Position numbers and translations under genes: made by a program. Below, one piece after another: positions 1-33,926 of a stretch of 33,926 nt of DNA (position 1 is its first letter; every line of letters begins with the position of its first letter). Source of the stretch: a virus; IMG/VR virus record IMGVR_UViG_3300037882_000458, positions 1 through 33,926 of that record; one strand, written 5' to 3'. A model generated the notes under the pieces. It did not search any database. It had not been told where the DNA came from and was given only the letters and a program-made list of their open reading frames with translations.

Positions 1-81
1 TGGGCGTATAATCAATGCAAATTTAAAAAACTAATTCACAGCACAATGCAGTTTGGAGAGTTCTATGCAAAATACGGTTAA
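1..81 (+). CDS. C-terminal end of an upstream gene (partial)
   Basis: Frame 1 is open from the window edge to a TAA at 79-81, while the other two plus frames close within the first 33 bases. The visible 26 residues end in FGEFYAKYG. The stop overlaps the start of the next gene by 17 bases, in keeping with the tight packing seen downstream. The family cannot be recognised from so short a tail. It contains a TATAAT string at 7-12 that is probably just coding sequence. Confidence 0.45.
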   Translation, partial: WAYNQCKFKKLIHSTMQFGEFYAKYG

Positions 82-241
82 GGAAGGTTATTATGTTTTC
101 TCAACATTATTATGTGAGGAAGGAATCAATGAGGCTAAAGAATATATTAGCAGTATGAAATTAACGCATGACGATGTTAAGATTGTCAGTTCTGATGGTA
201 TGGTTAGCGTTAAAACGATAAGGGAGATTGATCTTGGCTAA
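65..241 (+). CDS. Small hypothetical protein
   Basis: Encodes 58 residues starting MQNTVKEGYYVF. I chose ATG 65 because GGAGAG lies 4 bases upstream at 55-60; an in-frame TTG at 53 has no ribosome site. The protein is mixed charged/hydrophobic, without Cys pairs or membrane segments, and I do not recognise its family. Its stop overlaps the start of the VRR-NUC gene, so it is probably translated with the recombination block. Confidence 0.6.
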   Translation: MQNTVKEGYYVFSTLLCEEGINEAKEYISSMKLTHDDVKIVSSDGMVSVKTIREIDLG

Positions 242-593
242 GCAGGGTGAGACGAACGTATGGAAGCAATTACAACTTGATGCGTCACCATTAGGCTATA
301 GATTGCATAGGAACCAGCGCTATAAAGGGCAGACAATTAAGGGCGCATGGGTTGATTGTGGTGTCGGTGGTGATGGCGGTTCAGATTTAATAGGTTATCG
401 GATATTAACCGTTACGCCAGAGATGGTTGGGAAAAAGATAGCTCAATTTGTAGCGCAAGAAACAAAGGTTAAGGATAAAAAAGGTAGCGCAGAACAAGAG
501 CGTTTCTTAAATAGGATTAGATTAGATGGTGGATTAGCTTGTGTGTCACGATCAATTAATGATTTACTTGAGGAGGAAAAACGATGGCTATAA
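234..593 (+). CDS. VRR-NUC domain nuclease
   Basis: A 119-residue stand-alone VRR-NUC nuclease, a PD-(D/E)XK-fold family that in phages acts on branched DNA such as Holliday junctions and replication or packaging intermediates. Seen in the protein: GSDLIG at residues 49-54 with the metal-binding Asp51, QETK at 75-78 supplying Glu76 and Lys78, Gln88 in the following helix, and a terminal DGGLACVSRS segment that matches the family's C-terminal strand. Length is typical for phage versions. TTG 234 is the likely start because AGGGAG at 221-226 is well spaced from it; the TTG at 228 is too close. The start overlaps the previous stop and the end overlaps the YqaJ gene, so the two nucleases are probably coupled. 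Confidence 0.85.
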   Translation: MAKQGETNVWKQLQLDASPLGYRLHRNQRYKGQTIKGAWVDCGVGGDGGSDLIGYRILTVTPEMVGKKIAQFVAQETKVKDKKGSAEQERFLNRIRLDGGLACVSRSINDLLEEEKRWL

Positions 594-1303
594 AAATATA
601 TAAAGATTTAGAGCAGGGGACGCAAGAATGGCTCGATGCTAGATGTGGGTTACTGACCGCTTCTGAAATGAAGCACGCGCTAAGTAAGAAAACCGATAAG
701 AAAACAGGCGAGGTTACTTATAAGGTGCCAGATGATGATAAAAGCTGGTCGCACGTTTATGAATTGGCAGCGCAACGATTAACAAAATATGTCGAGCCGT
801 CATATATCGGCAGTGATATGTTACGCGGTAAAGTCGATGAGGTTATTGCTCGCGATATTTATTCAGAAAAATACGCGCCAGTTAAGGAAGTTGGATTTAT
901 TACAAACGATAAATGGGGGTTTACTCTTGGATATTCACCTGATGGATTAGTCGGTGATGATGGCCTTATTGAAATTAAATCTCGCAAACAGAAATTACAA
1001 CTACAGACTATTATTGAGAATCAAACGCCAGAAGAACATTATATTCAAACACAAATGGGTCTTTTAGTATCAGAAAGACAGTGGATTGATTACTTATCAT
1101 ATTGTGGCGGTATGTTAATGACAGCAATTCGCGTGCTTCCTGATCCATTTGTAATGAAAGCTATTGAAGATTCATGTTTTGCGTTTGAAGAAAAAATAAA
1201 GGTTATAATGAATAATTACTATGATAGGATTATGGGGACAGATGTTCGCTTAGTCCCTACTGAGCGTATAATTCACATTGATAATGACATGGACATAGAT
1301 TAA
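584..1303 (+). CDS. YqaJ/lambda-exonuclease-type viral recombinase nuclease
   Basis: A 239-residue 5'-3' exonuclease of the YqaJ family, the phage enzyme that resects double-strand ends for single-strand annealing recombination. Visible features are QEWLDAR near residue 14, LTASEM at 24-29, the helix with E86 (GKVDEVIARDIY), the core SPDGL then GLIEIKS with Asp120, Glu130 and Lys132 as the metal and catalytic residues, and HYIQTQM at 152-158. All essential residues are present and length is normal. ATG 584 follows GAGGAGG with good spacing and overlaps the VRR-NUC stop by 10 bases. The next gene is the expected position of its ssDNA-binding partner. Confidence 0.93.
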   Translation: MAIKIYKDLEQGTQEWLDARCGLLTASEMKHALSKKTDKKTGEVTYKVPDDDKSWSHVYELAAQRLTKYVEPSYIGSDMLRGKVDEVIARDIYSEKYAPVKEVGFITNDKWGFTLGYSPDGLVGDDGLIEIKSRKQKLQLQTIIENQTPEEHYIQTQMGLLVSERQWIDYLSYCGGMLMTAIRVLPDPFVMKAIEDSCFAFEEKIKVIMNNYYDRIMGTDVRLVPTERIIHIDNDMDID

Positions 1304-1313
1304 GGAGAATAAA

Positions 1314-1907
1314 ATGGTAGATATTTCAGATACAACATTAGCTAAATCAGATCAATTAAATGCGGATGACTTAATTGGTGGATCAATCACAGTTAAAATA
1401 ACGAAAGTAACGAAAGATAAGGGCAAAGATCAGCCTATTACGATTAACTTTGAAGGCGATAATGGTAAGCCTTGGAAACCGTCAAAGGGTATGCGCCGTG
1501 TGCTTATTGCTTTGTGGGGTAAAGACTCTGATAACTATTTGGGTAAAACTGTTACGCTTTTCAGAAATCCAGAAGTTAAATGGGCTGGACAGGCTGTTGG
1601 TGGTATTCAGATCAGCCATGCTTCAAACATATCCAGCGATATGACATTCTCACTTACAATCGCAAAAAGCGTGAAGAAACCATATACGGTTAAATCATTA
1701 GGTGGCGAGCCTGTTAAGGCTAAAGTGGTTAAAAAAGAAGAAGTTGTTAAGGATGACAAATTCGAATCATTGAAAACTGCTGGTTATGAAGCTGCCGCTA
1801 ATGGATACGATGCGTTTGTCGCGTGGGGTAAATCATTGTCAACTGATGACAGGGCTATTATTCAATCAGAATTACCTGCAATGACGAGAAAAGCAAATGG
1901 AGAATGA
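1314..1907 (+). CDS. Probable ssDNA-binding/recombination partner protein
   Basis: A 197-residue protein that I do not assign to a named family by sequence. Residues 20-125 are rich in beta strands with many Lys/Asp (for example GGSITVKITKV and GKTVTLFRNPEVKW), as in OB-fold ssDNA-binding proteins. The C-terminal 45 residues (KTAGYEAAANGYDAFVAWG onwards) have the alternating Ala-Gly/Trp pattern often seen at the end of phage annealing and SSB proteins. It lies 10 bases after the YqaJ exonuclease with a GGAG ribosome site. The role is inferred from position and composition; a RecT-like annealase was considered but its motifs are not visible. Confidence 0.55.
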   Translation: MVDISDTTLAKSDQLNADDLIGGSITVKITKVTKDKGKDQPITINFEGDNGKPWKPSKGMRRVLIALWGKDSDNYLGKTVTLFRNPEVKWAGQAVGGIQISHASNISSDMTFSLTIAKSVKKPYTVKSLGGEPVKAKVVKKEEVVKDDKFESLKTAGYEAAANGYDAFVAWGKSLSTDDRAIIQSELPAMTRKANGE

Positions 1908-2091
1908 TCGGACGCTAAAAGATCAACTTAAATCGCTACTTATTGCGGCGACTACAAGCTCTGGTCATACATACAAGCAGGAAATAATCAGCGCATTTAA
2001 CAGTCCACCAGATGTTACTTCTAGGCTACTTAATGAGGTAATTGAGGAGTGTGGCTACAGAGTTAAATACGACAAGGTGTGGAGGTTTTAA
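1897..2091 (+). CDS. Small hypothetical protein
   Basis: Encodes 64 residues, mostly helical (MENDRTLKDQLKSLLIA), ending in RVKYDKVWRF. It overlaps the preceding gene by 11 bases and its stop forms TAATG with the methyltransferase start, so it is surely translated. The helical N-terminus with a C-terminal beta pair could be a small winged helix, but no family is recognised. Confidence 0.65.
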   Translation: MENDRTLKDQLKSLLIAATTSSGHTYKQEIISAFNSPPDVTSRLLNEVIEECGYRVKYDKVWRF

Positions 2092-2606
2092 TGGGAAAGC
2101 GAAGTAATTTTGAACGCAGGGAGCGTGATTTTTATCCTACGCCAGAAAGTGCGGTGTTGCCTCTATTACCCCATTTAGAGACTAACACACGTTTTTCAGA
2201 ACCATGCGCAGGTGATGGCGCATTGATTCGGCATTTAGAAAAACACGGTCATTTTAAATATTGGGCAAGTGATATTGAGCCGCAAGCTGAATTTATTATG
2301 CGGTGCGATGCAATGATACTTACTTTACCGCTACAACGATCTGATTGCGTGATTACCAACCCACCTTGGGATAGACACGTATTGCACCCAATGATTGAGC
2401 ATTTTAGAAAACAAACCGATACATGGCTATTATTTGATGCCGATTGGTGGCATACGAAACAAGCTAGACCATTTAAACCATATTGTGCAAAGGTCGTTAG
2501 CGTAGGGCGCGTTAAATGGATTGAAGGTAGTAAATCAACTGGTAAAGATAACTGCGCATGGTATTTATTTGTAAAAGAGCCTGTTGAATTTACTAAACTA
2601 TATTAA
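2091..2606 (+). CDS. Adenine-type DNA methyltransferase (phage, short)
   Basis: A 171-residue SAM-dependent methyltransferase of the kind phages use to modify DNA at adenine N6. Seen: DFYPTPESAV at 13-22, the SAM-binding motif I EPCAGDGAL at 37-45, an acidic strand end at Asp61, and the catalytic motif IV NPPW at 90-93. There is no room for a separate target-recognition domain, so site specificity is unknown. ATG 2091 follows GGAGG at 2081-2085; an in-frame GTG at 2079 is less likely. No partner restriction enzyme is nearby, which fits self-protection or a regulatory mark. Many phage relatives are annotated only as methyltransferase. Confidence 0.82.
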   Translation: MGKRSNFERRERDFYPTPESAVLPLLPHLETNTRFSEPCAGDGALIRHLEKHGHFKYWASDIEPQAEFIMRCDAMILTLPLQRSDCVITNPPWDRHVLHPMIEHFRKQTDTWLLFDADWWHTKQARPFKPYCAKVVSVGRVKWIEGSKSTGKDNCAWYLFVKEPVEFTKLY

Positions 2607-2616
2607 GGGGATTGAA

Positions 2617-2964
2617 ATGACAAACGTAATTGAATTTAAACCAAGAAAAAAAACATTATCGGAGCAAGAAGAAAAATTTGAAGAAGTTTGGAGCAAAATT
2701 GCGCGTGTTTACGAAGCGCACAAACATTTTAATGAAACGGGAAAATGTGGATATTGCAATAGTGAAAACATAGCTTTAACAGGAAATCCCTGTTATTACG
2801 CGCATTGTAATGATTGTAATCATATAACTGGTGACGACCCAAATTTGCATACAGTTGCAAATATATATCCATACAATAAGGTTGATTCGTTTGAAAAAGA
2901 TGAAATTATGATTGTTTTGTTAGGAATTTTTGCCGCCATGCTCGTTTTTATCATTTTAAGCTAG
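2617..2964 (+). CDS. Zinc-ribbon protein with C-terminal membrane anchor
   Basis: 115 residues starting MTNVIEFKPRKK. I chose ATG 2617 behind AAGGGG rather than upstream in-frame codons. A charged N-terminal helix (about residues 13-37) is followed by two Cys pairs (CGYCNSEN and CNDCNH), a likely zinc ribbon, and residues 97-115 form one strongly hydrophobic segment ending the protein. The expected topology is a cytoplasmic zinc domain held at the inner membrane by a tail anchor. No family is recognised. It lies 8 bases before the GcrA-like gene. Confidence 0.65.
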   Translation: MTNVIEFKPRKKTLSEQEEKFEEVWSKIARVYEAHKHFNETGKCGYCNSENIALTGNPCYYAHCNDCNHITGDDPNLHTVANIYPYNKVDSFEKDEIMIVLLGIFAAMLVFIILS

Positions 2965-2972
2965 GATATATC

Positions 2973-3443
2973 ATGACAAACTTGGACATTCGCATTGGCG
3001 ATATAATTAACACCATATCATTAGTAGATGGAAAAGAACAGAAAATAAAAGTCATGCACATATATGAAGGTGGTAAAATAATAACAAACCTATGGACAAA
3101 AGCCGAGGATAAATTCCTCCTAGACGCATCCGCAAACGGCATGACAGCACACGACATAGCGCATAAATTAAAGCGGTCTGTGGCATCTGTGTGGACGCGC
3201 AGAGGGCGATTGAAGAAAATGGCGAATCAACCCGATGCGCCGATAAATAAAGCAGAGAAAATAAACGCTAATATCACCCCACAATACAACTACGAACGCC
3301 CCGCAAATACCTATGATTTGACGGAATTAACCCTGAATATGTGCCGTTTCCCGCTAACAGACACCCTGCCTTATTACTTTTGCGGGAAGAAAATCCACCG
3401 TGGCGCGTATTGTGAAGAATGTGCAAAAAAATGTTATAAATAG
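2973..3443 (+). CDS. GcrA-like cell-cycle regulator homologue
   Basis: A 156-residue protein with the two hallmarks of GcrA: an N-terminal helix-turn-helix WTKAEDKFLL...VASVWTRRGRL (residues 41-80) and a C-terminal Cys-rich segment CRFPLTD (124-130), FCG (136-138) and YCEEC (146-150). In Alphaproteobacteria GcrA binds sigma70-RNA polymerase through the C-terminal part and promoters bearing methylated GANTC through the HTH. Odd features are about 38 extra residues before the HTH and a Cys where the host family usually has a His in the last metal-binding pair. It is probably a phage tool to redirect host transcription; that is inference. It is the last gene before promoter P1. Confidence 0.8.
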   Translation: MTNLDIRIGDIINTISLVDGKEQKIKVMHIYEGGKIITNLWTKAEDKFLLDASANGMTAHDIAHKLKRSVASVWTRRGRLKKMANQPDAPINKAEKINANITPQYNYERPANTYDLTELTLNMCRFPLTDTLPYYFCGKKIHRGAYCEECAKKCYK

Positions 3444-3445
3444 TG

Positions 3446-3473
3446 TTGACATGGTTTCTGAATAGTGTACAAT
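3446..3473 (+). promoter_or_regulatory. Early promoter P1 (sigma70 type)
   Basis: TTGACA at 3446-3451 is a perfect -35 box, separated by 16 bases from TACAAT at 3468-3473. It lies just after the GcrA-like stop and before a 23-base leader with AAGGAG preceding the ATG at 3496. The same arrangement recurs at 6450. Confidence 0.8.
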
Positions 3474-3482
3474 GTTCACTAT
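3462..3482 (+). promoter_or_regulatory. Operator O1 over the -10 box of P1
   Basis: A 21-bp palindrome with arms ATAGTGTACA and TGTTCACTAT around a central A, with only one mismatched pair. It covers the -10 box and the start-site region, where a bound repressor would block RNA polymerase. An 18-base core is identical in O2. The likely binder is the HTH protein at 6218-6466, by inference. Confidence 0.75.
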
Positions 3483-3495
3483 AAGGAGAATAGAC

Positions 3496-3636
3496 ATGAT
3501 AATCAACGCACAAATCAAACGCGATTACCCGATACAGGTATTCGACACACTTAGTTTTAGATTTAGACCATACGAGTTTTTTCGCACAATCGAGAGATGC
3601 GCGGACTACGTTAATGACAATGGGGGTGTGAGATGA
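3496..3636 (+). CDS. Small protein, first gene of the P1 operon
   Basis: 46 residues (MIINAQIKRDYPIQVF...), with AAGGAG at 3483-3488 and a stop that overlaps the next ATG as ATGA. Rather basic and aromatic; no family recognised. As the first gene after an operator-controlled promoter it would be among the earliest made products, the position where phages often place host-takeover or anti-defence proteins. Confidence 0.65.
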   Translation: MIINAQIKRDYPIQVFDTLSFRFRPYEFFRTIERCADYVNDNGGVR

Positions 3637-4001
3637 TTGATTTTTTAATCTCTGCACTTATCATTGGATTGCTATTTTTCTTTTTTGGTGACGTTGAATT
3701 ATTTGAAAAAGATAAGCCAGAAAATAGATTGTCAAATTGTAGAACTTGCGGACGTTGTGGCTCAACTTGTAGAGAGTGGCGTTATTACAAAAAAGAGCCA
3801 TATATGGTTTATTGCACAAATGTAGGGTGTAAAAACTATGTAGATGCTAAATCAGAATTTGCATGGGACGCTAATTATAAAAAAGATATTGAATGGGCTG
3901 TAAAAGTTGCAAATAACGATGATTTTATGAGTGCGGCTAAAAATTATATTTCACAAGAAGAGTATGACTACCTAAACTCATTAAGAAAAAAGGGGCAATA
4001 A
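3633..4001 (+). CDS. Membrane-anchored zinc-ribbon protein
   Basis: 122 residues. Residues 3-19 are a hydrophobic segment (FLISALIIGLLFFFF) followed by acidic residues, giving an N-terminal membrane anchor. Residues 36-66 hold CRTCGRCGSTC and a CTNVGC pair, which resemble a zinc ribbon. The rest is charged and helical. Not recognised as a named family. It overlaps the previous gene as ATGA. Confidence 0.65.
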   Translation: MIDFLISALIIGLLFFFFGDVELFEKDKPENRLSNCRTCGRCGSTCREWRYYKKEPYMVYCTNVGCKNYVDAKSEFAWDANYKKDIEWAVKVANNDDFMSAAKNYISQEEYDYLNSLRKKGQ

Positions 4002-4002
4002 A

Positions 4003-4236
4003 ATGACATTCGACCTAACACAACACCTAATTAATCAATCTGGAACAATGTACTGCGTTTATGATGATGACCGCTTTATTAAGGCGTTTGACACACGTAA
4101 AGAAGCCGAAAGCCTATACTGGATGCTTGTCGCTGATTATGACGGCACTTGCACTGATACCGACCATGAAACTGGCGGATGTGTAATGGATTACAGACCG
4201 CATGAATATATAATCGTAGAGGAGTTAGAAGAATGA
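4003..4236 (+). CDS. Small acidic hypothetical protein
   Basis: 77 residues with many Asp/Glu and Tyr (MYCVYDDDRFIKAF, DTRKEAESLYW) and an acidic C-terminus IIVEELEE. GGGG lies just before the start. Its end overlaps the next ATG as ATGA. A small acidic phage protein of this kind could be a DNA mimic, but nothing in the sequence proves it; function unknown. Confidence 0.65.
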   Translation: MTFDLTQHLINQSGTMYCVYDDDRFIKAFDTRKEAESLYWMLVADYDGTCTDTDHETGGCVMDYRPHEYIIVEELEE

Positions 4237-4448
4237 AAGCATTTCCAGTTGTAGCACACAATAGTGTTTATAGCAGTGGTATGGATTTACGCGACTGGTT
4301 TGCAGGTATGGCTTTGCAAGGGATGCACGCATCTATAACAGATGCGAGTGCTTGGCCTAGTAAAGAAGGTTTATTTAATATGGCTCAAGTTGCCTATATA
4401 CAAGCAGACGCAATGATGAAAGCTAGAGAGAAGCAAAGCAATGGATAA
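4233..4448 (+). CDS. Conserved small phage protein
   Basis: 71 residues with the pattern LRDWFAGMALQGM and a C-terminal MAQVAYIQADAMMKARE. This matches a widespread small phage/prophage protein type with RDxFA...M and A...ADAM.K.R, for which no function is established. It lies inside a run of overlapping genes. Confidence 0.75.
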   Translation: MKAFPVVAHNSVYSSGMDLRDWFAGMALQGMHASITDASAWPSKEGLFNMAQVAYIQADAMMKAREKQSNG

Positions 4449-4746
4449 CAAGGAAGCGATTGAAATTATGACTGAAATGATTGGGGACGGTAGCTTAAAT
4501 AATAAGGAAATACTAGCCCTATCCCACGCCATAGAGGTTATGAAGGCGAGTGAGTGGCAACCGATTAAGAGTGCTCCTAAAATTGATTGGGAATTTATTG
4601 CAATTTACGATGGGAAAAAGCCAGCAATAGGATTTTGGGAAGAAGAATCTAAGTCATGGCGATACTGGTATGAATGTTGCGCTTATGCTCCAAAGGCAGA
4701 GCCACTAAAATGGAAACCACTACAACCACCAAAGGAAGGTGAATGA
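4441..4746 (+). CDS. Conserved phage protein with WQPIKSAPK motif (DUF551-like)
   Basis: 101 residues. The N-terminal 35 are a helical region, then WQPIKSAPK starts a domain seen in many phage and prophage proteins (Trp-x-Pro-Ile...Ala-Pro, aromatic middle, terminal WKPLQPP). The domain's function is not known. It overlaps the previous gene by 8 bases. Confidence 0.7.
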   Translation: MDNKEAIEIMTEMIGDGSLNNKEILALSHAIEVMKASEWQPIKSAPKIDWEFIAIYDGKKPAIGFWEEESKSWRYWYECCAYAPKAEPLKWKPLQPPKEGE

Positions 4747-4904
4747 TGCCATTTATATTAATGATACTTTTTTCCGTAATGATTGGATGCTCATCTGTAG
4801 TTTCAACCGCTTCATATAATTACTGTATAGGTAATTCACAAACTGTTGATATTGCTAAGCAATGCCAAGGGGATGAATCTTTACAAGACGGAGATAAAAA
4901 ATGA
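4743..4904 (+). CDS. Small predicted lipoprotein
   Basis: 53 residues starting MMPFILMILFSV. A hydrophobic signal is followed by the lipobox VMIGC, so processing before Cys16 would give a mature lipid-anchored peptide of about 38 residues with two further Cys. Its start overlaps the previous stop as ATGATGA and its end overlaps the next ATG as ATGA. A phage lipoprotein made early might act in superinfection exclusion, but that is a guess from type and position only. Confidence 0.65.
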   Translation: MMPFILMILFSVMIGCSSVVSTASYNYCIGNSQTVDIAKQCQGDESLQDGDKK

Positions 4905-5074
4905 AACTAGAAATGACAGACACATGCGGCGATTTAACTATCACCATATCAGAGAACGAAATCAATATGGCGCGCAATGGCAGTCACTTTGATTTATACT
5001 TTGAAGAAATTGATATGTTAAGGGTTATGATTGAACGCTACAAATCATCATTAAAAGAAGCGCATGGGGGGTAG
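4901..5074 (+). CDS. Small hypothetical protein
   Basis: 57 residues (MKLEMTDTCGDLTITISE...). Beta-rich N-terminus, then a helix FEEIDMLRVMIERYKSSLKE. It starts inside the previous stop (ATGA) and its end touches the next gene. No family recognised. Confidence 0.65.
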   Translation: MKLEMTDTCGDLTITISENEINMARNGSHFDLYFEEIDMLRVMIERYKSSLKEAHGG

Positions 5075-5075
5075 G

Positions 5076-5312
5076 ATGAAACTGATTTACAATGGTGAAT
5101 ACGACTATCTCGATTTATGCCCAGAGGTTATTCAATTATTTGAGGATAAACTTGTTGAGGGGAATTATCCAAGGGCGCGGTATGGTTCGGCAAGAAACGC
5201 AATGGCAATTGTCATCACGGGAAAGACTTATGCGGCTTATTGTAGAATACACCAGCTTTACAGTAAAAACGAAATTGTAGGTTACTCGATAACCATTAAG
5301 GATTACGAATGA
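5076..5312 (+). CDS. Small hypothetical protein
   Basis: 78 residues from ATG 5076, which has a GGGGGG run 4 bases upstream; an in-frame ATG at 5064 would lie before that run and is less likely. Tyr-rich N-terminus (YNGEYDYLDL), then a basic region RARYGSARNAM and beta strands. No family recognised. Confidence 0.65.
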   Translation: MKLIYNGEYDYLDLCPEVIQLFEDKLVEGNYPRARYGSARNAMAIVITGKTYAAYCRIHQLYSKNEIVGYSITIKDYE

Positions 5313-5422
5313 AAACACTACTATACGCAACACTAATAATCGCATTTTTTCTAGGTCTATGCTGGCTGTCATCGCTTTCATGCGTGGCGGCAGGGGTTGA
5401 TAAGGGGGTATGTGGGTTATGA
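5309..5422 (+). CDS. Small membrane or lipoprotein-like peptide
   Basis: 37 residues; residues 4-21 (LLYATLIIAFFLGLCWLSS) are hydrophobic and are followed by LSSLSC, which could be a weak lipobox. Starts and ends in ATGA overlaps with its neighbours. Function unknown. Confidence 0.55.
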   Translation: MKTLLYATLIIAFFLGLCWLSSLSCVAAGVDKGVCGL

Positions 5423-6036
5423 AGAAAACCATACTCCACTTATGCGCGGACATTGGTAGCGATTCAAAGCCATATCAGGACGACCCAGAATATGATGTTA
5501 TTCTAATTGGCAAAGATATTGGCGTTGAGAATTATAATCCACCAGAAAATGTATGTGGCGTAATTGCAAACCCACCATGTACTGAATTTTCAACCGCAAG
5601 GGCTAATGGTAAAGCGCGATTAAATGACGATGGTATGTTTTTAGTAAACCATTGCCAGCGCATTATATTGGCTTGTAATCCTAAATTTTGGGTGATTGAA
5701 AATCCTGCTCGTGGTCGTTTACGTGATTTTATGGGTGCGCCGCAGTTTGAATATGAGCCTTGGTGGTACGGTAGCCCTTGGACGAAAAGAACTGCGCTAT
5801 GGGGTAAATTTAACATTCCTACGCCTAAATATAATAACTGGTCGCTTGTGCCAAAGAATGACAATTTATACGTGCGTCCGACTAGGGGAAAACCATCACT
5901 TGCATTTTTACACAAAAGCGCAATTAAGCATATTGATGAGTTTCAATGTTTTTCTGACAGAATACATGACGATATGTCGTTTCGGTCATTGTGCAGCCAG
6001 AATTTTGCAAAAGCATTTTATGAGGTAAACAAATGA
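5419..6036 (+). CDS. Cytosine-C5-type DNA methyltransferase (short phage form)
   Basis: 205 residues with the C5-methyltransferase catalytic motif IV NPPCTEFS at 51-58 (nucleophile Cys54) and motif VI WVIENPARG at 91-99 (Glu94). The N-terminus (ILHLCADIGSDSKPY) is an unusual motif I, and there is no large target-recognition domain, so it is much shorter than Dcm (about 470 residues). Similar short forms are common in phages. ATG 5419 overlaps the previous stop as ATGA; ATG 5410 is an alternative. With the gene at 2091 it gives the phage two different DNA methyltransferases without a restriction partner. Confidence 0.8.
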   Translation: MKKTILHLCADIGSDSKPYQDDPEYDVILIGKDIGVENYNPPENVCGVIANPPCTEFSTARANGKARLNDDGMFLVNHCQRIILACNPKFWVIENPARGRLRDFMGAPQFEYEPWWYGSPWTKRTALWGKFNIPTPKYNNWSLVPKNDNLYVRPTRGKPSLAFLHKSAIKHIDEFQCFSDRIHDDMSFRSLCSQNFAKAFYEVNK

Positions 6037-6218
6037 GTGATGAACATGACCCACAATGTCCGCTTTATAAATTTTATTATGAAATAGGAAGCGGTCACGA
6101 AATACCAAACTGCACTTGCAATAATGAATTTATATGGATTCAATTTGCGGAAAACAACAACATTAGAAAATGGTCAAGATTGCCGTTTGCTGGTGGCAAT
6201 ATGTATAGGAGAGTTTAA
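6033..6218 (+). CDS. Small Cys-containing hypothetical protein
   Basis: 61 residues with Cys9 and a NCTCNN pair near residue 28, possibly metal-binding, and a basic C-terminus IRKWSRLPFAGG. ATGA overlap before, one-base overlap after. No family recognised. Confidence 0.65.
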   Translation: MSDEHDPQCPLYKFYYEIGSGHEIPNCTCNNEFIWIQFAENNNIRKWSRLPFAGGNMYRRV

Positions 6219-6466
6219 TGACACCAAAGCAATACGAGGCGCGATTAAAGAAAACGGGCTATAGTGTCGAATACGTGGCAACTAGAATTGAGGATGTAAG
6301 CGAAAGAACATTATACCATTGGTTTAGTGGTCGGACTAAAAACCCCGATATGACACCATTGGGTATTTGGCTTGATAATATAGAAAAAGGCAGGGATGTG
6401 TATGTTGGCAAGCGAATAGAATATTTTATAGCCAGTAGTAAAAAAGCTATTGACAGACGGAAATAA
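6218..6466 (+). CDS. Small HTH regulator, candidate repressor of P1 and P2
   Basis: 82 residues. Residues 8-40 form a helix-turn-helix of the phage/XRE kind (LKKTGYSVEYVATRIEDVS, then ERTLYHWFSGRT with the recognition helix near 29-40), followed by a helical tail rich in Lys/Arg. It is the last gene of the operon read from P1, and its final codons overlap the -35 box of P2. Both promoters carry the same palindromic operator, so the simplest model is an autorepressor that also controls the next operon. The size and arrangement recall Aca regulators of anti-CRISPR operons, but no sequence identity to a named Aca is claimed. Confidence 0.72.
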   Translation: MTPKQYEARLKKTGYSVEYVATRIEDVSERTLYHWFSGRTKNPDMTPLGIWLDNIEKGRDVYVGKRIEYFIASSKKAIDRRK

Positions 6467-6477
6467 TACTGTACAAT
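6450..6477 (+). promoter_or_regulatory. Early promoter P2 (sigma70 type)
   Basis: TTGACA at 6450-6455, a 16-base spacer and TACAAT at 6472-6477 repeat the exact geometry of P1. The -35 box overlaps the end of the HTH gene. AGGAAGG follows and ATG comes at 6502. Confidence 0.8.
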
Positions 6478-6486
6478 GTTCACTAT
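6466..6486 (+). promoter_or_regulatory. Operator O2 over the -10 box of P2
   Basis: Left arm ATACTGTACA, right arm TGTTCACTAT: the same palindrome as O1 with one extra mismatch (C instead of G at arm position 4). The 18 bases from TGTACAATG to CACTATA are identical at 3466-3483 and 6470-6487. Confidence 0.73.
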
Positions 6487-6501
6487 AGGAAGGAAATTAA
6501 C

Positions 6502-6684
6502 ATGACAAAAGTTAAATATTGGAAAGTAAGTCGGGACGAAAAAGAATTTGAGCCTGATGATGATTTTTATATAGAAATAGGTAAAAAATTTGTTTTCTTT
6601 TACGGTGGTGGTGTTGAATCATCCATGCCAAAAAGATTGATTCCTAATATAATTAAATTTTTAGAAAAGGAGTTAAACAAATGA
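6502..6684 (+). CDS. Small protein, first gene of the P2 operon
   Basis: 60 residues (MTKVKYWKVSRDEKEF...) with alternating acidic and aromatic stretches and FVFFYGGGVESSMP in the middle. It has a good ribosome site (AGGAAGG). No family recognised. It occupies the same place after operator O2 that the 46-residue gene occupies after O1. Confidence 0.65.
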   Translation: MTKVKYWKVSRDEKEFEPDDDFYIEIGKKFVFFYGGGVESSMPKRLIPNIIKFLEKELNK

Positions 6685-6845
6685 CAAAACTTAAACTAGC
6701 GTTATACGGGCTTAGCCTAACACTATTAGGCTTCATCACAGGCACATTGCTTGTGATTGGGTTTAACAGCGCGGAGTATGTTATCAGCGTTAATGTTATG
6801 AAGCCGTTGAAGGTAATGGATGTTGCGGAGGTGAGTCATGATTAA
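6681..6845 (+). CDS. Small single-pass membrane protein
   Basis: 54 residues; residues 4-28 are a hydrophobic segment (LALYGLSLTLLGFITGTLLV) with basic residues before it, suggesting an inner-membrane peptide with its C-terminus outside. ATGA overlap with the previous gene and 8-base overlap with the next. Function unknown. Confidence 0.6.
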   Translation: MTKLKLALYGLSLTLLGFITGTLLVIGFNSAEYVISVNVMKPLKVMDVAEVSHD

Positions 6846-7197
6846 ATTGGAAGTCGGTAAGTGTTATAAAACACGCGATGGGCGCAAAGCAAAGTGCGTT
6901 CATATTCATGAAACTGGCAACCCCCATAGTAGGTGCATTGTTGTATTTGACAACCCTGCGCGGACTTTATCATATAGTGAGGCTGGCTATATTTATCCAT
7001 GGGATACTGATGACACAATCGTTTCCGAATGGGTAGAGCCAAAACAATTCAAATACGATCTTGCCGTATTTGAGTGTATAACCATTGACGGCGAGAAAAT
7101 TTATTATTTGCAAGATTTAAGTCGTTTGGACACGGTTGGATTAAATGCCATTGTTGCAAAACGTACAATCACAATTACAGAAGGCGATGGGCTATGA
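6838..7197 (+). CDS. Conserved phage hypothetical protein
   Basis: 119 residues. The N-terminus LEVGKCYKTRDGRKAKCVHI resembles a beta-barrel domain common in phage proteins of unknown role (G-x-x-Y-x-T-R-D-G-x-K-A). A second half VFECITIDGEKIYYL follows. GGAGG precedes the ATG. Function unknown. Confidence 0.7.
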   Translation: MIKLEVGKCYKTRDGRKAKCVHIHETGNPHSRCIVVFDNPARTLSYSEAGYIYPWDTDDTIVSEWVEPKQFKYDLAVFECITIDGEKIYYLQDLSRLDTVGLNAIVAKRTITITEGDGL

Positions 7198-7361
7198 CTA
7201 ACGAAGCAGGACTACAATTTAGCGGTGAGCCGACTGAACTTGCATTAAGCGCACAAGACGCAATTAATGACAGGGAAAATACACCGTATGATATTTGGTC
7301 AATGAAGTGGGGTTATACAATTATAAAAGCCCTTGAACTTATGGCAGGAGAGAAGAAATGA
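7194..7361 (+). CDS. Small hypothetical protein
   Basis: 55 residues (MTNEAGLQFSGEPTEL...), with an aromatic patch PYDIWSMKWGYTIIKAL. Overlaps both neighbours by the ATGA pattern. No family recognised. Confidence 0.6.
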   Translation: MTNEAGLQFSGEPTELALSAQDAINDRENTPYDIWSMKWGYTIIKALELMAGEKK

Positions 7362-7693
7362 CAAAAGACGAACTGATTAAGGCACGTGAGGATTTTGAAC
7401 GCGATTGCCGTTTTATAGATGAGATTGGCGGGTTTTCTAGCTTAGTAAGGAATGATTTTCTTCCAAATAAATCTCGCGATGTAATTTTAAAAGCCCTAGA
7501 CGCGCAGATAAAGGCGTGTGATGTGCCGAAGATTGAGGGGTTGGGTGAGGCGTTAACACCAGAAGCCGTTGCCGATGTTCACAAAACTTGTTGCCACCCA
7601 GATTCATCGGAGAAGCGGTGCAAAAATCTATCAACAGTAATTGAAGCCGCACGCGCATTTCACAAAATTACAGGGGGTGATGATGGCATATAG
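7358..7693 (+). CDS. Hypothetical protein
   Basis: 111 residues, charged N-terminal helix (KDELIKAREDFERDCRF) and a middle LKALDAQIKACDVP. A KTCCHPDSSEKRC segment gives clustered Cys/His that might bind metal. Not recognised. It overlaps the next gene by 11 bases. Confidence 0.62.
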   Translation: MTKDELIKAREDFERDCRFIDEIGGFSSLVRNDFLPNKSRDVILKALDAQIKACDVPKIEGLGEALTPEAVADVHKTCCHPDSSEKRCKNLSTVIEAARAFHKITGGDDGI

Positions 7694-7850
7694 AATGTCT
7701 TTAATTGATTTACTACCGAACGGAGAGCAAGTGCGAATGGGCATAAGAAGCAATGGTGAAATTGACCTAAGTATAGGTGATGAAACCATATTTATACCGC
7801 CGACTGTTGCACATGAAATAGCTAACTATATTTTAAGGAACGTAAAATGA
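7683..7850 (+). CDS. Small hypothetical protein
   Basis: 55 residues from ATG 7683 (MAYRMSLIDLLPNGEQV), chosen because GGGGG at 7673-7677 is correctly spaced; the ATG at 7680 is possible. Beta-rich with a terminal helix HEIANYILRN. Function unknown. Confidence 0.6.
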   Translation: MAYRMSLIDLLPNGEQVRMGIRSNGEIDLSIGDETIFIPPTVAHEIANYILRNVK

Positions 7851-8419
7851 CAACTGAACCAAAGCCATTACCAAAACTAAAAACAGACAAAGAGGCTGAA
7901 GATTTTGTTGAAAACGCTGACTTGACTGAATTTGATATGAGTGAGTTTAAACCAGTGAGGTTTGAGATGAAGCCAATGCCTGATTTATTGCCGTGTCCGT
8001 TTTGTGGTGGTGAGGCAAGTATAACAGACTGTGAGTTGCATAGTCATGCGTATGAAATCGGATGCCGCCAAAATGCTGAATGTCCATTAAGTCCTGAAAT
8101 CTGGGATACAAACTACGATAGAGGGGTAAAAAGATGGAACACCCGCGCCGAACCAGTGAATAGGCAGATGTTGGATGTTTTGAAAAGCGGAAACTGGACA
8201 TATCTTGGTGGTGAACGTGTAGTTTGTATCAAAACAGACGTTGTGAATAACGCCATAACCGCCGCCGAGCAATGCCAGCAGGACACCGTGGCGATACCGA
8301 GGGATGTTTTGGCACGTGCAATCATGTTAGTTGAAACCGCTTGGATGGAAGAAGAACCATTGCCTTGTGAAGAAACAGGCATCGCATTACTCAAACCATA
8401 CGTGAAGGGCGGTGATTGA
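7847..8419 (+). CDS. Fusion: BrnA/CopG-antitoxin-like N-terminus with Lar-type zinc ribbon
   Basis: 190 residues in three parts. Residues 8-41 (PKLKTDKEAEDFVENADL, then FKPVRFE) match the conserved N-terminal segment of BrnA/CopG-family antitoxins, but the ribbon-helix-helix DNA-binding half that should follow is missing. Residues 47-100 are a Lar/restriction-alleviation zinc ribbon: LLPCPFCGGEA with Cys50 and Cys53, a second Cys pair near 73 and 79, and the closing RWNTR. The C-terminal 90 residues resemble other phage proteins of unknown role. Lar proteins relieve type I restriction. An antitoxin arm could capture a host toxin; that is inference. The gene overlaps both neighbours and is intact. 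Confidence 0.72.
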   Translation: MTTEPKPLPKLKTDKEAEDFVENADLTEFDMSEFKPVRFEMKPMPDLLPCPFCGGEASITDCELHSHAYEIGCRQNAECPLSPEIWDTNYDRGVKRWNTRAEPVNRQMLDVLKSGNWTYLGGERVVCIKTDVVNNAITAAEQCQQDTVAIPRDVLARAIMLVETAWMEEEPLPCEETGIALLKPYVKGGD

Positions 8420-8739
8420 TGGGTTTCCCAATCTTAACAGGAAAAAGGTTTGCTAAAGAAGCAGAAAAAATAGCTAAATTAATTGCAAAAGCAAAGGAAA
8501 CAAAAACAATGACCCCTGAACAGATACAGCAAACGGTTGATGAGTTACAGGAAGTTTATAATGAAATAAACAACGCAAAAGGTGTGCCAGCAACTGTTGG
8601 GCAAATGATAGGCATGGAAAGGTATAGGATTATTATAAATGGTTTTCAGCAAGATGTTTTACGCCACGCCCTCACCCAAGCCCTAGAGATTGCCAAGGGG
8701 GATAAGGTGGTTCAACCAAATACATCCGCGCTGACATAG
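8419..8739 (+). CDS. Small helical hypothetical protein
   Basis: 106 residues from ATG 8419 behind GGGCGG. Lys-rich N-terminal helix (FAKEAEKIAKLIAKAKETK), then two more helices. The C-terminus QPNTSALT looks unlike the rest. Another frame continues with a conserved-looking domain immediately after residue 96, so the gene may have been truncated by a single-base loss (see the next entry). Confidence 0.6.
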   Translation: MGFPILTGKRFAKEAEKIAKLIAKAKETKTMTPEQIQQTVDELQEVYNEINNAKGVPATVGQMIGMERYRIIINGFQQDVLRHALTQALEIAKGDKVVQPNTSALT

Positions 8740-8864
8740 CCGAAGCACGCATAGCAAAGCTAGAGGATGCTTTGCGTTGGTATAGCGATATTGATGACTA
8801 CATGGGACACGACCCGATAATTTTGTTAGATATGGGTAAACGAGCAAGAGAGGTACTAAAATGA
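8706..8864 (+). pseudogene. Frameshifted or start-less reading frame with phage-like domain
   Basis: After a TAA at 8703-8705 this frame is open to TGA 8862-8864 and reads STKYIRADIAEARIAKLEDA then LRWYSDID...GKRAREVLK. That pattern (KYIRAD, helical, then L...AR..L) is typical of small phage proteins, and its end overlaps the next ATG as ATGA like every true gene here. Yet no ATG, GTG or TTG lies before its conserved start. One extra G in the AAGGTGG run at 8704-8710 would fuse it to the preceding gene. It could be a mutation, a sequencing error, or use of a rare start codon. Confidence 0.5.
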
Positions 8865-9034
8865 AAACAATATTATCAAAAATATTATTCTGTTTGGGTG
8901 ATGCCACAAGTCACTTGATGTTAAAGCCAAGAATGGGTAAACTTTACTTTGTTTACAACTGGCTTATGACGAAATCTGCTGAACTTGATACACAGGGGAA
9001 GGTGTGGAAGCATGAACCAACAAATAATCCTTAA
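8861..9034 (+). CDS. Conserved small phage protein
   Basis: 57 residues with LSKILFCLGDATSH, an aromatic LYFVYNWLM and the terminal SAELDTQGKVWK. The order L..L.GD..S, Y..YN.LM..S.E.D..G..WK is a recurring small phage protein of unknown function, possibly an amphipathic membrane-associated peptide. Start overlaps the previous frame as ATGA. Confidence 0.68.
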   Translation: MKTILSKILFCLGDATSHLMLKPRMGKLYFVYNWLMTKSAELDTQGKVWKHEPTNNP

Positions 9035-9176
9035 CCTACAATTCCGTGACGCTGTAACGGGCGAACTGCACAATATCAACGTCACGCCTGAACAATGGGA
9101 TAACCTATCGCTATTTGCTGAAAACAGGCTGGCAGAGGCGTTTAAGAAACATGGACTGAAAAAGGATATGAGATGA
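9012..9176 (+). CDS. Small hypothetical protein
   Basis: 54 residues from ATG 9012, behind GGAAG. Reads MNQQIILNLQFRDAVTGELH, then a helix LFAENRLAEAFKKHGLKK. It overlaps the previous gene by 23 bases. Function unknown. Confidence 0.6.
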   Translation: MNQQIILNLQFRDAVTGELHNINVTPEQWDNLSLFAENRLAEAFKKHGLKKDMR

Positions 9177-9382
9177 TTAATCTATTTAATAAAAAAGATG
9201 CATGGGTTGAATCGGAAAGAAAAAGATTTCGTGAAATGAATGACCCTGCTTTTGGGGAATTAACAAGTGAGGAGTTTCAAAACCTTGGTGAGATATTAAT
9301 GAAATTAACCAAAATTGCCAATGGCAAAAGAAAACATATTATGTTGCTTGGCGTTCAAATTATTATTAATGATGGCAAATAA
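9173..9382 (+). CDS. Small hypothetical protein
   Basis: 69 residues, charged helices (WVESERKRFREMNDPAFGEL) and a basic segment NGKRKHIMLLG near the end. ATGA overlap with the previous gene; ends one base before the next start. Function unknown. Confidence 0.62.
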   Translation: MINLFNKKDAWVESERKRFREMNDPAFGELTSEEFQNLGEILMKLTKIANGKRKHIMLLGVQIIINDGK

Positions 9383-9718
9383 ATGTCCCACCTACTAAAA
9401 CACAAATACGCGCAATATTTAGCCCGTACATTGATTTCAAAAGAGGATTGGGACATACTGCGCCCAAAACGTGATAAGGCATCTATGAAGCGAAAATGGC
9501 TTATTGTTATAGCTATGATTGACAAGGGAGTTTCGCAAAATTTAATCGCCACGGTACTTGACACGGATTACAAAAACATACAATATTGGATACGTGACCA
9601 ATTGGATTATGCCAGAACTATGAAGCGAAGGAATATCCGTTTATCGCGTAATGGTTTGGCAGAGTTTCAGTTGTGGGCGGAAAGCCAATCGAATCATACT
9701 GTGCCTATTGGGCTCTAG
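9383..9718 (+). CDS. HTH DNA-binding protein, last gene of the early block
   Basis: 111 residues. Residues 20-70 form a three-helix DNA-binding unit: KEDWDILRPKRDKASMKRKW, IVIAMIDKGVSQNLIATVLD, then DYKNIQYWIRDQ as the likely recognition helix. The C-terminus is basic (TMKRRNIRLSRN). Such a domain is found in replication initiators, TrpR/DnaA-like and transposase-like HTH proteins; I cannot assign one. Its place, last before the structured RNA and the switch to the opposite strand, suggests control of the late region or of that RNA. This is inference. Confidence 0.62.
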   Translation: MSHLLKHKYAQYLARTLISKEDWDILRPKRDKASMKRKWLIVIAMIDKGVSQNLIATVLDTDYKNIQYWIRDQLDYARTMKRRNIRLSRNGLAEFQLWAESQSNHTVPIGL

Positions 9719-9783
9719 ATTCCCTGACATAAGCGCAGGGTTTTGTCCCAACCGTAAGGCGGACACGCGAGAACACAGTATGA

Positions 9784-9894
9784 TTGGACGGGTTAGTGTG
9801 AATGTGTTAGCACGGGAAAGCCGAGACATGGTGAAACATGGAGTAGGAAACAAAATGCCTAGAGGTGGTTCGATTCCATCACTCGTCCAAGCCA
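9784..9894 (+). ncRNA. tRNA-like domain with T arm and encoded CCA
   Basis: TTGGACGGGT (9784-9793) pairs with ACTCGTCCAA (9881-9890) over 10 bp with one G-T. The hairpin GGTGG-TTCGATT-CCATC (9864-9880) lies directly against the 3' strand, with the 7-base loop of a standard T arm, and GCCA follows the stem at 9891-9894. TA at 9794-9795 and GTGT/GCAC (9796-9799 with 9810-9813) resemble positions 8-9 and a D stem. There is no canonical anticodon arm in the 50 bases between, so it is not a normal tRNA. Confidence 0.55.
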
Positions 9895-9899
9895 TTCTT

Positions 9900-9974
9900 A
9901 GTTAGCTATCGGCAGGGTTGTATATGCCGTTTACGATAAAACCCCTTTAATGGGGAATAATACGATAGCTAACT
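9900..9974 (+). repeat. 12-bp stem domain with two inner hairpins
   Basis: AGTTAGCTATCG (9900-9911) and CGATAGCTAACT (9963-9974) are perfectly complementary. Inside lie CGGCA/TGCCG (9910-9914 with 9925-9929), which competes with the last two outer pairs, and CCCC-TTTAAT-GGGG (9942-9955). TACGATA occurs at 9932 and again at 9961, so the 5' strand has a second, weaker partner. Confidence 0.6.
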
Positions 9975-10064
9975 TGGACTGGCGGCGTGGATAGGACACG
10001 CATAGAGTTACAGTACCCTCGAAAATAAAAACTGATAGCAGGTATCAAGCCCTGCCCAGTCCAA
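9974..10064 (+). repeat. Cloverleaf-like domain closed by a 9-bp stem
   Basis: TTGGACTGG (9974-9982) pairs with CCAGTCCAA (10056-10064). Inside are GCGTG-7-CACGC (9985-10001), CAGT-16-ACTG (10011-10034) and GCAGG-8-CCTGC (10038-10055), the last stacked directly on the closing stem as a T arm would be. Its loop TATCAAGC looks like a T loop with one extra A. The closing stem shares the TTGGAC/GTCCAA sequence with the tRNA-like domain. Confidence 0.55.
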
Positions 10065-10070
10065 CTAATA

Positions 10071-10148
10071 TCACATATAAGTGAGCAAAACGCGCTGGAA
10101 ATATCATATATATGTGGTCAAAATAGTTAATGGTAACATATATGTTAC
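10071..10148 (+). repeat. Evenly spaced AT-rich dyads
   Basis: TCACATATAAGTGA (10071-10084), CATATATATG (10105-10114) and the perfect 16-bp palindrome GTAACATATATGTTAC (10133-10148) have centres 32 and 31 bases apart, about three helical turns. A fourth ATAT-centred site near 10174 may continue the series. Together they could be protein-binding sites or iterons. The rest of this region up to 10263 holds no gene. Confidence 0.45.
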
Positions 10149-10175
10149 TAATCAATGTTGTATTTGAAACGAATA

Positions 10176-10216
10176 TGTGTCACCTGCCGATTATTTTTAG
10201 ACACACTATCTTTTTA
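10176..10216 (+). terminator. Possible plus-strand terminator
   Basis: TGTGTC (10176-10181) and GACACA (10200-10205) form a 6-bp stem around an 18-base loop, followed by CTATCTTTTTAAA. It is weak because the stem is short, but it is placed where the early/RNA transcript should end before the convergent lysis genes. Confidence 0.35.
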
Positions 10217-10263
10217 AATCAATTCTTTATGGCGTATTTGCCGATGTTGTATGCCGATTTGTT

Positions 10264-10449
10264 TTATTCACAACGCTGATTATGCGTTATCGCCTGCCTA
10301 GCGTCATCCTCTGTCAGAACCGACTCCAGTGAAAAATCTAACTTCTCGCAGGCATTTATCACGTGGGTATTTGGTGAGCACCCACTCACAATAAGCATTA
10401 CGCAAATCATCACCAATAAGCGCGTAGTTTTTCCGTTTGCGTTTGTCAT
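10264..10449 (-). CDS. Rz1-like outer-membrane spanin lipoprotein
   Basis: 61 residues: basic N-terminus, hydrophobic LLVMICVMLIVSG and the lipobox IVSGC, giving a lipid-attached Cys24 and a short mature peptide ending in Cys-Glu. It starts inside the Rz gene in another frame and extends 40 bases past it, the classic overlapping Rz/Rz1 arrangement. Rz1 joins inner-membrane Rz across the periplasm to fuse the two membranes in the last step of lysis, which implies a Gram-negative host. Unlike lambda Rz1 it is not notably Pro-rich. Confidence 0.78.
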   Translation of the reverse strand: MTNANGKTTRLLVMICVMLIVSGCSPNTHVINACEKLDFSLESVLTEDDARQAITHNQRCE

Positions 10450-10615
10450 GTTGTTTTTTCTCTTTTTGTTTGGCGTTTTCAGCGTCCTGTGTGCACTGTA
10501 TTTTACCGTCTGCTACCCCTGCATCGTATCGTGCCTTCCCGTAAACTGTAATCAAAAAACCGCCAAGGGCTATAAAGCCCAAGGCGGCGAGAACTAAGAA
10601 AGGAACACTACGCAT
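10304..10615 (-). CDS. Rz-like inner-membrane spanin
   Basis: 103 residues with an N-terminal membrane segment (residues 4-24, PFLVLAALGFIALGGFLITVY) and a periplasmic part that begins GKARYDAGVADGKI and continues with a long Lys/Gln-rich helix likely to form a coiled coil, plus Cys residues near 40, 74 and 88. It begins as TAATG with the holin stop and contains the start of Rz1. Length is slightly short against lambda Rz (153). Confidence 0.75.
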   Translation of the reverse strand: MRSVPFLVLAALGFIALGGFLITVYGKARYDAGVADGKIQCTQDAENAKQKEKKQHDKRKRKNYALIGDDLRNAYCEWVLTKYPRDKCLREVRFFTGVGSDRG

Positions 10616-10773
10616 TATTTCTTTGGATTAACTACAGAGAAGTAGTCAAGCAATTTAACTACTTTCGCCAAAATCGCATCGTCTTTTTGTGATGGTGTTA
10701 AACCAACGATAAAAGTCGCAATGGTAACAACCGCACCGATAACTGTGAAAATGTCTGCAATTACTTCTGTCAT
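10615..10773 (-). CDS. Small holin (single membrane segment)
   Basis: 52 residues, MTEVIADIFTVIGAVVTIAT and on to FIVGLTPSQKDDAI, ending FSVVNPKK. One membrane helix at about 5-25 is followed by an amphipathic, charged C-terminal helix. The TP-x-x-x-DD-A-I and VVNPKK signature is common in small phage holin-like proteins. AAAGGA lies 6 bases before the ATG. Being first in a holin-Rz-Rz1 cassette with its own promoter supports a role in timing lysis. I am sure of the gene, less of holin function. Confidence 0.7.
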   Translation of the reverse strand: MTEVIADIFTVIGAVVTIATFIVGLTPSQKDDAILAKVVKLLDYFSVVNPKK

Positions 10774-10793
10774 ATCATGTCCTTTTGTTAAAA

Positions 10794-10845
10794 GCAGTCA
10801 TAGGGGTTAAATATATAAGGAAGGAATAGACGCGCCTATGACTGC
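10794..10845 (-). promoter_or_regulatory. 5'-leader hairpin of the holin operon
   Basis: GCAGTCATAGG and CCTATGACTGC form an 11-bp perfect stem with a 30-base loop. Measured from the -10 box the transcript should begin at about 10845, so the hairpin would form the very 5' end of the mRNA. The loop contains TTCCTTCCTT, able to pair with the AAAAGGA ribosome site at 10780-10786. Confidence 0.6.
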
Positions 10846-10851
10846 AAATTC

Positions 10852-10880
10852 AGTATATATGATAATCGCATAGTCGTCAA
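10852..10880 (-). promoter_or_regulatory. Lysis-cassette promoter
   Basis: On the minus strand TTGACG (10880-10875), a 17-base spacer and TATACT (10857-10852) make a strong sigma70-type promoter directly after the endolysin terminator. It would drive holin, Rz and Rz1 apart from the main late operon. Confidence 0.7.
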
Positions 10881-10929
10881 TAAAAAAGAAACCCGCCAAG
10901 GTTACGCATTGTGAAGAGGCGTGGCGGGT
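10880..10929 (-). terminator. Intrinsic terminator after the endolysin gene
   Basis: ACCCGCCA (10891-10898) and TGGCGGGT (10922-10929) form an 8-bp GC-rich stem; on the minus strand it is followed by TTTCTTTTTTATT. The loop of 23 bases is larger than usual but has an inner CGC/GCG pairing. Confidence 0.7.
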
Positions 10930-10982
10930 ATGTTGTTTATAGTTTATCTAATATGCGGAGATTAGTCAAGTTATTATCCGCA

Positions 10983-11447
10983 TTAAAGCACAGTCCCCAT
11001 ACGCCCATCTTTATCAAGGCGCAACCATAGCTTATAATTAAACACTGGACAGGCTTTGTTTGGTTCGACCTCTTTATGCCCGTGGAATGTTAGACCGCCC
11101 TTGTAGAGCTTATTTAGCGTCAAACAAAGGGCAACCAATGATGCGCGTTGTTCTTTGGTGAATTTGGCTATGTCTTTACCATGCACGCAGATTGCAATCG
11201 AGCCTGTGTTATGTCCTTTTTGCGCCGCAGGGACTAATTCAATATCGCGCCCGTATTGGATTGTGCCGTTTTTCTGCACAAAGAAATGGTATCCGATACC
11301 TGACCAGCCACGTTCCTTATGCCACGCCTCTATGGTTTCTGCATTATCATGGTGTGCATGGTCTGAATCAGAGCAATGCAAAAACACCTTGGTTACTTTA
11401 CGCGCTGACTTGTTTATTTTTGTTAAATCAACTTGTTTGAATTTCAT
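10983..11447 (-). CDS. N-acetylmuramoyl-L-alanine amidase endolysin (T7 lysozyme-like)
   Basis: 154 residues of the amidase_2/PGRP fold that cleaves the amide between N-acetylmuramic acid and the peptide stem of murein. Seen: FLHCSDS with zinc ligand His24, GIGYHFFVQKNG with Tyr53, AQKGHNTGSIAICVHG, and HGHKEVEPNKACPVF with His124, Lys131 and Cys133 as the remaining ligand and catalytic residues. Length equals T7 gp3.5 (151). No signal peptide or membrane anchor, so it needs a holin to leave the cytoplasm. The ATG overlaps the preceding stop as ATGA. T7 gp3.5 also inhibits T7 RNA polymerase; no phage polymerase is visible here. Confidence 0.93.
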   Translation of the reverse strand: MKFKQVDLTKINKSARKVTKVFLHCSDSDHAHHDNAETIEAWHKERGWSGIGYHFFVQKNGTIQYGRDIELVPAAQKGHNTGSIAICVHGKDIAKFTKEQRASLVALCLTLNKLYKGGLTFHGHKEVEPNKACPVFNYKLWLRLDKDGRMGTVL

Positions 11448-11722
11448 AACGACTCCATTAGTGCTTTTTTAATATCGTCTGCGTCAATCGCGCCTAATAC
11501 ATAAGCAAGGTTCTGAAATTGATGAGGGCTTTCCCCGTGACAAACACGTGCGATTTCACGGAGTAAAAGATAGATTCCTGCCCTCTGAATATCATTGAGG
11601 TCGCTATAACCGATGAGCCAGACAACTTGATCTTGCATTGCTTTGGCTGTTTCATAAACTCGTGATACACTACAGTCATCATTTTCCCCATTAAGCAGGT
11701 TGGTCGTCATCGTCCGTGTCAT
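11444..11722 (-). CDS. Hypothetical protein
   Basis: 92 residues, largely helical (TAKAMQDQVVWLIGYSDL, AGIYLLLREIARVCHG), ending DDIKKALMESL. ATG 11722 is shown; ATG 11710 is also possible and neither has a clear ribosome site. It overlaps both neighbours. Function unknown; it sits in the endolysin operon. Confidence 0.6.
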   Translation of the reverse strand: MTRTMTTNLLNGENDDCSVSRVYETAKAMQDQVVWLIGYSDLNDIQRAGIYLLLREIARVCHGESPHQFQNLAYVLGAIDADDIKKALMESL

Positions 11723-11978
11723 CCTCTAGCATTAAATACGTTGCCATGTTCTTTGTGGATTCGTTCAACATAAAGGTAGCAAGGGCAATGCGCGTATCTG
11801 ATAATAGTATGTCAGATTCAAACCAATCGTCAATACCGTCCTTGTATCGCAAAACAACAATACAGCAAGCTATGTCATCACGTAAAGTTGCAAGCTGTGT
11901 TATGACGGCATCTATGGGGCTACCGTTTCGCTCGGTTGTTAATATCTCGCGTGTTTGAAAATCAATAACCTCACCCAT
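11691..11978 (-). CDS. Hypothetical acidic protein
   Basis: 95 residues (MGEVIDFQTREILTTERNGS) with a terminal run of Asp (DDTDDDDQPA). GGAG is 7 bases before the ATG. Pattern of a small helical protein; the middle reads LRDDIACCIVVLRYKDG. No family recognised. Confidence 0.62.
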   Translation of the reverse strand: MGEVIDFQTREILTTERNGSPIDAVITQLATLRDDIACCIVVLRYKDGIDDWFESDILLSDTRIALATFMLNESTKNMATYLMLEDDTDDDDQPA

Positions 11979-12993
11979 ATCTATGCTCCAAATCTAACAT
12001 TGATATTGATGATATTGATATGATTTTGCCCTTGCTTTTATCTATCGTAATCGTGTGACAACCCTGCCAAGGTTGCTTTTGTGACCATGACGCGTAATCT
12101 GGGATATAACCATATGGGGTAAACGTACCGCCATTGAACACAGATACACCCTCTGCATTGCCAAACTTAGGCTCGTTGTGATACCCCATAACGTGAGTAT
12201 GACCGAAACAACAATCGCGGACGGATTGAACTGCTACGTTTCTGACAACCATTTTACCGCCTACAGCGCGTTGTAATGCGTTCATAGGTACGTGGGTAAA
12301 GTCAACGCCAAATAGATTTAGATATTCCTTGTATTTCGTTATTTTCCATCCATAAGTGTCAAGTATAGCCTCATACATTGACGATGGAATACCCCACATT
12401 TCAGGGTTTTGATTCTCATAGTCCCATACACGTTGCTCATGGTTTCCGAGTGTAACGTATTTAGGGCAATCAATTTTAATGTTATCATGCAGAATCAAAC
12501 GGGCTTTATTAGAATATTCTAAATCTTTTAACAGTCCTTCTTTTAATTTACCGCGCCATGTTTCGTTTTTAACATGAGAGCAAAGGCTTTCAAAATCGTC
12601 AAAATCACCACCATCAACAATCGCGTCAGGCTTCATGTCGTTTATGTAATTGGCTAACCAATAAAAGCGGTCTTGATTTAATTTTGGTTGATTGTGTGCA
12701 TCGGTAAAATAAACAACGCGCTTGATGTTTTCTTTTGATGGTGTTTCGATGTGTTTGGTTCTGTCTGTATATTCTGATTTAGGCGCATTTAATAAACCAC
12801 GTAAATCCATGACCGCATCAACGCCCTGCATTTCATTTGGATTGCTTAATAAATCTCTTGCTTTTAATATTCTGCGGCGCAAGGAATGACGTGACATTCC
12901 AAATTTATTTGCCATTTCCTCGTTAGAAATTCCACGGGTTATTTCTAACACGAATTTTGCAGATTCAATTGATTCAGGCATATCCAATGTCAC
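11971..12993 (-). CDS. HTH-metallophosphoesterase fusion protein
   Basis: 340 residues from GTG 12993 (GGTGG 5 bases upstream, GTGA overlap); ATG 12981 is an alternative. Residues 18-46 are a helix-turn-helix (ITRGISNEEMANKFGMSRHS then LRRRILKARDLL) like those of terminase small subunits or Fis-type activators. From about residue 90 runs a calcineurin-like metallophosphoesterase with all metal motifs: DAH at 98-100, GGDFDD at 128-133, GNHE at 183-186, FTHVP near 232 and GHTH at 264-267. Such enzymes cleave phosphodiesters or nucleotides. DNA or a nucleotide signal is the likely substrate given the HTH, but that is inference. It lies upstream of the endolysin. Confidence 0.82.
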   Translation of the reverse strand: MTLDMPESIESAKFVLEITRGISNEEMANKFGMSRHSLRRRILKARDLLSNPNEMQGVDAVMDLRGLLNAPKSEYTDRTKHIETPSKENIKRVVYFTDAHNQPKLNQDRFYWLANYINDMKPDAIVDGGDFDDFESLCSHVKNETWRGKLKEGLLKDLEYSNKARLILHDNIKIDCPKYVTLGNHEQRVWDYENQNPEMWGIPSSMYEAILDTYGWKITKYKEYLNLFGVDFTHVPMNALQRAVGGKMVVRNVAVQSVRDCCFGHTHVMGYHNEPKFGNAEGVSVFNGGTFTPYGYIPDYASWSQKQPWQGCHTITIDKSKGKIISISSISMLDLEHRYG

Positions 12994-13571
12994 GCAAACC
13001 ACCAAGCTAATCCATCCCCTAGATAGAAGAAAAACCCACCCACATATTCACCGACCTCTGTCGCGTATTTTTCAGGAAAAAACGCCCAGCCTATCATATA
13101 AGATACTGCTAATAATAGACCGCCTATAATGACGGGAACAGCTAATACGGGCGCGTATACTAATAAGGGGATTGCCATGCCAAGGGACATAAACAAGCCC
13201 TTCATTCCCATGCCAAGAGCATCATAAAAATACCGTGGCAACCATTCATAGGTAAACGGGTATATAATACCCTCAAGAGCCTCTAAATCTCGTCCTGCGT
13301 TCGGTTCTTTTGGGCTGTGACCTAAGTCATACCAACCGCCATGCCCTGTTGCCTTCATAGCCAATGTCACGGCAAAACAAAATACTAGCCAGCCAGAATA
13401 TGTCCATAAGTTATCATTGGGAATGATTAGTGCTAATACGATTGTGGGGAATAATGCAAAAGCGATGTTCTTAATTGCTTTAGGCGTTTCAATAAAACCA
13501 CCGCCATGCCAGCGTGATAATAGTGCGCCTAGCGCAGAGAATACAGCCACATACCATAAACGCTTATCCAT
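12990..13571 (-). CDS. Polytopic membrane protein, conserved in phages
   Basis: 193 residues with about four or five membrane segments (near 7-17, 33-50, 58-72, 128-143 and 146-163), an early RWHGGGF motif, and a polar middle with HGGWYDLGHSPKEPNAGRDL. The RWHGGG start recurs in podovirus membrane proteins of unknown function. Being next to lysis genes, it could be an alternative holin or an exclusion protein, but it is large for a holin. GAGG is correctly placed before ATG 13571. Confidence 0.68.
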   Translation of the reverse strand: MDKRLWYVAVFSALGALLSRWHGGGFIETPKAIKNIAFALFPTIVLALIIPNDNLWTYSGWLVFCFAVTLAMKATGHGGWYDLGHSPKEPNAGRDLEALEGIIYPFTYEWLPRYFYDALGMGMKGLFMSLGMAIPLLVYAPVLAVPVIIGGLLLAVSYMIGWAFFPEKYATEVGEYVGGFFFYLGDGLAWWFA

Positions 13572-13803
13572 GCCGAACCTCGCTTAAAAACTGATATAAT
13601 GGCCTATCTGCCTTTTTCTGGTTGCAATCATAACACGATGCAACCAAGTTGTATATATTAGAATTACCGCCTCGTGATTTTGGTACTACATGGTCTTTTG
13701 TGGCGGTATGTCTATGACCTATTTCCAGAGTCATTTTCGTATCACAATATGCGCAAAACCCCGACTGATTGTTAAACAATTCTGTCAGGCGTTTATCGCG
13801 CAT
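13564..13803 (-). CDS. HNH endonuclease
   Basis: 79 residues: Cys17 and Cys20 (CAYC), the catalytic DHVVPKSRGG with Asp37-His38, Asn49/Asn52, and Cys57/Cys60 (CYDCNQKK) completing the zinc-bound HNH fold. Complete though short, and a good AGGAG site precedes the ATG. It may be a packaging-associated nicking nuclease or a free-standing homing nuclease; no terminase is in the window to decide. Its stop overlaps the next gene start. Confidence 0.88.
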   Translation of the reverse strand: MRDKRLTELFNNQSGFCAYCDTKMTLEIGHRHTATKDHVVPKSRGGNSNIYNLVASCYDCNQKKADRPLYQFLSEVRHG

Positions 13804-13811
13804 TGATACTC

Positions 13812-14045
13812 CTATTGATGATGGATTAAAGCCGATAACGCAGATTTTACAGATACACCCAAGCCAACTAACATTGTGCCGATTGTTGCCGATGCTACGA
13901 CTAAGCCATTACGCCATGATTCAAGTGTTCCCACGCGCTCATCAATTATGGTTATCTTTTCATTAGTCGCGTCCGTGGTTTTTTTAATATGCTCTAAATC
14001 TGATTTGAGTGAGCCTAATAAAAAATGCAAATCATCGTCTTTCAT
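13812..14045 (-). CDS. XhlA/haemolysin-like holin-associated protein
   Basis: 77 residues: a charged N-terminal coiled-coil region (LLGSLKSDLEHIKKTTDATN...IDERVGTLESWR) and one C-terminal membrane segment (about 49-72, GLVVASATIGTMLVGLGVSV). The R-x-x-x-LE-x-W-R then membrane order is typical of XhlA-like phage proteins that work with a holin in lysis. It starts 0 bases after the tailspike stop (TAAATG). With the 52-residue protein at 10615 the phage may have two holin components. Confidence 0.68.
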   Translation of the reverse strand: MKDDDLHFLLGSLKSDLEHIKKTTDATNEKITIIDERVGTLESWRNGLVVASATIGTMLVGLGVSVKSALSALIHHQ

Positions 14046-15191
14046 TTATTTACACCCGTAGAAATTATCTGCAATTGCGTTGACACCCCCACCGATAATC
14101 GCGCCATTCGTGCCTACAAATGTATTGTCACGGATAACGCAATTCTTAACGGCTGGAGCCATTGAGATTTCACGGTTTGAATTAACACGGCTTAATTGTT
14201 TTGCAAAGTGGTTGCCCGTGATTTTCACCGCTTCCGTATCGCCATAAAGAGCAATATCCGCAATGGATTGACCATCGAATTTATTGCCAGAAATTAAACC
14301 GTTTGGTGATTTACCTACGGGTGGGTTAATATAAATACCAATGTTATTATTAACAATCGTGTTCCCTGTAATGTTAAATGTATGAGAACCGTCTAATATA
14401 ATGCCGTGACGTGATGGGGCAAAGGCGGGGTTTGAAGAAATAAACCCGTTTGTAATCCCAATGTCTTGTGTGTTTTTAAAGCGCATCGCAGACGTACCGC
14501 CAAAACCTAGGTCACATCCTGATTTACTAATATAAACCGCTTGATACCCTTCGATATTAATAGCGTTTGATGCGCAGGTTACAGCGTGGCATGAATCAAT
14601 CGTAATGCCGTTTGAAAATGCGTCTGCGCTTGCGTCTTGTGCAAATACAAATGTACTATCAAAGCTCATTAGGTTATTCATATAAAAGAATGATGAACCG
14701 CGATACATAAGATGCGAGTATGTATTGCCGTAGTAGAAGTTTTTGCTAAAATGAGATTGACCTGTCCACTTGGTTTCAATTGCGGCTTCAAAGCCATAAA
14801 ACGTGCAATTGCTTGCGTTTAATTGGTTATCGGATAGTTGGTCACTAAAACCATATGAGCGAATACCGCGAGTGCCTACGCCCTTTAACGTGCCTTTGTT
14901 TACCAAAGATAGGCGGTTAAAATCAAAGATGGACGCAACTTGATTATTAGCGCGTGAGTAATCAAATACCGCGCCTGTGCCGTAGTATTCAATAAACGTG
15001 GTGCGGAATCCGTCACCGTCAAATGTGATGAAACGGTTTTGAGGCAATGAGATTGTTGAGGTGATTTTATATTTGCCCGATGGGACATATATTTTATCAG
15101 TCGCAACAATTCCTGATAGCGCATTTACAAATGCGTTTGTGTCATCATTAACGCCATCACCGATTGCGCCTAAGTCTTTTACGTTTATCAT
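14046..15191 (-). CDS. Tailspike/tail fibre with pectate-lyase-type beta-helix
   Basis: 381 residues. The start INVKDLGAIGDGVNDDTNAF is the signature of Pectate_lyase_3/glycosyl hydrolase 28-type tailspikes, followed by YVPSGKYKI and many short, Asn/Gly-rich beta-strand turns (for example GNTIVNNNIGIYIN, ITGNHF, IRDNTF) of a right-handed beta-helix to the end. Such trimeric spikes bind and often cut the host surface polysaccharide. No chaperone-like C-terminus is seen. It is the last large gene of the late virion operon. Confidence 0.86.
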   Translation of the reverse strand: MINVKDLGAIGDGVNDDTNAFVNALSGIVATDKIYVPSGKYKITSTISLPQNRFITFDGDGFRTTFIEYYGTGAVFDYSRANNQVASIFDFNRLSLVNKGTLKGVGTRGIRSYGFSDQLSDNQLNASNCTFYGFEAAIETKWTGQSHFSKNFYYGNTYSHLMYRGSSFFYMNNLMSFDSTFVFAQDASADAFSNGITIDSCHAVTCASNAINIEGYQAVYISKSGCDLGFGGTSAMRFKNTQDIGITNGFISSNPAFAPSRHGIILDGSHTFNITGNTIVNNNIGIYINPPVGKSPNGLISGNKFDGQSIADIALYGDTEAVKITGNHFAKQLSRVNSNREISMAPAVKNCVIRDNTFVGTNGAIIGGGVNAIADNFYGCK

Positions 15192-15201
15192 TTTAATCCC
15201 C

Positions 15202-16521
15202 TTAAAGTGTTCGTCTGAATTGAAATCTTGTGTTTGATGGAACTGTATTAACCGCGCCGCCAGTTACTTGAGCGCAGAAAATTTCATAATAATCGGTTGC
15301 GTTAAATGAATCTTCTAAAATAATATCAATAGATGGGTTACCAGTAATCGCTGGCATTGTATATCTATTTTCAGTAAAGTTTGCACCGTTTTTATAAACA
15401 TAAATAACGTATGTCGATGCTGTAGATGTACTAAATGATACGCGACCAGTGAATACACCACGACCTATAAACGCAGGTGTTATGCGTGAATTGTTTGTTG
15501 TTGTGTCGTGATACGCGCCATCATCCCAAACTTCTGAACTCGCGCCAAATGTTAATGCTGTTGGCGTGTTATTGAGAATAGATTGCGCTGATTGTTGAAT
15601 GAGTGAGCAACCAGAGTTAGGTGTGTTTATTGATTTAACCGACCAATTTGAACCATCACATTGAATCGTTACAGAGTCATTTTGCAATCTTAACGCAATT
15701 GTCGTAGCACCATCAATTGTTTCGGATGAGTTCGCGTCAATCGTAACTGCGTTTTTAGTTGAATCTGTTTTCTTAATTGTTAATTGGCGACCACTTGCAG
15801 TTGAGGCGGCTGGTAATGTTACAGTAAATACCCCTGAAGTCGCATTACAAGGAATAAAATCATCATCAACAGTGGCTGTGTAGTTAGCTGTTTTTGAGCC
15901 TGTTACATTTACAGGCGCAACTGCGCCAGTCGCTAATTTAGGGCGCGTCACGTTTGCATCGGCAATTTTTGCCGTTGTCACCGAATTATTATCAATTGTA
16001 AATGTTGCACCGCCACCAGATACCGTAATGTCGCCTTTGTCGCCGTCTGCAACAAGCGCAGCGGCAGCAACGGCGCTAGCCTCAGCTGAAATAGCCGCAT
16101 TTTCCGCATCAGTAACAGCGTCAGTAATCTGAGTTAAATAATCTTGGTCAATAAGACCAATATCCTCAAAAGCTAATGCAGTAGTTCCAATAATAATAGG
16201 ATTAGCCGTAGATACTTTTAATAATTTTCCGCCATTAACAGTGCCCAAATTAACAGGAATGAGAGTTCCTTGAACAATGTCACGCGCGCCATCAAAATCT
16301 TTATCTCTTGACCATGATCCTGTTTTAACCTGATAAATACCGCGAGTTGTAGCATCAGTTTGTAATGGAAGCAACACACGATCACCAGCTACAACCGCCA
16401 CACCATCAATTGTTTGCTCTCCAGAAAGAGTAATGTTAGCGGTCGCGCATACTTTAACAGGCGCCTTTACAGCAACGCTTGTTGATATACCATCTATTCG
16501 ATCTGTAATAGTTCCTGACAT
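15202..16521 (-). CDS. Tail fibre protein
   Basis: 439 residues. Residues 4-120 (TDRIDGISTSVAVKAPVKVC, TIDGVAVVAGDRVLLPLQTD, DFDGARDIVQGTLIPVN) are a conserved N-terminal fibre domain seen in many phages and prophages, then an Ala-rich linker (AENAAISAEASAVAAAALVA) probably coiled. A beta-rich shaft with KTANYTATVDDDFIPCNATS and ITIKKTDSTKNAVTIDA-like repeats follows, with a distal head from about 300. Receptor binding is likely at that end. It lies 10 bases upstream of the tailspike. Confidence 0.85.
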   Translation of the reverse strand: MSGTITDRIDGISTSVAVKAPVKVCATANITLSGEQTIDGVAVVAGDRVLLPLQTDATTRGIYQVKTGSWSRDKDFDGARDIVQGTLIPVNLGTVNGGKLLKVSTANPIIIGTTALAFEDIGLIDQDYLTQITDAVTDAENAAISAEASAVAAAALVADGDKGDITVSGGGATFTIDNNSVTTAKIADANVTRPKLATGAVAPVNVTGSKTANYTATVDDDFIPCNATSGVFTVTLPAASTASGRQLTIKKTDSTKNAVTIDANSSETIDGATTIALRLQNDSVTIQCDGSNWSVKSINTPNSGCSLIQQSAQSILNNTPTALTFGASSEVWDDGAYHDTTTNNSRITPAFIGRGVFTGRVSFSTSTASTYVIYVYKNGANFTENRYTMPAITGNPSIDIILEDSFNATDYYEIFCAQVTGGAVNTVPSNTRFQFRRTL

Positions 16522-16561
16522 TGTTAAATCCTACTATAAGTTGTTGTCCCAATAAAGAAAA

Positions 16562-16687
16562 TTATCTACGCCTTGGTCTAATAACTGGTCTAAATGAGGC
16601 GGCATTAAATTCAACTGACAAATTTCCACTTATTGCGGAAAATGATTTTGAGCCAAAGTGATTTGCCTTAAAATAATCAAGCCCCAT
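16562..16687 (-). CDS. Small basic protein among the tail genes
   Basis: 41 residues, MGLDYFKANHFGSKSFSAIS ... ending RPVIRPRRR. The ATG overlaps the preceding stop, as for true genes here. The FGSKSFSA core and very basic end suggest a small structural or assembly factor, but no family is recognised. The 40 bases to the next gene hold only the leader of the fibre gene. Confidence 0.5.
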   Translation of the reverse strand: MGLDYFKANHFGSKSFSAISGNLSVEFNAASFRPVIRPRRR

Positions 16688-17516
16688 CAATCGTCACCGA
16701 TGTTCTATTTCCATTGGAATCAACTGTCGATACAACCCTGTCTTTAGTGTCATTTATATCGCGGAATGTTTCAACGCCAGTGCCGCCGCCAGATACTTTG
16801 CCAGCCAATACAGCCGTTACAATTCTCATCATATCCGCCGCTGTGTAAGTTCCTTCTAATGTTTCATTCCACGGGTTAGACGCTGACCCTGCATCGTTTA
16901 GTTTCTCTCCCATTGTACCAGTTGTATTATTAGATGATGCAATAGCCGACCATACGGCGGTTGCAATTTGATCTGCTGTCAACTCTGTTGAAATTGGCAC
17001 TGCAATCATATTGCCAACAGCATAAGTGTCACCTTGTGATGTAAATAGTATATTTGAAATTCCCGTCATATCCGCATTGCCGCGCATGACACCCGATGTT
17101 GTAAACGTAATAGAAGTTGCACCAACCATATTAATCGGTGCAACAGCATTACCATTGGCAGTAAATGTAATTGTGGCATTACCCACGGCAGATGCTACAG
17201 CCTGACCGCTTCCATTTGTGGTAAATGTAATGGATGTTGTGCCAATAGCATTTAAACCCTGCGCACCATTGCCATTAGCGGTAAATGTGATAATCGCGTT
17301 ATTACGAGATGATATTGCGCCAGCTTTATAAGGCATAACCCAAGCAACAGGGTGTAATGCACCGCTTGGAATTGATGCAAGTTTACTTGATATTCCCTCG
17401 CCTATAGATTGATTCATTCTATCGCCGCGCGTCCATTGTGTTCGCGGTTGCGCGTTCACTCCGCCAAAATAGCGAAGCGGTAAAGTCGATAGATTGATAC
17501 CAACCCGTTTAAGCAT
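16677..17516 (-). CDS. Tail-region structural protein with 20-residue repeats
   Basis: 279 residues from ATG 17516 (TAATG overlap); an in-frame TTG at 17525 is unlikely. After an N-terminal part (MLKRVGINLSTLPLRYFGG) come five tandem 20-residue units whose I/L-T-F-T cores start at 76, 96, 116, 136 and 156, joined by NGxG turns, which predicts a regular beta-stack or solenoid. Residues 180-279 (TADQIATAVWSAIAS, then TAADMMRIVTAVLAGKVSGG and ETFRDINDTKDRVV) resemble a C-terminal segment common in phage minor tail proteins. Probably a fibre or adaptor; exact role unknown. Confidence 0.72.
   Translation of the reverse strand: MLKRVGINLSTLPLRYFGGVNAQPRTQWTRGDRMNQSIGEGISSKLASIPSGALHPVAWVMPYKAGAISSRNNAIITFTANGNGAQGLNAIGTTSITFTTNGSGQAVASAVGNATITFTANGNAVAPINMVGATSITFTTSGVMRGNADMTGISNILFTSQGDTYAVGNMIAVPISTELTADQIATAVWSAIASSNNTTGTMGEKLNDAGSASNPWNETLEGTYTAADMMRIVTAVLAGKVSGGGTGVETFRDINDTKDRVVSTVDSNGNRTSVTIDGA
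17004..17303 (-). repeat. Five in-frame 60-bp repeats
   Basis: The region encoding residues 72-171 of the structural protein consists of five diverged 60-bp units, each containing a plus-strand GTAAATGT-like string or close variant (ATTTAC-type TFT codons on the minus strand). Period is exact, without insertions. Confidence 0.75.
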
Positions 17517-18394
17517 TATCCCCAACCAAAGTCTGTTGACATGTAAAAGTTAGTTGAAGCACCAGTTGCCGCCCCTGCCATATACAACCAAACTAAACAC
17601 GCGCCATCTTTTACTTGCGGCAATGATGGAAGTTGATTTAATAAATCACGTTCTGCCGCGACTGATGCTGTAGTAAGTGGCAATGTCAAAAGGGGTCTTG
17701 CAAGGCATAGCGCACCAGTCCCAGTATTAGCCGCAGAAAAAGTTACAGTTGCTACGTTTTGAACGCCAGTATCACCATTTGCAAGCGGTAAAAACGGACC
17801 ATAGTTGTTTGCCGCAGTACCAGAATGTCCGATATGACCCGCCACAGTAGAAGCTGTCATTGCCACAGTCACGGGTAATGTATTTCCTGCCGTACCGCCT
17901 GTATCGGTGTATGATACGGCAATGTTTTGCGCCGTTGCACCATTGACCGCCGTTTGCACCCAAAATAATCGGCAACCAGCGCCATTCGTATAGCGAAGTG
18001 TAGGCGTGCCAGTTAAAGTTTGTGGTGATGTTGTATTGTTTGAAATAGTAGGCCAGTAACCCTGTAAATCAACTAACATAAGTTGCGCTGGAACGCCAGT
18101 TGCAACTGCCGTTAAGGCTGATACGTTTAAAATATGTTTTGTATCGGGTGATACATCCCCACCATGAGGGATGCCGAAAATTTGAGTCCCATTACCAGTT
18201 GACTCGTTACATGAACGCCATGCTAACGCTGTTCCAGCCCATGCGTTTGCAACAGGTGTTCCGTTTAAAGACCCCATGTCGTACCATCGACCAGCCGTAT
18301 AAGCCGCCGCGCCCGTAATTTTGTTTACATCGGCGCGTAAAAATTTACCACCTGTAATTTCGGACACTAAATCGTCCATTGATGAAAAGCCCAT
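17516..18394 (-). CDS. Tail/fibre-region structural protein (paralogue A)
   Basis: 292 residues, MGFSSMDDLVSEITGGKFLR. The Gly/Thr-rich beta composition and small side chains are typical of virion surface proteins. The body (from LMLVDLQGYWP through YGPFLPLANG and VKDGACLVW) lines up with the next upstream gene, so both derive from one ancestor. No enzyme motif. Likely a head-to-fibre, decoration or baseplate component; function not recognised. Confidence 0.75.
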   Translation of the reverse strand: MGFSSMDDLVSEITGGKFLRADVNKITGAAAYTAGRWYDMGSLNGTPVANAWAGTALAWRSCNESTGNGTQIFGIPHGGDVSPDTKHILNVSALTAVATGVPAQLMLVDLQGYWPTISNNTTSPQTLTGTPTLRYTNGAGCRLFWVQTAVNGATAQNIAVSYTDTGGTAGNTLPVTVAMTASTVAGHIGHSGTAANNYGPFLPLANGDTGVQNVATVTFSAANTGTGALCLARPLLTLPLTTASVAAERDLLNQLPSLPQVKDGACLVWLYMAGAATGASTNFYMSTDFGWG

Positions 18395-18403
18395 TTTAAA
18401 CTC

Positions 18404-19246
18404 CTATATGTTTATAAATTCAATTAAACCGTTTAAAGGCAATGGTGGACTTGAGCCGCCTTGCATCATTATAAAATTAAGAAATGCACCATCTTGTATT
18501 TGTGGGGCTTTTGCTTTTTGTTTTATAAATTGTATCTCACAAGGAACGCCGACCTCAAACATTTGTATTTCAGCAAGCGGTTTACAAATAACAAACGCCG
18601 CAAATCCACCTGCCGTATTTAGCATTTGCACACTATCAAGTTTTTTAATTCCATTAATAATTGGCAAAAATGGAGCGCGAGCATTATTAGATATAACAGC
18701 ACCAGATGATGAGCATAAGCCACCAGTAACAGATGATTGAACCAAGGTTGTTGTTATGACTCTTGATGCGTTACTTACATCCGTGTAGGTAATAACACAG
18801 GAAGCACTACCTGACATTGGTGTCGTCACAACAGCAAACATTTGCAAACCTACCCCATCAGAATATCGAGGCAATGATTCGGTATTATCCATTTCTTGCA
18901 AATCTGTACTATCCAAATCAATAAGGGGATAAGCCATTACGTAATCGTTTAAAATGAAAAAATTGGGCGCACCGTTTGCTGTACCAGTTTGCAACATAAG
19001 TTTGTGTAAGTATTTTTCAGAGCCAAAATGCCCTGTGTAAATGCTGTCATTTTTTTGACCAATTAAAGGAGTTGCCGTTGCTTGTGAACCCACATAGGCA
19101 TTAAATTTAGGTATCCCCGCCCCCATAGATAAATCTGACCAAGCCAAAGAGCCAGCGTTGGGCAGGCTTGATTTTTGAATAGGTTGATAAAAAAACGAAC
19201 CAGTATCGGTAAATGATTGAGCGTATGAACTAAGATTGCGTATCAT
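18404..19246 (-). CDS. Tail/fibre-region structural protein (paralogue B)
   Basis: 280 residues from ATG 19246 (GGGGG upstream; the TTG 19252 start is too close to it). It shares with its downstream neighbour the order LIDLD..., LPRYSDGVGLQMF, ITYTDVSN, RAPFLPIING, and IQDGAFLNF near the end, at roughly equal spacing but low identity, so they are diverged tandem duplicates. The N-terminal 60 residues differ. Structural by context; no named family. Confidence 0.75.
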   Translation of the reverse strand: MIRNLSSYAQSFTDTGSFFYQPIQKSSLPNAGSLAWSDLSMGAGIPKFNAYVGSQATATPLIGQKNDSIYTGHFGSEKYLHKLMLQTGTANGAPNFFILNDYVMAYPLIDLDSTDLQEMDNTESLPRYSDGVGLQMFAVVTTPMSGSASCVITYTDVSNASRVITTTLVQSSVTGGLCSSSGAVISNNARAPFLPIINGIKKLDSVQMLNTAGGFAAFVICKPLAEIQMFEVGVPCEIQFIKQKAKAPQIQDGAFLNFIMMQGGSSPPLPLNGLIEFINI

Positions 19247-19349
19247 CTTCAACCCCCACCACTTGCCCGTCAGGATGTTCTGGACATTCTACCAATGCGC
19301 CCTCAACCATTTCTAATTCTCTAAAACAATGGGCGCACACGTATTTCAT
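19230..19349 (-). CDS. Small zinc-finger-like protein
   Basis: 39 residues (MKYVCAHCFRELEMVEGALV, then ECPEHPDGQ). CAHC and CPEH form a plausible zinc site. The ATG overlaps the preceding stop as TAATG and its end overlaps the next gene by 17 bases. Too short for standard gene finders. Many tail modules carry such small Cys-rich proteins of unknown role. Confidence 0.6.
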   Translation of the reverse strand: MKYVCAHCFRELEMVEGALVECPEHPDGQVVGVEDDTQS

Positions 19350-19756
19350 TAGTCAACCGTTGCTGTTAAAGCCCCTGCTGCAAATTGTGGCTGAATACCA
19401 GTTGATGTTGGTAGTGGTGATGATAGTGCGCCACGTAAGATAATCTGACCTGCGCCTGATGCGGTTGTAACGATAGAAAAGTGCGTTACATCAGAACCAG
19501 CAGATGATGATTGTGGAAATTGAACAAGTGCTGCGTTCTCAACTTGGTTTCCAGTAACCGTAAAACCAGTTGTACGTGATACCGCTACACGAGCATAAGA
19601 GCCGTAGGCTGCCTCACTTGTTGTAGCCGTTCCAGTTTCTGATGGGTCTGCCGTGTGCAATGCTACCCAAAAATTAGCGTTACCAACCCAAGATGGGTTT
19701 GCACTATCAAAGATGAAATTTAAAATTTCTGTTTCTGTTGTATTGCCTAAGCTCAT
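19349..19756 (-). CDS. Phage tail-fibre-region structural protein
   Basis: 135 residues. TETEILNFIFDS, FWVALHTADPSETGT and EAAYGSYARVAVSRT match a widespread small beta-sandwich virion protein family (a Y/W-ALHT-x-DP start, then YAR-x-AV) found beside tail fibres. The C-terminus is a regular beta region ending QPQFAAGALTATVD. Exact place in the virion unknown. Confidence 0.8.
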   Translation of the reverse strand: MSLGNTTETEILNFIFDSANPSWVGNANFWVALHTADPSETGTATTSEAAYGSYARVAVSRTTGFTVTGNQVENAALVQFPQSSSAGSDVTHFSIVTTASGAGQIILRGALSSPLPTSTGIQPQFAAGALTATVD

Positions 19757-19811
19757 TTTAGGAATCCTTTATATTATGCGTTTTTACTGATAAAATCCTT
19801 TAAAGTACAAA

Positions 19812-20336
19812 TCACTTTCCAACACCAATAATAGCCAACAAATCAGCCTTAACTTTATCTAAGCGCTCTTGCTCGTCGGCAAGTTCTTTTTTAACACGCT
19901 CGTTCTCTGAACGTAAACGTAAAACCTCTTTATATTCAGCTTCCTTGTTTGCAATAACAGAGTCAATCTCAGCTAGCTTTGATTGAGATTTCGCGTAATC
20001 TTTATCGGCCTTTTCTTTTGCTGATACTTTAATTTTTTCAGCCTCGTCATTTGCCTTAGATAGAATACTATCATATTCCTCACGAGCAGCAGAAAGGATG
20101 CCTTTAGCGTCATCTTTTGCTTCTTTCAATTTACCTTTAGCAGATAAGATTGAGTTGTTTAATGTAGAAATTTCATCATTAAGAGATGATAATTCAACTT
20201 CTTTTTCTTTAATAGACTGTAATAATGATTCAAGAATAACAAGCGTTTCTCCAGCATTAGCGTAAAGCCTAAAGCTATTTTCACCAAGCGTTACAAGTTT
20301 CTTTAATTCAACCAATGAGGATTCGTCTAATACCAT
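19812..20336 (-). CDS. Long coiled-coil protein in the tail module
   Basis: 174 residues; nearly everything from 30 to 165 is a continuous charged helix with heptad-like Leu/Ile spacing (IKEKEVELSSLNDEISTLNN, AKEKADKDYAKSQSKLAEID), like ATP synthase b subunits or tape-like linkers. No signal peptide. AAGGTGAT precedes the ATG. It may be a trimeric/dimeric stalk joining fibres to the tail or an assembly chaperone; inferred from position only. Confidence 0.7.
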   Translation of the reverse strand: MVLDESSLVELKKLVTLGENSFRLYANAGETLVILESLLQSIKEKEVELSSLNDEISTLNNSILSAKGKLKEAKDDAKGILSAAREEYDSILSKANDEAEKIKVSAKEKADKDYAKSQSKLAEIDSVIANKEAEYKEVLRLRSENERVKKELADEQERLDKVKADLLAIIGVGK

Positions 20337-20345
20337 AATATCACC

Positions 20346-20759
20346 TTACTTGCTAATGTTTGATTTAAGAATAGCTTGAACGCTACCAGTACCGCCAGCG
20401 CGACGCACTGCAATAATTGAATAAGTGTCAACAATAACCGATCCACCAGTCGCCGTTAATGCCACACCAGCACCAGCAGTATCCTTAACTTGAACCCAAG
20501 ACGCGCCAGAAGCTGTAGGCTCACGTGTTAGGTCGGCAGGCGAATTTGATCCATAAACAGTAACAGTTCCGAATGTAATAGACGGTGAGTCGCCGTTAAT
20601 ATCTGATGTGTTTACAGGGCGTGCATAAATTTGATTATCTGATGTGTGCAATGTTTTAAAAACAGCCCAATCACCTGCCGCCAAAATAGCAGAATAAGAC
20701 TCAGAATTAGAGCTTGAGAACTGACCAACACTTGCATTGTCTGGGGTAATTTGAGGCAT
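20346..20759 (-). CDS. Small structural protein
   Basis: 137 residues, Ser/Thr/Ala-rich beta composition (MPQITPDNASVGQFSSSNSE, then WVQVKDTAGAGVALTATGGS). It looks like a beta-sandwich decoration or fibre-base domain. First gene after a possible internal promoter; AAGGAG lies before the ATG. No family recognised. Confidence 0.68.
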   Translation of the reverse strand: MPQITPDNASVGQFSSSNSESYSAILAAGDWAVFKTLHTSDNQIYARPVNTSDINGDSPSITFGTVTVYGSNSPADLTREPTASGASWVQVKDTAGAGVALTATGGSVIVDTYSIIAVRRAGGTGSVQAILKSNISK

Positions 20760-20798
20760 TATAGATTCTCCTTGCCACGTTTAACAAATATGAGTTAA

Positions 20799-20827
20799 AT
20801 ACTACACGAACATAGCGTAGTAATCAA
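20799..20827 (-). promoter_or_regulatory. Possible internal late promoter
   Basis: On the minus strand TTGATT (20827-20822), a 17-base spacer and TAGTAT (20804-20799), in the largest gap (76 bases) of the tail operon. CTACGC/GTGTAG within the spacer forms a small hairpin. It could give the tail-fibre genes extra transcription. Confidence 0.4.
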
Positions 20828-20835
20828 TATAATAA

Positions 20836-23343
20836 TCACTGATTTAATCCGTACAGACCGCCCGATGGGACTATCTCAGAAGGTCTAAACATAAGCTCTT
20901 GTTTATTCTCATCCTCAATACGTTTTTCCATCCTACGTAATGAGCCGGGGTTAATGGCTTCCTGTATTTGGTATAGGAATAAATAATCAACAGCCCACTT
21001 ATAATAGAACACGTTGGCGAATGGGATATTGCCAGATATGAAACTAGTAACTCTACCACTAGGGTCTTTACCGTCACGAATATCAGCCAGTATTTTCCAT
21101 CCTTTTTCAAACTCACTAACTGTCGGGCCAGCTAAAGACGAAACAAGACCACCACCAAACCTATTAGAGTTACCTAATATGAAATCACCGTATAAGCCTA
21201 ATCCGCCCCCCTGCAACATAGCCGCACCCCATGTAGAGGCCGCTAATGGATCGCGAGGTTCTCTGCCCTTTAGCAAATCTTTAATAGACATTGCCGCGTA
21301 TCCAAGAATTGTCGTTGCAGCTAAAATGTGGGCAATTTCAGCCGCCATTGCAACCTTACCCTGCTGTTTGCCATATAAAGTGCGCCCACCTACCTTTTGC
21401 AAATAAGCTATAGGGAAACCCTTGAATTGCATAATCATTCTAATAGCCTCTCCAGCTACAGTACCAGCCTGTAAACCTTGACGCATAATAGCAGTTGTGC
21501 GAGCATCTGGCGTAATAACGGCGTGCTCTGTTCTATCAATGAAGTATGCTCTAAATTTATCAGATATATCTTGACGCTTTAATGCGGGATCAACATCACC
21601 ATATAATGACCTTATTAAATCATCAGGAATATCATTAATACCCTCAGGAGTTGCGAATCTATGTTCACCCTCATCAATGGCTGACCGTCTAATCACTTCC
21701 CATTCTTTTTCGCCAAGGTTATATAAGTTAAGCGTGTTCTTTAAATCAAGCTCCAGCTGACCGTAATTTAGATCACTTGCTGCTCCAATACGCGCAGACA
21801 TAGCAAGAGATACATTAATTCGCATACGATCCGTCCATTGCGCCAATCCAGTAAAGCGGAAGAACTTATTAGTCATACGAGCCATTTTTCCATTAACATC
21901 CTGAATACCAGAATAACGACTTGTTAAATCATATTTATTAGCATCAATAAATACCCCCAACATACTTGCAATCTCTTTGCGATGCACACGCGGCACAGAA
22001 TTAAAACCACCTACAATTGCGTTATTGTATGACGAAAGAAATCCAAAACCCTGATAGCGTAAATCCGCCGCAGCCAAGGCAACGTCAGAAATAGCAGACA
22101 CAACGGCGCCACCCAATTTAGCCGTTGTTTGTATTGTTCTAAATATCATACCATATTGCGCTAACATATTATTTGCAGGCACATTCACACTTCCATCGAG
22201 AACGCGCATTAAATTTCTAAATCTAGTTTCACTTCCTAAAAACTTGTTTAGTTTTTTTTGATCTTTATTTCCGATTGAATCTTTAATTCTAGCCATAACA
22301 CGATTCAATGTTTCTTCTGGATTAGGACCCATACGCTCCATTAATCCAGTTTTACTAGCAAGACCACCAAGAGCCTCAAAGAGAGTCTCTCTGATATTGC
22401 CACGACCATATTTCTCATTGTAATTCATTGATGACTCAGCATCTTTAAAATGCAGGAATCTCTCATTTGATAAAGAGCCACCGATGTTTCTGCCCTTTTT
22501 TCTATATGCTAAAGCTGGCGGGTCTTTAGATACTTTCATGTGATTGCCAGATGCGAAATCTTTGTGTAAATCATTTAGCACTTCAATAATATCTTCACGC
22601 GGTATATCTGCCCTGCCAAAAGTTTTTTCAATATCCAATAATTCAAGAGTATCATTAACCCACTTCTCATAGCCTGCTTTATATATTTTCATCATGTCAT
22701 GCGTTTGTGATGTGATATAACCTTGCAATTTGCCTATATCTGCACCAGCACGATTTGCGCGAAGCCTAGCCTTCTCTTGTATATCCTTAATTATTTTTGC
22801 CATCGCCTTAGCGTCGGCAGAATTGGTTGCCTTACCTGTTGGCACTTCAAGAGATATATCAAATAATTCCTTTGCGATTAGATCATCAAAATCACCACTT
22901 TCAAATTTTTCAGATAAGCCGGCCGATCTTAAATCTCGATCAAGTTTGCTTGTATAAGCGTTCATTAATTGCTGTTGATGAGACGCGACTGAACTTCTTG
23001 TGCCAGCTTTATAAGACTGAATACCACCAAGGTAAGACATGACACCATCGACAGGATTATCAGAGAGGTTATTATTAATATAACCAAACATATCGTTTTC
23101 AGCGCGAGCCATAAGTAATGTGTTTGCTCTTTGTTTTGCGGCAATTCTAATTCTTTCATTAGCTGACTCAATCAACTCCTTAACAACTGTTTGAGGATTA
23201 TAATTTGGTGATTTTACAATGCGCTCATATTCAGACTCAAGTGTCTTTCTTAAAACACCGGCACCTGCCTTATCGCCCAACTTAGCTTGACGAGCCTTCT
23301 TTAGCGCTTGATAAGCGTTCTCTACACAATCAATTTTGCTCAT
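20836..23343 (-). CDS. Internal virion/ejection protein (gp16-like, C-terminal part)
   Basis: 835 residues from ATG 23343 (ATGA overlap with its upstream neighbour). The first 350 residues are charged helices, the centre has amphipathic segments (GFLSSYNNAIVGGFNSVPRV), and the C-terminus contains hydrophobic helices (IAHILAATTILGYAAMSIKD) followed by LKGREPRDP and LYGDFILGNSNRFGGGLVSSL, typical of the large podovirus ejection proteins that enter the host envelope and help DNA cross. T7 gp16 is 1318 residues; here the function seems divided between this gene and the next. Confidence 0.82.
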   Translation of the reverse strand: MSKIDCVENAYQALKKARQAKLGDKAGAGVLRKTLESEYERIVKSPNYNPQTVVKELIESANERIRIAAKQRANTLLMARAENDMFGYINNNLSDNPVDGVMSYLGGIQSYKAGTRSSVASHQQQLMNAYTSKLDRDLRSAGLSEKFESGDFDDLIAKELFDISLEVPTGKATNSADAKAMAKIIKDIQEKARLRANRAGADIGKLQGYITSQTHDMMKIYKAGYEKWVNDTLELLDIEKTFGRADIPREDIIEVLNDLHKDFASGNHMKVSKDPPALAYRKKGRNIGGSLSNERFLHFKDAESSMNYNEKYGRGNIRETLFEALGGLASKTGLMERMGPNPEETLNRVMARIKDSIGNKDQKKLNKFLGSETRFRNLMRVLDGSVNVPANNMLAQYGMIFRTIQTTAKLGGAVVSAISDVALAAADLRYQGFGFLSSYNNAIVGGFNSVPRVHRKEIASMLGVFIDANKYDLTSRYSGIQDVNGKMARMTNKFFRFTGLAQWTDRMRINVSLAMSARIGAASDLNYGQLELDLKNTLNLYNLGEKEWEVIRRSAIDEGEHRFATPEGINDIPDDLIRSLYGDVDPALKRQDISDKFRAYFIDRTEHAVITPDARTTAIMRQGLQAGTVAGEAIRMIMQFKGFPIAYLQKVGGRTLYGKQQGKVAMAAEIAHILAATTILGYAAMSIKDLLKGREPRDPLAASTWGAAMLQGGGLGLYGDFILGNSNRFGGGLVSSLAGPTVSEFEKGWKILADIRDGKDPSGRVTSFISGNIPFANVFYYKWAVDYLFLYQIQEAINPGSLRRMEKRIEDENKQELMFRPSEIVPSGGLYGLNQ

Positions 23344-25016
23344 ACATTTTGCCTCATACAAACACCCATAAGTTTAAGTGCATCTTTCTCATCAAGTAAA
23401 TAATTATACTCATCCATGTCCTTAGCTAATGCGTCAATTTGCTCTTTGCTAAAATAATTTGGATCAGTTTTTAACTCAGCCTCAATTTCATCGGCGTACT
23501 TCATAACAGTATCAACATTAACATCAATATCGTCTACAAAATCATCAAAATCACGAACATCAGTTTCGTCAAAATCAACAGCATTTGTCGTGTCGTTTGG
23601 ATCGAATTTGTAATCTTTAACTTTAATACTATTACTGTCAACAAACTTCTGACGCAACTCAGGCGTAATTTCTTTAGGCGGTTCAAAACGTGGCTCATAG
23701 AAATCTACAAACGATGGGTCTTGTTGAATTAACTTAGCTTCTGCTGGCGTGATTCCATTTACAACAATATGAGATTGCTCACTTGCGCCTTGACGTTTTT
23801 GTAGGCTAATTAAATTACCAGTACCGCCAGTGTCTTTGATATATTGTTGCGCTTCCTCACGACCTTTAAATACCCTAATACCACCAACATCATCCCTGAC
23901 AACATTAGCTTTACGAATTTCAGATACAATTAAATTACCAGATGAATCGCGCTGTGAAATGAATTGCGTTCTTTCTTTACCAGTTGATTTAATATAAGCA
24001 TCAACTTCTGAGTTGCTTGTAAACTTAGCTACAGGTATTGCGCCCACTGCATCACCGTTAGAACGCTTTTTCAATTTCATAAAATTACTATCAGTAAGCG
24101 TGCCATCAACTTTAAATGTGACTTCTGATAAACCTCCACGGACAGCGCGATCAAGCGAGAGCCTTTGCAGCGCCGCATCAATGTTTTTAGGCATTTGATC
24201 CTGCAATACCTCATTAAGAGCCGTTTTCGTTAATGCAGCTCTATCTGCACGATCAAGAGAATCTAATTCATCAATTAAATTATTTACATCCCTATCCAGC
24301 CTATCTCTAGCCTGTATCTTGATTTGATCTGCCTTCTCAGCACGCAATTCTAAACCGCGACCTGCCGCGTGAATACCACCACCAAGAATACCGCCAAACG
24401 CAATGTTTAAAAAACTATCAGCGACCCCATAATCAAGCTGGTCTTTCTGCTGAGACAAATAAACCAAAGGCTCAAATAATGCTGCACCAGCCGCGCCTTC
24501 CACTGCGCCGAATGTTGCTCTTTGACCAATAGTCTGTCCAGCACGCGCTGTCATATAAGTTTTAGCCGCACCACCTAAAGTTTTTGCACCCTTAGCTAAT
24601 AATAATTCAGGAACAAGCGCACTAGCAACTAATCCAACTGGGTCAGTAAATGTAGAAGCTAAACCAGCACCAAATTTAACAGCACCTCCAGCGAAACCTT
24701 GCGGACCCATTCGCATGATTTCTTGGCGACGAAGCTGTGCAAATTGTTTATCGTATAATTCTTTTGCTGTATTCTCACCAATAGGATCATTGAATTTAAG
24801 ATTGCCAATTTGATATTTCTTATTAGCTTCTTCTGGAGTTAATACCTTTGACTTATCAGTTTTTGGCAATAAGTTCATTAAGGAAGGCGTTATATTTGTT
24901 GTCTCGCCTTCCGCAAACGCCGCACTGGCAATGTCACCAAAGGTAGGCTTTACGATCTCATCATAAGCGCCGGATGATAATGTTCTACTAAATGTAGGGC
25001 GGAAAGTTTCTTGCAT
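23340..25016 (-). CDS. Internal virion/ejection protein (gp16-like, N-terminal part)
   Basis: 558 residues. Residues 100-220 contain Gly/Ala-rich hydrophobic stretches (FAGGAVKFGAGLASTFTDP, FGAVEGAAGAALFEPL, SFLNIAFGGILGGGIHAAGR) that recur in podovirus internal core proteins, then a charged helical and beta region (residues 230-400), and a very acidic C-terminus (FDETDVRDFDDFVDDIDVN). It starts as TAATG after the gp15-like stop and overlaps the next gene by 4 bases. No transglycosylase site here. Confidence 0.8.
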   Translation of the reverse strand: MQETFRPTFSRTLSSGAYDEIVKPTFGDIASAAFAEGETTNITPSLMNLLPKTDKSKVLTPEEANKKYQIGNLKFNDPIGENTAKELYDKQFAQLRRQEIMRMGPQGFAGGAVKFGAGLASTFTDPVGLVASALVPELLLAKGAKTLGGAAKTYMTARAGQTIGQRATFGAVEGAAGAALFEPLVYLSQQKDQLDYGVADSFLNIAFGGILGGGIHAAGRGLELRAEKADQIKIQARDRLDRDVNNLIDELDSLDRADRAALTKTALNEVLQDQMPKNIDAALQRLSLDRAVRGGLSEVTFKVDGTLTDSNFMKLKKRSNGDAVGAIPVAKFTSNSEVDAYIKSTGKERTQFISQRDSSGNLIVSEIRKANVVRDDVGGIRVFKGREEAQQYIKDTGGTGNLISLQKRQGASEQSHIVVNGITPAEAKLIQQDPSFVDFYEPRFEPPKEITPELRQKFVDSNSIKVKDYKFDPNDTTNAVDFDETDVRDFDDFVDDIDVNVDTVMKYADEIEAELKTDPNYFSKEQIDALAKDMDEYNYLLDEKDALKLMGVCMRQNV

Positions 25017-27889
25017 TATTTAGCCCAATCAGGAAGCTCAATATAATTGTAACCGATTCCAGTATCTATAATAGAGTTAATGTTTTTCAAAGTATCAATT
25101 TGCGTTTGACGTAGCGCATTAATAGACGGACCATCAAGACCTTCACGACCATTTTTTAATTGCTCATTAAATCTTTTAATAGCAGTAGCTTTTTCTATAT
25201 GTGCCTCGTTACTTTTTTTAGCAAGCTCCAACAATTTAGGACGCGCAGATTCAGGCAATGATTCCAACACTTGTTTAAAATAAGCGTGATTTACACGAGC
25301 GCGTTGACGTTCAAGCTCAAAAACATCCTTTTTACCCAAGCCCTTAAGATTATTTAAATCATCATCAAGAATAGGGCTGACTTTAACTAGATATGGATTT
25401 TTCTCATCATAAAATCCAATAGCAGTTGACCTAAAGCGCGACATAAATCCTTGATTAAATTTAGTCATGGCAATGTCATTGCCATTAGTTAATTTTGAAA
25501 TTTCGGCTCTATCCCTAACCAAGCTAGATGATGTTTTTTCTTCACTCATGGGAACAGAAGCCGACAATGAAAGATTGCGCTTATAAATAGCTTCAAACTC
25601 ATCTCCAGTTGATTCTAAAACATTTTTATCAATCAATGGATTGCCAGTTGCATCGTAAAACAAAATATCATTTCCATTAACAACCGCAGTTACATTTCTT
25701 TGAACGTACTCATTAAATACAGATTCAGTAACTTTATCAATACCGCCAACACTATCAATTAAATCAGGTGGCGGCATAATTTCAATAAGCGATAAATTTT
25801 CCTTTGCCGCTTTCGCCGTAACAGCAATGTTATTAGCTTGCACAGGTGTAAATGATTTTGATAAAACTAAATCATCGACAACTTGGTATGGCAATACAAC
25901 ATCCGACGCATATTTAACCGCCTTATTAATATCATCTCCTTGAGAAACTCTATACCTAGCAAGAAGCTCCAAAGCCTCCGCCTTTTGTGGCGCCAACATA
26001 GTTAAATTTGTTTTATCGCCTTTAGACCACGCCTCTTGTATTGGGGCCATCGCTTCTGATATTTTATCCTTTAAGGCTGATGTTTCAACACTAGATATTT
26101 TATTTAAATTCTCCCTACCAATAGCCATTGCTTCTGCTAATGAAGCCCTTTGCACACCAGCAGTTTCTGGAGGTAACATTGAGTATTCAATAAATAAAGG
26201 ATCAACACCATCTCTACGCATTTGAGATACGACCTCAGGAAATTTATCTGCATAAGTAATGCGAATAGAATCAGCCTGATTTTGTATAACATCAAGAGAT
26301 GGCTTACTAGATAGAACTGTTTTTATTTTCTCAACCTCAGCTTTCGGAATATAACTTCTTAGGTATGATGGTACACCAATTTGATCCTGCGCGTTATCAA
26401 AAGCGGCAAAATATTGCGCACGATTATCTGCGTTAGTTGGGTCTTGCAATACCTGCTCATAATAAGTATTAACTGATGGATGCTGATTAATATATCCAGC
26501 GTTATCATTTTTTATTAATTCATTTCTCTTTGTTAAAACATCATTAAACTTATCCTCAACACCAACATATTTTTGCCTAGCATTATTAACTTCTTGCGGA
26601 CTTGCAAACATAATGTCTTTTTGTATTCTTTGTGGCGCCAACTGATTTAAACGACTTTCGGCAAAATCCATTAACCTTGAACGAGTATCAAAATTAATGT
26701 AACCAACTAGTGATCTAGTCAACATCGTATTATCAATTTTACCTGACGTATTGTTAAATTTATTTTGCCACTTAGAAGAAAATTCTGCGGCGGTCATATC
26801 TAAATTGCCACCATTGTTATTAATTGCGTCTTGTGCTTGTTTTTCATTTTTATACAAAGGCTTCAATACATCAATGACTTTTGCATTAGGATTTGATAAT
26901 AAAGCTACAGCACCACCAACTCCTTGCTGATGAGCTAAATATAACTCCCATTCTTGAGGCTCCCTGCCAAGCGCTTTAATTAACCCCTGACGATTATCCT
27001 CGGTCAACCGTTTCATCGCATCTATTTCTTGCAATTGATATTCTGGAGTTCCAAACTTAGCTGTTATGCCATAAGCCCTAGCTGTTTCATCAGTAAATTG
27101 AAACCTTCCCTTTGCAGATGAATTAGGGTTTTTAGCTAATGGATTACCACCAAAAGACTCAAGCTCCATAAGCCTATTAATATAAGAATCACCATTTAAA
27201 AATTCTTGAATTTTCTCAGGACTATCCTGACCATAAGCATTAACTAAAACATCATATTTATTTTTCTGGTCGTCCGATGCCATAAATAATTCATGCTTAG
27301 TCATATCCCATTCAGCAACGCCAGCTTTTGCCATAGCTAAACTTCTACGCTCAGCCTGCGCCAATGCCACCGCCGCACCCTCTTTATCACCATTCAGCAA
27401 AAGAGTAGATGCTAGGTTTTTCATATCCTCATTATCACGAATAAACTCTGAATAAATTTGATCGTCAGTTTTCTTTTTAGTTATTTGAGTAGATAATATC
27501 TGCTTGCTTGTTATTTCTTGATCTAATCCTAATTTAAACTTTTCAGCTAAAACAGGATTCTTAATCATAGATGCCGCTGCCTCTGCACGCTGAGCAAATA
27601 ATGGATTATATTTTTCCCATGATTGATCGGGGTCATTACGCATTTCATTTTCAAGTGTGGCGTATTCTTTAAACGCAAAAGTTTGAGCGCGAACTAAATC
27701 TAGTTCCTCTAAATCTTTTTGCTTTTGTTTTGCTATCTGTCCAAGATCGGAAGCTGAATTTGATATAACCTCACCAGCCCGTTGTGATGCACGAGCCTCT
27801 TGACCAGCAGTATATGAATAAATACTTGCATTTGCACTAGGCGCTCTACGTGCGCCAAAAACAGATTCTACTGTAGGTATCTCAGCCAT
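25016..27889 (-). CDS. Internal virion protein with lytic transglycosylase domain (gp15-like)
   Basis: 957 residues, mostly helical and charged, as expected for an ejected core protein. Residues 235-345 form an SLT-type lytic transglycosylase: RLMELESFGGNPLAKN with catalytic Glu244-Ser245, SSAKGRFQFTDETARAYGI, and WELYLAHQQGVGGAVALL. It would open the murein locally as the genome enters. In T7 this enzyme sits in gp16; here it is in the protein upstream. The remaining 600 residues have no recognisable motif. AATTT and weak GAGG-like sites precede the ATG. Confidence 0.85.
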   Translation of the reverse strand: MAEIPTVESVFGARRAPSANASIYSYTAGQEARASQRAGEVISNSASDLGQIAKQKQKDLEELDLVRAQTFAFKEYATLENEMRNDPDQSWEKYNPLFAQRAEAAASMIKNPVLAEKFKLGLDQEITSKQILSTQITKKKTDDQIYSEFIRDNEDMKNLASTLLLNGDKEGAAVALAQAERRSLAMAKAGVAEWDMTKHELFMASDDQKNKYDVLVNAYGQDSPEKIQEFLNGDSYINRLMELESFGGNPLAKNPNSSAKGRFQFTDETARAYGITAKFGTPEYQLQEIDAMKRLTEDNRQGLIKALGREPQEWELYLAHQQGVGGAVALLSNPNAKVIDVLKPLYKNEKQAQDAINNNGGNLDMTAAEFSSKWQNKFNNTSGKIDNTMLTRSLVGYINFDTRSRLMDFAESRLNQLAPQRIQKDIMFASPQEVNNARQKYVGVEDKFNDVLTKRNELIKNDNAGYINQHPSVNTYYEQVLQDPTNADNRAQYFAAFDNAQDQIGVPSYLRSYIPKAEVEKIKTVLSSKPSLDVIQNQADSIRITYADKFPEVVSQMRRDGVDPLFIEYSMLPPETAGVQRASLAEAMAIGRENLNKISSVETSALKDKISEAMAPIQEAWSKGDKTNLTMLAPQKAEALELLARYRVSQGDDINKAVKYASDVVLPYQVVDDLVLSKSFTPVQANNIAVTAKAAKENLSLIEIMPPPDLIDSVGGIDKVTESVFNEYVQRNVTAVVNGNDILFYDATGNPLIDKNVLESTGDEFEAIYKRNLSLSASVPMSEEKTSSSLVRDRAEISKLTNGNDIAMTKFNQGFMSRFRSTAIGFYDEKNPYLVKVSPILDDDLNNLKGLGKKDVFELERQRARVNHAYFKQVLESLPESARPKLLELAKKSNEAHIEKATAIKRFNEQLKNGREGLDGPSINALRQTQIDTLKNINSIIDTGIGYNYIELPDWAK

Positions 27890-27892
27890 AAA

Positions 27893-28462
27893 TTACCTCG
27901 TTCTAAATGCGTCGCCGTTTGACCACGTTTCTTTTCCAGTTGAATATCGTGGTGCCGCAAGTGTTAATTGACCGCTTGGTTTATATTTATCAAACAAACC
28001 ACCATCATAAGCAGTTTTACCAATAGTGCCAGCTGTTTCAAATAACTTAGATTTAGCTTCTATTTTTGCCGCACGATTGGCACTTTCCCCTTCATATAAG
28101 GCCAACTCACCACGATTCTCTAAATCACGCGCGGCAGATTCTCCCTCGTACAAAGATGTAAACGCTGCGTATTTACTTTCAGCATTGAGGTCACCAATAA
28201 GATTGGCAACGTCGCTAACTTGACCACCACCAGAACTTGCTACTGCACGCGCCCTTGATTCCGCTAAATTTCCGCGACGACGATCCTCAATAGCCTGACG
28301 TTGCGACGAAGCCCTTTGTTGACCAGCAGCAACTCTTGCTGATTCTTGTTGATAACGAGCTTGTTGTAATTGAGCTTTGCCAGCCGACTTAATTGCACTA
28401 GCTTGTTGTAACCCACCAACAGCAGAAAATGCAACGGATGCGATTGTAAATGGATCAGCCAT
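27893..28462 (-). CDS. Internal virion protein (gp14-like)
   Basis: 189 residues from ATG 28462 (MADPFTIASVAFSAVGGLQQ), preferred to an in-frame upstream codon because GAGG lies upstream and it overlaps the previous stop. Signature features are a hydrophobic N-terminus, then Gln/Ala/Arg-rich helices (QASAIKSAGKAQLQQARYQQ, RRRGNLAESRARAVASSGG), as in gp14 core proteins of T7-like viruses that form part of the outer-membrane channel. Confidence 0.83.
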   Translation of the reverse strand: MADPFTIASVAFSAVGGLQQASAIKSAGKAQLQQARYQQESARVAAGQQRASSQRQAIEDRRRGNLAESRARAVASSGGGQVSDVANLIGDLNAESKYAAFTSLYEGESAARDLENRGELALYEGESANRAAKIEAKSKLFETAGTIGKTAYDGGLFDKYKPSGQLTLAAPRYSTGKETWSNGDAFRTR

Positions 28463-28814
28463 AGTAGAAAACCTCACCAGTTGAGTTTTGCGTAAAGCCA
28501 AGTTTTGTTAAAAATTTAGGCGCAGTATGAAAATCTTTTGGGCAAGCCTCTAAGGGAAGGTTTAAAGATTTCAACATTTTCATAACTTCCAAAGCCCCAC
28601 GGTATATTGTAATTTTATTTAAAGATACCCCTTCCTTAATATCGGAAAAGGCAAGAAATCCACCGCCACTATACCTAACGCCAGATATAGCTATAATGTC
28701 ACCATCTAGCAAAAAAGTCAATGCTTTAACAGTGAACGGCAATGTTTCAAGATTAAAGAACGAAAGCATATCCTCTTTAGTGGTTTCACGAAAAACAACA
28801 TTACTTCTATTCAT
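28455..28814 (-). CDS. GNAT-like small internal virion protein (gp13-like position)
   Basis: 119 residues from ATG 28814 (MNRSNVVFRETTKEDMLSFF); ATG 28832 is possible and the ribosome site is poor for both. The sequence has an acetyltransferase-like order: R-x-T-x-E-D start, LDGDIIAISGVRY, then ALEVMKMLKSLNLPLEA and the closing APKFLTKLGF. The acetyl-CoA loop is weak, so it is likely a fold relative without activity. It sits where T7 has gp13, a small protein needed for core assembly. Confidence 0.7.
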   Translation of the reverse strand: MNRSNVVFRETTKEDMLSFFNLETLPFTVKALTFLLDGDIIAISGVRYSGGGFLAFSDIKEGVSLNKITIYRGALEVMKMLKSLNLPLEACPKDFHTAPKFLTKLGFTQNSTGEVFYYG

Positions 28815-31683
28815 CTCTACTATTTTTCTCATTTGTTTTTACACCAATAATCAATGAGAGAATTGTGCAAGGTCTTGGTGATTGCGCTTCCAAACAAACG
28901 CGCGAATCAGTATCCCACGTACCATCAAATTCAAAAAACTCCTCAGGGTATTCTTCCCAAATATGATTCTCATCTACTGTGTCGTAATCCTCAATAAGGG
29001 GCATATCATCAAGAACATCAAAATCAAGCCCGTATTTTAATCCCAAGGCATGAGTATCAGACAAAATTAACCCAAGTCTGTTTATTATTTTAGGCTGGTT
29101 AAGTGGTGTACCTGATCTAACCTGAGGCACTAATTTCACAGACTTAAACCTGCCCTTGTATGGCAAACCTACAACAGCTTGTTCAACTTCAACAGGGAGT
29201 GTAATTGATCCACCAGTCACAGTAAACGTGCCTAAGTCAACACCATCTGCAAACACACAAACAGACTTGCCGTTTAGATAAGATAATCCAGAAATAACAC
29301 TTGCGGGGACTCCACTATATTCTAGGTAACTGTCAGCTAAAGCATAAACACATGGAGTAAATTTAGCGTATGTAACTGGAGCAGAAAGAGTAACCGTACC
29401 ATCAATAACCTGAACATTCTGTATTTTATTGCCGTTAATGTCACGAGCAGTCAACCAAACATTGTCATTAAATTTAGGTATCCCATTTATAACAACTGAT
29501 ATATTAGATGCCGAAACACCATCGTAGACAAATGATGCGCCCTGTGTATCTTCTTCTTGCGCGAATTTCTCTAAATACCTTACTGGAGAACCATTAATCA
29601 CACGGCGCACACAATAATAAACGTCATCTCCAGTCGGTGTCGGCAAAGTAAAAGCGTCCTCAACCTTGCCATCTGTGCTTATTGTAACAAAGCAATTAAC
29701 ATTTTCAAGTTTATCGTAAACAAGAACAACAACACTGCCATCGGACAACACGCAATGAACACGGGTATCAGGATGACGTTGAACAGCCAAACGAACAATA
29801 CCCTGTCTAAATATGTTCTCACATATCTTTCCAAGCTCCTCTGTAGTATAATCATCAATATCAACACTATAATCTGTTTGAAATAAAGAGTTACCAGACT
29901 TACCAACAAATAAACCAGTATTATCAATACGCGCTGGCATAATATTAGAAGAACCTTGTGTGGAAGTGTCTTTTAAATTAACATTAGACTGCGTTAATGG
30001 TTCATCAAGTGATGATGATTTTGCCACCATTTCTTGTGACGATGTGCCTAAAGCAAGGCGCAATAATGGCAATATCCAGTTAATAACATCAACTGGCCCA
30101 CGACCAATGGTGCGCGATATGGCACCAGAATCACCCTCAATAGAATCATCAAAAGATTCATAACTATCTGAAACAGAACCCCATAACTTAGCACGACCAG
30201 CGCACCATAATCGCCCTTGATAAAGCGCAACACTAGTTGGATACCCACGACGATCAGACCATTCGCTTTCTTCCCACAAAGATGTGGCGGTTGTGGAGCC
30301 TAAAGATTGTATAACAGAAGCGGTAACGCTTGTTGTGCTTGTAAAACCAGTTACCCTAACAACACCAGTGATACTACCTTGTGAAGCATTAAGAGCTACC
30401 GTCGCAGTACCAGATGTGTAATTTCCAACTTTAATACCAATTCTATAATAAGCTATCTGATTAACAAGGCCGTCGTTAAATACAGTGCCGGGCTGGTTAG
30501 TTGTATATGTGGCAACATCAGTCCAATTATCAGGAGTTGCTAATGATCTTTGAAGCGTAACTGTAGCAGTCCAAGTGCCAGAAATAAATAAACCAAAAGC
30601 TCTCTCAGTAGCGGATGTTCCTGAAATGCGAATGGGGTCGGTAAAAACATCAGCCGAAGAAATGGCAGTTTCAACATACTGACCATTTGACGAAATCCTA
30701 TACAGTCCACCGACATTAGTTGATCTAAATAATGGTTGTGATGCTGTCAATGTAACGTCGCCATTAACGGCGCTACTTGATATTGTCACATCAGATGAAT
30801 TTATACTTCTAAACGGACCATCATCAGATAAGTAGTTGACTAATCCAAATGACCTTTTTGTATATTGCAAAGTTCCAGTATCTATCCGTTGTATCTTATA
30901 TGGCGCATACTTATCGGCGAATACATATACAACATTACCAGACTGATCGTGACGAATTAACGGCAAATCAGCTTCTACCCAAGGAGTTGTTAATGAAGAA
31001 ATGCCAGATGATTCTATTGTGCACGAATCAACCAATGACGCATATCGAGTAAATGATCTAAAATCGACATGGAAGTTACCAGTTGGGGCAAATGCAATCG
31101 AATATGTGCCCTTCGTAAGAGTGACAGCCTGCACAAAATCATCTGCCCCAGATGTGGAACCCACGCGAAGAATAACCACACCGCGATCAATCACAATACG
31201 AAGTGCGTGCTCTTTTCCAATATCACCACCAGCTACAGTTACTTGCTGCGTACGACGGGCAGAATTAACCCCAGTTCCCTGCAACGTCATATAACCACCA
31301 GAGAAATTGGACGTAGCTCCTGCCTGATCGTTGTCTGTCCAACCAGTAGCAGATGACATATCTCCACTTGTAATAGATGTAGAAACAGAAACGCGAGTTA
31401 TTGGTGTGTCATCTATTTTAATACGCAACTTTTGATTCGTTATTTCATAAATAGCAGTATCAGTAGTGGAATAAATAAAAGGGATGTGAATAGCTTTGTT
31501 ATTAGAATCGGTGTCTCCAGTATATTTCAATCCAGCACGCAATGACATTGCACCCAATACGCGGGGCATGAAATTATCCTGAATAACTGCCCCAAGACGT
31601 ATTTTCTCCACATCAGTACGCGCTAAACCAAGACGACCAACAATACCACGATTAAATGTTTGGTAAGTTAAATTCTCTTTCAT
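28807..31683 (-). CDS. Tail nozzle/tubular protein B (gp12-like)
   Basis: 958 residues. The start FNRGIVGRLGLARTDVEKIR and LGAVIQDNFMPRVLGAMSLR, with LPFIYST-type DTAIYEI after it, is the conserved opening of podovirus tail nozzle proteins; the rest is beta-rich, including a WCAGRAKLWGSVSDSYESF segment near 490. Longer than T7 gp12 (794). It forms the distal tube through which DNA leaves. It follows the gp11-like gene with an ATGA overlap. Confidence 0.86.
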   Translation of the reverse strand: MKENLTYQTFNRGIVGRLGLARTDVEKIRLGAVIQDNFMPRVLGAMSLRAGLKYTGDTDSNNKAIHIPFIYSTTDTAIYEITNQKLRIKIDDTPITRVSVSTSITSGDMSSATGWTDNDQAGATSNFSGGYMTLQGTGVNSARRTQQVTVAGGDIGKEHALRIVIDRGVVILRVGSTSGADDFVQAVTLTKGTYSIAFAPTGNFHVDFRSFTRYASLVDSCTIESSGISSLTTPWVEADLPLIRHDQSGNVVYVFADKYAPYKIQRIDTGTLQYTKRSFGLVNYLSDDGPFRSINSSDVTISSSAVNGDVTLTASQPLFRSTNVGGLYRISSNGQYVETAISSADVFTDPIRISGTSATERAFGLFISGTWTATVTLQRSLATPDNWTDVATYTTNQPGTVFNDGLVNQIAYYRIGIKVGNYTSGTATVALNASQGSITGVVRVTGFTSTTSVTASVIQSLGSTTATSLWEESEWSDRRGYPTSVALYQGRLWCAGRAKLWGSVSDSYESFDDSIEGDSGAISRTIGRGPVDVINWILPLLRLALGTSSQEMVAKSSSLDEPLTQSNVNLKDTSTQGSSNIMPARIDNTGLFVGKSGNSLFQTDYSVDIDDYTTEELGKICENIFRQGIVRLAVQRHPDTRVHCVLSDGSVVVLVYDKLENVNCFVTISTDGKVEDAFTLPTPTGDDVYYCVRRVINGSPVRYLEKFAQEEDTQGASFVYDGVSASNISVVINGIPKFNDNVWLTARDINGNKIQNVQVIDGTVTLSAPVTYAKFTPCVYALADSYLEYSGVPASVISGLSYLNGKSVCVFADGVDLGTFTVTGGSITLPVEVEQAVVGLPYKGRFKSVKLVPQVRSGTPLNQPKIINRLGLILSDTHALGLKYGLDFDVLDDMPLIEDYDTVDENHIWEEYPEEFFEFDGTWDTDSRVCLEAQSPRPCTILSLIIGVKTNEKNSRDE

Positions 31684-32312
31684 CGACCGGTATCACCCCA
31701 TCGACCACGACCACGACTACCTGCGCGTGATCTAACCCACGAACCTGTAGGCGTGAATTTAGGTGGGTCATTCTGTGCATCGCGACCCTTGACAACCTTT
31801 AACATATCATTTGCCTTAGATAATAAATCGTTTTCCTTTACGGAGCTTTGAGTAATACTAAGACAAATTTTAGCCGCTAATTTAGTTTCAACATAATCAA
31901 CAAAACTTTCAGGCCAGCTAGACATATCTCCGCCGTATGATGGATCATCAGAAACATAACGAACAAATATAACAGGATGGTCACAGAACCAGAAATTAAC
32001 CTCATCATTATAAGATGTTAATGGGTCAGTGACGTATTCACTTATAGATAAAGCAGATGTGCGAACCCAATCATCAGGCTTATCGTGTGCATACTTATAT
32101 CCAAAATCAGGGGATATTGACGGGTTATAATCTGATCGAATAGTACGAGTTCCAAAATTCCAATGACCATCCTCTAAGCAACCACGAATGAAATCACTAT
32201 CCCAGACCTGATCCAGAACACGCCGAGGCTTTCTATTTTCAGTCAAGGAAGCGAGCTTTCGTTCGCCAAGCTGCAAAAGAGCGTTATTATATATAGATAA
32301 TCTATCGGTCAT
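31680..32312 (-). CDS. Tail tubular protein A (gp11-like adaptor/gatekeeper)
   Basis: 210 residues: IYNNALLQLGERKLASLTEN, RRVLDQVWDSDFIRGCLEDG and HWNFGTRTI are the signature of the T7 gp11 family, the ring joining portal to nozzle. The C-terminus is very basic and Gly/Arg-rich (SRAGSRGRGRWGDTGR), longer than usual. It overlaps the nozzle gene. Confidence 0.92.
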   Translation of the reverse strand: MTDRLSIYNNALLQLGERKLASLTENRKPRRVLDQVWDSDFIRGCLEDGHWNFGTRTIRSDYNPSISPDFGYKYAHDKPDDWVRTSALSISEYVTDPLTSYNDEVNFWFCDHPVIFVRYVSDDPSYGGDMSSWPESFVDYVETKLAAKICLSITQSSVKENDLLSKANDMLKVVKGRDAQNDPPKFTPTGSWVRSRAGSRGRGRWGDTGR

Positions 32313-32321
32313 TAAACCTCA

Positions 32322-32762
32322 CTATTCAGCTTTTAATTTATATTCCTCAATAAAATCCAATGCTTCTGATTTAGTAGCAAAGTCATCTTTAATAACAGCA
32401 CCATCAGCTACACGAGTAACTTTATATTTCTTTTGCGACTGAGAAAAAGTAACTTTATACCCATCAGAACTATCTGTAATTTTAGGCTCATCAAAAACGA
32501 CATGAGATAAAAGACGCATTTTTGCACCAGCGTGATCGTAATGAGAAACATACAATTCCGCAATCTGTGATTTATCATCCCAATAAACGGTAATTAAATT
32601 GTTCTGACCGCCAAATGTTGATCCAGATACGTGTGACCAAAATACAGGACTCAATAAATCATCAATAGTTGTATCTACCGGAACCGTAACATCCCATTCA
32701 ATTCGAGTCGATGGTGATCGCGTTGGGATTCTTTTAATCTGTAATGTTTTTTCGGTTTTCAT
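32322..32762 (-). CDS. Small structural or assembly protein
   Basis: 146 residues (MKTEKTLQIKRIPTRSPSTR). Beta-rich, with SPVFWSHVSGSTFGGQNNLI and a closing helix SEALDFIEEYKLK after KKYKVTRVADGAVIKDDF. AAGGAG precedes the ATG. It lies between head and tail genes, next after the terminator, with a TATAAT at 32797-32792 but no good -35 box. No family recognised. Confidence 0.68.
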   Translation of the reverse strand: MKTEKTLQIKRIPTRSPSTRIEWDVTVPVDTTIDDLLSPVFWSHVSGSTFGGQNNLITVYWDDKSQIAELYVSHYDHAGAKMRLLSHVVFDEPKITDSSDGYKVTFSQSQKKYKVTRVADGAVIKDDFATKSEALDFIEEYKLKAE

Positions 32763-32817
32763 TTAATTATCTCCTTGGTTAAAGTAAACACATTATAATA
32801 CTATTTTTCAATAAATG

Positions 32818-32857
32818 GAACAAGAAAATCCCCTCCGTGAATAAACGCGGAGGGGAT
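32818..32857 (-). terminator. Intrinsic terminator after the head genes
   Basis: ATCCCCTCCG (32828-32837) and CGGAGGGGAT (32848-32857) form a perfect 10-bp stem with a 10-base loop; on the minus strand TTTTCTTGTT follows. A strong hairpin, so it probably reduces read-through from the capsid genes into the tail genes. Confidence 0.8.
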
Positions 32858-32874
32858 CACCCAAGGAGGGATTC

Positions 32875-33162
32875 TTAGTCTGAGTTTGTGCCAGAAGCGT
32901 CGGCAGTAGCGTTGGTTAAATCAACAGCGCCTGTCGTAGCGTTTACTGTTTTCACAACAAAACGAGAGACAATATCAGTATCTGTTTCGCGGTGTGTCAC
33001 AAAATCACCAACCTTCATACCTAACTGATAACCGTTAGTAATAAAGCCAGCAACTTGAACTACAGAAGCTGCGTCAACTGATTGGTGAATCCACTCAGCA
33101 GGGTAAGCGTTCTGAACGCCTTGACCAACTAAGATAGGAGGATTTGATGTAGAATAAGGCAT
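32875..33162 (-). CDS. Small head protein next to the capsid gene
   Basis: 95 residues (MPYSTSNPPILVGQGVQNAY, then ITNGYQLGMKVGDFVTHRE). The S-T-S-N-P-P start and LGM-x-VGD core recur in short proteins directly behind podovirus capsid genes, where they are thought to decorate or stabilise the head. Beta-rich; no enzyme motif. Good AAGGA site. Confidence 0.75.
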   Translation of the reverse strand: MPYSTSNPPILVGQGVQNAYPAEWIHQSVDAASVVQVAGFITNGYQLGMKVGDFVTHRETDTDIVSRFVVKTVNATTGAVDLTNATADASGTNSD

Positions 33163-33184
33163 AATTTATAATCCTTTCTTATGC

Positions 33185-33926
33185 TTAAACTGTTACAGGA
33201 GCGTATGAGCTTGCATCATGCAAAATCTGAACAACGCCAGTGTTTTGCAATAATTTAGCAGCCATGTAAGCCGAACAACGAACCCATGAATAGTTGTGCT
33301 CACGGTTGAAATCCATTTCAGGATTAAATGTGTTCTTGTCGATAGCATGACCAATCGCGCCTTTATGGAACATAAAGCACTTCTCAGCAGATGTGCCGTT
33401 GCCAGCCAAGCCAGTGTGGACGATAATGTTTACACCCATGAATTGCTCCATTTTAATTGGTGTAGGAATACCGTTTACTAACTTAGGAACATCAACATAT
33501 TCTTTTGTTGAGAACTCTTTGGTTTTCAAAAGGTTTGCATAGAAGCCCTGTGATACAAGCGCAGTAACATCGCCCGGCGCCTTAACACCAGCGTTGTTAT
33601 TACCAAGGATTGTCAAACCTTTGTAGAAGTTACCGAGAGCGTCGGTATCAGCTACAGTGTTTGCGCCAAGTGTGCCTGCATCCAAAGCTGTAATGATTTG
33701 ATCGTCAACTGAACGAGCAATAACATCTTGTGATGTTTTGAACATGATTTCGCGCTGAGGACCTTGAGATGAGAAAATATCAAAGTCATTCATACGTGTT
33801 AAATCAGTTTGGTCGATAAGTTGCAAAGTGACTTGGTTGTTGTTGTTAGAACGTGCAGGATATAAACCATCCGAACCACGAGTAACAGCCGTTGCATTTC
33901 CAGAGTCAGCTACTAAGAAAACAACA
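33185..33926 (-). CDS. Major capsid protein (partial, N-terminus outside window)
   Basis: The frame is open to the window edge, giving 246 visible residues starting VVFLVADSGNATAV, with RGSDGLYPARSNNNNQVTL, QGPQREIMFKTSQDVIARSV, and a C-terminal FMFHKGAIGHAIDK and HNYSWVRCSAYMAAKLLQ. These are typical of HK97-fold capsid proteins of podoviruses. There is no start codon in the visible part; the TTG/ATG-like codons near 33826 are internal. Confidence 0.85.
   Translation of the reverse strand, partial: VVFLVADSGNATAVTRGSDGLYPARSNNNNQVTLQLIDQTDLTRMNDFDIFSSQGPQREIMFKTSQDVIARSVDDQIITALDAGTLGANTVADTDALGNFYKGLTILGNNNAGVKAPGDVTALVSQGFYANLLKTKEFSTKEYVDVPKLVNGIPTPIKMEQFMGVNIIVHTGLAGNGTSAEKCFMFHKGAIGHAIDKNTFNPEMDFNREHNYSWVRCSAYMAAKLLQNTGVVQILHDASSYAPVTV

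Follow-up and report, generated by a model that had tools for sequence, protein, structure and literature searches.

Structured elements of tRNA topology form a widespread phage family with a member in the convergent gene gap of a 33.9-kb phage fragment

Transfer RNAs and several RNAs that resemble them are the closest described counterparts of the elements considered here. Canonical tRNA and tRNA-Sec (RF00005, RF01852) share with them a 7-bp stem, a 2-nt linker, a D-arm and a stacked 5-bp T-arm, and the tRNA elbow is read by RNase P and other factors. In tmRNA a tRNA-like half lacks the anticodon arm and a large insert stands in for the remainder. Comparable small phage RNAs include the T4 stable RNAs C and D (species 1 and 2 RNA), which come from a tRNA cluster and of which RNA C bears a tRNA-like T-arm at its end. 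The tRNA clusters of Vequintavirinae, Justusliebigvirus and Schitoviridae contain units of about 108 nt with an odd arm at the anticodon position and a long insert. GOLLD and ROOL are phage RNAs of unknown function that often occur near tRNA islands (PMC12286853). They are the nearest in setting to the family described below but are far larger and folded differently.

The DNA analyzed (hereafter the window) is a 33.9-kb phage fragment (33,926 nt) from an IMG/VR virus record. Its rightward early block ends at an ORF spanning 9383–9718, and its leftward late block encodes spanin/holin-like ORFs, an amidase, and tail and virion proteins. A gene-free structured region of 347 bases occupies the gap between these convergent blocks and contains two tRNA-like units (units 1 and 2) on either side of an 11–12 bp hairpin (Table 1). 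All the helices listed by a first-pass annotation of this region are present in sequence and fold, and the strands TTGGAC (9784–9789 and 9974–9979) and GTCCAA (9885–9890 and 10059–10064) lie where it had placed them. Two overlapping 84-aa ORFs across unit 1 look mechanical.

Table 1. Structured features of the intergenic region, with positions in the window
Feature	Position	Strand	Basis	Remark
Hairpin CCCTG...CAGGG followed by TTTT	9722..9744	+	Sequence, fold	Possible weak early-operon terminator
GUAA-capped (GNRA-type) hairpin	9744..9765	+	Fold	
Unit 1, tRNA-like	9784..9894	+	Model R2, built without the window, 32.3 bits, E 7e-7; tRNA-Sec 27.8 bits, under the gathering score	
11–12 bp hairpin between the units	9900..9974	+	Fold z −4.0	
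Unit 2, member of the new family	9974..10064	+	Window-free model R3 64.9 bits, E 7.2e-14; covariation in 80 sequences	
Terminator-like hairpin with T-run	10026..10064	-	Terminator scan 10056–10037 (−); minus-strand fold	

By energy alone the whole region is moderately unusual (fold z −2.4), with sub-domain values of −1.3 for unit 1 and −2.9 for unit 2 beside that of the central hairpin. The decisive evidence for structure is the covariation in relatives, together with the recovery of both units by models built without the window. The first hairpin (5-bp stem) lies directly 3′ of the stop codon of ORF 9383–9718 and is absent from the terminator scan output. The GUAA-capped hairpin has no relatives, and the fold score of the 5′ part (z −0.57) does not show significance. 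The hairpin between the units contains a perfect 12-bp stem (9900–9911/9963–9974), for which no homologues were found. T9974 is needed both by its last pair and by the perfect 9-bp stem of unit 2 (9974–9982/10056–10064), so that the two compete.

Unit 1 is built on a 10-bp stem (TTGGACGGGT/ACTCGTCCAA, 9784–9793 with 9881–9890, one G-U) that corresponds to a 7-bp tRNA acceptor, GACGGGT/ACTCGTC, lengthened by TTG/CAA. Further tRNA features are T8 and A9, a D-arm (9796–9813), a T-arm with canonical loop (GGTGG-TTCGATT-CCATC, 9864–9880) and CCA at 9892–9894 directly after G9891, which takes the place of G73. A T-arm on a 10-bp stem followed by CCA is what the first-pass annotation had reported, and it is seen here. 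Both units differ from tRNA and tRNA-Sec in lacking a canonical anticodon arm: unit 1 has a long insert without a canonical anticodon loop, and a 5-bp anticodon stem with a 7-nt loop and T33 could be read from the sequence of neither unit. The ARAGORN and Rfam checks that the annotation had proposed gave no tRNA call in the window, a unit 1 score below the tRNA-Sec gathering threshold of 47 bits (E 3.1e-5 in the record with the tRNA-Sec model alone), and no match for unit 2. tmRNA (ARAGORN) and GOLLD and ROOL (Rfam models) were likewise unmatched in the window.

Searches with T-arm-plus-acceptor patterns of unit 1 returned no relatives, or mainly ordinary tRNAs. In a blastn comparison with phages its T-arm was matched in Salmonella phage UTK0002, within a tRNA cluster whose matching part is unannotated. 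Five tRNA-like units without T33 and with a long insert, from Vequintavirinae and Schitoviridae phages, served to build a covariance model (R2), which scores unit 1 at 32.3 bits, against 25.7 for the best ordinary tRNA and 81.6 for a clear relative (phage outra). Unit 1 shares its type of T-arm with these cluster units, whereas its stem is extended to 10 bp. Unit 1 is tRNA-derived and only loosely tied to the tRNA-like units of coliphage tRNA clusters. A phage attachment site formed by the 3′ end of a host tRNA gene had been considered as a candidate, but the paired 5′ half of unit 1 argues against it.

Long-insert tRNA-like units lacking T33 occur in the tRNA clusters of Salmonella, Erwinia, Raoultella, Cronobacter and Escherichia phages (L162:1421–1530, L164:801–910, L165–L167 at about 802–909, and L168:628–735). 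They are mostly unannotated, and one is annotated as a suppressor tRNA (Erwinia phage Hena1).

The T-arm of unit 2, with a loop one base longer than that of unit 1, had escaped the first-pass annotation. The closing stem is TTGGACTGG/CCAGTCCAA, with a core of 9976–9982/10056–10062 that delimits the unit core (9976–10062). It is followed by CG (9983–9984), a D-arm GCGTG-GATAGGA-CACGC (9985–10001), an insert of 36 nt (10002–10037) and a T-arm GCAGG-TATCAAGC-CCTGC (10038–10055). Unit 2 departs from tRNA and tRNA-Sec by its 8-nt T-loop and by the absence of an encoded CCA after it.

Whole-region patterns and blastn yielded almost no relatives. The upstream gene (9383–9715), the spanin-like ORF and the endolysin, used as baits, retrieved no close locus relatives carrying the RNA, and blastn of the region against plasmids gave no match. 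Against phages it gave just five short matches, two of which opened the route to relatives. One of the phage matches is an exact 23-nt match over the unit 2 T-arm, in an unannotated gap of Alcaligenes schitovirus QDWS595, where the T-arm is identical to that of unit 2 and the closing stem differs yet pairs (AAGGCGG/CCGCCTT). A pattern of the T-arm only, containing neither D-arm nor closing stem, was run over IMG/VR and gave at least 120 matches. These loci, pooled with the matches in named phages and the window, amount to 122 distinct stretches among the matches listed. At least 88 relatives parse directly in the order 7 nt, C(G/A), 5-bp D-arm, insert, T-arm and a final 7 nt that complement the first, and these form 6 or all of the 7 closing-stem pairs. 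About 26 more stretches are recognized by a covariance model (R1), for a total of at least about 114 of the 122.

The architecture common to these elements comprises a variable closing stem of at least 7 bp, CG or CA, a D-arm, an insert and a T-arm stacked directly on the closing stem. The D-arm loop is GA(A/T)GGA or a close variant, with GG in most members. The insert, of 36–174 nt, replaces the anticodon arm. The T-arm consensus is GCNGG-TATCAAGC-CCNGC, its 8-nt loop usually being TATCAAGC. In an alignment of 80 sequences 99.0% of cells are paired, the covariation score is 0.553 (0.123 in shuffles), and structures slid by 1–3 columns pair in merely 26–40% of cells. Both sides change in 6 of the 7 closing-stem pairs, 4 of the 5 D-stem pairs and the single T-stem pair that varies, and the closing stem contains few G-U pairs, although some are present. 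Changes that break the stems had been named by the first-pass annotation as evidence against its RNA; the relatives show the opposite, with changes that preserve the stems (267 cells with double-sided changes vs. 58 in shuffles).

Membership was also approached from the other arm. With a bait made of the D-arm only, the fold was complete at 83 of 99 sites in the fetched loci, and in shuffled sequence the bait itself did not occur. The T-loop at these sites is TATCAAGC in 77, with AATCAAGC, CATCAAGC and TATCAAGT among the others. Variants retain TC and A, as in TGTCGAAA, the loop of the second tandem unit of locus L292. The T-loops of the family can be read as that of tRNA (TTCRANN) enlarged by one base, which follows the first T. 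A site in L183 with a 9-nt loop is probably a chance match. A further model (R3), made from 25 relatives with the window left out, finds unit 2 at 9976–10065 as its sole match in the window, at the score given in Table 1. Applied to a further 1.0 Mb from phages and bacteria, it had no other match, the single hit (L001) being the window itself. The 17-nt D-arm of unit 2 recurs identically in two relatives (L209 and L237). Unit 1 has no match to R3 and is not a member. These results place unit 2 in a widespread phage-borne family of structured elements with tRNA topology, and that unit 2 belongs to a real, covarying family is virtually certain.

A reading with no special function would see in the region ordinary or decaying tRNA genes plus a terminator of the late operon. 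The weak tRNA-Sec match of unit 1 and the overlap of unit 2 with a terminator-like hairpin on the minus strand agree with it. It is nevertheless very unlikely, as ARAGORN makes no call, neither unit has a canonical anticodon arm, and compensatory changes maintain the stems of the unit 2 family in phages without the T-run of the terminator.

On the minus strand at 10037–10056, an intrinsic-terminator-like hairpin of the late transcripts sits inside unit 2. The larger minus-strand hairpin of Table 1 may be placed to end the leftward late transcripts, and the same DNA could serve both strands.

The repeated strands had been interpreted in the first-pass annotation as a two-state RNA, in which TTGGAC and GTCCAA exchange partners between two side-by-side domains and one structure nested around the central hairpin. 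The strands of units 1 and 2 are indeed interchangeable, and the pseudoknot-free optimum of 9784–10066 (−88.4 kcal/mol) pairs 9784–9789 with 10059–10064, mixing in half of the nested scheme. The full nested scheme, however, is less favorable than the local one by 4.3 kcal/mol (−82.3 vs. −86.6 kcal/mol). Energies alone cannot settle the matter, and it is on the relatives that the idea fails: most are single-unit yet keep the local closing stem by compensatory change, and two mutually exclusive folds conserved in relatives were not found. In one locus (L204) two units with the same ends lie about 2 kb apart, so that common ends need no switch. The TTGGAC/GTCCAA repeats are accounted for by two tRNA-like units sharing their end sequence; the switch is not supported, and we give it hardly any credence.

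Second or tandem units are present, as in the window, in L204, L281, L289 and L292. The two L204 units (2649–2778 and 4810–5009, minus strand) have the closing stem TACCGAG/CTCGGTA in both and inserts that differ, a situation comparable to the TTGGAC common to units 1 and 2 of the window.

Named carriers of the family include the Alcaligenes phage QDWS595, Caulobacter phage DMCA, Komagataeibacter phage phiKX1, Acidovorax phage AP1 and the Pseudanabaena cyanophage Pan3, and the named hosts are alpha- and betaproteobacteria and cyanobacteria. The T-arm pattern occurs in 5 of 398 Pseudomonadota genomes (none for the reversed control), three of the five being true members. One family member used as query gave no match in complete E. 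coli genomes, and model R1 gave none in 14 bacterial genomes among the matches listed. Neighboring genes vary and no constant protein partner was found among the family loci; those for terminase, portal and HNH proteins occur most often. At 12 of 88 loci tRNA genes are found within 1 kb, compared with 3 in random windows. An upstream promoter search gave a weak −10-like signal and no conserved promoter. Orientation relative to flanking genes, based on simple ORF calls, is random, which argues against a cis leader and for a stand-alone element; in several annotated phages the element stands where a block of co-directional genes ends.

Rfam 15 contains no match to unit 2 up to E 10, nor to the relatives' units examined, except for a tRNA-like gene of Roseobacter phage DSS3P8. 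T4 rnaC and rnaD (L296) are matched by neither R2 nor R3. The covariation of the unit 2 family and its absence from Rfam 15 bear out the first-pass description of an undescribed phage structured RNA with a tRNA-like T-arm. No description of the family was found in the open literature, which was the scope of the search. Neither Rfam nor the phage annotations examined contain this element, which compensatory mutations preserve in phages of very different kinds. It would take its place with T4 RNAs C and D and GOLLD and ROOL among the phage RNAs of unknown role beside tRNA genes. A covariance model, more than 100 members and named cultured phages make its expression, partner and effect directly testable.

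In an unannotated kilobase of phage DSS3P8 (L172:1–1019) a GOLLD RNA is followed by a tRNA-Pro-like gene, whose 8-nt T-loop is TATCAAGC, and then by a tmRNA. The tRNA-Pro-like gene is not a clear family member.

An anticodon-less tRNA shape in very different phages points to a common target in host tRNA biology. The constant part of the family is the elbow, with GG in the D-loop of most members, and the T-loop. Without an anticodon arm the elements cannot decode, so that any effect would have to come through factors that bind tRNA. We infer each step of such an action: transcription, elbow formation, binding of tRNA factors and a role in infection. The elements would be transcribed as small stand-alone RNAs, their D-loop/T-loop elbow would mimic that of tRNA, and host elbow readers, most plausibly RNase P, would bind them and trim some members. 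The variable half would supply a member-specific function, and the effect would be exerted in trans during infection by occupying or recruiting tRNA-binding factors. To this statement as a whole, a tRNA-topology family whose members act as stand-alone elbow mimics through the host tRNA-binding machinery, we assign a probability of roughly 0.5. More tentatively, the elements may form a class of tRNA mimics with an elbow and no anticodon arm, carried by many unrelated phages, that engages a conserved elbow-reading host factor and possibly serves as a decoy for tRNA-directed defense; this is conceivable, though we lean against it.

The ends and the insert of the elements bear on how they would be handled. 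The CCA-ended mimic proposed by the first-pass annotation applies to unit 1 and does not extend to the unit 2 family, in which a 7-bp stem followed by NCCA is found in 2 of 89 members, about the chance level. The closing stem extends at least 4 bp further in 22 of the 89, and this, with the lack of an encoded CCA, fits poorly with uniform processing of a tRNA end. The commonest bases at positions −1 and 73 are T (42/89) and A (46/89), which RNase P would tolerate. A crossing helix in the insert reaches rank 0.05 or better in 18%, a modest enrichment, and the insert half is possibly pseudoknotted. The family differs from tmRNA in that no conserved tag reading frame was seen in its inserts.

Some inserts hold a tRNA or tRNA-like sequence (L261:6825–7013, L248:3748–3883 and L277:3772–3907); that of L261 includes a tRNA-Pro at 6872–6944.

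The same tRNA topology, the bases at −1 and 73 and, in several annotated phages, the position where a co-directional block of genes ends would also suit a processing signal, in which the fold marks where RNase P cuts longer phage transcripts and releases an RNA that is itself inert. The lengthened closing stems and the overall random orientation to neighbors are at odds with such a signal, for which a large variable insert would be needless, and we regard it as unlikely. A DNA element, that is, a packaging, recombination or nicking site folded as single-stranded DNA or bound by protein, would explain the random orientation, the terminase, portal or HNH genes near a number of loci and the scarcity of G-U pairs in the closing stem. 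It is quite unlikely, since the conserved loops are of tRNA type (D-loop GG; T-loop T-N-TC-R-A), the 7-2-D-...-T-7 spacing is that of tRNA, tRNA genes are more frequent in the vicinity than for random windows, and G-U pairs are not wholly absent. The elbow mimic acting as a stand-alone RNA is the reading that we prefer.

A second RNA was noticed in the lysis region of the window. At 10891–10928 (minus strand) an abiF RNA (RF03085, 46.6 bits) scores above gathering; a promoter-like site immediately precedes it and a T-run follows. AbiF antitoxin RNAs have been described (PMC12373285). The record encodes no detectable Abi_2/AbiF protein, and the RNA could be a phage-borne, antitoxin-type decoy against AbiF.
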